DNA of 64,000 bases, from assembly GCA_032718865.1 (NCBI GenBank), contig JALUTQ010000007.1, forward strand, positions 372,001 to 436,000. The letters are read 5' to 3'. This stretch comes from Tilletia caries (taxonomy: Eukaryota; Basidiomycota; Exobasidiomycetes; Tilletiales; Tilletiaceae). Under the pieces are notes generated by a model. The model worked only from the letters and a program-made list of their open reading frames with translations, searched no databases and was not told the origin of the DNA. How positions within the stretch are numbered: the first letter of the stretch is position 1; every line of letters starts with the position of its first letter. Of this stretch, positions 1 to 64,000 are shown in pieces. The position numbers were made by a program, and so were the translations under genes.

Positions 1-2382
1 CGTATTCGCGGTGTGAAGACGAACATTCCTTTCCTGTTCCGTCTCCTTACCCACGAGGCCTTCCAGACCGCCAACACATGGACGACGATGATCGACGACA
101 CGCCGGAGCTCTTCAACCTTGTGCAGAGTAAGAACCGCGCTCAGAAGTTGCTCGCGTACCTTGGTGACATGGCTGTCAACGGTTCCAGCATTGCGGGACA
201 GTCGGGTGAGCCTGGTCTCAAGGAGGAGATCCCGATCCCCGCCTTCTCCGACCCCAAGGACCCTACGAAGGCGCTCGATGCCACCGAGCCATGCACCGAG
301 GGCTGGCGTAACATCATTGTGAACGAGGGACCTGAGGCGTTCGCCAAGGCTGTGCGCGCTTACAACGGTACCCTGATCATGGACACCACCTGGCGTGATG
401 CCCACCAGTCTCTCTTCGCGACGCGTCTTCGCACGATAGACATGATCAACATCGCCAAGGAGACCAGTCATGTGATGAAGAATGCGTTCTCGCTCGAGTG
501 CTGGGGCGGCGCCACGTTTGACGTTGCCATGCGTTTCCTGTACGAGGACCCTTGGGAGCGACTCCGCAAGCTTCGTAAGCTCGTGCCCAACATCCCCTTC
601 CAGGCGCTCATCCGTGGTGCCAACGCTGTCGGCTACACCAGCTACCCCGACAATGCCATCTACGAATTCAGCAAGAAGGCCGTCGAGTGCGGTCTCGACA
701 TTTTCCGTGTCTTCGACTCGCTCAACAACGTCGACTCGCTCCGGTTGGGTATTGACGCCGCCAAGAAGGCGGGTGGTGTGGCTGAGGGCACAATCTGCTA
801 CACTGGTGACGTGGCCAACCCCAAGAAGCACCCCAAGTACACGCTTGAGTACTACCTCGGTCTGACCGACGAGCTCGTCAAGATGGGCATCCACGTTCTT
901 GGTATCAAGGACATGGCCGGTCTGCTGAAGCCCACCGCTGCGAAGATGCTCGTTGGCGCGATCCGGAAGAAGTACCCCGACCTCGTCATTCACGTGCACT
1001 CACACGACACGGCCGGTATTGCCGTCTCGTCGATGCTTGCATGTGCTGAGGCTGGTGCTGACGTTGTGGACGTAGCCATCGACAGCATGTCCGGCATGAC
1101 CTCGCAACCCTCGATGGGTGCTATTGTCAGCGCGCTCGAGCAGACCGGTCTCGGCTGCGGTATCCGACACGAGGATATCCAGTCTCTGAACCTGTACTGG
1201 ACCCAGGTTCGCCAGCTGTACTCATGCTTCGAGGCCAACGTCAAGGCTTCTGACTCGTCCGTCTTTGACCACGAGATGCCCGGTGGTCAGTACACCAACC
1301 TGATGTTCCAGAGTCAGCAGCTCGGTCTCGGATCCCAGTGGAGCGAGATCAAGAAGGCGTACATTGAGGCCAACAAGCTGTGTGGTGACATTGTCAAGGT
1401 GACGCCCTCGTCCAAGGTTGTCGGTGACTTTGCTCAGTTCATGGTCGCCAACAAGCTCACGGCGAAGGACGTCGAGGAGAAGGCCGAGACTCTCGACTTC
1501 CCCAACTCAGTCATCGACTACTTCCAGGGCAACCTCGGCGCCCCTCCTGGTGGCTTCCCAGAGCCGCTGCGGACAAAGGTGATCCGCGACAAGCCGCGAA
1601 TTGACGGCCGTCCCGGTGCAGGAATGAAGCCTCTGGACTTCATCAAGATCAAGAAGGATCTTACGCAGAAGTACGGTCGTCAAATGACCTCCACGGACGC
1701 GCTCAGCTACGCAATGTACCCGAAGGTGTTCGAAGAGTTCCAAGACTTCCTCGAGAACTACGGCGACCTGTCGAACCTGCCGACGCGGTACTTCCTCGGC
1801 AAGCCCAAGATGGGTGAGGAGGTACACGCGTACATTGACCGTGGCAAGCTGCTCATCCTCAAGATGCTCGCCGTCGGTGCGGTCAACGAGCACGGTCAGC
1901 GCGAGGTCTTCTTTGAGCTCAATGCGGAGCCGCGTTCGATTGTGGTCGAGGATAAGAGTGCGGCGGTGGAGACGGTGCATCGCGAGAAGGCGTCGTCGGA
2001 CCCTGGCTCGGTAGGCTCACCATTGGCCGGTGTTGTCGTCGACATCCGGGCTGTGGAGGGCCACAACGTCAAGGCAGGAGGTACGTTTTTTCTTTGTGCC
2101 AAATTTTTCTCTCTTTGTTCTCATGGTGGTGCTGTGATACTGACTTGACTGCTTTTTTCTTAATCCAGACCCACTCTTCGTCATGTCCGCCATGAAGATG
2201 GAGACAACGGTCTCTGCCCCTGTCGGCGGCAAGATCGACCGCATTACTGTCGAGACCGTGAGTAGTTCTCCAACATTCGACCACCGTTGCGCAAGCACCA
2301 ATCTGACTCTTCGTTGTTATCTCTCCCCCTCCAGAACGACTCCGTGTCTGCCGGTGACCTGCTCTGCGTCATCTCGCAGTGA
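1..2382 (+). CDS. PYC1: Pyruvate carboxylase, C-terminal part (5' end outside the window)
   Basis: This biotin enzyme carboxylates pyruvate to oxaloacetate and feeds the TCA cycle and gluconeogenesis; in fungi it is usually cytosolic. The reading frame is open from base 1, so the start lies upstream. Exons are 1-2080, 2169-2257 and 2335-2382, and the phases close exactly. The fragment of 738 residues begins at the end of the biotin-carboxylase half. The carboxyltransferase domain follows (MDTTWRDAHQS near residue 127, then the metal-site HVHSHDTAG). The biotinyl domain carries the AMKM tetrad, whose Lys is the biotin site, and is only completed by splicing over the two 3' introns. The unspliced frame would end at 2148 and miss the biotin site. 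It is convergent with the acyl-CoA dehydrogenase. Identity is certain from motifs and domain order; only the 5' end is missing. Confidence 0.96.
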
Positions 2383-2729
2383 TGGTCTGAACGACCCACG
2401 TCGAGTAAGGCAGACCACGCTTGGATTACGTCGCTCACCCCCTATCTGCCCTTTCACTTTCTGTACGCTGTTCTCCTTTTACGTGTTTCCCTCTTCTCTC
2501 TACCTTCTCTTTCCTCCGGCTACGAAGATCGAAATCAAAGAACAAAACGATTCTCGCAGACCCCGTGAATGCAGCCCCGACTTCGAGCTTCGAGCAAGGA
2601 GAAGCATTTCGATCAAAGATTGTCATACATAAGATTGATTCGTAACGATAGACAACGCGGAAGAACGCAGGGAGGGCGAGGGCACGACCAATAAAAGAGG
2701 GGTGACAGGGCAGCCGGAGAAAGAAGGCC
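2383..2729. other. Convergent 3' intergenic region
   Basis: This 347-bp gap lies between the stop codons of pyruvate carboxylase and the acyl-CoA dehydrogenase. It is pyrimidine-rich around 2450-2520, as expected for 3' UTR and polyadenylation sequence. The frames that cross it are extensions of neighbouring unspliced frames. No gene is seen. Confidence 0.6.
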
Positions 2730-4410
2730 TCAAAGGTGGGACTTGATGCCGTTTGCTTGAAGGAGGTTCTGTGCCTGTTCTTCGACCTTTTCGTACATTG
2801 CCCGGACGGCTGCGGCGCGTCGAAGCTACAAATCGAAACAGAAAGGTCAGCCTCTCGAAAATGTAGAAGAGGAGCAACGGAATACGTGTGGAGACGTACC
2901 TCGAGCTTGCCGATCTGTTGAATGTGGACCTCGTCCGGCCCGTCTGCGTAGCGGAGTGTGCGAAGTTGAGCCCATGCGGCTGCCAAGGGCTGATCCTGAC
3001 TGATTCCCTCCGCGCCGTAGGACTGCATAGCGCGGTCGACGACATCAAGGGCCATCTGGGGCACGACGGCTTTGCTCATGCCAATGTACTGCATCGCGCC
3101 CTTCGCATTCGTAGTGTCGATCCGGTTCGCGGCCGCGAGCACCAACAAGCGTGCCTGGTCAATGGCCATCCGGCTCTTGGCAATGTCAGCAACTATAGTT
3201 CCGTGCTGGGCGAGCAACTTGCCGAACGTCTTCTTGCGGGTGTCGGTGACGCGGATGAGCATCAGGTCCAAGGCGCGCTCGGCAAGGCCGATGGAACGCA
3301 TACAGTGGTGGATCCGTCCGGGACCGAGACGACCCTGGATGATCTCGAAGCCGCGGCCCCAGCCGAGGACGAGGTTGGAGAGGGGAACACGGACGTTCTC
3401 GTAGATGACCTCGCAGTGTCCCTCCGGTGCGTCGTCGTAGCCGAAGACGGTCATGGGTCGGACGACCTTGACGCCGGGTGTGTTGGCGGGGATGAGCACG
3501 ATCGACTGTTGACGGTGCGAGTTGGTGTTTTCGGGGTCGGATTTGCCCATGAGGATGTGGAGCTTGCAGCGGGGGTCGCCGGCGCCTGAGATCCACCACT
3601 TGTGGCCGTTGATGACGATCTCGTTGCCCTCTTGCCGGATGGAGCTTCGGATGTTGGTCGCGTCGGAAGAGGCAACGAAGCGCTCTGTCATTGCGAATGC
3701 TCTGAGAAATAGCGGCGTGTTTCATTAGGATCAGCATTTTCGAAAGGAATCGCGAGAGAATTGTCGACGCGTCGTGCTTGATCGTGATGGGTGGCGAGAG
3801 TACTCACGATCGGATCTCGCCGTTCAGAAGGGGCTTGAGCCACTGCTTTTGCTGTTCGGGACTTCCATACTTCGCAAGGACCTCTGCGTTTCAGTAGTCA
3901 TATGTGAGAGACGCGGAGGGAGTCAGCTTTGGTGTTTTTTGGAAGTAGAGAATCTGGTGCTGAAACACAGGCAAACTCACCCATGTTTCCAGTGTCTGGT
4001 GCAGAGCAGTTGAGAGCTTCTGCACCCATGTGGGATACGCGGCCGGTGAGCTCGGCAATGACGGCATACTCGAGGTTGGTGAGTGGCACACCGTACTCCG
4101 GGTAGTGTACCTTGGAGAGGAACAGGTTCCAGAGACCGAGCTTCTTTGCCTTCTCCTTGAGAGTGCCGATGATCGCGGGTACCTGCTCCCAGCGCTTGAC
4201 GGGGTCGTCAGAGATCTGTGCGTGGTAGAGCTTCTCGGCGGGGAGACACTCGGTGAAGAGGAAGTGGAGGACCTTGGAGAGCGTCTCCTTTCCGAAGGGC
4301 GTGAACTTGTCCTGGATGAGCTCCCACGTCGACGCGCTCAGGAAGTTCGTCACCGGGTGCGCCGACACGGACGCGGACGAGGACGAGGACGAGGAGGAGG
4401 AAGAGGACAT
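2730..4410 (-). CDS. Acyl-CoA dehydrogenase (ACAD10/11-like), probably peroxisomal
   Basis: A flavin-dependent acyl-CoA dehydrogenase of the ACAD10/11 type, acting in fatty-acid beta-oxidation. Exons on the minus strand are 4410-3981, 3883-3808, 3701-2900 and 2825-2730; phases close to give 467 residues. Visible family signatures are [18 protein letters not shown] with FAMTER across the second junction, [31 protein letters not shown] and [15 protein letters not shown]. After the last splice the protein ends in Ser-His-Leu, which fits a type 1 peroxisomal targeting signal. Without that splice the frame runs on into unrelated residues. The N terminus opens with a run of about eleven serines of unknown purpose. 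No aminoglycoside-phosphotransferase domain is fused, unlike human ACAD11. Family assignment is firm; peroxisomal location is inferred from the C terminus. Confidence 0.93.
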
Positions 4411-4629
4411 GGCTGGACACGTGACTAGATGGGCGTGGTGGCGGGAAGGAGTGGTGAAGGGGATGGGAATGCACAGAATCTGGAAGGATGCTGACAGGGT
4501 CGCCTTCTTATACGAGTGTTCCGTGGTGGCCCCCGCACCGCGGCTATTCCGGCTTCATTTGGCTGGGCCTCCCAACATTGATACAGTATGTTTATCCGGT
4601 GCAGGGCCACGCTTATTAGATAGGGCGCC

Positions 4630-4684
4630 TATGGAACGCCGTTTGGGTCACCATCTCAAACGCACTTTTTGAAATCGCAATCGC
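4630..4684 (+). repeat. Inverted repeat, left arm
   Basis: The 55 bases here are the reverse complement of 6209-6263 with one mismatch (tttt versus tttc near 4670). Similarity continues weakly outward for about 10 bases (ATAGGGCGCC versus ATAGGCGGGCG) and stops sharply inward. This resembles the terminal inverted repeat of a DNA transposon remnant. Confidence 0.85.
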
Positions 4685-6208
4685 AAAACACAAAGATGTC
4701 CAAGGTGCCAGAATCAGACTGTCACCCACCATTATCCTTCACACACCCCAGTCGACTCAACACAACACAGTGCCAGACAGCTCCGAACGCTGCTCAATAG
4801 TCCACGCATTCATCCCGAGCCAAAGATCGCTCATTTGCCGCCTCCCTGAGCCATTCGGCGGATACAAAAGAGCTCGCGGCTGACCTCTGATGCCCAGTGT
4901 TACTGACCAATTTTCCCCCCGTTATTGCCCCCAAGAGTCTTTCTGGTGATCCTTTCTGGTCCGGCTAACGTATCTTCTTTCCATCTGCCTCGAGTAGCTA
5001 TGTTCACCCTTCTGCTGTCTTTGATACCTCCATCTTCACCACCCAAGCTTCCAGAGCTTTTCCGCACGTACGCGGCCATCATCTGCCCTCTCTCCTGCCT
5101 GCCTGCGCTGCATGTGCATCTCCGGACACCGTCGTCCCCTGTGTCTACGCGTCATGTATGCCTTTGATCAACCCGGGCAGGCTGCTAGCCTCCTCCGCTG
5201 CGAGTCACAGTGGACGCACATCGGGTACAGTCGCAGACGCCCATCGTTCTCTGTCCGTTCCTATAAGGATGGCCCGACAGATATCCGTCTCCCAAAGGGT
5301 GCCTTTCTACAACATCGCTCCTGCCATAGCACATGTGCTGGGGCAACGGCAACGGGCAAACCACGTGGTGAAGTTATCTTATCTTATCCGTCCTTATGAA
5401 GTTACTGGCAAATTAAAGCGCATTCATATTTCCACGTGGCCCCTTCATTGGGGAGCAGCTACATACCATGGCCATGCCATCATATGTATGCTCGACTCTG
5501 ACCAGGCGGGCTCGGAGCGCTGTTGTACCCCTCTACTTTACACAGCAGAAAGGCAGCTGCGAGCCGACAAGTGCGCTTACCTGCATCAGCGCCATGCGCA
5601 TCCCCTTCGGCTGTCTCGTTATGGTCTTTGACCGTCGAAGACATCGGCCTACATCCTTCTGCTTCCTCCCGAGCATTTCCTGCCAATACTACGTGCCTTT
5701 TCCTCGCGCAGCTGCGCGCAATATTATCTGTATGCATTGGTTGGTCTATGAGCTCCAAGCATGTGTCTTTGATCATGAATAAGAGAGTAGACGGGAGTTG
5801 AAGAGTGAGGATGGCCTGAAGGATCAGGAACTATCAGCATGCTCAGCTTCAATGTGCTGCCTCGGACTCTCAAATCAGTCCCTGCGGCCGCGAGAACCAG
5901 CACAGGGCTCAGTCAGATACATGCAGATGTGTATGAACGAATATCTATGCCATGTTTACTTGGTGGAGGAGCTGAGCTGTTGTGAAGCTCGAGAGGCAGG
6001 GAAGGTACACGAGTGCGCGCCAACGGCTCTGGAAGCTCGAGAAGACGACTTGAGCAGCTGTGGCGCGGCGGAACAGGAAGCTGGTACCTCTGGCTCCAAT
6101 TGTAGCTGGGTCGAGTCGTTGCCTGAATGCTGTGTGCAGTGTGATTGAAGATCAAGCGGAAGATGGTGAGGAATTCCATAGCTCATGCTCTGCCAACATT
6201 TCCTGCTC

Positions 6209-6263
6209 GCGATTGCGATTTCAGAAAGTGCGTTTGAGATGGTGACCCAAACGGCGTTCCATA
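6209..6263 (-). repeat. Inverted repeat, right arm
   Basis: This is the partner of 4630-4684 in opposite orientation. Together the arms bound a 1.6-kb interval with no recognisable transposase. No clear target-site duplication is visible next to either arm. Confidence 0.85.
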
Positions 6264-6678
6264 CGCCCGCCTATTTAAGTTCTGTGCTGTACATATGCGC
6301 CACGTGTGTCCATCCCTCCATATGGCCAAGCTCTTGGCTCTCTTGCTTATCTATGGTTCTGGGTGCACCTCCGAGAGCAACAGAGTCCGGTAAAGTGAGC
6401 GCCGAGTTGCCCATCGCCCATAATCACTTATTACTTGCAGAGTTGCAGAGTTGCAGACCGTGTAGCGCAAATATCCGCATCGCTTGGGCACCTGCTCCCG
6501 GCCTCTTCCTTAGGACACTGCTGTCAGACTGTGATTGGTGCCTGATGCCTGATGCCTGATAATGGATGGCGCCGTCAAGCGTCAATCCTTGAAGTTTGAA
6601 GCGAGCATGCATGGTAGATGTCAATTCGCTGAAGTTTATGCGTGTGGTCTAAGGCAGATAATTGGAAAGGGCTGTCCC

Positions 6679-7690
6679 TCAGAATTCGAAGCTACGATCG
6701 AGATCCTTGCGGATCAAGTCTCGCATCCCCGGAGGCATGAGCGGTCGTAGCGATGGCGCTCCCGCCGCGCCTTCCTGAGTCGGCTCCGCCATGTACCGGA
6801 ACGGCATCTCCACGGACTCGCCTGCTCCGAACTTGAGCTCAGGCTGGTTGACCCACGTGAGCATTGGTCTCGTCGACTCTCCGGTCTTTTCCAATGCTGC
6901 TTCTTCGTCCGCCTGGGTATCGGGAAGACCGAGACGGAAGCCGTCTTCGACCACCCGCTTCGTCACGCCCAGAGCCGTGTCGGTCGTCATCTGGACCCCG
7001 CCGAGATGTCGGTGAGGGAAGCCGAGTTCGCGCAACGAAGCCGTTCGGTCTCGGGGTGGGTCGTCTCCGAGAATTCCTCCGAACAAGAACCAATCGAAGG
7101 GTCCATCGACATCGCCCTGCACATCTTGTCCCTCTTGTGGTTTGCTACGTTGGAAATCTCGGAAGGTGAGCGCATGAGGTGCCTTGGGATCGAGCAGGCA
7201 AATTTGGGACAGATTCACGCCTCGGGCGCGTGCCACGGTCATGACGGAATCGGAGTGCAGTTCGAAGGCGGCCACCGCGGGACCGGAAGACGTAGAACTT
7301 GCCAGCTGAGACTCCAAGGAGGCCATTGAGGCTCTGGACAGCGACGTGAAATGCACGGTAGAGTCCGGCCCGACAAAAGTAAGCATATGCTTATACTGTA
7401 AATAGACAGAATCCCCGTCAGTAACGTTCGAAGGGTTCTTCGAGTTCGACCATGTGTACTGACCCTGGTATCCGTGGAAGAGCAGTCAGAGCCAAAGAAA
7501 CCTCGTCAGTGAGTCCAATGTCCCTACTTTACAAGAAATCGAGAATATGGAAGAAAACTCACTCCAACAAGGCCCAACGAGGGAAGACATCGGGTGCGTC
7601 GGGATCGTCCTCCTCCATGTGCTCGATGAAATATTCGGGCCGGGCAGGGCGAGAGCGGGCAGGAAGCCCTCCGCCAGCTTGAGACGCCAT
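6679..7690 (-). CDS. SFM1: SFM1-like SPOUT protein arginine methyltransferase
   Basis: Sfm1 of yeast is a SPOUT-fold enzyme that methylates an arginine of ribosomal protein uS3. Proposed exons are 7690-7563, 7523-7460 and 7395-6679, giving 302 residues. The first exon contains EYFIEHMEE and ends WALLE, the characteristic N-terminal motif. The third has YKHMLTFVG, then FDWFLFGGILGDDPPRDRT, the GGVQMTTDTA segment, WVNQPELKFGAGE, EMPFRYM and the C-terminal PPGMRDLIRKD. Only the first and third exons are firmly tied to the family. The middle exon and its borders (donor gtacac, acceptor ttgtaaagtag) are chosen for phase and are less certain. The gene is divergent from the next one, with 223 bp between the start codons. 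Confidence 0.85.
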
Positions 7691-7913
7691 GACTTGGATT
7701 GGGGTGGATGATTCAAAAAGCACGCAGTGATGGTCGACCCGTCGATGGAAACGAGGTTCAGCGGGTCAGCTTCTTCTTGGAACGTTTTCTCGGCCGAGAA
7801 GTGAAGTTCCACAAGCCCCAAGAAGAAAAAATTCTGGCAGTCGAGCTTTCACATCTTCGCTACGACCACATCGAACCCTTCCCTGTCCATTGCACATATC
7901 TTTTCTTGCAGCG

Positions 7914-9094
7914 ATGCCTCACAAACGCGCCAAACGATCTGTGCGAGAAGCAGATCGTTTCTCCAAGTAAGTAAGTCTTCATCTGCTGCTCCTTCCATCG
8001 ATGTCATCATCCGTGTCGTCCTGACCCTATCCCACCTTTTTCTTTCCAGAGGACACAACAATCCGCCATCAGGGACAAGCTCCAAAGATGGCTTTTTCGG
8101 CGGGTTGCCCAAAGGCGCCATGCGCGTCCTGATGGGTGCCCAGGCTCGGGCTGACTACCAAGAGCGGAAACGCGCTGCCGGCGACGCGAAGAGAATAGGC
8201 GGCGGCAAGACTGGCGATAGCACTGGTACTGGCGTAGCGATCCCATCTCCTGACGTCAAAGGAAAGGGCAAGGCCGTCAAGAAGGCTCTTGCCACTGCTT
8301 ACGACTCGAACTCCAGCAAAAAGGAAGGAGCGAAGCACGAACTGAAGCTCCTCCCCGGAGAGACTCTGGGTAATTTCAACAGACGAGTCGAGAAGACGTT
8401 GGCCGCGGATATCACTGCCACCCTCCGCGCCGCCGCGAGCACCTCGGAGAAGAAAAACAACAAGAAACGGAAAGCGTCCGCTCTCGACGAGGAAGAAGAT
8501 GCAGAAACGGCTAAGGAAAAGTCAGCAGAGAAGGCCGCCGCGCGCGCTGCGCTCGAACCCACCTCGCAAGACTTGAAGAAGGCCCGAGAAGCATTGGTAC
8601 AAAATCAGCAAAGACGAAAACACTCCGGACCCGAACCTGGTGCTGAGCCCATCAAGGACTGGGCGAAAGTGGATCAACGGAGGAGAATTAACGACATTGC
8701 CATCGCGCCGCCCAAGTTCACCAAAGTCCCCAAGGCGAGGGGGAACCCGGACGCACCTTCCAAACCCGCGTTCTCCTCAGCAGCGACTTCACTTCGGGAC
8801 GCCTTCGAAATCGAAGCTCCTGCAGGCGCCGCCCTCGATTCGGACGACGACCGTGACGACAACCCAAAACGCAAGAAGAGCAAAGGAGGGAATCTCGCAC
8901 GGGCCGTCTCACGCAGTTGTGGTTCCAAGAAGTCGTCATCATCCTCATCGTCAGCTCGCCCACCGGCTGTGGCACCGGTTCGAGAACAAGCGCTGCAGAA
9001 GGAGCGCCAAGATGCGATTGAACGCTATCGGGCGCTGAAGGAGGCTCGGCTGCAGCAGAGGAATGAGGCGAAGGCTTCGGCGGCAGTGGGGTGA
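7914..9094 (+). CDS. Lys/Arg-rich, probably nucleolar protein of unknown function
   Basis: Exon 1 (7914-7966) encodes MPHKRAKRSVREADRFSK, and exon 2 (8050-9094) continues in phase to give 365 residues. The protein is very basic and low in complexity. An Ala-rich stretch, KKRK clusters, an acidic patch (DSDDDRDD) and a Ser run precede a C-terminal helix rich in Arg, Glu and Gln. A segment near residues 95-110, LLPGETLGNFNRRVEKTL, looks conserved-type; I have a vague sense of fungal ribosome-biogenesis or coiled-coil proteins but cannot name the family. The short first exon is supported by its perfect phase and the gtaagt donor. Nuclear location is inferred from composition only. Confidence 0.8.
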
Positions 9095-9645
9095 TCTGGT
9101 CACCTTTTTTTCCTGGACCGGCCGACTTGGACCCCCTGCGACCAGCAATTCACTAGGGGGCCTGTTCCTTCGCTGTGCAAGCTTCCGGGATCCCGTCGTG
9201 AAGGTATCGAGCGCTCGAGGACAGTCGGAATTGTCTTTGCTTCGTATCTGGCCTGCTCATTTACTGCTGATTCTTCCGCTCCCGGAGCCTCCGATTCAGA
9301 TTTGCCTGCCACTCAACTACTTTACACTCTTACTTACAGCAACCCCCTTTCCCCTTCTCCTCCCACTCTCCCTTTCCTCCCATTCCTTCTGCCCGCTTTC
9401 CTAATATCAGCGAGTTAGCCTAGGGTTTACCCTTTTCCCACCACTCGTCCCTGATCATTCCTGCGAGGCAAAGATGGAAACGCTCCAATGCGTCTCGCCC
9501 TGCTTTCGCTATCAACATTACGGGGACCTTCGTCCCGATGACCAGTTCATAGATAGTAGCTCGGCGACAGCTCTTTATTTGTTTCTTCTTCTCTTTTCCG
9601 TTCTTCTACATGTTTGTATGCAGGCCTTCCGCTTTCTCTTCGATG
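9095..9645. other. Convergent 3' region
   Basis: This 551-bp gap lies between the stop codons of the basic protein and the TEN1-like gene. It has C/T-rich tracts around 9340-9400. No coding or structural RNA signal was recognised. Confidence 0.5.
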
Positions 9646-10282
9646 TCATGAACCTTGTCCTGCTGGTATATGTGATTGCAAAACTTCGGCAGCGTCGTTC
9701 CACGCGCGTAAGTCGAGATCGTCGACGTTGCGGAAATGGATACATCTGAGGACGAGGGGAGCGATCTCGGAGGGGCCATGGTCGGGGGCCTGGGAACTGG
9801 TTGAAGGTCCTCCTACCCTCGGGGCGGGACGGGGGATGGCTGCGACGTGGGCGTCCAGGAGCGAGTTGGCGATCATGGCGGCCTCGACCTGATTGAGAGG
9901 AATCCTAGACGTCAGCCATCGCTCAGAGGAAGATAGGTATGGAGGGTACTCACATCGACCCGCTCCACGTCGCCGATGCAGTCGAGCTTGGTCTTCAGTC
10001 GCGGAAGGAAGTTGCCTTCCTCCATGCACAGACTCAGATCCAGCACGATGGCGGCCCGTTGGAAGGCGAGCACGCCGACTGCCGAAGCCGGGTCGGCCGC
10101 AGTCAATCTGTGATCGACACGACGAGAGGATCAGCGTAAGGGGGAAATTCATGACATGCCTTCCTTCGAACGTTTGCAACTCACATGCCGACAGTCCGAA
10201 CCTTGCGACCCTCCCAGCGTTGGAGATCGGCTGCGTAGAGCTCGGGTAGGGACACTCGGGTCGCAGGGTCAGGTCTGGACAT
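9646..10282 (-). CDS. TEN1: TEN1-like OB-fold protein (CST telomere-capping complex)
   Basis: Ten1 is the smallest subunit of the Cdc13/Ctc1-Stn1-Ten1 complex that caps telomeres and helps fill in the C strand. Exons are 10282-10185, 10107-9954 and 9888-9646, with phases closing to 164 residues, a normal Ten1 size. The pattern fits a single small OB fold: LPELYAADLQRWEGRKVRTVG as the first strand, then a hydrophobic strand (AAIVLDLSLC), then LDCIGDVERVDV, and a last strand plus helix (PLVLRCIHFRNVDDLDL, AWNDAAEVLQ) that parallels the C terminus of vertebrate TEN1. Sequence identity to known Ten1 is low in all lineages, so this rests on order and size. Another small OB-fold protein, such as an RPA3-type subunit, is possible. 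Confidence 0.6.
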
Positions 10283-10512
10283 GACTGACTTTCTCTTCGT
10301 TGTCTTTCGATTCTCCTTCTCCTTCGGTGATGGTGGCGGGCGGGCCCCGTCATGATGGACGGGAAGCAGGAAGGAAAAGGGGAAGAGCAATCCTTACAGT
10401 CGAAGGCCAGGCGGAACGGCACACATATGCACGAGCGTCCGGGAATGAAGAATGCTACACCTCACATACATATATGTATAAGTTCGTACTTGAATTCGAA
10501 AGATACACAGGA

Positions 10513-11516
10513 CTAGGCCTTGACGCTCTGCGCGAGCTTCTTGCCCGCATTCTCCGCCCCGGCTTCCTTGCGGGCCTGAATTATGTGCTCAATGACTTTG
10601 TCTACGCCGTCGCCGTGTTTGACTGCGGCGAACACCACGGGCCCGCCGTCCCGCATCTTATTGGCGTCCCTCCGCATGACGTCCAGGTCGGCTCCTACGT
10701 GGGGAGCCAGGTCGATCTTGTTCACGACGAGTAGATCGGATTGAGAGACACCTTTAAGGGAAGAAGAAATCTGGTCAGCTCCAAGTCCGCTTCAGCTTTG
10801 TCGAAAAGTGATGTTAACATACCTGGTCCTCCCTTGCGTGGAACTTTGTCGCCTCCCGCAACATCAATCACATAGATTTCGAAATCGGCAAGCTCGACGC
10901 TATATGCTGCCGCGAGGTTGTCGCCCCCGCTCTCGACAAAGAGTAGCTCTGTCTCAAATTCGGCCTGGATCTCCTCCAAGACACCGATGTTGCTACTGAT
11001 GTCCTCCCGAATCGCAGCGTGCGGACACCCGCCCGTCTCCACGGCTCGAATTCGGGTCAGCGGTTCGAGGGCCGAGTGACGGTGCAGAAACTCCCGGTCC
11101 TCCGCCGTGAAGATGTCATTCGTCACCACGCCGATGTTGAGTCGCTCGCGCAGACGTTGGCAGAGTGCGAGGAGGAGAGCCGTCTTGCCGGATCCGACAG
11201 GCCCGCCGATACCCACAGTAAATGCGCGCTCGTTCCAATCCCGACCGGAGTGGTTCGGGCGGTCACGACTGTGGAACTTGCCCGGGTGGTCGTAAAAGTC
11301 GTGGGTGTGTCCGTGGTCGTGCGAGTGGGCGTGGTCGTGAGTATGGGCATGCGAATGGTCATGCTCGTGTGAGTGAGATGCTGGTGCTTCGGGCCCGCTC
11401 ATCTGGCTGCCTGAGGAAGCCCCGTACGGGTCTGAGGTTGAGCCTGAGCCGGGAGTGAGCTTGAAGTCGCACACTGCGGCATTGGACGCCGTTGCTGATG
11501 AGGATCCCGCCGCCAT
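10513..11516 (-). CDS. ureG: Urease accessory GTPase UreG with a His-rich N-terminal extension
   Basis: UreG is the SIMIBI GTPase that delivers nickel to apo-urease together with UreD and UreF. Exon 1 is 11516-10823 and exon 2 is 10751-10513, joined in phase 1 to give 310 residues. The P-loop [12 protein letters not shown], the metal-binding CPH in [44 protein letters not shown] and the G4 motif VVNKIDLAP are all present. Residues about 45-75 form a His/Asp-rich tract (repeats of HSHDHGHTH type) expected to bind nickel, as in plant and other fungal UreG. The gene is divergent from UFD2, with 221 bp between start codons. It implies a functional urease elsewhere in the genome. Confidence 0.96.
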
Positions 11517-11737
11517 GTCTTGCTATCTGTGTATGTATGTATCTCTGAGAGCCTCGGGAAGGTGGTGGGTGTATGCAGCATGAAAGGTCTGTGCGCCCAG
11601 CGCGGGGATGGGGGATGGCTGGGAAGATGACGAAGACAGCCTCGCCGGCGCTGACGACGACGACGACGACGATCAACAAGAACAGCAGCGATCGCAACCT
11701 GGACAGGACGAGAAAGCGAGCGAAATTGTAAGCGGCG

Positions 11738-14700
11738 ATGAGTTCAAGCGCTCCAACAGCTGGGACCGCGTCTGATCCCAGCGCAGCCCAGTGGACACAA
11801 GCCGCAATCCAGCGCATCTTGAATGTCACTCTCAGCGTGAGTTTCCAGACCGATGCGCGAAGGGAGAGACGCTTTCTGGCTGACATTGTGAGCGCATACA
11901 TGCCATTTTTCTTTGCTGCAGCGCGATGAAGCGGAGCAGTCGAGCTGGTCGCTCACTTACCTCAAGGAAGTCGCAGAAGAGCTTGCGGAAGAGAATGGAG
12001 GCCAAGGTGGGTCAGGTAACGGACCGAGAGATCTGCCTGCTGATCAGTACCCCATGCTGATTCTCTTTCTGTCTCCATCAGTTCCCGGCCTCGAAGTCGG
12101 TCTCGTAGACCGACTGCTCCTATCTCGCCTCTCGATGGACCCAGAAGCAGATGTGATGACCGATGATGCAGAGCTCATCACCGTGCTCGCCAGTCTGCCG
12201 CGCGAGGAATCGAGCTGGGACTACCTCGCACATTCCTGGGCTCGATGCAAGCAAGAGGAGAATAGCTTCCGCAAAGTGAGTTATCACGCTCGAGTTGGCC
12301 AAAGGGCACAGCTCTTGCCACCTTCTCAAACTTCTCACTTGGAGCTGACTCAAGACCGCCTTTACAAATTCGACCCCTGAAGCTGCCTGCTCCCGTTGTG
12401 TCCTCGCGACAAGCGGTTCTGGACCAGATCCGACAGCTTCTGGTCTCATACATCGGCCTCGTCTTGCAGAACCCGGAAATGTTCCCCAGACACCAAAAGC
12501 GAGGCAAATTGACCGTCTCGCCGCTCGTTCTGGTCCCTACCCTCTTGAAAGCCAATTCTGCAAGTTCAGGAAGCAGCTTGTACGGAGGTGGAGCCAGTAG
12601 CTCCAGCACGAGCAATGTTGCCGACTGGGCCAGTCTACCCGCGGACGAAGTCTCGGCCTTCCTTACAGATCTGATTGCGCGATATGGAAAAGAAGACGAG
12701 GACGAGCTCGGTGCCCTTCTCGGTCCTGCACTGCAGGAAATCACGCGCCGTGTCCGGGATGGAGATCAGGACGACTCTGCTCAGGATTCCTCAAGTTCGA
12801 ACGCGGCGCCTGCAGCACCGCCCGCTGATCTTCAGCGCAGAGTGGCGGAAGCAATGCGAACTCGCAATTTTGGGGCATTGGCGCAACTGCTTCAGCAACA
12901 GCAGGGTGGAGCGGGAGCGGGAGCTGGTGGGGTTGCTGATGGAGCGCGTCAGGCTTTAGCTGCGCTTCTTGGCGGCGGCGGCGGCGCGGCTGGTGGGTTG
13001 GGGACACCACAAAAGGAAGGCATGACGCTGGCCGGTCTGGAATGGCGCGTGCACTCAAATGCGGTTGCAGAAATTGTCGCGCATCAGCGGCTGGCTGAAA
13101 TGGTGAGCACAAAACTAGCATTTCTGATTGTGGTTGAAGCGGAACAGGCAACTGAATGCTCGGGCATCCACGTCTTTTATCAGGTCACTGGGCTCGAGTC
13201 TTTCAGTCCGGCCGACACGACTGCTCCTGCGTTCGAGCGCGACTCTCTGTTCGGCCCACTGCTGCGCCTTTCTGCATTCACAGCAACGTACCCATCCCTG
13301 ACTCGACAATTCTTCTCCAACCTGAAGGGAAGGCCTCGAGCCGAGGTTGACAACAACTACGTGACTGTGCGCGGATCGCTCGACCTCATGTATGCGGTCA
13401 ACTTTCAAATCTTCAACGCCCTACTTCGCGCCAGCGCGGAATCAAGGGAGCGGGTGGTCGACTTTTGGGCCAAGGCGTGCCGGCTTAATATCAAGCGTGC
13501 TGCGATGAGAGTGAAGCCTGAGCTCGTGTCTAGCGATGGCTTCATGGTCAATTTGTTCGAGATGCTGCTCCGATTCGCTGAGCCCTTCATGGATGCTAGA
13601 TATTCGAAGGTGAGCTTCATGACCCATCCTTCTAAGGTCGACGTAGAGAACTTGACATGGACTAATCTTTCTTGATGGTATGCACAGATCGGTCGAATCG
13701 AGCCAGAATATCTGCGGATACAGAAGCGATATGATATCAGCGAGCTCACACGGCTGCGGGCAACGGAGCAAGAGGCGAAGGAGTGGGTGGAGAGCGCAGC
13801 GCCACATGCCACCCCGCCGAACTTCATCACGGAGGCGTTCTACCTCACCATTCGGCTCGCGAACCTGGGTCTGGGAAAGGCTGTGCGATCCTACGATGAC
13901 AAGGAGAAGGAGCTTGGCCGCTACAAGCAGAGAGTGCAAGAGTACGAAACCGATCGACCTCAGTGGCAGAACACACCACAAGCGCCGCAGTACGAGGCAT
14001 TCATCAAGCGCGCCAAGGCAGAGATGGAAGCGGGACGAGAGGAACTTCTGGCGAGTGCAGCACAACTGCTGAATCCAACTTTGACGGAGAAGGTGGTCAC
14101 CTTCTTGAGCTTCGTTATGACGTGGCTCGTTCGTATGGCCGAGCCGACAGGTCAACATCCGCATCCGACTGTCACGTTGCCATTGCCTCAAGAGGTTCCC
14201 AAGCACTTTGCCATGCTTCCGGAGCACATCTTTGAAGATGTTGTGGACATTTTGCTCTTCTTCGGGCGGTGAGCAGCGATCCTTTGGCCTCGCCCTCCCT
14301 CTCGGAAACGGCATACTAACAGGCTGCTTTACTCTTGAATTAGATATCAACCCAATTGCCTGACGCAGTCGGCCAAAGACGATCTCGTGACGTTCAGCGT
14401 CACGTTCCTATCTTCCGGCTGGTACATCAAGAATCCATTCTTGAAGGCAAAGCTGGCGGAGGTATGTTGGCGTGTTCGACGGAAGGAGTGTGGCCGAGCT
14501 AGTGCTGACGTTGATTCGCATTTTCCAGATCATCTTCTACAACGTCATGCCATACGGCAGCCTCTCGACTGGTGCATTGGGCGAGACGATCAACTTCCAC
14601 CCGCTTGCCCTGCGCCACTTGGTACCAGCGATGATGTCGTTCTGGATCGAGGCCGAGTCTACAGGCTCTCACACTCAGTTCTACGACAAGTTCAACATCC

Positions 14701-15822
14701 GATACCATCTCTCGCAGATCTTCAAGGTTATCTGGCAAAATCCGCAGCACAAGCAACGAATTCGCGAGGAGGCAACCGGGCGACAGTCGGACTTCGTCAT
14801 TTTCATCAATCGACTGATGAACGACGTCACCTTCTTGCTGGATGATGCGCTGGAGAAGCTTCAGGAACTGCATGCGAAGCAAGTCACGATGGACGACGAA
14901 GCGGCCATGGCAGCTCTTGACGAGGAACAACAGAAAGATCTCGTCAGTCGAGTGAGCTCTCTAGAGGGTCAGATCAAGAGCGATCTTGCGTTCGGTCACG
15001 AGTTCCTGCGAGTGCTGGTTGACTTCACGGCGGAGACCAAGGATGCCTTCATGACAGCCGAGATTGTCGATCGTCTGGCGGCCATGCTCAACTACAACCT
15101 CGACTTGCTCGTCGGGCCGCGCTGTCAAGAGCTTAAGGTCAAGGACCCCAAAAAGGTCGGCTTTGACATTAAGCAGCTGCTTCGTCAGATTCTCTCCATC
15201 TATCTCAACTTGGCCGCCAAGGCCGAGTTCGTTCAGGCCATTGCCAGAGATGGACGGAGTTATCGCAAGGAGATCTTCTTCAAGGCTGCTGGCATCGCGT
15301 CACGGCACATGCTGAAAAGCCCGGCCGAGATAGAAGTTCTTGAAGGCCTCGTCGGCCACGTTGAACAGGTCAAGCAGATGGAGGCGGATGATGATGAGGA
15401 TCTTGGGGAGATTCCTGACGAATATCTTGGTGAGTGTCTATCTGCTTTTGCCAGAGGGGCTCGCCTCCTGTGTGCCGAATCAGTTCCTCTGAGCTCACTG
15501 ACCATGCTTCACCTGTCCTTCAGACCCACTCATGGCTACGTTGATGAAGGATCCCGTCATGTTGCCCAAGTCCAAAGTCATTGTTGACCGTTCAACAATA
15601 AAGTCGCATCTCCTGAGCGACTCGACGGATCCGTTCAACCGAGCTCCGTTGAAGATTGAGGAGGTTATCCCTGGTGAGTTTCCCTGGAGCAGCGCCTATC
15701 AGTCCAGAAAGGAAGATGATGCTTATATGCTGAGCACGGATTTTTGTTGGCCTCCAGCCGACGATCTCAGAGCTCAAATCGAGGCGTTCACCGCAGAAAG
15801 ACGGGCGGCGAGGCCGAAGTGA
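11738..15822 (+). CDS. UFD2: Ubiquitin conjugation factor E4 (UFD2)
   Basis: Ufd2 is a U-box E4 ligase that extends ubiquitin chains on substrates handed over by Cdc48 on the way to the proteasome. Ten exons fit exactly: 11738-11836, 11922-12006, 12082-12275, 12383-13102, 13184-13609, 13688-14268, 14344-14461, 14529-15429, 15524-15673 and 15758-15822, giving 1112 residues. The Ufd2 core runs from about residue 130 onward ([30 protein letters not shown], the [10 protein letters not shown] block, [20 protein letters not shown]). The C-terminal U-box is split by the last two introns ([35 protein letters not shown]). A Gly/Ala/Gln-rich linker near residue 310 is unusual. The 81-nt fourth intron is a multiple of three and has no stop, so it could be read through in a long unspliced frame. 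Confidence 0.95.
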
Positions 15823-16144
15823 AGGATGTCCACCATGCAACTTGCTAGGTCGACTTGTACGAAGTGCCAGAAGGCCTATTCCTTCCAGAAACTTGCATCA
15901 GGACAACGCTTGTTTTATGGACACTGAGCCACAATTCGGGAAGAGAACTGGAGAAACACAGACACGTATTGATGTGACTTCGACAATACATTCAAATTCA
16001 GACACTGTACATCGAATCTACCAAGCTCGGAGCTTGGGCAGATCGTTCTGACAAGGTCATTGACGGACAGCAGGAAACCAACCTGTCGCATTTTTGAGGC
16101 ACGGAGTCGGATTGCGCCGTATAACCGTGATTCCAGCTGTGTTG
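15823..16144. other. Convergent 3' region
   Basis: This 322-bp gap lies between the UFD2 and MED19 stop codons. No motif or gene was recognised; it is expected to hold both 3' UTRs. Confidence 0.5.
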
Positions 16145-17116
16145 TCATCCTTTGAGAGGCTTCTGCTTGGTCTGCCATCACGATCAGTCAGTTGGCTGTT
16201 GTGCGTGACCAAAGGCGTGCTACAATGCTGGGTGCATACCTTGGATTTCCTCTTCTTCCTAGGCGACGACGCGTCCATCTGATCAGGTTCTAGCAGAGCC
16301 AGATCGATCTACAGATAGTCAAACCTCGGGTGCGTGAGCATTGGCCAGTCAATCAGCAACCCGGACAGCAGCATCCAGTAACTCACCCCGGCAACCTCGC
16401 CTGCTGTGACCCGGAAAGCGGACTCTAGTGTCTCGTGATCAAAGGGAACGATGTTTTGGATCGTCGTCTCTGGACGATAGATGATTTCCCTCATCGTCTG
16501 CTCGTGATAGTCTGGCTTGGACAGCAGTTTCCTCAGCGGCATGACTCGTCCTGTCACAGTGATATAGTTCGTTCAGAGGTCCTCACACAACAGCACTGAA
16601 GTCAGGAGGAGTGGGTGGTGACTCACCTGGCAGATCCGCCACGTAATTCTCAATCGTCTTGGGCATCCCTTTCCGCTTCGCAGTGCTAGATCCTTCGCCG
16701 CCTGGAACTGTCAAAGATCCCTTTCCGAACGGATTGGCATCATCGTCCCGTGGTCGCTTGATACCCCTCTCTTCACCCTGCCTATGTCCATCAAGTCCTG
16801 CATCCGCACCATTCCCGCCCATTCCTCCGACGTCGCCCATCGAAGCTGAGGCTGAAGCCCCAGTCGTCCCGAGGGCACCACCGCCACTGGACTTCTCCGG
16901 GAAGTTTCGCAAGAATTGCTTCACGGTAGCATTGTAAAGCGGGACGAGGTGGAGACGGGTAAGTAAGTCGTCGGCCCCGTTCAACCTGCGAATGGGTCGT
17001 GTTTCCGCGGGTGGCGCTCGACTGAATGTCGGGAAGAAAGCAGGCAGCTCGGACGAGAGTGGTGCTGCTGGCGCGACGGGAGCTTCACCAGACACCGCCT
17101 CCTCCTCCTTGGCCAT
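16145..17116 (-). CDS. MED19: Mediator subunit 19 (Med19/Rox3)
   Basis: Med19 is a head-module subunit of the Mediator coactivator. Exons are 17116-16627, 16550-16387, 16308-16240 and 16171-16145, closing in phase to 249 residues. Motifs are DDLLTRLHLVPLYNATVKQF near the N terminus and the Rox3 signature TIENYVADLPG joined across the first intron to GRVMPLRKLLSKP. A basic C terminus with PRKKRKSK and TKQKPLKG follows. The central region is Gly/Ala/Ser-rich. The ATG at 17116 is preferred over an in-frame upstream ATG at 17230, because it begins MAKEEEAV and the upstream residues look non-coding. The start codon and everything upstream of it are duplicated at 21.24-21.66 kb. Confidence 0.85.
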
Positions 17117-17520
17117 GACTTTGCTTCTGTGCGAAGTAGCCTCAAAGTCATTCAGACGGTGATGACGGTCAATTCCATCAACTTCCTGCTCGAGCAACGA
17201 GCATCTACTTCTCAGAGGTTTCCATTTCATTTCCAGTATTCCAGTTTCGATGGTTTATTTCGCCTTGCCTTTCGCAACTCACGCGCAGGGAAAGAAGTGC
17301 AAAGCATTCAAGGTGACAATTGCAGGGGACAAGAGGTACAACAAGGAGAACGAGGAGAGTTGGGAAACGGGTCGGAGGTGACACGGTGATGAGAGACGTG
17401 CGAGTTGCAGAATGCGAGACGGGCGATGACTTCGGATCGAAATTTGATGGCGGAGACTCTTTTGGAACTGGTCGGGCTGCGAAGTTGTTGGCAGGGCACT
17501 GTGGAGGGGAGCGGGTGTCT

Positions 17521-18244
17521 TCACTCGGCGACGTCCTCGATGGTCACGTTGCGGACCTGGCGCTTCGTCGTCTCCTTCTTCGGGATCGTGAGCTTGAGAA
17601 CACCGTTGTCAAACTTGCCCTTGATGTTCTCCGAGTCCACGTCGGCGTCCTTGGGCAGGATGAAGGAGCGCGAGAAGGAGCCGTAGATGCGCTCCGTGAT
17701 GAGCGGGCGAGGGCCGTGGTGGTGGTGCTGGTCGAGCGTCTGCTTGTTGCCGTCGGTCTTCGTGATGCTGACATCCTTCTCCGCCTGGGCTTGCTTGGCG
17801 GCCGTCTCCGTGCCGGGCTGGGCCTTCTTGCTGGCGTCGTCCGCACCCGCAGTCTTCGTGTCCTGCTGAGGGGCGTTGATGTACTCCGAGCGAGTCTCGC
17901 CGCTGAGGGTCAGCTTGCGCGTGGAGGCGTCAATCGCAACCTTGATGTTCTCCCTCTTCGCGCCTGCAAGTTCGGCGGTGACCGAGTAGTGGTCGCTGTG
18001 CTCGTGGATGTCCTGTGAAACGAAGGGAGTGGGATCAGCTCCGTGAAAGAGAGATAGAGGAAAGATGCAGACCGATCAAGGTACTCACGATGCGAGGGCC
18101 ATGGAAGAGGTTGCTGGCATTCATCCAGTTGCTTGGGCGAGTCGAGACGGCGGTGTCCTTGGTCTCGTCCGAGTCCTCCCAGTCCTGGAGGGGGAGGGCA
18201 AGGCGGGCGAAGGGGTGGAAGAAGGTGTCGGTGAAGACGGACAT
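17521..18244 (-). CDS. HSP20: Small heat-shock protein Hsp20, copy 1
   Basis: An ATP-independent holdase chaperone of the alpha-crystallin family. Exon 1 (18244-18089) encodes MSVFTDTFFHPFARLALPLQDW and onward, and exon 2 (18012-17521) carries the alpha-crystallin domain. The total is 215 residues. Core signatures are SDHYSVTAELAGAKRENI, KLTLSGE, ERIYGSFSRSFILPKDAD, NIKGKFDNGVLKLTIPKK and the C-terminal DVAE. A long Lys/Gln/Ala-rich insertion sits inside the domain (about residues 95-140), as in many fungal Hsp30-type proteins. The protein is identical to copy 2 because the only exonic difference is silent. A TATA box precedes it at 18392-18387. Confidence 0.96.
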
Positions 18245-18386
18245 GTTTCTGAGGTGGCTGTAGTTGGGAGTGCTTGGAATGGGAGTGCTTAGTGTGTTTG
18301 GAGAGTGATTAGCTGGGATGCTCGAGTGCTGATGTTGCGCTGCTGAGGGAAGGAAGCATCAGCGAGCGGAGGTCGACCCTGCCCTG

Positions 18387-18392
18387 TTTATA
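18387..18392 (-). promoter_or_regulatory. TATA box of hsp20 copy 1
   Basis: TATAAA on the minus strand about 145 bases upstream of the start codon, within the diverged promoter part of the duplication. The equivalent in copy 2 is TATAAAAA at 22520-22513. Assigned by position and sequence only. Confidence 0.55.
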
Positions 18393-18673
18393 TCTTGCCT
18401 ACGCGGATGGAAAAGAAAAAAAATCATTCAGGTGATGCAGAGGACAGAGGCACAACAGGGAGGAGAACTTGGAAGCAGATCGAACTGTTCAAGGCTTCAC
18501 GGTGACGAGATGTATATACGTTGCGATACACGAGACGGAGAATCACTTGAGAACGCTGGAGACTTGCGGTTCAGCGACAATGGCGCTTTGTTGAGGAGAG
18601 ATGTCTTCGGTCAGCAGCGTTCTCGATGGTACACATTGCGGACCTGGTACTCCGCTCTCGTTGATGCTGAGGC
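18393..18673. other. Spacer between the hsp20 copy 1 promoter and the murA stop
   Basis: About 280 bp with no gene. It holds the distal hsp20 promoter (an imperfect GAA/TTC array near 18480-18500) and the presumed 3' end of murA. Confidence 0.45.
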
Positions 18674-20050
18674 TCAGGTGTCCCGGAATGTCTCGATCTG
18701 GGCACCGAGTGCGTTCAGGCGGTCGGCGAGGTTCTCGTAGCCGCGGTCTATGACATAGACGTTGCGCAGCACCGACGTGTCCCTGGCAGCGAGCATTGCC
18801 AACAGCACAACGACAGCAGGCCGCAGCGCAGGTGGGCACGCCAGCTCGGTGCAGCTCCATTGTGTGGGGCCCTCGATCAGAACACGGTGCCGGTCGAGCA
18901 GCGTCACCTGGGCACCCAGCTTGTTGAGCTCGGTGAGGTAGATGGCGCGATTCTCGTACACCCAGTCGTGCAGCATCGTCTGACCCTCGGCCATCGCTGC
19001 GATGACGGCGAAGAACGGCAGGTTGTCGATGTTGAGTCCCGGGAATGGCATTGGGTGAATCTTGTCGATGGGCGACTTAAGCGAGGACGGGTACGTGGTG
19101 ATGTCGACCAGGCACGTGTGGCCGTTCCCTGCGTTATACTCCTCACCACGGTCGCAGTGGAAGCCCATCTCCTCGAGGACTGCAAGCTCAATCTCCATGA
19201 AATCAATTGGCACGCGCCGCACGGTGATGCTGGACTGAGTGACGATTGCGGCCGTGATGAGGCTCATGGCCTCGATCGGGTCCTCACTCGGTGCGTACAC
19301 GACATCGACGTTGATGGTGGCACAGCCGGTGACCTTCAGGGTCGTCGTTCCAATGCCCTCGATCTGGACACCAAGCTCCTGCAGGAAGAAGCACAGGTCC
19401 TGGACCATATAGTTGGGGCTGGCATTGCGGATGATGGACACGCCGTCGTAGCGGGCGGCGGCGAGCAGGGTGTTCTCGGTCACGGTATCACCCCTCTCGA
19501 TGAGTACGATCGGCCGCTCCGGGCTGATGTTCTTGGCCGCCTGGGCACGATAGCTGCTCTCGGTGACAACGACCTCGAGGCCGAACGAACGCAGCGCGGT
19601 CATGTGAGGCTCGACAGTACGGGTGCCGAGGTCGCAGCCACTGGCATGGGGGAGTTCGAACTGGTCGACTCGATGCATCAGCGGGCCGAGGAACAGGATG
19701 ACGCTACGAGTGCGACGAGCGGCATCCGCGTCCATTGCGACGAGGTTAAGCTCGGCCGGCACGATGAGCTCAAGGTCATTCTTGGAGTTGAGCCAGCGAA
19801 ACTTGACGCCAATGGAAATCAGCACCTCTAGGAGGCGGTTGACCTCCTCGATCCTGGCGACTTTGCGGAACACCGTGGTGCCCATGTTGAGAAGTGAGGC
19901 GCACAGCAAGGCGACGCAGGCGTTCTTGCTGGATTTCACGTCAATCGCGCCGGACAGCGTGGTGCCACCCCTCACTCTGAAATGGCTCGGCCCGGACGCA
20001 CCGACGCTGACCTGCTCGGAATCGGGCGCACTGACGATGCGTGCAAGCAT
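18674..20050 (-). CDS. murA: Bacterial-type UDP-N-acetylglucosamine 1-carboxyvinyltransferase (MurA) in a fungal genome
   Basis: MurA transfers enolpyruvate from PEP to UDP-GlcNAc, the first committed step of bacterial peptidoglycan synthesis; fungi have no peptidoglycan. From the ATG at 20050 the intron-less frame gives 458 residues, the full length of a MurA. Key family residues are visible: the Lys-Asn pair in KSSKNACVALLCASLLN, the active-site Cys in ASGCDLGTRTVEPH (equivalent of E. coli Cys115), SEDPIEAMSLITAA, HPMPFPGLNIDNLPFFAVI, the Arg of PPALRPAVVVLLAM, and DRGYENLADRLNALGAQIE. The overall pattern (IEEVNRLLEVL, ERGDTVTENTLLAAAR) is that of actinobacterial HTH-MurA proteins as I know them. 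It is not the EPSP-synthase part of the fungal AROM protein. Upstream are broken remains of the HTH domain. Horizontal transfer is the best explanation; the intact frame suggests it is still under selection. Confidence 0.93.
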   Translation of the reverse strand: MLARIVSAPDSEQVSVGASGPSHFRVRGGTTLSGAIDVKSSKNACVALLCASLLNMGTTVFRKVARIEEVNRLLEVLISIGVKFRWLNSKNDLELIVPAELNLVAMDADAARRTRSVILFLGPLMHRVDQFELPHASGCDLGTRTVEPHMTALRSFGLEVVVTESSYRAQAAKNISPERPIVLIERGDTVTENTLLAAARYDGVSIIRNASPNYMVQDLCFFLQELGVQIEGIGTTTLKVTGCATINVDVVYAPSEDPIEAMSLITAAIVTQSSITVRRVPIDFMEIELAVLEEMGFHCDRGEEYNAGNGHTCLVDITTYPSSLKSPIDKIHPMPFPGLNIDNLPFFAVIAAMAEGQTMLHDWVYENRAIYLTELNKLGAQVTLLDRHRVLIEGPTQWSCTELACPPALRPAVVVLLAMLAARDTSVLRNVYVIDRGYENLADRLNALGAQIETFRDT

Positions 20051-20190
20051 CTCGAGGGTCAAGCTCTGATGGCCTTCTTCGATCCGGTTGACAGCACCGT
20101 GCTTGATGTCCGTGGCCAGCTGGGTCTACGTGATGCCGCTGTGATAGCGTGCGTCGCGATCAGCGTGCCAACCTGGGGCAGGTAGTCGTC
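20051..20190 (-). pseudogene. Degraded N-terminal helix-turn-helix of the MurA gene
   Basis: Upstream of the murA ATG the same frame reads TQLATDIKHGAVNRIEEGHQSLTLEML, matching the XRE-type HTH recognition region that precedes MurA in actinobacteria. A TAG at 20128-20126 interrupts it, in place of an expected Gln. Further upstream, residues DYLPQVGTLI continue the homology in another frame, so one base appears lost near 20160. No in-frame ATG exists above these lesions. The HTH is therefore not translated with the enzyme, or is only partly translated from a non-ATG codon. Confidence 0.75.
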
Positions 20191-21242
20191 TCGTTCTGAC
20201 GTGGCTCGCCTACTATGGATGTTGAGATATGCCTTCTGCGAATGCGCAGCACAATGAGCTGAGTCAGATTGTGGTAGACGTGAAGGGTTGGATTAGTTGG
20301 GAAGCCTACCTCTACCAATCACCTTTTCTGCACAACGAAGTTGCGAACAGGAAGCTACGTATGAGACGGCGGGGCGTACTCCTTGCGGCTTCAGGGAAGA
20401 GCCGCATCGATCGAGCCGATGGTCGCCCTTCTGGAGAACAGTCGGGGTTGCGGAAGGACGCTGAGAGGGGAACAGATGAGAATAGAACTTCAGCCTCTTC
20501 AACAGTATGGAATGAGCGCTGGGTCAAACCCTTGCAGTATCCGCATGAGTCATGGTGCCGGAAGGAGTAATCAGAAGGGCGGAAGGGACTCTCACAAGCG
20601 CTTGGAGTATCGAGGCTGGCTGTCGGCCGATTGCTCTTCGCCTTCCCTTCTCTTGCCGCACTTATTTCGAGAATCCCCAGCCCGGAGTTGATAAAGGATC
20701 GAAGGGAGCCGACGAGGGTGCTGAATGGTATTGTATATAGTAAGAACCGCCAAAAGGCACGAGCCGGCTTGGGTCGAGAATTGCGAAGAATGAGGTGGGC
20801 CTGCCTTTGAAGGCGCAGTGTAACACTCGGAGTTCGGGTCTTGTGCGTGAAGATGTCTGATGATAGAGGTGGCCAAGCCTGCTTGTCCAGATCTGTGAGA
20901 GCAAGAAGAGGAAGGAGGCAGACTGGAAGAAATGGATCAGTACCGTAAAAAAGAGAGGATGTAAGTTGTGACCTGGACAGGTCTGCGAAGTCGTGAGTGG
21001 CGCCGGAGTGGAAAGACCACGGAGAAACGGTTGCCTACCCAGACGACCTGAAGAGCACGCGGAAAATGAATAAGTACGAGCAGGCCTACGAGAATACTGA
21101 AGACGGCCAGCGCCTTATGGGCAGTAGTCCACGACCCATGATCTGCGAGCTCGACTCCGCGCTGCAGGGTCGCGCTCGAGCAGCCGGCCGATACCATTCA
21201 GCGTCGATTCGGTCGGGATGCTGAGGGACGTCGCCGCTGCCG
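20191..21242. other. Spacer between murA and duplication copy 2
   Basis: About 1.05 kb containing only short frames without recognisable motifs or convincing splice sites. It probably holds the promoter used by murA and any residue of the inserted foreign DNA. I see no similarity to transposon ends. Confidence 0.5.
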
Positions 21243-21255
21243 CCTCCTTGGCCAT
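21115..21255 (-). other. Chimeric micro-ORF started from the duplicated MED19 promoter
   Basis: The second copy of the duplication includes the MED19 promoter and ATG (21255-21253) but breaks off after about five codons. The frame then continues into unrelated sequence for 46 residues to a TAA at 21115-21117. If the promoter copy is active, it would transcribe this truncated frame. It is not a functional Med19. Confidence 0.5.
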
Positions 21256-21659
21256 GACTTTGCTTCTGTGCGAAGTAGCCTCAAGTCATTCAGACGGTGA
21301 TGACGGTCAATTCCATCAACTTCCTGCTCGAGCAACGAGCATCTACTTCTCAGAGGTTTCCATTTCATTTCCAGTATTCCAGTTTCGATGGTTTATTTCG
21401 CCTTGCCTTTCGCAACTCACGCGCAGGGAAAGAAGTGCAAAGCATTCAAGGTGACAATTGCAGGGGACAAGAGGTACAACAAGGAGAACGAGGAGAGTTG
21501 GGAAACGGGTCGGAGGTGACACGGTGATGAGAGACGTGCGAGTTGCAGAATGCGAGACGGGCGATGACTTCGGATCGAAATTTGATGGCGGAGACTCTTT
21601 TTGGAACTGGTCGGGCTGCGAAGTTGTTGGCAGGGCACTGTGGAGGGGAGCGGGTGTCT

Positions 21660-22383
21660 TCACTCGGCGACGTCCTCGATGGTCACGTTGCGGACCTGGC
21701 GCTTCGTCGTCTCCTTCTTCGGGATCGTGAGCTTGAGAACACCGTTGTCAAACTTGCCCTTGATGTTCTCCGAGTCCACGTCGGCGTCCTTGGGCAGGAT
21801 GAAGGAGCGCGAGAAGGAGCCGTAGATGCGCTCCGTGATGAGCGGGCGAGGGCCGTGGTGGTGGTGCTGGTCGAGCGTCTGCTTGTTGCCGTCGGTCTTC
21901 GTGATGCTGACATCCTTCTCCGCCTGGGCTTGCTTGGCGGCCGTCTCCGTGCCGGGCTGGGCCTTCTTGCTGGCGTCGTCCGCACCCGCAGTCTTCGTGT
22001 CCTGCTGAGGGGCGTTGATGTACTCCGAGCGAGTCTCGCCGCTGAGGGTCAGCTTGCGCGTGGAGGCGTCAATCGCAACCTTGATGTTCTCCCTCTTCGC
22101 GCCTGCAAGTTCGGCGGTGACCGAGTAGTGGTCGCTGTGCTCGTGGATGTCCTGTGAAACGAAGGGAGTGGGATCAGCTCCGTGAAAGAGAGATAGAGGA
22201 AAGATGCAGACCGATCAAGGTACTCACGATGCGAGGGCCATGGAAGAGGTTGCTGGCATTCATCCAGTTGCTTGGGCGAGTCGAGACGGCGGTGTCCTTG
22301 GTCTCGTCCGAGTCCTCCCAGTCCTGGAGGGGGAGGGCAAGGCGGGCGAAGGGGTGAAAGAAGGTGTCGGTGAAGACGGACAT
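21660..22383 (-). CDS. HSP20: Small heat-shock protein Hsp20, copy 2
   Basis: Exon 1 is 22383-22228 and exon 2 is 22151-21660, giving the same 215 residues as copy 1; the intron also looks identical. The single exonic difference (a t/c in the codon before His of FFHPF) is silent. The promoter differs from copy 1: the TATA box is TATAAAAA at 22520-22513, and a heat-shock-element-like array lies at 22698-22715. Such identity between paralogues 4.1 kb apart points to very recent duplication or continuing gene conversion. Confidence 0.96.
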
Positions 22384-22512
22384 GTTTCTGAGGTGGCTGT
22401 ATTTGGGAGTAGTGCTGAGTGTGTTTGGAGAGTGATTTAGCTGGGATGCTCGACTGCTGATGTGTTGCTGCGGAGGGAAGGAAGCATCAGCAAGCGGTGG
22501 GCGACCTTGCCC

Positions 22513-22520
22513 TTTTTATA
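22513..22520 (-). promoter_or_regulatory. TATA box of hsp20 copy 2
   Basis: TATAAAAA on the minus strand about 130 bases upstream of the start codon. It is a stronger match than in copy 1. Confidence 0.55.
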
Positions 22521-22697
22521 CCTTTCTCCGCAGCGGGGTCCCTATCCTTCACCACCCTGGTCGAAGCATCTCGAAAGTGCCAAGCAGGTTCTGTCGAGCG
22601 ATCGCATGACCGTCCTTCACGAGCATGAAACGCTTGCTTGCACTTGACTCACCCACCAAGCCCAAATGAGGTTTCCCTTTGTTCCCAGCCACGTGGC

Positions 22698-22715
22698 GAA
22701 TATTCTGGCAAATTC
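22698..22715 (-). promoter_or_regulatory. Heat-shock element candidate upstream of hsp20 copy 2
   Basis: GAATATTCTGGCAAATTC has three of four pentamers in the alternating GAAnnTTCnnGAAnnTTC pattern bound by Hsf1; the third is GCA instead of GAA. It lies about 315 bases upstream of the copy 2 start codon, outside the duplicated block, so copy 1 lacks it. Confidence 0.5.
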
Positions 22716-22789
22716 CAGACACGATTCCACAAAAGGAAAAGACGTCGACCAATGATGACCATGCCATTCCATTGCTGCGCGGGCCCGTC

Positions 22790-25573
22790 TCAATCTTGCG
22801 AGAACGCCAGAGGTTGCGTGGCGTCGTCATCAGGAGGGGCGGTCGTAGAATCTTCCAGTACCTCCGCCGCATCTCCAGAAGGCCCTCCGTGATGAATGAT
22901 GCAATCAGCGCCATCGTCGGCTACGATGGGCAGAGAAGATGCTGGAACGACCCCGCCCTGCTGCGATGGTAGCAGCTGTGTCGGAGCGAGAACAGACGAG
23001 GGAGGAGGTACTGCACTGCCCTGCTCCCCCTCCTCTTCATCGTCATCTTCCTCCCGATGTCCCTCCTGACTGGCGGCATAATCCGGAATCGACGCCAAGG
23101 CAGCATCCATTTCCATATCGAAGGCCAACCGCTCCAGCTCTTCTCCGACTCCATCGTCAAAGTCGTCGAAAGCCATGTCAAGGCCGTCGTCTCCTTTCGA
23201 ACCTGTAGGATCTTGTTTGACGTGCTGACTCCGTCTTCGTTGGGCATGGCTTAGGGAGAGGCTATCGAGGTCCTGTTCATCCGGTATCGATTGGAGTCCT
23301 CGTCCACTCGTGATCACGAAGTCCAAATTGGCATGCGAACCGATTCCAGACGGCGTGAAGGAGCTGAACGCCAGACTGGCGCGCCGGACGGGCAGGACAC
23401 GGAGTTGGGTCTTCGGCTTGCGCTTGTCGACGTCCTTGTCCGTCTGCCACGTCGAGGGAATAATCGAGGTCGGCACCCGCCGAGAAGTCCGACTCAGCAC
23501 CAACCTGGCATTCAGACAATTCGTCCAGACATTGCCGAGCTGCGCGAACTTGACTCTGCCTTTAAGTGCCCTGGCAAAATCATCGAGATCAAGTGGAAGC
23601 TCGTGGCCGGACGCATCCCGTTGCGGTCGAATTCCAGCGGCGCCGACAGAGCTGGGTATCGTCGATAGCAGGCCTGAAGAGTGGATCGATTGCAGATCGA
23701 ATGCAAGGGGTGGGTCCATCGCCGACTGTGCTGAGATCGTCAGGGTAGAGGGTAACGTCCGCTCCTGCGCGGGGACGGTCGCCTGCGGCTGAAGTTCGTG
23801 AACGCCAATATATCCCTCTTGTAGCACCGCTCTGACGATGGCGGCCTCACGGTCGAACGCATCACTAACGTGGTTGATCACAAGAATGGCCGGCCCATAA
23901 TCTTCATGCCGCACACACGAGTCCGTAGTCGCCCGGTTTGACCCTCCTGTCCGAGCCCGAGCCCTTGCGTTGAGACTCAGACATCGAAGCTTGTCCGCTA
24001 TTGAACAGAGCAATTTGGCGCGCATGAATCGACCTGAAAACTTGTTCATGTCCACTGTATCGTCCTGCAGAAAGGCCGGCAGGCCTTCTATGATGATCAA
24101 TTCGAGCGGTCCCTTGCTCCGTTCATCGCAAGTTTGCAGGCGTTGCTGTAGACCGGGCAGAGTGTATGCTAGAGCATGATCCAGCGCGTCTGCGTCTCCG
24201 AGGCAAGCGACATGAACGTTGCGGAGTACGACATCGACATGTTCGCTCGTTGGTTCTTCTCCTTTGTTTCCCGATACTAGACTGTCCCCGTTTTGCCGTC
24301 GCCCTCCGCGCCCATCTCCTTCCCGCTCGTTGCGAGATCGACAGTGCGGCAATGCCGTTGCAAGTTCGACAAGACGGCTGATCAGCGATGACGCCGCGGC
24401 TGCACCGTGTGGAGTCAAGATGGCAACGCCACTTGGTCTCCTTGATGGATCCCATCGCACATCAGGCTCGTCCGCTTTGATACCCAAGACTGTATGTAAC
24501 GCCAGCTGCAAGGCAAGCTGGGTCTTCCCAGACGAGCTGCGGGAATCTGATCAATGATGTGTCCAGACGAAGTCGATCCACGCAGTAGCTCACCTCTCCC
24601 CCACAAGTTCTGTCACGGTTCCCCTCCTGATACCGCCACCAAGGATGCGATCTAGTCGGATGTCGCCAGTGGAGAGCCACATCCGAGACATGGCATCTTG
24701 TATGTCGGCAGTTGTAAGCCAATGCCGCGCTTCCTTCCCCTCGCTAACATCCTGCAGTCTTTCTTCTGATCCGGACGCGGAATCCTCATCGTCGCTGGTT
24801 GCAATGAGCCGCCGTTTCGAGCGCTGTGGTGGGCCACTATCATCGTCGAGAGCTCTTCTCTTGCCGAGGGCTTTCATTGACGGGGACTGCGGAACATCTT
24901 CGGCAGTTGGAAGGCCCGCCAAGACGCTCGGCGGTGAGGAGCGGGCCAGGTCGGCGTACGCATCGTTTTCCTCGTCCCCCTGTGAGCCTGGAACAACATC
25001 CTCTGTGGTGGAGAAGACTGGCCAGGGAGCAATGGACCTCCCAAAGAATCCGTACGCGGGCTTAACACGCTGCGTTTCTGACGGTTGCATCGCCGGGTCA
25101 AATTCGTCCGCTCCTTGAGTCGCTGCAACGACCTCCAGTCGATCTGTACGACTGCGTATCGCATCTATGAGATCGATAGTCGGTTCGCCATCAGTTTTGG
25201 AGCTGAACCGTTCGAATTTATTGGAGTCCTGTTGCGGGTGAATTGGATTCAGCGCTCGGAATGCGGGCTGCGTGCGTCCTGTAAAAGAGTGAAAGGCAGA
25301 AGTACAAGGTGCGCCGAGAGAGATGGCCGCCAGTCGATGGATCAGAGTCGCCTCTGCTCGTTCGACGTGGCATTGTTTGACAATGGTGCCGATGGGAATG
25401 AGAAGAAGCTGCTCTGCGCTGTAGATACCAGCTGAGGATGCATGATGAGACGCGCTGTAAGCATGATAGACCACCCACATGAGCCACAAACTTCAGGACG
25501 TACCTCTGCGACAGTGCGCCCGCTGTTTGGGCGTGAGTCCATCAATGTCATCGATGATTGTCGGCGTCGCCAT
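22790..25573 (-). CDS. RAD57: RAD57-like RecA-family recombination mediator, long form
   Basis: Rad57 (XRCC3-like) pairs with Rad55 to help load Rad51 during homologous recombination. Exons are 25573-25504, 25431-24594 and 24536-22790, phases closing to 884 residues. A short N-terminal HhH-like region (MATPTIIDDIDGLTPKQRA, then AGIYSAEQLLLIPIG) precedes the RecA core. The core has LSTGDIRLDRILGGGIRRGT and the Walker A motif GESSSGKTQ, which is split by the second intron. LELIIIEGLPAFL is a Walker B-like strand. The protein is about twice the length of yeast Rad57. Ser/acidic linkers lie before the Walker A, and a C-terminal acidic tail contains EEDDDEEEGEQ. DMC1/RAD51 are excluded by divergence and length; another Rad51 paralogue is possible. 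Confidence 0.85.
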
Positions 25574-26063
25574 GAGAGCAGATGGTCCAGCTGGCTGACA
25601 CAGCAGTGGAATGGCCTGACTGCCAGCCGCAAGCTGCGAGCGCCCAAGTCGGCAGAGCGAAAGCGCACGCTGTTATATTCCCTTACGTTCCAGCTCGCCA
25701 GCGAGTCGGGTGTGGCAGCGGACTTGTCACTTCGTTCTGCGTTCGGTGTTGGTGTTGGTGTTTGGATTGGGGGGGATGGTGGTGGTAGGAAAGAAGGATA
25801 ACTACATGATTTCACAACCAATAAACCGGTTGGTGTTGGTCTCTGCCTCTCTCTCTGTTACTTTCTGGGCCTCGAGAAGCGCGTCGCGAGGGAAGGCACG
25901 CGACGCGAGCCCCGATTGTGATCACAGCAGCATGATCACAGTCACGTGGTTTGAGATCCCCATCGCTCACCAGTCACCGCTCACCCACCTCGAATTCGAA
26001 GGTTGGCCTTTTCGCCAGTCAAGTCATCCGCATCACAGACTCGAGACAAGGTCAAAACAAAAC
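25574..26063. promoter_or_regulatory. Divergent promoter between RAD57 and mL43
   Basis: A 490-bp interval separates two start codons on opposite strands. It contains G/T-rich sequence near 25740-25790. No specific operator was recognised. Confidence 0.45.
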
Positions 26064-26743
26064 ATGCGCGCCACACTCGCCTTGCTCCGCTACGGCTCCA
26101 CGGCCCAGTACCCGACCTCGACCCTCGCGCACCTCACCAACGCAGCCGCAACCCGCGCTAAAGCGCTCTCCGCCCTCACCCAGCCAGGCTCCTCGACGAC
26201 CTCCTCCACCCTCACCCGCTCCGTAATCCCACCTCCGAGACTGCCTCGGCCACCGATCCACTCTCGACCTGCGCCCGGCGGCGGGTCGCGCGGCGCATTC
26301 ACGCTGCCGTGCCGGAAAATGATCATATACTTCTGCCCCAACCAGCCGGCGTCGGCTGGCGTGCGGCTGTGGCTGGAGAAGGAGGTCAAGAAATGGGCGG
26401 AGCGGTATCCGACGGTCGAATGGGTCGTGTCGCCGCGCAAGGCACAGTACCCAGTCCTGATAGCAGAGTACAGTGAGTGAGACCTCTTTCTTGTCCCATC
26501 AGCATGTCCATCGAGTCAACTCATGTTCGCATTCTGCTTTTCCTGCCAGCCAACGGGAGGTCAAAGGAGATCTGCGTACGGAATCGAGAGCACACGAGCG
26601 TAGCGAGCAAGATCCAACTCCTTCTTGACGCATCCGGGCGCAAGATCACCTCTCTCAAGCGGAGACCAGTGGAGAGCACCAACGAGTCGGCTCGTGGGAT
26701 CTGGAGTCCAATGCACACTGTCGAGGGGAGAAAGGCTCTGTAA
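26064..26743 (+). CDS. MRPL51: Mitochondrial large-subunit ribosomal protein mL43
   Basis: A structural protein of the mitochondrial 54S ribosomal subunit with the L51/S25/CI-B8 thioredoxin-like fold. Exons are 26064-26472 and 26550-26743, phase 1, 200 residues. The N terminus is Arg/Ser/Thr/Ala-rich without acidic residues, as expected of a mitochondrial presequence, and is longer than in yeast. The domain shows GAFTLPCRKMIIYFCPNQPA, SAGVRLWLEKEVKKWAERYP and, after splicing, NGRSKEICVRN. It ends shortly after IWSPMHTVEGRKAL. It is convergent with BET1. Confidence 0.93.
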
Positions 26744-27015
26744 TTGTTCAGGGGACGTAATCAAGCTGTCCATGGCGCGATGCACAAGGAAAATGCTGCA
26801 GAGCTTGCTAGCATGTGGGTGTTGAGGTATCTTCGTAGACGTGCGATGGGTAGAGCATGAGTGAAGCAAGATGCCAGAGATTTTGGGAATGCGCATATGA
26901 CCCTCCACAAAGCTGACTCCTTGGGGCCTACACGTCGGACTCTGTGTCTTGGCGACTGCGCTCAGCGTCTCCACCACCACAGGAAAACCTGTGAAGTAGA
27001 CGAGGGGGACAATGG

Positions 27016-27959
27016 TCAGCCAATGAACAGTCTGAAGGAAGCATTTCGCGGAAGAATACGAACGAAGATCCAAATGACGAAGAGGATGAAGATCATCATG
27101 TTACAGAACCACGAGCTCTGCCGGGACGCCATCCTGTTCATTTTTGTGAATGTTCCGCCCAGGAAGGCCGATGTGGTGGTGAATGCGCCGCCCTACCAAC
27201 GGTGAAGTGAAGATGCATCAGGAGGGGTTCGGGGTCAGTTCAGAATTCGCTGGGGGGAGGGGGCATCGTAAATCGCAACGCACCAACACGTCCATGTCCT
27301 TCGTTGAATCCCGGACTTCGTTCCCAATGCCAACAGTGATCTGAAAGAGTATCAAAGGAGTGGCCATTGGTCAATGTCGCGCCCGTCCTGCTTGAGCACG
27401 CAGCAAGACCAGCTGCCCAACCGAGAAATGCCTCTCTACTCACATCTTTAAGCATCTTGACCTTCGCACTCAGCCCTTCCAACCGCTCATCATTCGCCTC
27501 TTCCAAATCTTGCGCCGTACGCTGTTGGGCATAGCTCCGTATCCGATCGGTCCACCCCCCACCCGCGCCCGCTCCCGCTCCTCCTGACCCGGAGCCAGAT
27601 CCGGAGCCATTCATGTACCCGCCCGGCAAGATGCCGCCCTTCTTCGGTGCACCATACTCGTCATCCCACGAGCTCGGGCCCGCAGGATAGGCAGTCCCGC
27701 CCCCGCCCACGCTGCGCTGGTATGCGCCCCCCGGTCCCGATGTCGACGAGGAGGTATATGGCTGTTCGAAGGGGGACGCTGAGCGGAAGCCTGCTAGTCC
27801 GCCTCCGCCGACGCCTGGGGCGAGTCCGCCAGCGCTGGGAGCTGGGCCTGCGGGCGAATGGGAGCGTGGATAGCCCGACTGCGAGGGACTTGGGTATGCG
27901 CCTGAATTTAGCAGGGCGTGTCGGTCAATTCCGCCGCCCGCTCCTGGTCTTCGGGACAT
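27016..27959 (-). CDS. BET1: SNARE protein BET1
   Basis: Bet1 is a Qc-SNARE for ER-to-Golgi vesicle fusion. Exons are 27959-27444, 27340-27284 and 27192-27016, giving 249 residues. The SNARE helix is split over the first intron (ANDERLEGLSAKVKMLKD, then ITVGIGNEVRDSTKDMDVL). The last exon encodes GGTFTKMNRMASRQSSWFC followed by a single C-terminal membrane anchor (MMIFILFVIWIFV). The second-intron donor could also be gtgttg, five bases earlier in effect, which changes two residues. The N-terminal 130 residues are Gly/Ser/Pro/Ala-rich, far longer than in yeast Bet1 (142 residues in total). Confidence 0.9.
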
Positions 27960-28519
27960 GATTTTGCTTGTGTCCTGTCACGTTTCCTGGTAGAAAAGAG
28001 GGATTCGAAATGCTGCGCAGTTGCGAGAGTACGAGGATGTATGTATAGGAGGTTCAGTGAATGTTCATGAGGAAGTAATGCTGGCTATCTGCGACCTGAC
28101 GCCTGACATGTCCCCGATCTCAGCCACGGGTGCTCGGAGCCTCGGACGTGGTGATGAGGAAGAACATGCTATTCATTCATTCGGACCATTCGTCACAGAG
28201 AAAGAAGTATACAGGAAGTGAGAAGGACTAGTTGTAGTGGTAGAGTCGGTCGTGGTCAAGGTGCGCGAGAGATTGGAGACAAAGAGTTGCTGCTGCTGGA
28301 ACCGAGAGGGACTGAGAAGTCCCAGGACAGGGCCGGGAAGGGTTGGATTGCTCAGAGTTTGTTGGAAACCGCCCCGACCACAAAGAAGAGTGCCCATGCG
28401 ATTATCCTGCCTTCGTACCCTGTCTGCCGTCCTTTTCATTAGCGCACTGCGACAGATAAGAAAGAATGAGGGCCGCCGAGGAGGGCCCTTCAACTGCTAG
28501 TGCCGTAACAAAACAACGA
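27960..28519. other. Spacer upstream of BET1 and downstream of PHO85
   Basis: 560 bp containing the BET1 promoter and the PHO85 3' UTR, both genes being on the minus strand. No other feature was recognised. Confidence 0.5.
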
Positions 28520-29834
28520 TTATGCCTGCTGGTAGTAGGCGTGCTGCTGCTGCGGCTGCTGCTGTGTTTGGCGGTGCTGGTGAGCATGTTGTTGTTGTTG
28601 TTGGTGATGAGCGGCAGCAGCCGGCTGGTGATGAGCGGCAGCAGCCGGCTGTTGATGTCCCGACGTTTGTTGTTGACCATGGCGTTGGCTACTGCCCTGT
28701 TGCTGTTGCTATTTGGTAGGTCATCAAAAGAAACGTCAGCTCAAGGGTAATACGCGCGCCATTCAACAATACAGCTACTCACGTGCTGATTCCAGCCCCT
28801 GGCCTGTTGGTGTGGATCTGGCGAGGTCGTCTCATGCTCACTTCTTACGACAATGCTTGCATTCGGGTTCTCCACCGCAGCGCTGGTGGTAAAGTATGGA
28901 TGCCGCAGCGCCTCATCGGCACTGATTCGCTCCGAGGGATCGAAGCGGAGGAGCTTTTCGAGCAGATCGATGGCGAGCGGGTGTGCCTTGGGATAGATGG
29001 TCTGGAATGGCACCTTGGGCATGCGTGGAAATTGCCTTGGCTGCACATCGGGGGAGTCGCGCATCAATCGTTGAATGGTGGCCTCATCAGGTGTTCCCAA
29101 GAAGCGCAAGATTTGGTTGAGCTGGTCGTTGTTGTCGCGTCCACGGAAGAGGGGAACACCGCTAATCATCTCCGCCATGATGCATCCGGCTGACCATACG
29201 TCGATGCTGGTGCTGTACGTTCGGCTTCCGAGTAGAACATCAGGGGCGCGGTACCAGAGGGTGACGACCTCGTTCGAGAAGGTGTTAACGGGAATGCCGA
29301 AAGCGCGAGCCAAGCCGAAGTCGCCCAGCTTCAATTCTCCGCGTTTGTTGATGAGCAGGTTCTGTGGCTTCAGATCGCGATGAAGAACGCGGTTCTCGTG
29401 GCAGAAGGCGGTACCCTTGAGAAGCTGGAACATGAAGACTCTGGTGGTGTTTGGGTCAAGAGCGCCGCGGTCACCGTGGATGTCCATGTACTTCTTCAGA
29501 TCCATGTCCATGAATTCGAAGACGAGCATGAGCTTGGCCTCGGTGTGCATCACGTCGTGCAGTCGGACGATATTCGCATGTCTGAGCTCCTTCATGAGCG
29601 AGATCTCACGGATGGCTGTTGAGGGCGTGCCTTCCTCGGGGTCGAGATGAATCTCCTTCAGGGCAACGATCTCGCCGGTGGTGCGCGAGCGCCCTTTGTA
29701 CACCGTCGCGTAGGTGCCCTCGCCGAGCTTCTCCAGTTGGATGTCTGTGCAGAGAATACATGAAGCAGGGTACCATCAGCCTTCCGGAAAGCGCTGCGCA
29801 GCCGTCGGGGCGAACAGCGCCACTCACAGTTCAT
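28520..29834 (-). CDS. PHO85: Cyclin-dependent kinase PHO85 (CDK5-like) with Gln/His-rich tail
   Basis: Pho85 phosphorylates nutrient- and cell-cycle-related targets together with Pcl cyclins. Exon 1 is only 7 nt (29834-29828, ATG AAC T); exon 2 is 29744-28783 and exon 3 is 28708-28520, giving 385 residues. The kinase motifs are intact: [19 protein letters not shown], the PSTAIRE helix, [22 protein letters not shown] and [15 protein letters not shown]. The third exon adds about 62 residues made mostly of Gln, His and Ala, including two copies of an eight-residue unit encoded by a 24-bp tandem repeat. The start is fixed by conservation of [10 protein letters not shown] immediately after the tiny exon. 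Fungal Pho85 often has a low-complexity tail, but this one is entirely supplied by a separate exon. Confidence 0.93.
28608..28655 (-). repeat. 24-bp in-frame tandem repeat in PHO85 exon 3
   Basis: Two adjacent 24-bp units (ggtgatgagcggcagcagcc and four more bases, read on the plus strand) are identical. They encode duplicated Gln-Pro-Ala-Ala-Ala-Ala-His-His-type units. Confidence 0.85.
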
Positions 29835-31402
29835 AGGATTAGTAGCCAGTGTGGCGATTATGCTGGTGCTGGGGTCCCTTTGTGTTGGTCGAGGTCCTAA
29901 CGATCTTCGCTAGAACGTACAGCGGAACGAGGTCGAGATGTGCTGAAAAGTCGAGTGACGGGAAGGGAAGAGGAGATGCAGACAGCAGGAAGGGGGGCGA
30001 CCTTTGTTACTGAGCTACCGACGTTTTTATGGGCTTGAGGTCAAGGTGATTCGCAGATGGAAGTCAGACAATGAATGGTGCAACGGACGCCGCTTTCTCC
30101 TTCCTCCAGCAGGAGTGTTCGGTGATGTGCCCACGTTGAAACTTGAAACGTGACCGGTGACAGACCTGGAGCAGAACACAACAGGCGGTAGGCCGCAGCG
30201 GTGGGAACGAGAGTCTACTGGCGGCGAGTGGGACAGGCAGGACTCAGGAGCGCTTGAAGCTCGATGCAAGGAGGGCAGGAGTTGTTTGCTACTGTATGTA
30301 TGTACCGGGAAGGGGAGGCCCCTGCGTGAAGTCACTCCAGCATGCGAGCCAAAATGAAAGCTCCGGAAAGTCATGCAATTTCCAAAAACGGGGCTGTCAA
30401 AGTGAGTCGATCACGTGTTGCTCTCCTCCAGGTCCACGTCGGTGCGTTGGCACTTGGCAGAGTGCACGACAAGGTCAGCCTTCTCAAAGTTGATCGCATT
30501 ATTTCTGATTGGTGTCGGACGAGGCGATGAGGTCGTGAAAGGGAGTCAGTCGTCTCAGATGCTGATCGCGGCTGAAGGTCTCTGGCTCTTCCTCATGTGC
30601 TCCCAAGTACTCACTGCCCGGCTGACCATCTTTCATTGTGCTGACCTGTCCCTCCCGTCTCCCTTCCTTTCCGCCTGTCCACGCCAGCTGCCGCTACAGT
30701 ATCTTCACAGCTTTCAGCGCCGAAGGGGATCGTACGAGGTCCGTGAGCCAACCAACATCCGAGGGCGTCCGGAAACTTTCGACTCGAGTCGTTTGCTGTC
30801 CACCAGCGACACCTCATCTCGCGGCAGTTGCCCCACGCCAGCGCCGCTCACCAACCTGCGCTTCGACAGCGGCCGATTCGGTGCCGATCGGGTTCTGGAG
30901 CGTAAGGGTAGAGGGTGTCCCTCTCTTTCGCTGCGGTTGCGTCAGCCTTGATTCTCATCTGTACCAGCAGGCCAACTTCCGCCCTCATTCCATACTGCGC
31001 CCTTCCACGGTTCCACCGTTGCACATCTCATCAACGAGACAACGAGCGGGCACCTGGCCAGTCAAACGCGTGTTGTAACCCGAGTCGGGGCTGAAGACTT
31101 GTTCTATAGGGTCTTCATCTGATGCGGCGCATTTCCGAGCATGAAATGCTACATCTCATCGTCGCGTTGCGCGACAGCGTCACCCTAGACTTATCGCCTC
31201 ATCTCCCCCCCTTCAGCCATTCGTTTCTTAAGACCGGCATCCGTCTGCGGTACCAATATAATCGCCTGCTAGCGCGCTCGTCCTCGCAAAGTTCGGTACA
31301 GATCTCCCACAAAAGTATCCTCCAAGGCTTGCTCTCCGAACTCCACCCAACTCACCCTCTACGGACTAGTACTCCCAAGCACGTCCCCTACGTCCTGCAG
31401 AA
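29835..31402. other. Divergent intergenic region between PHO85 and a Ser-rich orphan
   Basis: 1.57 kb between start codons. Several overlapping short frames (for example 30415-30951 and 30638-31078) have shadow-like composition and lack motifs. C/T-rich stretches near 31180-31230 may be promoter or 5' UTR of the downstream gene. No RNA gene was recognised. Confidence 0.5.
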
Positions 31403-33199
31403 ATGAACTACAAATCAAGCACGGCAGGACTCTCTACCACCACGGCCCTCTCCGTAGAGCTCGAACACAGCAACGAAGCTCCCTTCTCGCTCCCACACGA
31501 ACACTCAAGATCCTCGCCTGCACAAGCTTGCAGCTTCAACATCTCAGCAGACCAGCAATATGCACTCGCTTCGTCCTTGTCCTTGCCACAGCCGAGGATG
31601 ATCTCGAGAATGCGATCGCACTCTGACGCAATCAACTACCAAAGCAAGTCCGCCACCGCTTCCGACCCTGGGCCCAGGACGAGCATCAGCAGCAACAATG
31701 TCAGCGTCGGCAACATGAGCTCCTCCAGCGAGATTCGGGAGCTGCAAGATGTGCTCCGACGGGTCAAACGTAAAAATGATTGGAACATCTTCAAAACTCT
31801 TCGGCAGCCCAAGCCATCACACGCTCGGAAGCCGTCGTTGGGCGTCTTGCGAGGTCTACGGTGGAACTATGCTGACGAGCCAGCTCCACCACCTACACCC
31901 CATGGGATCGAAGTCCCCATCTCCCTCACCGACTCGACGTCCAATGTGATGGACCACGTATGCACAAGTTCGACCTCCCGGCCACAATTGCGCACCAGTC
32001 GATCCTTCAGCACGATCCCCGCCCAGATCGTCGTTCACGGCGTGGAAGTCGTCCAAAGCCGAAGGGCGTCTGCTGCCGACTCCGAAAGCACAACGCACAG
32101 CTGGATCGGCTCTTCCCTGCTTGCGAAGCGGAATGAAGCCCTGCCGACGAAGAAGGTCGTCGAGGCTCTGGGAGAGATACCACCCTACGAGGCAGAAGAG
32201 ATCGAACATCTCATCTCCTCGCCCCCACTCCCTCTGCAGACCGCCTTCCGATACAGCACTGTCGCTCCAGGCTCACGGCAAGACCTTCGATCGACCACGG
32301 GAATGGGCCGTCCGGGTATCCCTGCTTCGAACTTCCATCAATCTTTCAATCGGCCATCATCTGTCTTCACCCATGTCAAGGGGGCCACGTCGAGCGGATC
32401 CGAATGCGGGCGCAGGTCGAGCATCTCCAGCCTGGGATTCGATCAGCCGCAGCCTGACCCTCGCTCGTCTGCCGCCTTCAAAGCTTCAGCTCCTCGTCCC
32501 AACTTCATCGACCTCTCCCAAAGTGGGTCAGAAGATGTCCCGCAAGTCAACTCAGAGGACGATGAAGGGCCGATGCCGATGCCATACTTCTCGTCCTCGT
32601 CCGAGACAGAATGCAGCAGTCCCATGAGCACTTCGACGAGTCTGGAAGCACCAGTCGCACCCGGTAGCGCGGCCTCCTTCTACCCCATGGTCTCGCACCT
32701 ACGATCAAGAAAGCACTCCTTGCCGTACAGTGTCTCCATCCGATCCGGCGCAGCTGGAAATGGGTCCCAGTCGTGGTTCAGCTGCTCGACGCCTTCGACC
32801 GATGGCTCGGAGTCTCAGACGGAGACGCTGTCGACCGCAGGTGCCGATGTCGGTCACGGTATTAAGAAGTTCCCCTCCCCATCTTCCATGGAACGGGAGG
32901 CCTGCGTTCCTATCCTAGGCGGAGGAAACCCGCTCCTTCGTTCGATCACCGATCTCAGCATCGGCGGCGAAGTCGAAAGAAGAGCGGACACGGTCATCCC
33001 TTCCGTCGAGATCGACAAGCCGACAAGGTCGTCAATCTCCGCTCCGCTCCTGCGGGAGCTTAGCAGCGGGGTGGCCCCACAACGACTCGCGCCGCTCAGT
33101 CGGCTCGCGAGGACCGACGACGTCGAGACTCGTGTGGTGGGATATGAGTCCAGCGAATGGCGCAGGCTGGCGGGGTTCGTCGGTTCCTGCGTGCCGTAA
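31403..33199 (+). CDS. Ser-rich protein of unknown function
   Basis: An uninterrupted 598-residue frame beginning with ATG at 31403. It is rich in Ser, Pro and Thr and appears largely disordered. One short charged helix near residues 110-150 (SSSEIRELQDVLRRVKRKND, then WNIFKTLRQPKP) is the only segment that looks structured and could be a conserved core. The sequence has several Arg-x-x-Ser type sites (RKPSL, RRSSISSL, RKHSLPYS), suggesting a kinase target, possibly with 14-3-3 binding. The family was not recognised. It is the only long single-exon gene here other than murA and the coiled-coil gene, and no splice signals are needed. Confidence 0.75.
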   Translation: MNYKSSTAGLSTTTALSVELEHSNEAPFSLPHEHSRSSPAQACSFNISADQQYALASSLSLPQPRMISRMRSHSDAINYQSKSATASDPGPRTSISSNNVSVGNMSSSSEIRELQDVLRRVKRKNDWNIFKTLRQPKPSHARKPSLGVLRGLRWNYADEPAPPPTPHGIEVPISLTDSTSNVMDHVCTSSTSRPQLRTSRSFSTIPAQIVVHGVEVVQSRRASAADSESTTHSWIGSSLLAKRNEALPTKKVVEALGEIPPYEAEEIEHLISSPPLPLQTAFRYSTVAPGSRQDLRSTTGMGRPGIPASNFHQSFNRPSSVFTHVKGATSSGSECGRRSSISSLGFDQPQPDPRSSAAFKASAPRPNFIDLSQSGSEDVPQVNSEDDEGPMPMPYFSSSSETECSSPMSTSTSLEAPVAPGSAASFYPMVSHLRSRKHSLPYSVSIRSGAAGNGSQSWFSCSTPSTDGSESQTETLSTAGADVGHGIKKFPSPSSMEREACVPILGGGNPLLRSITDLSIGGEVERRADTVIPSVEIDKPTRSSISAPLLRELSSGVAPQRLAPLSRLARTDDVETRVVGYESSEWRRLAGFVGSCVP

Positions 33200-33686
33200 G
33201 GCTGAACCAGTCCGCTCTTGTGCATTTACATGCATCACCCCTTTCTTCCGTTCTTGCATGACCCAAGCCACGTCTTCCTGGCCTTCGACTGATACACTCG
33301 CTCCTTGCTGCCTACCTGCCTGTATTCAAAATGTAAATGCATGTTCTTTCAACATGTTCATCTTTGCTTCCTTTGCTGTCTGAACAATAATATTGGTATA
33401 GCCTCGTCCTGGAGATGTGAGGCACGACCACGGCGATCGTCTCTTTCACTGCTTCGATTCAGTTCAAATTCTGCATGTCCAGACGAGGGAAGGAGAGGAA
33501 ACCAAGAAAGTGAGAGTTCTGAGAAGGAGGCTGGTAGGTGTAGACAGCCAAGGCGGTGAACGGGACCGACAAGGGAGACAAAGTGCGAGTGTGGCTTTTG
33601 GAAAGGTGTGTGTGTGTCGAGTCTCTCTTTGTCTTCTATTTCCGCTAGGAGGTAGGAAGTAAAGAGGTCGAGAGAGGAAACGGGTG
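33200..33686. other. Convergent 3' region
   Basis: 487 bp between the Ser-rich orphan and the PEX11-like gene. A GT dinucleotide run is seen near 33608. No gene was recognised. Confidence 0.5.
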
Positions 33687-34795
33687 TCAGCCCACGGGGG
33701 CGACGTCGATAGGTGCAGCGGTGCCCCTCCAGCCTGATCGGAGACCTGCGACGGCTGCGACTGTTCCGAAAAGTCCGACCAATGGCTCGCCAATGAGTCC
33801 AGTGGGATGTGACCTGGCCAAATGCAAACATGGAGCATGGTCAGTTGCTGAACTCAAGCACTGAGAGAACATAATGCTCGTGCACAGGGGAATGGTGATC
33901 GACCCTGTCTGCCTATATTGGGCAGGAGGCACAGATACGCGCGAAGGAGGGAAATCACGGAGGAAGAATGGAGTACTCACCAGTGTACTGTTAATGGAAG
34001 GTATCCAAGATTGACCCAGAGTTCGTTCAAAATAGCCTCCTTCCGATCGTGCAATTCGTTCCAGAGACCCCTAGTTTCGGTCTGCTCCTCAGTGAGCGCG
34101 GCGCTCGCGGTGGACGCCTTTTCTGAGGATGTAGACACGGCCGAGGATCGAGGGGGTGGTGGGGGGTGTCCGCGACTGCGTTCCAAGGCGCGTGCGCGCA
34201 ATCGGAGCAGCCGGTTGTCCTCGACGAGATGGAGTAGCTGGAGACCGACGTAGAGAGCCCACATGCGGGAGCCCCAGAGCCAGCACGCGTTCTGCTTGGA
34301 GGTGGAGATGGGCAAGATGGAGTGCATGCCCAAGTAGGCGACGGCCTCGAGGGGGCAGTAGATAAGCATAGACCAGCCTTGGATCCGTTCGAGGTTGTGG
34401 AGGAGCCGGGTCGGGGGCGGCGTCCGTTCCAAGGCGATCATCCACTTGACGATGGGCAGGATGCCCCAGATGCGGAAGAGGATGCGTGCGTCGCTGACGA
34501 GGGCGACGAGACGCTCGATGCGCGCTGCGACGGGGCTGCCGCCGTGGGGCGCATGATATGACTTGGTGCCTTCGAGCAGACGGAGGCGGACGCGGTGCTG
34601 GAGGCTGAGGAAGGCAATGAGGAGCTTGGAAGAGTACTGGGTGAGCATGAGGACCTTGTCGGTGCCGGACCAGGTGCCCAGGTAGCGGATCAGATGGTCC
34701 AGCGTCGGCGAGGGCTCCACGCGCGAGAAGCAGCCGAGGATCTGGTCGGTCGATGTCGGTGCGCGCGGCACTCTGGAGCGCTTGGATACAGACAT
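33687..34795 (-). CDS. PEX11-family peroxisomal membrane protein
   Basis: Pex11 proteins elongate and divide peroxisomes. Exons are 34795-33981 and 33813-33687, phase 2, 313 residues. The N-terminal signature of the family is clear: LDHLIRYLGTWSGTDKVLML followed by QYSSKLLIAFL. RIERLVALVSDARILFRIWG, the mid-protein hydrophobic helices (GWSMLIYCPLEAVAYLGMHS) and the C-terminal hydrophobic hairpin completed by splicing (HPTGLIGEPLVGLFGTVAA) complete it. Start at 34795 (MSVSKRSR): frames further upstream lack an ATG. The length and layout are closer to the Pex11C/GIM5-like group than to yeast Pex11. It complements the peroxisomal acyl-CoA dehydrogenase in this window only in a general sense. Confidence 0.85.
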
Positions 34796-35246
34796 TCTGG
34801 ATGCGCTCGACTCGGACGTTCGCGGGGGAAGGTGTTCAGTACAATCGCCCTGAATGCTGCTGCTGCTCAACGCTCGCTCAATGAATGCTGCTGCTGCCAA
34901 GTCAGTGAGTGAGTGCCAGAACGCGATGAGCCGATGAAATTCATTGAATCATGTCCAAATCTTTTGGGGAACAGCCAAACGCCAATTTCCAATCGTAATC
35001 TTTCCGGATTTCCCGAGCGCAACCCCGTCTCCGGACCTTCCCGACGGCACCGTTCCAGCTAACCGTTCTGTAGTCCGAAAAGGAAGTGAGATAGTTTTGT
35101 GGCTGAAAAACAGCAGCTATATAGATAAGGTGCTTAAATATTAAATGCAGCCTGGTACTATTTAAGGTGGCTGGAGTCTGGACAGTGGGAACTCGGGACT
35201 ACTCCCGATCTGCACGTGTGTACATATACATAAGCAATTATGCGTA
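34796..35246. other. Promoter side of the PEX11-like gene, before the repeat island
   Basis: 450 bp without recognisable genes; AT content rises toward 35100-35160. The mobile-element island starts just after it. Confidence 0.45.
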
Positions 35247-35776
35247 CCCTGCAGCCTGCACGGCCTTGTTTCCCCGAATCCTGAGCGGTGATTCGGCGAT
35301 TAACAGTGCCAATCCCTGGTACACGTGACCCCACTTCCAGCTCGGCGGGGGGACTTTGCCCCCCCGGAACCCCCCCAACCAAAAGGACAGTCTTGTCCGT
35401 CTCCATTGCAATCATGTCTATTCCTGCCCGCTACGCGCTAACTCTAACCCGCAAAAAAACATGGTGACTGTTATCCTAACTTAGCGACCAAGTCGAAAAA
35501 AGAGGAAAAAAGGGAAAAAAGAATGATCGAAACGGGAATCTAACCACAGACTTGTACAATAGCAAGCTGCATCACTAACCGCTGAACTATGAGGGAAAGT
35601 TGATGTCGGTCTCAATTTATTGCAATATATGAACACGTCCAACGTGAGCGTGCTAAAGATAGTAGTCAAATCGCGCCCGAGCGCGCCCCGATCGCGCTTA
35701 ATCGCCGAACCTCCGGTTCGGGGCGGCTTGTCGCCGCCTTGTCGCTTCGGGGAAACAAGGCCGTCCCTGCAGCCTG
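35247..35776 (-). mobile_element. TIR element carrying Pol III promoter boxes
   Basis: A 12-bp direct repeat, CCCTGCAGCCTG, lies at 35247-35258 and again at 35765-35776, as expected of a target-site duplication. Just inside are inverted repeats: 35260-35278 versus 35746-35764 (19 bp) and 35292-35303 versus 35698-35709 (12 bp). On the minus strand inside the element are a perfect Pol III A box (TAGTTCAGCGG, 35589-35579), a B box with one mismatch (GGTTAGATTCC, 35545-35535) and a T6 terminator (35520-35515). No protein is encoded. It may be a tRNA-derived SINE-like or foldback element; the class is uncertain. Confidence 0.65.
35515..35595 (-). pseudogene. tRNA-like Pol III unit (degenerate)
   Basis: The A box, B box and T-run are spaced as in a tRNA gene. 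However, the acceptor stem does not pair, the T loop reads TTAGATT instead of TTCGATT, and the anticodon loop would have eight bases. It is therefore not a functional tRNA gene but a tRNA-derived sequence inside the repeat element. Confidence 0.5.
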
Positions 35777-35844
35777 AGACTGAGCAAATGTCTTGGGGTT
35801 ACACAGGTTTCCATAATCTTTCGGAACCACCTCACAACATTGAT

Positions 35845-36485
35845 CACTGCTACCATGGGGGTTGTTTTAAGGGGTGTAAGACGCTTGTGGAACGCACGTG
35901 TTCACCTCATGTTATAATTTTCTATTTTGTTCCGCTGATTGGGTGTTAAAACACCTTTCTAATAGTGTTAAAACCCAGTAGGCATAGTGATCACGTGACT
36001 GCTGCAGCGACCCGGGAAGTGAGACTAGGCGTCTCCAGACGCCTTCCTCACCGCCACCACCTTGCTCGACACCACGGCCCTCACCACACCCACCCGCCAT
36101 GCCCAGCCAACCCCAACATGTCGTCCACGGGTAGCAATACTGTAAATCGAGGGTTTCTGTCTTCAGAGAGCAGCATAAATTGAGTGTGGAAGCAGCTGTG
36201 AACCTTTTGAGATACAGGGCAGAGACTCTGAGACCACCAAGCAGACCCATTCTAATTAGAGAAACTGAAAGTCTATCTTGTCTTCGGTTCTAGCAGCCGT
36301 AGAACAACCTCCAATACGTCATTGTTTTCAGACATGATTCCGCACCACGTAAAACGCTGCAGTTTTTGCCGAGCCCTTAAAACTCCTGCACAACAGGGAT
36401 GTTTTGAGAGAACCGTAAAATCATTGTAAAACAAATTATTACGAAGCGTTTTACACCGCTTAAAACAACCCCCATGGTAGCAGTG
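35845..36485. mobile_element. CACTA-like MITE
   Basis: The 641-bp element begins CACTGCTACCATGGGGGTTG and ends with its reverse complement. The terminal inverted repeats span about 45 bp with a few mismatches (35845-35890 versus 36440-36485). A 3-bp GAT flanks both ends. CACTG-type termini and a 3-bp target duplication are features of the CACTA/En-Spm superfamily. No transposase is present, so it is non-autonomous. Confidence 0.8.
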
Positions 36486-37447
36486 GATCCTTGTCAAGCG
36501 TCAAGGCGTATATATGATGGTGGCTTCGAGCTCGGGACTCGGGAGGGGGGTGATGGGGAAGTAGTGGAGACGACGGGAACCAGAAGTTAGCGATAAGGAC
36601 AACCACCAGCGTCAATAAGCAAAATACGACCCACAAGCATTTCCAGAGCTCGAGCCCCCAAATTCCAAAGTCCAAGGCCCAGGCTCTCCCGTCCCGGCTC
36701 CCGCCTTCAGGCACAGGCACTGAGGGTTGGTTTTATTCCGACCATCCCGGGTGTGCCGTGTGTGTGCACTGACTCAGCGCTGCAGTGCTCTGCGTCTCTT
36801 CTTATTGAAGCTGTTGCACGCGAAAGAAACCGTAATTTACCCACGGGCACGCTACTACTTATAACACTCACTTCCCACTTTACATCGATATGCAGGTCGC
36901 AGCAGCAGAGACGCAGTGCAGGTGGAAAGTCGGACATACAGGAACGGAACTCTGCAAGAAAAGCCTATCGGATGGCAGCACTAGCTCAGTGAGAAGGTGA
37001 GCAGCTGTGCGTGCGTCTGCTCAGCACTTTTGTAACCTTTCTAATTCCGTCTGGCTGAGTTACACTAACATGCTTCCCCATGTGTTTCCCTCTCCCATGC
37101 CCCAATCCCGTCGCGCTGTGCCCTTCCCTTCCCTTGCTTTGCCTTGCCTTATTGTGGGTTCTAGGCGCGTCCCTTTCCTTGTGCTTCCCTTCCCTTCCCT
37201 TCCCTTCTCTCTTCGTGAGCAGGACGACGACGACGAGCTCTTCCTCAATTATTCGCGCTCTCGACGGCTACTTAGTGCTACCCGGAACCATCGCAACTCG
37301 AATCGAAGCACAGGCGCGGATCAAAGCACGGCCGCTGTCGGACCTGCAGACGGAAACAGGCAAGAAATACGAGAGCACGTCCTGTCCTATCTTTCAGCTG
37401 GACCCGCAAAATCATCGATATCGAGAGTCAGTCGTTCAAGAAAGACC
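36486..37447. other. Upstream region of the APSES gene
   Basis: About 960 bp before the presumed start codon. A C/T-rich tract of repeated CCCTTCCCTTCC character occupies 37110-37215, typical of fungal promoters or 5' UTRs. No gene was recognised. Confidence 0.5.
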
Positions 37448-40400
37448 ATGTCTACCGCCCTCGTTCTTGGTGCCCAGCTCGATCCTCCACCGGGACCCAT
37501 CTCCTCCGCAAACACCCTCCGCAGCCAACACACCATGCCAGCTCCTACAGCCGCCTCTTCCTCCCAGAGTCACTGGTCCCAGCCTGCCTCAACCGCAGCG
37601 CAGCACCACAGTGCATCAGCGTACTCTGCCTACTCCTCCCCGGCCTCACATTCGGGCATGTATGCGAGCACATCACCCCACCCGTCCCAACACCTGTCCT
37701 CGTACCACAGCCCAGCGCAGCAACCACAGTCGCACATGGGCTACACGGGCTACAATCACCACCACCATCAAAACAGTTCCGCTCAGCACGACGTGAGCGA
37801 GCCGCCTACGCCCGGTACCAACAGCCGTGCAATGCTGAATGGCGAGCATAGCCCTCCAGAGTCATCACATATACCAGTCACGTCCATGCCCTCAAGCACA
37901 CACTCCTCAGCGGCCACGGGAGGTCTCAATATCGCAGGGATGCTGAACCAGCCCGTCACCAGCGCTGCGACTACTTCCTCTAACAGCTACTCGGCCCGGT
38001 ATGGCGGAAGCAACCAGCCGAGCTCTGTGTCACACCCTGATCACCAAAACGGCTACTTTGTGCCAGCTCCCATGGGCGAAATGAATGGAGTGAGTTCCCA
38101 GCCCAATGCCCAGAACATGAAGCCTTCCTCTATCGTCATCATCAGCGTACATTGGAAATTTGGGAGGTCGGGTGCAGGCTGCAGAAGAGGGGAGCGATCG
38201 GTGAAGGGCGTTGGCACGAGGCCATTCGCGGGGTACTGCGATATGAAGCGTTGACGATATGTATAGGCGCCAAATGAGGCATTCTTTGGTCGACCGGGGG
38301 TGGCGCAGAGTCTGCGTTTACGGTAGATCTGCGGACGCGCTGGGGCTCTCACAACTTCCGGTCTCCCTCTGTGCCGTTATCCTTTGCGAAGATGGGATCG
38401 TCCTGAGCCGAAGCGTCGCCGCATCTGTGCATGCACTTGCCAAGCGGCTATCGTGGACTTGCGCATGCAGCCCATGCATTTATATCGCGACATGGTCGCG
38501 CCCGCAGCCAGGAAATTCTCAACCCATCTCCTCCCTCCTCTTCGCCCTCGTCCACATCTCTGCTCTCCTTCCCTCCTTCCTTCCTTCCTTCCTTTCTCTC
38601 CTCCTTTCCTCCCTACGTCAAGGACCCAGGCTTGGTCTATCGGCATTCGAATCAAACTGGCTTTGAACCGGACACTGACAAATACGTTCTCTTCTTTCCA
38701 TCCTTTTACCCTCACTCCGTCAATTACGCACCCTTACCTCCGCCTTCTCGCCCTATCCTGATCGGAACATGTCCATGACTTTCCGACCTGGCCCCACCAT
38801 TCCTTCCCAATTGCAGCACCTCGTATCTCCATCGATTCCTTCAACATCTGGCGCTGGCTCGTCTGCTTCGATGCCTGCTTACAGCAATACGTCGTACATG
38901 CACCCAACCTCACACTCTCACCAGCACACGCCCTCTCACTCGTGAGTAGATTCCATCCCAGCCGATTGTTTGGGTATGACAAGTGGAAAGTTTACATTTT
39001 GAAATTTGCTTCACAGCATGGGAGGCTTGCCCCTCTCGGCTCCCACTTATCACCCGCACGGAGGATACATGTCATCAATGGGCACTCAAGCATCAACACA
39101 TCCTGGTCTTCACACACCTGGCCTCAGCACCGGCGTGTCAGGAATGGGCATCAGTCCCTCTACCGGATTAGGCGTCCCAGTGTACTCGCACCTTCCGCTG
39201 GGAAACCGGCATCGTGTCACGACGACATTGTGGGAGGATGAGGGGACGCTCTGCTTTCAAGTCGATGCTAAGGGTGTCTGTGTGGCCCGGAGGAATGGTA
39301 CGTTGTCCTTGTTCAATGGAGGTTCTCAACGCTCAAACTGTTACTGATCGGATCACTCCTTTTATTCTCAGACAACAACATGGTCAACGGAACCAAGCTG
39401 CTGAACGTCTGCGGGATGACGCGCGGAAAACGCGACGGCATTCTCAAGAACGAGAAGGAGAGAATTGTGGTCAAGGTTGGCGCAATGCACCTGAAGGGTG
39501 TCTGGTGAGTTACATGTTCTGCTTTGTGGTGATTTTACTCGAGTTACTGAGAAGGTGCATACTTCTATGTGAACAGGATCAGCTTTGAGCGCGCAAGGCA
39601 ACTTGCGGAACAAAATGAGATCATCGACATTCTCTACCCGCTTTTTGAGCACAATCTGCAAGACTTCCTCTACCAGCCCGAGTACTCCCGGAACACACTG
39701 ATGATGCAGGGCTCGCAGGAACGTAGTGCACAACGACCACGCGTATTTGGACCAATGAGCGGTGTTCCCGCGAGCACAACCTCGATGAGCCCGCCCCTTT
39801 CGGTGCCGTCCACGATGAGCCAGCACGCTACAAGCGGAATCACGACCACCCTGAGCATGCCTCCGTACTCTGCTCCCATCAACACGTATCCAAACATTTC
39901 GAATGTATCACAACCGCCGCTGATGCGCTCGCACACCACCCCGTCCTTTGCGATGCCTCTGCCTCGGCAAAGCCCCATTGTGACCAGCAGCCCCAACGCG
40001 ACCTGGGGACACCCGTCGGCCGCGTCGGGACAACAACACCACTTTTCTCAACAACAAACCTACCACCCATCACAGCACTCGCCCTCGGTCAGCCAAGTGT
40101 CGTCGTTCCACTACCCGAACCAATACGGCCACGGCAATTCGCAGAGCTCTTCCAGCTCCTTGGGCCACGGCGGTCGGGATGACGACTCGCTGAGCAACGG
40201 CGGCAGCGGATCGCTGGCCCGACCTGCCAGCGTTGACCGGCGACACACCGACCCGCTTGGCGTGCCAGGCATTGGGGACTCCACGGACAGCAACAACTCG
40301 TACTACTCGTCCCGGTTACCCCCTACTGTGATGTCCAGTAGCTCCTCGCTGTCCTCTGGAGGACGGGGGCCGAGCGGAAGTGTGAGCAGCACCAATGGCG

Positions 40401-40459
40401 CTCCTCAGCATCTGCGGAGGACGAGCGGCTTGAAGCGCAGTCACGATGCCTCGGAATGA
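37448..40459 (+). CDS. ust1: APSES transcription factor (StuA/Ust1-type)
   Basis: APSES factors of the StuA/Efg1/Ust1 group control morphology and sporulation. Modelled exons are 37448-38089, 38817-38941, 39017-39297, 39372-39504 and 39577-40459, closing to 687 residues. The DNA-binding domain spans the third to fifth exons: [60 protein letters not shown] and [20 protein letters not shown]. It continues through [12 protein letters not shown]. The flanks are Ser/His/Gln/Pro-rich, as usual. The first intron (724 nt) is much longer than others here. The alternative is a start at ATG 38769 (MSMTFRPG), in the same frame as exon 2, giving a shorter protein with the same DNA-binding domain. The symbol is by analogy. 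Confidence 0.88.
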
Positions 40460-43400
40460 CGAAGCGGAATTTCTCTGGCTGTTGTCGGGAAGCTACGGGT
40501 TCTCAAACTTTCAAACTCTCCTCCCACCGCGAAAAGCGAAGGTGTACTCAGAAGGTACACGCAACACCCCTCCTCTCTCTCTCTCTCTCATCACGCGGAA
40601 AAAGTTTGGTACAACGCTCGTGGTTCGTCCGCAAGATCCGAATATAAACAGGGCTCGTCGAACATATCTGGCGCGACGTCTGGAGCTCGGCCTTCACCTG
40701 GGCCGCTCCGGGTCTGCTGCTCCTTCACGAAGCTCGAAAAAAGGGAAACGCATATCTTCCTTCCTCAGTCTGAGCACCTCGACATCTTCATCTTTCCCTC
40801 TCCGCCCCTCGAACCGTCATCTTCATTTTCTTTGGTTGCCTCCCGCTTGGTCCCTGCCAGTTCACCCTTCCACGGAGGGCCCGACCGAATCGATAGCTAT
40901 ATTCCCCTTGGCAGGTGTCCGGCTTTCCCGACAAGTTACAGATGTCGTTGGGACTTCTTTCGTGGGGTTTGGGTCTACGGACCTCTTCTGCTTTTTCCGT
41001 TTCGTTTTGCCTCTTCTTTCGGTTCAGTCCTCCTCTCCCTTCTCGGCTTATCCCCCCTCCCCCGGGTCTTTGTTCAGTGGTCACATCCTTTCACCCTCCC
41101 CGTCTTCTCCTTTACCTATTCGAGGAAACCCCCTTTCAACTTTTCCCGCCTATTCCCCCCCTTCCTCCGCTGTTCCTTCCCTTCTTCTTCTTGATTTTGA
41201 TCACGGAATACACTGGGCGCTTCTTTCGTCGTCTGTCTGTTTCGCGTGTTTCCCCCTTCTAGGTATCTCCTCCCAAAAATCCAGGGCTATACCTTAACGC
41301 CTGCCTAATGCGAGGAAATCTGTTAAGAATCAAGCAACTTGCCTATACATAATCTTATGCTTTAAGTAGCAGTCTGTAGGATTCACCGGAACAATGATAC
41401 GCCTTCAGGCTTCAGTAGCTTCAGTATTAACTGTTAAGCAGTACTGGGTTCCAGCAGTACGAACCATCAAATGTTAAGTGTTAAGTACATATCAAGTATT
41501 ATTGAGTATGTTAAGTGTGAAGTATGTGATGAGTATTAAATGTTAAGCATTAAGCGTTAAGCATTGAGCATTCATTGAGCATTATTATTAAGTGTGTTAA
41601 ATATCAAGTATGTATTAAGCATCAAGTGTATTCATTGAGCATTATTAAATTAAGTGTGTTAAATATCAAGTTGTATTAAGCATCAAATGTTAAGTATATT
41701 GAGCATTATGTTCAGAATTAAATGTTAAGTATCAAGAATTAAATGTTAAGTATTAAGAATTAAATGTTAAGTATCAAGAATTAAATGTTAAGTATTAAGA
41801 ATTAATTGTTGAGTATTAAGAATTAAATATTAAGTATTTAACATAAGTATTGAAAATTGTAGATAAGTATTAAACCTCATTTATTGAAGACCAAGGCTGA
41901 AATATTAAACCCTGAAAAACATAAGTTCATATTGAGCTATCTCGAAGATGCTTCTTCTTCGAACTCCTTCTACGTGACTACTACGTACACCACCTGCTTA
42001 CTGACCATCAGTGAATTATTATCACACCCATGCTGCTCACAGGAACAGACAGGAGATACCTACTTCTGCGGTAAAATCTATGTACACTCATATATTAACA
42101 GCTGCGAGATAATGCTGTGTCCTTACGAGCATGAACTCACTTTTATCTTATACATACGCTTGATGTCCAAAATATCCGGGCTCCAGGTTGTTCCGACTGT
42201 CCTTGTACAGACTTAAAAGCTTAGAAGATCGTCTGAAATTCAACACTCAATCACTGAAACTCTGGAAGGTTGTGTGGAGCGTGTGTAATGTGTATGGTGC
42301 ATATGCTATTTGACATCTCCATACTGTCGCACTGATTGCTCCGTTGGTTGCTACTTGCTGCTGCTGGATGCTGCTTGGATCTTCATGATGCTGATGCACG
42401 GATGCACTATGCACCATTGACGATTGTTCCTCTTGCCGAGAGAACCTGCTGCGAACGTTTAACATCTACGTGCACATTATAAGGTCCGGGAACTGATCTG
42501 GATGATTGTTCGCTGAGGAAGATGTTGAACGCTGTATGTACATACATAATAATACAGCTGAATGTACTGAATGTTCCATGCATGACTCCGACGGCATGAT
42601 ACATATGCGACTATAAGTGACTGCATACCTGTCGAGTGTCGGCGCTATCATTATTCTCCGTCATTATTGTTTGACCTCAAGATAAATTCTTCTGTCGATC
42701 TTTCGCTTAACACGTCGCTCAAAAACTTGCCAATATACAGTAGTGGGTGCGTTCTTGCGATGGAGCCTCCCATTCAGATCTGTTTTCGGAGGTCCACACT
42801 TCAAGACCGTTCATCACCTGCGCCCAGCGGGGGAGCCGGGCTCGGACAGGGTGACCGAGGATGATGATGAGAAAAGTACAGGATGAAAGTGAAGGTGAAG
42901 AGTGAAGTCGGGACCGCGGGAAAGATCCACTAACGCTGATCTGTTTGTTTGATCTGCGGTCTGCCCAGAAAATAAAGACCGGGTAATAAGTTGAGTGAAG
43001 CACCTTGTCTCACACAGACGACGGATCGCTAGGCGCTAGACTTAAAACCCAAGAGGGAAAGTTGGTTAGGCTGGGCGGGTGCGGTGTTTTTGTTCGCCGC
43101 TGTGTGGACGGGTGGACCACAGCAGTGGAGCTGTGGTTTGAGTGAGGTGTCCAGCCGCCGAGGTCGGGCAGGTGGGTGCAGGCGTGCAGCATGTGGGGAG
43201 TATATGTGCATACCGCGAGCGATCTGGGCGCGAAACACGATTTGATCTCCACTTCTCTGTGCGTGGTCGACTGATTTGTGTATTGTCTCTGCTGCTACGC
43301 CCCCAGGCTCGTCTCTGGTCTGGCCGTCGGTCGTGCACACCTTCCACCATCTCCGGTCGTCGCTCCCACTACACAAGGCTGGATCTACCTGCTTTCTGGC

Positions 43401-43589
43401 TTGCCCCTGTGCCCACCGCTACACCTAGCATTTGCAAGACCTCGCACCGAGCCACTCCACTTCAAGCTTCTTCAACCACGGCCGGGCTCTTAAACGCTTC
43501 GAACTTCCCCAGGGAGCTTACCTCTTCACCTTCGGACAGGACACGGGCTCAACGTGTGAGTGTCATGAAGCGCTTTCGATAGGACCTAC
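40460..43589. other. Long intergenic region with AT-rich repeats
   Basis: 3.1 kb between the APSES gene and the coiled-coil gene. It begins with C/T-rich sequence (40560-41200). It becomes very AT-rich (41300-41900, with tandem repeats annotated separately) and returns to ordinary composition after 42200. The apparent frames (40446-41297 and others) are pyrimidine-tract artefacts. The last part probably holds a long 5' UTR. Confidence 0.55.
41455..41845. repeat. AT-rich tandem repeat array
   Basis: At 41713-41840 about six copies of a 21-bp unit (AAGAATTAAATGTTAAGTATT with small changes) stand in tandem. Just upstream, a roughly 55-bp unit (attgagcattattattaagt and following bases) occurs twice at about 41570-41690. 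The surrounding 400 bp are built from the same TTAAGTAT-like words, so the array expanded at more than one scale. It contains no gene. Confidence 0.85.
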
Positions 43590-46229
43590 ATGTATCTCCC
43601 AGTTGCTGATTACGCTGATTACTCCACTCTTGCTACAGAAATACCGCTTTCACCGCAGTCAAACCTTAGGGGTGGTGGCACGATGTCCTGGCCTCCTTCC
43701 ACGCCCGCCCCTCAAATGGAAGCGGCAGGCAACATGGCCGGCTTCGGCGCTCGAAGGATGCAGGAGGAGCAACAGAGAGAAGCCGACCGCCGACAGCAAG
43801 AGTGGGAAAGGGCCGAGGCAGAGCGTCGCCATGTCGAGTTCATGCAGCAGCAGGAAATCGATCGGCAAAACGTCGAAATCGAGAAGCAGCGCCTTGCTTG
43901 GGAGTGGTCCGAACTGCAACGCCAACAGCGTGAGCACGAAGATCGAAGACTCCAATTCCAACACGAGCAGGCGTATGTCGCCGAACAACAGCGTCTACAG
44001 AACGAACAAGAACAACAGCGAATCTACCAGCAGCAACAGCAGCAGTTTCTCGAGCAACAACATCGCCTCGAGCAGCAGCAAGAAGCCCTCGCGCAACAGC
44101 AGAAAGAACTGGCAGAGCAGCAGCAGGCTCACAACGAAGCCATTCTGGAGAAACAGCGGAAACTCAAGAAGACGGAGGTTGAGCTTCAGCGCAAGCTGCG
44201 ATCTCAGCAGGCCGAAGCACAGAAATTGCAAGAGGAACTACAACAACAGAAACAGTTGACGCAACAACAGCTACAGCTACAATCACAGCTCGAGGAGGAA
44301 AGAAGGCAACAACAACAGGAGCTGGAAAAACAGCAACATCAGCTACAGCAACAGCAAGAGCTGGAAAAACGGCAACACCAGCTACAACAGAAGCAAGAAG
44401 TGGAAAGACGGCGACATCAGCTACTACAAAAGCAAGAAGCGGAACGAAGGCGGCAACAGGCACTCCAGAACGAAATCGACGGGGACGATACGTTGGAAGC
44501 GATCACAGCTTCTCCAGCGCGCGGCGAAGTAGACAGACCTCAACCACCACCCAAGAAGTCACCGCATCGGGGTCAAGCAGCACCTTTGACGATCAAATTC
44601 TCTGAACAGAGAACACAGGCTTGGGCTGCTGAGCACGCAGAAACGATGCTCGCATGGTGCGGAGATTGCCGTCAGGATGTGCTTCTTACCCAACTGGGGA
44701 ATCATCACTGCATGCGGAGAAACAACTCGAGTAACTCTTCCCAGGACTCGAGTCGAACAACCGAGCTCGTCCGTCCCTCTGGGCTCTCCGCCCATGCTCG
44801 TACTCCCAGTCCTAGCGCACAGCCACGTTCTCCCTTTTTCGAGCGTCACCTCGAGCTAGAACGGAGTCGCGGCACCAATAGTCCGCTTTCACCAGCCCTC
44901 TCCCCCATTTGGCCAGACTTCCACAACAACGGTCGATTGGGTAGCAACGAAGGGCCTCTGATTCGACGAACGCCATCCGAGGACGAACGGGAACGTCTGA
45001 TCTCGACGCCTTCTCCTATCCCGCCGGACTTGTCACCGGAAGAGGAAGCTGATATTCGAGCGGAGCGCAAACGCCGAATCGAAGCTCAGCGGGAGGCGAA
45101 GAAGAAAGGCACGACGGTGGTAGCAGCCACTGCCATTATGGCCGCTCTCAAATTCGAGAACCTCGCCCGGGCCGCCGTTCCGTCCAGGTCGATGTCGCCC
45201 CCATCCATGTCGGCAACTGTCCGGGTGGACAACAACAGTCGGATGCCTCACGATAAGTTTCCAAGCAACTCCAGCCTGGCGAGCACACAGGCGTCTTCCT
45301 TGCTGAGCGCAGCGCCCAAATATCCTTTTCAGCGCGATCGGGCTTACAGCGGAAGCAGTGCTGTCATTACGCCGAGCACGAGCTATGCATTCAGTGCTGG
45401 AGCGACGTCGTCTCCTGATCTCGTACCTTCATCGGCAAGTCGAATGCGAACGGCGTCATCGGCGTCTCAAAACAGGAGTGCCGCCAATAGAGCTGCTGTA
45501 GGAGCGAGTAGCAGTGGGCTCCGAACTCGGATGGACTCAGCTGGCGCAGCGCGGGTAGGCAGATCTAGGTTGGATTCGGATCCCGCAGCAAAGAGTCGGT
45601 TGCATGTGGACACCACTGCGGCAGCTGTCACAGCGGTGCAACAGGTCACCGGACGCAAGAGGCTAGAGTCGGGCAAGCGGCTCGATCCGCTGGATGGACT
45701 TGGAACTCATAGACTTCCGGGTCCTGCATTGGCCTTTTCAGACGCTGAGTTCGTCGATTCACCTGTGGAGCAGAGTCGGAGTAAAGGCCTTTCGCCTGTC
45801 AAGGCTTCAAGGTCGAGAAGCGGCAACAACGGTAGCGGCGGCGACGTGCCTGCGTCCTCCTCCTCACTTGAGCCTATAGCTGCGAAGCACCTTGCGTCAA
45901 GAAGTCGGTCAAATTCTGTATCTCCACTGGCGACGCGGCGACCATCTCTTGACGACAGAGAAGCTTCCCGAAAGGGCACAGGCGCGGGTGCAAGCACAGG
46001 CAAGGTCGACCTGCGCGGGATTGAGGACCTTATGCGTGGCCTGGAGACGGACGTGGCGCCGGGGACGAAGGGGGACCCGCGGCGCGTGCGGGAGCGCTCC
46101 AACAGCGGAAGAGGTGTTCAGAAAATGTCCACCGGCGCTGGGCCGGAAGAACTGAGCCCAATACGGAATGCGCGAACGGGAGGTACAACTCCCAGACCTC
46201 TGAAGGCAGGAGATCGACTTCGGTCCTGA
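43590..46229 (+). CDS. Gln-rich coiled-coil protein with a Cys/His zinc-binding-like motif
   Basis: An uninterrupted 879-residue frame from ATG 43590; an alternative ATG at 43683 (MSWPPSTP) would give 848 residues. Residues about 50-300 form a very long charged helix dominated by Gln, Glu, Arg and Lys (heptad-like, with CAA/CAG-rich tracts). A short motif follows near residue 350: C-x2-C-x(10)-LG-x-H-x-C (WCGDCRQDVLLTQLGNHHC), which resembles small zinc-binding segments of fungal LIM/paxillin-related or cytokinesis proteins. The rest is Ser-rich with several proline-directed and RRPS-type sites. A basic EEE-ADIRAERKRRIEAQREAKKK helix sits near residue 500. No LIM domain follows the stop. The precise family is unknown. 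Confidence 0.78.
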   Translation: MYLPVADYADYSTLATEIPLSPQSNLRGGGTMSWPPSTPAPQMEAAGNMAGFGARRMQEEQQREADRRQQEWERAEAERRHVEFMQQQEIDRQNVEIEKQRLAWEWSELQRQQREHEDRRLQFQHEQAYVAEQQRLQNEQEQQRIYQQQQQQFLEQQHRLEQQQEALAQQQKELAEQQQAHNEAILEKQRKLKKTEVELQRKLRSQQAEAQKLQEELQQQKQLTQQQLQLQSQLEEERRQQQQELEKQQHQLQQQQELEKRQHQLQQKQEVERRRHQLLQKQEAERRRQQALQNEIDGDDTLEAITASPARGEVDRPQPPPKKSPHRGQAAPLTIKFSEQRTQAWAAEHAETMLAWCGDCRQDVLLTQLGNHHCMRRNNSSNSSQDSSRTTELVRPSGLSAHARTPSPSAQPRSPFFERHLELERSRGTNSPLSPALSPIWPDFHNNGRLGSNEGPLIRRTPSEDERERLISTPSPIPPDLSPEEEADIRAERKRRIEAQREAKKKGTTVVAATAIMAALKFENLARAAVPSRSMSPPSMSATVRVDNNSRMPHDKFPSNSSLASTQASSLLSAAPKYPFQRDRAYSGSSAVITPSTSYAFSAGATSSPDLVPSSASRMRTASSASQNRSAANRAAVGASSSGLRTRMDSAGAARVGRSRLDSDPAAKSRLHVDTTAAAVTAVQQVTGRKRLESGKRLDPLDGLGTHRLPGPALAFSDAEFVDSPVEQSRSKGLSPVKASRSRSGNNGSGGDVPASSSSLEPIAAKHLASRSRSNSVSPLATRRPSLDDREASRKGTGAGASTGKVDLRGIEDLMRGLETDVAPGTKGDPRRVRERSNSGRGVQKMSTGAGPEELSPIRNARTGGTTPRPLKAGDRLRS

Positions 46230-47132
46230 AACCGTCATTTTTGGTTTCGAGGCCACATTCAACAGAGAGCACTGCATATCCGGCCTCCCCGAAAGGCCAA
46301 ACTCTCCTCGTCTATGCCTGGCGTTGCAGCCAGCCCCTTTCATATTTAAAGGCAAATCATCGATGCCATCGTTCGCCATCGCATCGACACATTCAGAACC
46401 ATTCACCGCCATCAATAATCTCCTTCGAGGGGCGCGAGTTCCCGCAGGTCAAAAAGAACAGTAATCCCAAGCTCAATGTCAGGGCCACTGGGCGGGGTTG
46501 TATCGCTCTCGTTGGACGGACTCCAAGCTTCAATACTTCAAATTCCCTCAGCAACCCTTGGTTTGCAAGGACGGCACGCTTTTCCGCCCTGGCCTTAGAC
46601 TCAGCATCCCTCACCAACACCACACCATGTCTCATTCACTATACCCACACACCCTTCCTCCGGCGCATGAAAGCCTTCCAACTTCTTCTTCAGGGTGTAT
46701 TCTGCTCTACCCTTTCCAGGTTCTCCTCAAGCCTCCACATCAGCACATTACTGCAAACAGCCTTCCTGCCCTTTGACCTACTTTATCAAACCCCACTTCC
46801 TACCCTTCCGTTTCCTCCATCTTCCCCTGCTCCGTATCACTCCCTGCATCCTCCAAGTCTTTTGCGCCAGATAACCGGGATCACCCATACCATGCACGCG
46901 GCCTTTTGGGCCTAGCTCTTATTAGCTCTCGAGCCCATAACATACCTGGACACAGAATCCAAAGTCGCTCTTTGATATAAAGTAACAGTGCTGTGTATGT
47001 ACATCGAAGCAGGAGGAATGCCGCAGGATATATGGATGCAGTTGGTGATACTCTTGACTTCTGTATGAGATAGCGTGTGAGATGTGAGCAGCCGGGCGGA
47101 CGGGTGGAAAGCAGCAGGCGAAGCAGTGAGTC
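46230..47132. other. Convergent 3' region
   Basis: 900 bp between two stop codons. The 224-residue frame at 46241-46915 is Ser/Pro/Leu-rich, has no motif and begins immediately after a stop. I judge it to be a chance frame. Confidence 0.5.
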
Positions 47133-49198
47133 TCATGAATCGAATGGCAGCGTGTCCGGGTGGCAATCGGTGTGAGCCGCGGAAGGAAGGGTGCCGTTCG
47201 CAAAGACGGCGTTGGCGAGCTGGATCACGCAGGTATTCGGCAGCTGAGCACCATGTCCGAACCCATGAGCTTGGACAAGTCGAGCGTTGCCTTGACCGAG
47301 TTGGTCGAGCATCCTTTCGGCGGAAAAGTAGGGCGTGGTCGGGTCGTATGCAGAGCCGATCAGTAACATGGGGTGCTTCAAACGTGCGTTGAGGGGACCT
47401 GTGAGCACCTCTGTGACGTCCCAGTCAAAGTGTCGACATGCGAAGATGTAGTCAAAGTTCGCGCTGGCGCCCAAGCGGGATCTGCAGAAGGTTTGGCAAG
47501 AAAGACCGGAAGACAGGGTCAGTATGGGCAATTAGCATGCTGTCGTCTCGACCCTTGGACTTACTGGCTGTACAAGGTCATGCTCAAATTTCTCCACCAC
47601 TGGTAATCGCGTTGGATGTGTTCCGCAGCGTCAGCGCACGTCGTAAGAAGTGTCGCATCGTATCCCGTGGTCTTCTGCACTTCTACGCCGGGCCAACCTT
47701 GGACGCCCTTGTTGCCTTGCATGAAGTCTCGGTAAACTCCGCCGATGAACTCGTCAATAATCGAAGTGCCGTTCCCATTGTTGAGATCATCAAGGACCTG
47801 TCCGAGGACAGGAAAGTCGTCCGTGTCGTAGAGAGAGCCGTAGGTGAAGAGCAGCGCCACTTGTGATGTGATCAAAGCCGGGCCAAAGGTGGACGAGGCT
47901 GCGGCGAATGGGTTGGTTTCTAATCGATGAATCAGATCCCAGTAGGTCTGGTTCAAGGCGCTCGCCGCGTCGGTCTTCTTGACAGTGGCCACGGCATTGG
48001 CGAAGGGGCAACGGCTTGGTCCAACACGGACGCAATTGGTGATGAACCCTTTGTAGAAGACGTCGTTGACGTCGGCGCTATTCTGTGTTGGCACTTTGAG
48101 CTGTCAGCGGCAGACCTTTCGCAAGCGCTAGAATCACACTCACTTCGATGCCTAGCAGATCCAGTTTGGCCTGATGTGGCTGATCCGTGATGGCTTGTAA
48201 GACAACGCGACCGACCCGATTTGGGAACAGTTGAGAGTAGGTGATGAATAGGTCGGTGCCGTAGGAGAAGACCAGAGCATCTGTTTCTTCTTCGCCCAAT
48301 GCTTCGCGAATCAGGTCCATGTCTTTGGCCACTGCGACTGTATTGACGAAACGAGGAAGGTCGCCCAGTCTGTCGCGACACGCTTGCATCAAAGCTTTGT
48401 TATAGCTGTCCATCGCGAAGGAAGCCGTCAGAACCAGCAGGTTGCAAGGATAATGGAGCTTCCTTGTCCACTCACGAATCAGCCAACAGCATCTGGGCGT
48501 CTGGATCCCGACATTCGCGGCTGGCAGACGCTGAGAAATAGTAGGATGCCCGGAAAGCATCGTCTTCGTAACACGACATTTGAGGTGTTGTCATGTTGAC
48601 GCCTAGAAAACCAGTTGACAGAGGGAGAGGCAGATTTGCCGTCAGTAGCAGAGCTAGAATGGACCACGAATGACATTCAGATGCTTGAAGACGTACCTCG
48701 AGGGTCGAAAGCGAGAATGTCCGCACCAGTCCCATTTACATACTGCACCAGTTCGTCGGCTTCTTCGAAGAGGTCTCCCGTCCCAGATTCACCAGGCCCA
48801 CCCGGATTGAACAGGACGGTGCGATTGCTCTTCGACCGCCCAGCTTGAAGCAGGACCGTAGCAATGCGAGCTGTTCGGGTGTCGCTCTTGTTCGTGTGGT
48901 CCAAGGGAACGTCAAGGTAGCCGCACCGAAATTTGGCCTGGTCTGGCGCTGTGGAATTGAAGCACGACGTCCAGTGGAAAGGACCGCCTTCTACCCAGTG
49001 AACCGCCTGGTATGGATCCGCAGAAGACGCGGCGGCACCCGTTTGAAGACTCGTGCTCTGCAAAATTGCGACGGTCGAAAGTAAGGCCACGCTGCCGAGC
49101 GAAGAGGCGGACAGCATCGTCCCGACAGGGAAGAATAGCTGCGAGAAGAAGGAGAGGCTGCGAGGAAGACAGGAGAGGAGCGAAAAGCAGTAAGCCAT
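47133..49198 (-). CDS. Secreted alpha/beta hydrolase with TAP-like C terminus
   Basis: A predicted extracellular or cell-wall hydrolase of the tripeptidyl-aminopeptidase-like group. Exons are 49198-48697, 48602-48476, 48405-48144, 48082-47565 and 47481-47133, closing to 585 residues. The N terminus is hydrophobic; the second Met (49117) starts a typical signal peptide (MLSASSLGSVALLSTVAIL). NPGGPGESG marks the oxyanion strand, SYGTDLF contains the nucleophile Ser, and GSAYDPTTPY the Asp. The catalytic His lies in AHGFGHGAQLPNTC. The residue two places before the Ser is Val-Phe rather than the usual Gly-Phe of the GxSxG elbow. Eight or more Cys and several N-glycosylation sites fit secretion. 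The true substrate is unknown. Confidence 0.85.
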
Positions 49199-50974
49199 AA
49201 GAAGCGTGGAGCTTCGGTAGGGATCCGATCTATGTATGCTTGGAATGTCAGGCGTCAGGCGTCAGGGCTATAGGATGGACATATAGAAGAGGTCAGCGCT
49301 TCAGGCGGTCAAGGCCACACATAACGGCATGCACCGTGGTTTTGGACTCGGCACCCGGCAGAGCTATCACTTTTGTCAGAGTCCAAATCCAGTGTTCTGA
49401 GCTTCGTATATTTGATCCTGGGTGAGCGAAGGGAACTGCAGATCATCGATCATTTGCGCTACTGCTGCCTGCCGGCCGCCCTGCACGACCCTTTCGAGAT
49501 CGCAGCCTTGCTTGCCCTGCCATTTGTTCTGGCGGAACGAACGCGACATCTGCAATCTGAGCGTCGTGATTGAAGATTCTGGTGCTGGTTGCTGGTGGGT
49601 GTATAATCTCGCCTGCCGACTGCGAAACTGAACGACTGAGGCAGCGGAGGCTAGTATAGTCGATAGGGGGCAGAGTACAGATATAGAGGCCCGCCTCCCC
49701 GCCTCACGTCTGCCGCGTGCCTTCTTTAGCCACTGATACCGTGCTTGCGCAAGATTGAGGTGGACGTGGGAACGGTTGGACCTCTCCCGCACGATGTCTC
49801 GGTGGTTCCGTTGATGAAAGAACGTTGCGAACTTCAGTCAAAATCGATGGTCATGGTCCGCCTGCAAAGGAGCGTGAAGCGTGAGGAACCATGCGACATG
49901 GTCGGGGTCTTCACAGCATCGCTCGTGTCAACGAGCTGGGAAAGGTGAGAGAAAAGGTTCTTTCTTCTATGATTGATGCGGGAGGGAAGACAAGCAAAAA
50001 AGGGACAGGAAGAGGGGAGGGCGGTCGATGACAAGAGGATCCATGCAAAAGTGTGTTAATCGAGAACACTCCTGCGAACCTCTGCTGAAACTCCGGCACC
50101 CGTTTTGATTGGGAGGGTAGGTGCTTGAGTTGTGAGGCGTGTGTGCCTCTTGGTGGATCTCCTTCCCCATTGTGTACCTTCTAAAGCCGAGGGTGTCTGT
50201 CTGTGTCTTCTTGCGCGTGATGTGTGGAAGGTGCTGCAGTATGATCGAACGAGAAGGCGAGCCGAATGAAAACAAAAAGGAGTTCGGGCGGGCGTGAGAT
50301 TTGGTATGGTCGTCGACGTTTTGGACGAGGGGCCTTCGTATTCGATTGGGGGGGATAGGCGAACTTGAGAAAGGCCTGATGAAAAACGTCGCCCACCATT
50401 GCCGCCGTTTCGTTCGAGGGGAGAGATGATGGAGGAAGGGAGGAAAGGAACGAGCACCTGCCACGCGCTTGCCGTCTACATGATACAACATAGAAGAACC
50501 TTGGAGAGTGAGCGAAGAAAGAGAGGAGAGGAAATGAGAAGAGCGGAGATGCAGAGAAGGAGAAAAGGAGCCTGTGGGAGAAAAAAAGGAGAGATGATGT
50601 CCCAACATCCTCGGCGGTCTTGGTTTGCACTTCACGTTTTCGTCAAAATGTCGTTCCTATAAGGAGGTATTCGTGCAACCTCTTTTTTGATGTGGTGGAA
50701 AGGGGAGATTACGTCTTGAAGGTGAGGCCCCTTTCGGTCTCGAGATTGCCCATTGGAAACATTTTGAATGCGTGAATCTTGCAGAGGATTGGGACCGAGG
50801 ACTAAGCTTGTCGGTGGCCTGAGATAGAAGGAGTAGCATGGGGTGCGAGGAGGGAAGGTCTCGCGGCGAGGCGTTTGCGTGTCGAGGAACGTCCGAGTAG
50901 AGTATGGCTGAGGCAAGTGTCACCGCGACGCTCGGAAATCTTGCAGCAGGTTTTGTTCATAGCTCGAGAGTGCT
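49199..50974. other. Intergenic region between the hydrolase promoter and the DED1 3' end
   Basis: 1.78 kb. Tandem TCAGGCG heptamers lie near 49249-49268. The long minus-strand frames at 49967-50635 and 50056-50457 are C/T-rich shadows in the presumed DED1 3' UTR. No gene was recognised. Confidence 0.5.
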
Positions 50975-53241
<2,267 letters not shown>

Positions 53242-53596
53242 AATTTTGATGCAAGTTTCGTTAAGGGGGGGGGGAAAGAGTGTCGAAGGTTTGCTGTTGT
53301 TCGTCGTCGACAAGATCTTACAATTGCTGCTGCCGCGGGCGAGAAGGAAGCAAGGGGGCGAGGTGGGAAGGAAGGAAAATTTTGGGGAGCGAGACATCAC
53401 GTGAGATGCGCCCGCCACGTGGGACTCAGACGCAATTGCCTGGTTTATTCTGGCCTTTTCTTTTCTGTTCCCAGGTCCTTTTCGAGCGAGAATTGGTCTC
53501 CCATCTCTCCCATCTCTGACCCTCCGCCAGCCTCGCCACGCCCATTTCCTTCCTTCTTCCCCCTGCGAACTCGATCTCTTCTGGCGGCGCTCGACG
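53242..53596. promoter_or_regulatory. Divergent promoter between DED1 and the TPR gene
   Basis: 355 bp between start codons. A G9 run is at 53265-53273 and CACGTG-like sequence near 53398-53402 and 53414-53418 (ATCACGTGAG, GCCACGTGGG). Those E-box/CBF1-type sites are the only recognisable elements. Confidence 0.5.
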
Positions 53597-54511
53597 ATGG
53601 AGACTAAGGAGCAGAAATTTGCCCAAGGTATTGCTTACAAGGACGAGGGGAACCAGCATTTCAAAGACGGCGAGTGGCAGAAGGTACACATCTTCTCCCA
53701 TTAAATGCTCTCAGAATCCACCCGTGCTCGGAACTGATCAAGCTGAGATCCCCTTTCGTAAATGTGCGCTGCAGGCAGTTGCTAGCTACCACCATGCCGC
53801 TCTTTACCTGGCCGGCCTGCTCAGCGAAGGGACAAGCATTGGCGAGCTCATAGGCGGAGCTCCGACTGCATCGGCAGCAAAGGACGATTCCTTGCCAGAG
53901 AGCAGGAAGCAGCTTTCTATTGTAAGGAATAATGTGAGTCACTATCTCACTCCCCTCTTTGTATTTCAGCCTTCGGTATGCTGGGACGGCTCATGGGAAT
54001 CCTTGCGTGGCAAAACCTGAACAATTCTTACATACTTCGTTTCCTTCGTCCTTGTTCTCCTTCTAATACAGATGGCGGCATGCTTCCTCAAGCTCGAAAA
54101 GTACACGCGAACAGTGCAGTGTGCCGATCAGTGTCTGCAAATTGATCCGACGAACATCAAGGCAGCGTGAGTCCCTGGTCATGTCTTGGCCATCTTTCAG
54201 AAGCTCGGCTGAAGTCTCCGTCCTCGCTCTCCCGCATTCTCTTGCGCAAAAAAAGATACCGCAAGCTCCAAGCCCTCCGACTCTCCAAGGACATCAAGTA
54301 CAAGGCCTTCCTGGACGAGATGCTAGCCAAACATCCACACGAAGAGATGCTGCAAACTGAGCTTCAGGAGTGGGTCGCCGAGAACAAGAAGAAGGTCGCA
54401 GACGCAGACAAGAAGATGTCCGGCTTCCTCAATCGGAAGAAGCCAGCCGCGACGACGGCAGCGGCAGGTTCAACATCGGCTTCAGCTTCAGCATCCGCAG
54501 CAAGCCAATAG
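53597..54511 (+). CDS. Tetratricopeptide-repeat protein
   Basis: A small soluble TPR protein of 198 residues. Exons are 53597-53683, 53775-53933, 54072-54166 and 54256-54511, all phases closing. TPR units are visible: AYKDEGNQHFKDGEWQKAVA (first), RNNMAACFLKLEKYTRTVQC (second, joined over an intron) and CLQIDPTNIKAAYRKLQAL (third). The tail is charged (ENKKKVADADKKM) and ends in Ala/Ser. The layout resembles TTC-type Hsp90-cochaperone TPR proteins, but the client is unknown. Its start codon is divergent from DED1 by 355 bp. Confidence 0.88.
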
Positions 54512-54877
54512 ATCCCAACGTCTCGAAGATTTTCCCCCCTTGCATCATTGCTTCAAGTTGGTGATACCCGAGCGCTTCCTGTCTGCACTCGATAACTGCA
54601 CTTTTCCCAGCCCTCATCCTTTGCTTCTTCCCTGTCCCGCCTCAAGCCTGCTTCGGTCACCTACTGTTTTTCATCAAAGTGTCAGCCTCCTCTCTTGCAT
54701 TCCCCTCACGCCCCTACCAGCAATTTCCCAAACACCTGATTTTCAGGCGTTTAGCACCACTGCCCGGCGTCCTGTGTTCTTGGAGTGCTGATAGAAAGGG
54801 ATGGGACGATGCTGGGTACATAAGTTGAGGTGATTATAACATACACATCTGGGATCCTAATAATGCACGAGAGGGGT
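54512..54877. other. Convergent 3' region
   Basis: 366 bp between the TPR gene and CDC14. C/T-rich and without recognisable features. Confidence 0.5.
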
Positions 54878-56917
54878 TTAGACGCGACTGCTCCGTTGCT
54901 TCGCGGGGGATCTAGAAACTTCTGGTTCAGCCGACTTGGTCACCTTGCTCCTCGTCGGTACTGGCGCCGGCTTCCCTTGCTCCCGCTTCTGCGCCTTGCC
55001 AGCAGCAGCAGCGATCTTCTCTGCCCCGCTTCGTCGGGGAGCGCCGAGCTGCAGAACGGCAGCGCTCGCCATCTTGTCCTTCATTCGCCGTTCTCGTTCC
55101 GCCTCTCGCTCGAGAAGTTCAGGTTGCAGGTAAAAGATGAGGAACTCGATGCACTTTTCGCAAAGCTCATCTGGTTCGTCTTCTTCCGCTTCTCGTCCGT
55201 CGTCATTCTTAGCAGGTTTCTCCTCTGCTCTCATGGCGCGCCGAGAGTTGGGTCTGTGTCGAGCACCTCCGTCTGCTGCGTCCTGCGATCCAGAATGAGT
55301 CGGTTTCGGCCAAGAGGAGCTTTTTTCCTCTTCGGAGGAATTGCCACTACGAACAAGGCCTAGCGATTGGCGCGATGCGCTGAAAACGTCGCCACGTCCG
55401 CGATAAATCGCTTCAGGCGAATCAGGTCGCTGAGTTTCGGGAGAACTAACAGCCGACGAGCTGCGTTGTGGAATGGTCGGTCCTGCCGGGGAAGCCGGCA
55501 CCGCTGGAGGGGTAGATGTCTTCTTCACCGCGCGCTGCGGAGACGAGATTGGAGACAGGCCGCCACTGCGGGCGCGTGGTGTGGAGGGTCGACCACCATC
55601 GAAGTCTGAGTCGAGGAGAGCAGGTCAGCACAGTTTTGAAAGATGATACGAGTGCCAACTGTGCAGACATACCTTCTGAGTAGCCCCTCCTTGGATGCTT
55701 TCCTGGACTGGCCGTGACAGGTCCATCCGAGACTGTTCTTGTTGGCCCGGACCGATTTCTGCGATGCGGGTTGAAATCAGGCCCTCTCAACCGCGCAGCT
55801 TCTCTTTCTACTCGAGCAGCTGCCCTCCGCATGGCCACATTCTCCGCTCGTGCTTTCCAGACGGAGCTGATCTGATCGACGCCGCCGAGGCTCTCGAACA
55901 TGTCGGATACGTCTTCGTCGGAGTCCACCAGGATGCACATCAATAGATCAAGGGCATGACATGCTGGTGCCGTCAAGTCCTTCTCGACCAAGTGTGGGGC
56001 GCTCAGTACTAAGAGGATACTCTGTTGGTGATAAGAGGACGAGAAGAGGTCAATGTCAGATTCGACTTGGGAATAGAGGTTTCCGGACTCACCTCCAGAG
56101 AGACGCGCTTTGCACATGCTGCTCGACTGTTTCGGTCACACACAACGAGGCCCTGCAGAAGCGACAGGGAGATCACAATTTCCTCGGCAAGTAGATCCAC
56201 GTCACTCAATGAGGACACTGCCAATACGAGCCCATCGTCCTCCGAACGTCTTGAGCTTGAAGACTTGGCGAGGGAAGCGCCAACAAGCGCCAGATGAAGA
56301 TGTAAGACGTGGAGGTGAGGTAGGAGAACAGAAGCGACTGTGATGCCATAAGGAGAGACCTTGACGGAGTCAGCGATGGCGTGGTAAGAGGGTGTATGCG
56401 GGAGCGACGCACCATTGCAGTCATTATTCTGCTGTAATCTCCACCATGTAGCGGCTTTCTGAGAGTTACCGCTGAGTACTGTCTTCGCCATATGCTTCTC
56501 GACCTTAGCAAGTGCCGCCAGCCTGGTCTTAACAACGGAAAGAGGAGAGGCAATCTGTTACCGCAGTCATCGAAGAAGAACAAATTTACGAGGCAGAACG
56601 TCAGTCCAACTGTCCATATCGGAATGCACGTCGTCTCCAGAACTCACGACTTGAAGCGCTTCCTTCAGCCATTTCTCTTGCGCCGCGCTCTTCCGATCTT
56701 GGTCGAGTAGCTGCACCACAGGCCCATCTGGCTGGCTTCTGGCCTTGCCCTTGAGCATGTCCGGCGCTGTCCTTATGTTTGTGGTGATTGGCACGAAACC
56801 GGCGACGGCAGTTTGACGAGGGCGATGTGAGGGGTGAAGCTGAAAGAGCGATGCGCAGAGCAAAGCGGAGGTGGACAGATTGTGTGTGGTCAGAAGAACC
56901 CGCTGCATGCTCGACAT
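54878..56917 (-). CDS. CDC14: Cdc14-type component of the septation initiation network
   Basis: This is the SIN scaffold protein Cdc14 (as in fission yeast, partner of the Sid1 kinase), not the Cdc14 phosphatase. Exons are 56917-56648, 56554-56413, 56337-56093, 56021-55673 and 55605-54878, closing to 577 residues. Family features are ATWWRLQQNNDCN joined by splicing to VASVLLPHLHVLHLHL, then SLLQGLVVCDRNSRAACAKR, ALDLLMCILVDSDEDVSDMF, ESLGGVDQISSVWKAR, and the late ECCEKCIEFLIFYLQPE-type element (residues KCIEFLIFYLQPELLERE). A long Ser/Pro-rich insertion (about residues 300-430) separates the last two conserved parts. The very N terminus is uncertain; MLKGKARSQP at 56758 is an alternative start. 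The third intron must be removed to restore the family match. Confidence 0.85.
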
Positions 56918-57328
56918 GGTAGACTACTTACCTCAGGGCCTTTCGGAATGTCCGACGGGCAACTACAAAGTATAGCTGACAGAAAGAATACCGTCTGAGC
57001 GCGGGATTAAGGGCAGAGCCTGGCGCTGCGTCTCCGCTCAAGTTCCCGAGTCCCGACGTACCGTGCGTCAAATCCTAACGGCTGAGGCGCTGAAGTGTAA
57101 GTGTTGGTTGTCGCTGCCTTCCGCATGCACGTCTTTGGGTGGAGAACAACACAACAACGCGCGAGCCAAGTCAGTGTCACGTGCTTTGGGAATGGATCGT
57201 TGCCAGTGAACAAAGGGAAACTCATACAAATGAACGAGCCGAAAAGCGCAGAGAAATAATGGACTTGCTGGGACAAGACTCGAGAGGTGAGGCTGGCGAT
57301 AAGGAAACGTCGACACCGAGAGAGCTGA
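56918..57328. other. Spacer upstream of CDC14
   Basis: 411 bp with the CDC14 promoter and the 3' end of the zinc-knuckle gene. No feature was recognised. Confidence 0.45.
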
Positions 57329-58222
57329 TCAAGGCGCAGCGCGAGAGGGACCTGGTTCGGCTTGCTCGCGAGACTTTGAAGATTGCGGCAGTCGGATGGG
57401 GCTCATCGGCGGGTCAGGCAGGGCTGATTTGGCTTTGGGCGATGGCGAACGAGAGTCAGGGCTGTACGAGGCTCTACGCCTCCGGCGAGGGGGCGAGCGT
57501 GATCGCGAATGCGTACGAGAGCGACCCGAAGCCGATGACGGAGACACTGACCTCCCGCGCTTAGCTCCAGAGCGACGCGGTGAAGATGATGTGGAAGAAG
57601 GAGTATACGACCTCTTTCTCCGCTTTGATTGTCGTCGGCCAGGTCCTGCGTCCGAGCTCGAATCCGAGTACGAGTCCGAATCGGAATCGGAATCCGAGTC
57701 CGAGGATGAACCCGAGCCTGAACCTGAAGATGTGGATGGGGTCCAGCGGCGACGGCCTGAGCTCCGAGATTTGATACGACCCTTCTTCATCGGCGCGTCG
57801 TCAGGCTTCGAGCTGCTGCCTGCCTTTTCTGTGGCCATGGGCTTCGATGATGGTCCTGCCTTCGCGCTCTTGCCTCTGTACAACGCGTGAAGAGCAGCCA
57901 ATGAGCAAAGTAATCAAGTCTCTGTGGGAAGGGTAGTGGGTACGCACTTGAACTCGTCAGGCACTGTGACATTGGTTTGCCGCTCCTTGGCTGCGGCTGC
58001 ATTGAGCAGCGCCATCGACGCAGTGGGTCGCGACTTGTACGGCCGCGACGTGGCCTGGCAAGCGTACGTGGCATGGCCTTTGCACTCGCACTTCTGACAG
58101 TACCCGCCGGGTTGGCCGCCGCCGCCGCCACCGCCTTTGCCCTTTCCCTTTTCCTTGCCCTGCTGTCCGCCCTTGCCCTTCTGTCCTCCCTTGCTCGTGG
58201 CACCAATGCGAGAGGCAAACAT
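57329..58222 (-). CDS. CCHC zinc-knuckle protein with SR/SD-rich tail (ZCCHC10-like)
   Basis: Exons 58222-57948 and 57875-57329 join in phase 2 to give 273 residues. A basic Gly/Lys stretch (GGQKGKGGQQGKEKGKGK) leads into one zinc knuckle of C-x2-C-x4-H-x4-C type (CQKCECKGHATYAC). SRPYKSRPTAS follows, as in the zf-CCHC_3/ZCCHC10 family. The second exon is almost wholly low complexity: a Ser-Asp repeat (about residues 150-170), then Ser-Arg dipeptides and SPSP sites typical of RNA-processing factors. It is divergent from the CHCHD2 gene by 187 bp. An RNA-binding role is inferred. Confidence 0.82.
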
Positions 58223-58409
58223 GACTGATTCGTAACGCTTGCTGTCGCTGTCGACGTCGAGGAGGAGATCCTCGGAAAGTAGAAGGTTCGAGATTATGTA
58301 AGCATCACAGCACAACAACGCTCACTGACAAAACGTGCGTCTCTGCGCTTCTCGCCGCCATCAACGACGTCCCCACTACAGCCCACTCCAGCTCTTACTA
58401 CAGAAAAAC

Positions 58410-59046
58410 ATGCCTCGCTCATCTCGCTCCTCCGGTGGTCGCTCGGCCCCCATGGGCTCCCGCAGCGCCTCCACCATGGCCGCCCCGCGCCAGGCTCAGC
58501 AACAGGCCCACCCCCAGACCACCCAGCACGCCGCCCCTGGGCAGGCCGCGGCTGCCCCTGCGCAGGGACCTGGTCTTTTCGCCAACGTGAGTGCAACATT
58601 GAGATTTCAAAATTGTGTTGGCGTTGGTGCGTGGCATTTTTTTCGCTCACACTTTCTTTCCTTCTAACTATATGCGTGCAGATGGCCAGCACTGCCGCTG
58701 GTGTCGCAGTCGGAAGCGTGAGTTTTCTTCGTCTCTGGCTCGCATTCATGCGCGCTGCTGACCTTACGTTTTCCTCCTCATCTTTGACCAGACCGTCGGT
58801 CACGGTCTCTCCAGCATGTTCTTCGGTGGCGGCAGCCGCGAGGCACCCGTAGAACAGGCACAGGCGCAGTACCCCGCTCAAGACCAACAAGCGCAGCAGG
58901 GTGCCTACCAGCAATCAACCGTCGGCAGCTGCGAGGCCCAAGCCAAGGACTTCACTCGGTGTCTGGAAGCGGGCAACGACTTCAACTCGTGCTCATACTA
59001 CCTCGAGGCCCTCAAGGCATGCCAGCAAGCTGCCCGCCCTTACTGA
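58410..59046 (+). CDS. MIX17: CHCHD2/MIX17-like mitochondrial intermembrane-space protein
   Basis: A small twin-CX9C protein imported by the Mia40 pathway and linked to respiratory-chain regulation. Exons are 58410-58586, 58682-58717 and 58792-59046, each a whole number of codons, giving 155 residues. The N terminus is basic and Ser/Ala-rich without acidic residues. A Gly/Ala hydrophobic segment follows (MASTAAGVAVGSTVGHGLSS), with the family FFGGG motif. The C-terminal CHCH domain shows both pairs: C-EAQAKDFTR-C and C-SYYLEALKA-C. The 36-nt middle exon is small but conserved in position in the family as I know it. Confidence 0.94.
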
Positions 59047-59415
59047 TGTGTCGGACAATGCTTTCGTCGTGGGCTCATCAATCTGACAGCACGGCTGGAA
59101 TGTACTGGGCGCATACATGCGCTCTGAAGCTGATTTGGCGTCCCTTACTGCCCTCTCTTTCACCCACTCGAAATCAAATGCACCACTCAATAATCCGAAT
59201 CCTTTTGTCTGACCAAGGCTGACGCGCTGACGTTGCTCCCGGTAAGTCTGAACATATCCCAATTTGCAGTCGAGGGAATTGAGGGGAACCGAAAAGATGC
59301 ATATCATACACAAAAAAATATCAGGAACCGAGTCTCCATAAAGTGAGGGAACCGAGAGTGAGCGAAGCATGTATCGTGAGGATACCAGTGTGATGCCGTG
59401 TCGATAATGTCCACT
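59047..59415. other. Convergent 3' region
   Basis: 369 bp between the CHCHD2-like and AVT3-like stop codons. No gene was recognised. Confidence 0.5.
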
Positions 59416-61143
59416 TCAGAGAGAAGGTGGCGTGCAGATGGGCTCTTGAGGGTCCTGCGGGGCCAGCATGGCCGCAATCGTCTGCGAACCTGCGAACCCA
59501 ACACATACAATGCCAAAGGCGAGGAGAAGCCAGTCCAAGAGAATCGTCCTGCGCTTCGTCGCGCATGCCTTGAGGTGGAGAAGAGGCGGGTAGATGAAGC
59601 AGAGTGGGACGCAGGCGATGGACCCGATGAGCGACACAAACTTGTCGAGGTCGGACGCGCCCAGGAACGCGATGACGGCCGTGACGAGGACGATACAGCT
59701 GCGGAAGACGTTCTTCTCCATCTTGACTCTCCAACTGCGTGTGAGAAGAAGCGCGTCAATGCTTTAAAATTTCTATTTTCAGACGATCAGATTGTGCCAC
59801 TCACTCATGCCTGCCACTCTTGTTGATGAAGATGCCGCGTTCGAGAATGGAGACGGCAGGGAACAATTGCAGGGGTGCCGAGAGCAGAATCGCTATGCTG
59901 TAGATGCATTGGAGAGCTTGAACGAACCTGGACTCCTGCGGCAAGTTGTTGATCACGACCGTCTGGACCTTGCTGCCGAAAGCCGAATATGCAAGCACGC
60001 CGGCTGTGGAGAACAGTACCATCGTGCCGACCATCACGCTGGTCAGGACGGCTGGAAATCGCTGGGGCTCGCGCATAGCCTCTGTGATGGGAATGACGAG
60101 TCCGACGCCTTCGAAGGTGAACACGGCCGTGCCGATCAAGAGGGGGAAGCTCTTCGAGTTGAACATCTTGACCTCGGCGATGCCCTCGTTGGCAAGCTTG
60201 CGAATCTCGAACTGGAAGAGATAAATTATACCGACCAGGATGGAGACGTTCGCGATGAGTGCCACTCCGCTGAGCTTTGCGATGCGGCGGATGAGACTGA
60301 GGGGCAAGAAGACAATGCACTGCCCAAATATAAGGTATCCGATTGGGATCATCGTCTTGCAATGCGAAACTGCGAGGACGAAGGCCTGGAGGTTCTGCGC
60401 CACAAAGACGGTGTAGGCCGCGACGAAGCCGAGCTGACTCATGACGATTGAGGAGAGAATGGCGATGCGCATTTTGGGCCCGTACAGGATACCGCCCATC
60501 TCGCCGAACGACGCGGGCACCTTGAGGTTGGCCTTGACGAGGAGCAGGAACGAGGCCAGCGAGACCATCGCCACGACGCAGAGAATGATGACGGAGAAGA
60601 GCAGTCCACCGTTGAAGAAGGCCTTGCCGAGGAAAAGGATACCCGTGCCGACGAAGGACTTGAGCAGCATGAGGACAGCGTCCATCACAGTGGCATCTCC
60701 TCGAGTGGCATGCTTCTGTGCCTGCCGTATACGAGTGCCGGTGCTGGCCCGGCGGGGCTTGCGCCCAGCGAGGAGTGGGTCGCTCTCGAATCGAGGTCGG
60801 CTATCTCCGTTGCTCGCGTCAGTGTGTGCTGGGTCCACCGACTGCTCCTCTTCGTCATCATCGTCCTCGTCGTCCTCGTCATCGCCATCCTCGCTCTCAC
60901 TCCAAGAGTTGATGATACTGGAGTCATGAGCGACAGGCCGGGGAGCCGCTCTGTAAGGTCACGTCCAGGGTCAGCCACACCACTAGTATGCATGCAGTGC
61001 CCGCATTCGGCTCACCTGCGCTTGATTGTGGGTGTGGTTGTGACTTGAGCCGCACGAGCGCGGGCTGCTTCGAGATCGTTCCTCGCGCCCGAGGACGAGC
61101 CGCTGGCTTGCGCGCTGGAAGATCCGTAGTTGGCTTTCGACAT
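59416..61143 (-). CDS. AVT3: AVT3/AVT4-type vacuolar amino-acid transporter
   Basis: A member of the amino acid/auxin permease family exporting neutral amino acids from the vacuole. Exons are 61143-61016, 60950-59805 and 59734-59416, closing to 530 residues with about eleven membrane helices. The hydrophilic N terminus is Asp/Glu-rich. The first helix has the family motif MLLKSFVGTGILFLGKAF. Later landmarks are FGEMGGILYGPKMR, IPIGYLIFGQ, GTAVFTFEGVGLVIPITEAM and NNLPQESRFVQALQCIYS. Then PLQLFPAVSILERGIF, and the last helices after WRVKMEKNVFRSCIVLV. The short unspliced frame ends early at ATG-like RHE*, so the last intron is essential. Human SLC36 is the wider family. Confidence 0.92.
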
Positions 61144-62247
61144 GCTGTCCCCGTGTCTTGCTGAATGTCGTGGCCGTGGGTGACAATTTAAAGACAGGCA
61201 CCTCCTCGACATATGCAGCGCGGCGGGCGGGCCAGTGCGCGACGTTGTGGTTTCGGACTTCGGAGGGACAGCGCAAGACGCCGACATGGAATCGCCGAGC
61301 GTACTTGGTTGGCAGATGGCGAAGCAAGACGACCCGCAAGACCATCACGGTCCGTCAAAGGACGAGGTCACACATTGGGAAGCCCATGGAAGAATGCCGC
61401 GACATCGTGTTCCTTTCAGCGGCTGAAGAGACGTGCGAAGGCTCCAGCCTGCTATGACAAGATACTGCTGACTTTTTCTATTTTCCTGTCTGCTTCCACC
61501 CCTAACTTCTTTGCCCGTCTCCCTCCCTCTCTTCTCTCCCAGCCAGCTTATCCGGCGGCCCGCGGTATTTGCACGCCAACACCCAACACCACGGCGATAC
61601 TGCGAAGGAGTAGAATGCTCAGCTCCAAGCTAAGTTCCAGGTGCAGGAGCTCAAGCACGTAAAAAACACGGCCACCGGGCCACCGTCGTGCAGGCGAGAT
61701 CTGAGGGCCGCCCAAGATTAGGATCCGAAGTCAGGGAGAGCGACCTCGCGGACGTTCCAGGTAACGAAGTCGATCATCGATCAACGGCCGACGGTTAGCC
61801 GTCAACCTCAAAGTGCCTCTCCTGACGATGGGCCAATGGGACGTCACTTGGCGGGAGGCACGTGCGAACAGATTCATCGCCACTCAGACGACCGCGGAGG
61901 AGAAGAATGAGCGGATGACTGAGTACTAGTTGAACGACGACGACAGAGCGGGTCGATCAAAGGAAGCGCTGATAGTGCTCCAGTGACAGGCGAGAAATGT
62001 GGACGTTCGGCCACGGCCCACGTGAGCGGTGAGGTGAAGGACTTGTAGGTATGCGGAGAGCGGACCCTCTCCTGTGTCACCCTTTCTGACCCTGCTTCTC
62101 TCCTGTGTCACCCCTTCTCCCAACTACCTACCTACCTACCTACCCCTTCTTCCAACACCACTTCTCACTCATCTACCACACGTCTTCATCAGCGTTCATC
62201 GATTCCTTCTTCAAGCCATCTCTTGCCGTCACCTCAGCGCCTCAGCA
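61144..62247. other. Intergenic region upstream of the AVT3-like gene
   Basis: 1.1 kb without a supported gene. CCTA/CTAC repeats occur near 62122-62142 (TACCTACCTACCTACC). The frames in this stretch (61158-61457, 61213-61662) lack motifs. Confidence 0.5.
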
Positions 62248-63060
62248 TGCGTCTCACTACATACAAAGACGAAGACAAGTACGCGGATCGATGAGTGCGG
62301 ATTCTTCTGGGAACCGCTACGCGCTGCTCGGCAGCGTTACGGACGAAGACGAGGTGGGAGCCCCGCAGGCGCAAGCCTCTCTCAAAGTGACCTCTCATGG
62401 CGCCACACTACCAACAAGGGCCGCTCCCCAGCCCCCACATGCGCTCACTGCAGCCCACTGACAAGGTGAGTACTTTGTACTGCAACCCTCCTTTACTGAC
62501 AGCCAATCTTCTTTCCACCAACACCCCTTCCACATAAACCCCACCTCCATATGGTCCTCCCACTCTTCCCCGTTCCCCCTCTGCAATCCTTCTTCGCAGG
62601 AATTTCAACGCCCGCCATCATGGTCTCGATTTCGGCCTCTTCACATCCGAGCCACTTCCGTCTGGTTCGCAAGCACAGGGTGAATCAGTCCTTCCACTCA
62701 CTGTTGTTGCGCACAGGTCACTGACGGACACCCTTCTTTGTCTTTCTTTCAAACTGCGCCCGGAGCTGCCACCTGGAACGACGAGGGGCACCCGCTCCCG
62801 CATGTCCATCCCGCCCCACCTTCACCGCCACCCGCCGCCTTGTCACCACAGAGCCCCGGACGCGCAACAATCTCAGGATCGAGCGGCCCGACGCGGAGCG
62901 GGAGCGATGGAACGGGAATAGCAAGAGCGATACGAGGATACACAAGGAGATTCGGAAATGGTGCTCACGACAATTCTACATGAAATGGATACGGGGGCGT
63001 TGCGCGGTGGACGGGGATCGTGAGTGCGATGCAACTCCTAGCCAGCGTCCTGATCACTTG
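62248..63060 (+). other. Possible spliced gene, structure unresolved
   Basis: Good-looking intron signals occur: a gtgagt donor at 62466, an acceptor before 62600 (cttcgcag, then AATTTCAACG), and further AG sites near 62690 and 62725. Three frames between 62291 and 63020 show mixed, partly protein-like composition, such as NRYALL near 62306 and RIERPDAERERW near 62880. I could not assemble one open frame across them and recognise no family. It may be a small gene, a UTR or chance. Confidence 0.2.
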
Positions 63061-64000
63061 AAGGACACAGACTCACTGACCAGCTTTGTCCTTTCTCCGC
63101 ACCATCACCTTGGGCCACACAGAGCAGGGACGAACCTCTTCGGAAAGGACACTGGTTCTGGTACCTTTCAGAATGGCGGCACCCGGAGGTCTGGAGGATG
63201 GATCAACTTTGCCAAATGTACAAACGTCCAACGCACTGGTCCGTTCACTTATAGATTGGTCCGTCTACTCATAAATCTCTGGCCCTCTGAACCATTATTT
63301 TCAGACGCTTTGTCCAATTCTTTCCTCCGTTCCCCCGTCATCCACCCATATGATTTGGTCCTCTCGCCCACCTTTTGCTCCGTTCCCCCCTTTGGTTTAA
63401 CCAAGGAAAAACAACAATTTACCTCCCCAAAAGTCTTAAAAGAGGACCGAAATCCTCAGAACGGAACGAGCGTGGCGCTGCCCATCCTCAGTGGCAGCCT
63501 CAGTGCCTCTTTTGTATTCTTGCAGTCCCAGTTTTGTAAAGGGTATACAAGATGGAAGCCACAAACGACAACGTTTGTAATCATAACCGTTCTTTAATTT
63601 TTCAGGATTAGCCATGACTTTTTTTATTTTTTTGGAAGCGGGGGGGAACGGACCTTTTGACGGGGTGGTTTGTGGCAAAATTTTGGGTAAGTAGGATCTG
63701 GATACTGGGCAAACGGAGTCCACTTTCCGTGGGGTGAACGGACCAATCCATGGGCTAACGTTGGGAAAAAAGGACGTTCGTCTATCCTGCATCAACTTTT
63801 GGAAGAGAAGAGGCGGGTCGAGGATGGGAGTTGAGACGAGATGGGTCAAAGATTCAGATTGGGATCAAAGCACCAGTCAAGCAACGACTACTGGTGGCCA
63901 TGGCCGCGGGCAATCGAGCTTTTTATCCGCGTCCGGCTTCAATTTCGTTTCGTTTCGGGTCTGGGTGGGGGAAGCTACAGATGCACGCGAGAGAGAGAGA
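63061..64000. other. Window end, homopolymer-rich, no gene recognised
   Basis: A run of G and T homopolymers around 63625-63660 and recurring GAACGGACC words (63641-63649 and 63736-63744, and inverted near 63239) are the only structure. The frames here look random. The final bases are a GA dinucleotide run. Confidence 0.5.

What the first reader, a model, noticed from the sequence alone, without database searches (positions are those of the whole stretch)
18674..20190. Bacterial peptidoglycan enzyme MurA inside a fungal genome
A full-length MurA with intact catalytic Cys, substrate Lys-Asn and C-terminal Arg motifs, and no introns, sits between spliced fungal genes. Fungi have no peptidoglycan, so the enzyme must have another role (perhaps acting on the UDP-GlcNAc pool, on bacterial wall precursors or as a moonlighting enzyme), or be a recent acquisition under weak selection. 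An intact 458-codon frame argues against neutral decay.
Basis: partly seen in the sequence, partly recalled or inferred. Interest (0 to 1): 0.92.

Follow-up and report, generated by a model that had tools for sequence, protein, structure and literature searches.

The report
Bacterial cell-wall enzyme in bunt fungus
A wheat bunt fungus (Tilletia) carries a gene for MurA, the first enzyme of bacterial cell-wall building, taken from a soil actinobacterium; its DNA-binding front part is broken while the enzyme part is intact, although fungi have no such wall.

Summary
Confirmed. Window 18674-20050 (minus strand) encodes an intact 458-residue MurA. The host is a wheat-bunt Tilletia (T. caries/controversa/laevis group). 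The nearest relatives are 511-residue fusions of a helix-turn-helix (HTH) domain to MurA from Aeromicrobium (85% identity). In the fungus the HTH part is broken; the MurA part has no stop or indel and keeps every catalytic residue checked. Contamination is unlikely: decayed copies joined to remnants of the same host gene (HSP20) lie on two other contigs, composition is shifted towards the host, and a protein database holds the same protein on 8 other contigs (sources not shown). In 5 of 5 Aeromicrobium genomes the HTH-MurA is the only MurA match over the cut-off, so the transferred gene was probably a housekeeping enzyme. No MurB was found in the fungus, so the product, if made, would be a dead end. 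Purifying selection inside the fungus is suggested, not shown; expression is untested. Best reading: a single transferred gene that shed its repressor domain and probably still makes enolpyruvyl-UDP-GlcNAc from the chitin precursor. By-product: in 8 of 10 bacterial genomes one palindrome, once per genome, sits at this gene's promoter, pointing to an enzyme that controls its own gene.

The parts
18674..20050 (-). MurA coding sequence, 458 aa, intronless, stop codon included
   Evidence: AlphaFold2 mean pLDDT 88.5; the 45 best PDB folds are MurA or NikO
20051..20202 (-). Remnant of the N-terminal helix-turn-helix domain of the bacterial parent: start codon lost, one frameshift, one in-frame stop, one in-frame deletion
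   Evidence: nucleotide alignment with 8 bacterial loci; frames
20223..20229 (-). Remaining half (TATCTCA) of the donor family's operator palindrome; second half decayed
   Evidence: alignment with bacterial promoters; palindrome defined; its role as operator is inferred
18401..18654 (-). Decayed 3' end of an older HSP20 copy, just downstream of the MurA stop codon
   Evidence: 62% identity to 17281-17567 over 293 columns, E 1.4e-13
17095..18396 (-). Direct repeat copy 1 holding a spliced HSP20 gene (coding span 17521-18244)
21234..22524 (-). Direct repeat copy 2 with the same HSP20 gene (coding span 21660-22383), about 4.14 kb from copy 1
   Evidence: 98% identity between copies; identical 215-aa proteins; Pfam
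20240..21233 (.). About 1 kb between the MurA upstream remnant and repeat copy 2; only weak Aeromicrobium matches (E 0.09) and one 76% match elsewhere in the fungal genome

Best explanation
An ancestor of this wheat-bunt Tilletia took up one actinobacterial gene, an HTH-MurA fusion of the Aeromicrobium type with a short piece of its promoter, into an array of HSP20 genes (shown by sequence). The HTH part and its operator decayed; the MurA domain stayed intact, and its first ATG now opens a 458-residue frame (shown). A [MurA + HSP20] block was copied elsewhere, and those copies are broken (shown). The retained protein most likely still does MurA chemistry in the cytosol, moving enolpyruvate from PEP to UDP-GlcNAc through Cys139 (inferred from fold and residues). 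As no MurB was found, it would stop at enolpyruvyl-UDP-GlcNAc and could act by drawing on or modulating the UDP-GlcNAc pool that feeds chitin (inference, untested).
For: The 119 other proteins listed are 497-522 aa HTH+EPSP-synthase fusions; those with an organism name are Actinobacteria (one says only soil metagenome); top identity 85%. Trees place it among them. At 12 of 12 catalytic-type positions checked the fungus has the residue seen in MurA; 10 of the 12 are invariant in 190 distinct bacterial sequences. The fold matches MurA, TM 0.85/0.93 to 1naw. Lesions: one frameshift, one stop and one in-frame deletion in 159 bp of HTH, none in 1374 bp of MurA; if spread evenly, P about 0.011 for two, 0.0011 for three. 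Whole-branch dN/dS 0.16-0.18, bootstrap 0.11-0.25. In Aeromicrobium this is the only MurA match over the cut-off (5 of 5 genomes). GC3 0.806 lies between five bacterial loci (0.904-0.975) and four host ORFs (0.66-0.76). Broken copies beside HSP20 remnants on C27 and C39.
Against: The dN/dS branch includes an unknown stretch inside the donor lineage. Fifteen of 246 nearly invariant columns are changed; the worst of 190 bacteria has 7, and two of the fifteen are 2 and 4 residues from the catalytic Cys, so constraint looks relaxed. At codon positions 1+2 of conserved columns, HTH against MurA is not significant (9/79 against 49/789, P 0.094). Subtracting by hand a branch as long as that of L026 (table) leaves a codon-position ratio that could be near neutral. 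The lesion test is after the fact and conditioned on an intact ORF having been noticed. It falls short of the murA equivalog cut-off. No expression or activity data.
Confidence: 0.55

Rival explanations
1. A passenger: the transferred gene is not used and the MurA frame is intact because too few mutations have hit it.
For: Only 1 change in 214 bp on the window copy since the relic copies split off; zero stops is not very unlikely for about 100 neutral changes (0.07-0.17); 15 changes at nearly invariant columns.
Against: The HTH part of the same gene has three disabling or indel lesions in 159 bp while MurA has none in 1374 bp; HTH columns changed more often than MurA columns, 16/92 against 82/949, P 0.013.
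Confidence: 0.3
2. A repurposed protein: the fold is kept but the acceptor or role has changed, for example another nucleotide sugar or a non-catalytic binding role.
For: Changes beside the catalytic Cys (Y135H, G137S) at columns nearly invariant in bacteria; NikO has the same fold (TMq 0.80-0.81) and, as recalled, another acceptor.
Against: All catalytic residues checked are kept; similarity to NikO is lower than to MurA (62.7 bits against 165.4).
Confidence: 0.12
3. Bacterial contamination or an assembly join.
For: High similarity to living bacteria; flanked by long near-identical repeats, where assemblers can err. No reads could be checked.
Against: The locus sits inside a 2.69-Mb contig; a diverged copy (85% nt) lies beside an HSP20 remnant on two other contigs; composition shifted towards the host; the database protein sits on 8 contigs, longest 184,534 bp, so none is this contig (their sources are not shown).
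Confidence: 0.02
4. A native eukaryotic EPSP-synthase relative (AROM type).
For: Same Pfam family PF00275.
Against: aroA model 56.5 bits, murA 290.6; the listed relatives are bacterial HTH-MurA at 77-85% identity and the trees place it among them. AROM sequences themselves were not put in a tree.
Confidence: 0.005

Closest known systems
Actinobacterial HTH-MurA fusion (Aeromicrobium, Nocardioides, Brachybacterium, Streptomyces)
   Same: MurA domain 85% identical at best, same catalytic residues
   Different: Fungal copy has a broken HTH domain and half an operator, and lies in a eukaryotic chromosome
Wolbachia-derived murA in the ant Pheidole pallidula (PMC13320244, passages seen)
   Same: A lone full-length bacterial murA in the nuclear genome of a eukaryote without peptidoglycan, reported from one species
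   Different: There the donor is an endosymbiont, the host an animal, and RNA-seq shows expression (with a caution about an overlapping exon); here the donor type is an actinobacterium, the host a fungus, expression unknown
Mealybug murA-murF set (PMC5664097, passage seen)
   Same: murA moved to a eukaryotic nucleus
   Different: There murA to murF and ddlB, thought to serve nested symbionts; here MurA with no MurB found
NikO enolpyruvyl transferase (PDB 4fqd)
   Same: MurA-like fold; different acceptor (recalled)
   Different: More distant by sequence and fold

Membership tests
MurA (UDP-GlcNAc enolpyruvyl transferase) | Sequence family score | tested here: inconclusive
   Passes subfamily NF006873 (311.3 against 297) but not the equivalog TIGR01072 (290.6 against 392.7); ten bacterial HTH-MurAs score 318-331 in NF006873; they were not scored with TIGR01072
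MurA (UDP-GlcNAc enolpyruvyl transferase) | Two-domain enolpyruvyl transferase fold | tested here: met
   Model pLDDT 88.5; top PDB hits are MurA
MurA (UDP-GlcNAc enolpyruvyl transferase) | Catalytic residues (Lys22, Asn23, Arg91, Cys115, Arg120, Asp305, Arg331, Arg371, Arg397 in E. coli numbering, recalled) | tested here: met
   K42, N43, R115, C139, R144, D342, R368, R410, R436; alignments to three solved MurAs
MurA (UDP-GlcNAc enolpyruvyl transferase) | Enzyme activity | not testable with these tools
   Needs protein
Actinobacterial HTH-MurA fusion | Nested in the clade | tested here: met
   Inside clades of 15 and 16 members (Aeromicrobium, Brachybacterium, Mumia and other Propionibacteriales) with 96 and 99% bootstrap; nodes further in 31-72%; FastTree local supports 0.33-0.89 on the inner nodes
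Actinobacterial HTH-MurA fusion | Intact N-terminal HTH domain and promoter palindrome | tested here: not met
   HTH broken, half of the palindrome lost
Horizontal gene transfer into a fungus | Physical linkage with host genes | tested here: met
   HSP20 repeats on both sides, relic pairs on two other contigs
Horizontal gene transfer into a fungus | Expression by the host | not testable with these tools
   No RNA data held

The most novel reading that the evidence does not exclude
A peptidoglycan-free fungus keeps under selection a bacterial MurA freed from its built-in repressor, which makes enolpyruvyl-UDP-GlcNAc from the chitin precursor: a lone first step of wall synthesis turned into a new branch of fungal amino-sugar metabolism.
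Probability: 0.4. Interest if true: 0.82.

Novelty: new variant of a known kind. Interest (0 to 1): 0.64.

Why it matters
MurA is taken to be a bacterial enzyme, with exceptions in plastid- or symbiont-bearing lineages (recalled). A lone MurA in a plant-pathogenic fungus, with one domain broken and the other intact, asks what a single peptidoglycan enzyme can do in a chitin-walled cell. Broken copies in the same genome give a built-in yardstick. The donor family also looks like an enzyme that represses its own gene through a single genomic operator.

Tried and rejected
A protein search with the 598-aa ORF at 31403 gave no named relative; DED1 was used for the host instead. No 5.8S rRNA was found in the genome, so no barcode identification. 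DNA of the Aeromicrobium flanks (L022, about 6 kb either side) matched nothing in the fungal genome; those searches had no positive control, so they do not show that murA came alone. A PDB search with pyruvate carboxylase did not help to name the host. AROM origin and contamination judged very unlikely (see rivals). In one search several bacterial frames were wrongly extended (L021 and L035 among the eight whose GC3 was printed); of the eight, the five whose ends were printed clean (L022, L023, L024, L026, L028) are used, and L021, L035 and L053 are dropped; frames were redone. The GC3 comparison sets whole bacterial genes against the fungal MurA part.

A possible 5' intron that would skip the broken HTH was looked at by eye in the sequence; its donor site is poor and nothing tests it, so no claim is made.

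Paper searches. No listing showed a fungal MurA by title or abstract; the listed papers were not all opened; subscription papers and preprints are not held.

Full report
Observation. On the minus strand 18674-20062 is open for 462 codons from a TTG; the first ATG is at 20050 and gives 458 residues, the form found in the protein database (P0001). Pfam gives EPSP_synthase, 142.8 bits. NCBIfam gives NF006873 at 311.3 bits (cut-off 297), the murA equivalog at 290.6 (cut-off 392.7) and aroA at 56.5. Solved MurAs match down to E 1.7e-47. AlphaFold2 on a 33-row alignment gives mean pLDDT 88.5; the best PDB folds are MurA, then NikO, with AroA-type EPSP synthases from rank 46.

Host. The DED1 helicase exon at 50978-52945 matches Tilletia controversa P0122 at 643 of 653 aligned residues; the ten differences are the first ten aligned columns, which I take to lie before the exon. 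T. horrida (two) and T. maclaganii DED1 are 91-94% identical over the part aligned. The host is therefore of the T. caries/controversa/laevis group (that these three are near-identical comes from passages of PMC9172201 and PMC7184893); which of them cannot be told. No row is visibly named T. indica or T. walkeri, so they were not compared. The genome has 38.1 Mb in 40 contigs; passages of PMC9172201 give 29-32 Mb for short-read and 49.3 Mb for one hybrid assembly of these species.

Origin. Of 8000 scored candidates (those sharing most words) the best 120 were listed: P0001 itself and 119 proteins of 497-522 residues with HTH plus EPSP-synthase domains; those with an organism name are Actinobacteria, one says only soil metagenome, many have no name; best 85% (a MAG of Aeromicrobium), lowest listed 77%. 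P0001 alone lacks the HTH domain. No second eukaryote is named in the list, but only the top 120 could be seen. With 47 GTDB loci, IQ-TREE puts the fungal protein beside Aeromicrobium sp. Root495, inside clades of 15 and 16 members with 96 and 99% bootstrap; nodes further in are weak (31-72%) and its terminal branch is long, 0.277. FastTree with 124 others puts it beside P0002-P0004 with local support 0.33 and in an 11-member group with 0.87; its branch is the longest, 0.203. The exact donor is not resolved.

What the gene was. In 10 genomes searched with NF006873, all have the HTH-MurA; in 7 of 10, including 5 of 5 Aeromicrobium, it is the only match over the cut-off, the next being 25-52 bits; the other three (Brachybacterium, Streptomyces, Actinopolymorpha) have one or two further strong matches at 490-549 bits. 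So in the donor genus it is probably the housekeeping MurA (drafts; one model only). Upstream of it lies a palindrome ATCTCA-N(2-6)-TGAGAT: 64 of 80 loci have it within 150 bp of the start, 16 do not at exact match (many of these show near-variants), and there are none in the remaining 1.01 Mb of those loci. Across whole genomes the N4 form occurs exactly once in 8 of 10, each time about 240 bases before the MurA-domain match of the HTH-murA gene (positions compared), and not at all in the other two; the reversed control pattern occurs in none. This points to self-repression, an inference. The listing, one search, showed no paper on it.

What happened in the fungus. Aligned with 8 bacterial loci, the fungal DNA matches to just beyond the promoter: one half of the palindrome (20223-20229) is left, the start codon is gone, and the HTH part holds one frameshift, one in-frame stop and one in-frame deletion between 20105 and 20202. 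From 20050 on, the MurA frame has no stop or indel. No Aeromicrobium match was found past the MurA end; just after it lies a decayed HSP20 3' end (18401-18654, 62% identity, E 1.4e-13). So the gene sits in an old HSP20 array. On both sides are near-identical direct repeats of about 1.3 kb, each with an intact spliced HSP20 gene.

Broken copies. Contigs C27 and C39 each carry an 82-codon MurA fragment (73 and 72% identity) with a 12-base deletion and a larger one, beside an HSP20 remnant with 2 stops in its first 50 codons in both. The two largest shared blocks of the two contigs are 98.6 and 99.2% identical; four smaller ones 88-95%. Over 214 aligned bases, relics and window share 14 changes not seen in five bacteria; relics alone have 17 (9 amino-acid, 8 silent), the window copy 1; at 3 the two relics differ and 3 could not be polarised. 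17 against 1 has P 0.00014, silent 8 against 0 has P 0.008. Silent sites differ too, so selection on the protein alone does not explain the asymmetry; relic loci may mutate faster. This I cannot explain.

Is it kept by selection? Three-way distances with five Aeromicrobium pairs give dN/dS 0.164-0.179 for the fungal branch (bootstraps 0.112-0.252), against 0.129-0.197 between the bacteria; the branch includes donor time. Changes at columns conserved in six Aeromicrobium: HTH 16 of 92, MurA 82 of 949, P 0.013; at codon positions 1+2 alone 9 of 79 against 49 of 789, P 0.094; at position 3, 7 of 13 against 33 of 160, P 0.012. Chance of no stop in MurA: 0.007-0.035 for 188 changes, 0.07-0.17 for 100 (188 is my estimate from the identities). 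Placement of the lesions in the HTH tenth: 0.011 or 0.0011, after the fact. Against: 15 of 246 nearly invariant columns are changed, at most 7 in any of 190 bacteria, and private changes at positions 1+2 run at 0.064 per site against 0.001-0.030 in six bacteria. Verdict: constraint suggested, relaxed, not proven.

Composition. GC3 is 0.806; five bacterial loci 0.904-0.975; four host ORFs 0.66-0.76. At conserved columns 57 changes are GC to AT and 15 the reverse; among six bacteria the same count runs from 9:10 to 29:3, so the excess alone is not proof. Together this fits residence in the host.

Function. The nine catalytic residues (labels recalled from E. coli) are all kept. A MurB search found nothing in the fungal genome while 10 of 14 control genomes rang; MurC-F were not searched. 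The likely product is then enolpyruvyl-UDP-GlcNAc without onward step. Role in the cell: inference only.

Known kin. Passages of PMC13320244 describe a lone Wolbachia murA in one ant species, expressed, possibly with 5' non-coding exons; a passage of PMC5664097 lists murA to murF in a mealybug. In PMC9172201 and PMC7184893 the terms MurA, carboxyvinyltransferase and horizontal gene transfer do not occur in the main text; the former asks whether a trimethylamine pathway came from bacteria and found no such genes (passages). In the searches no listing showed a fungal MurA.

Noticed in passing
L022-L100 upstream of HTH-murA; G002-G009: Palindrome ATCTCA-N4-TGAGAT at the HTH-murA promoter: present (spacer 2-6) in 64 of 80 loci, and exactly once per genome in 8 of 10 genomes, each time at this gene: a MurA that probably represses its own transcription through one operator.
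   Followed up: partly
17095-18396 and 21234-22524: Two near-identical HSP20 genes encoding identical 215-aa proteins flank the insert; a third, decayed HSP20 end lies at 18401-18654: an HSP20 array with recent duplication or gene conversion.
   Followed up: partly
G000:C27 about 342600-352700 and C39 (L101-L104): About 10 kb in two blocks shared at 98.6 and 99.2% between two contigs carries MurA and HSP20 relics: recent segmental duplication.
   Followed up: partly
relic MurA fragments (L002, L003) against window: Relics have 17 derived changes to the window copy's 1 in 214 bp, silent sites included; selection on the protein alone does not explain it.
   Followed up: partly
41001-43000: GC falls to 0.41 where most of the window is 0.53-0.60, perhaps a transposon or repeat.
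   Followed up: no
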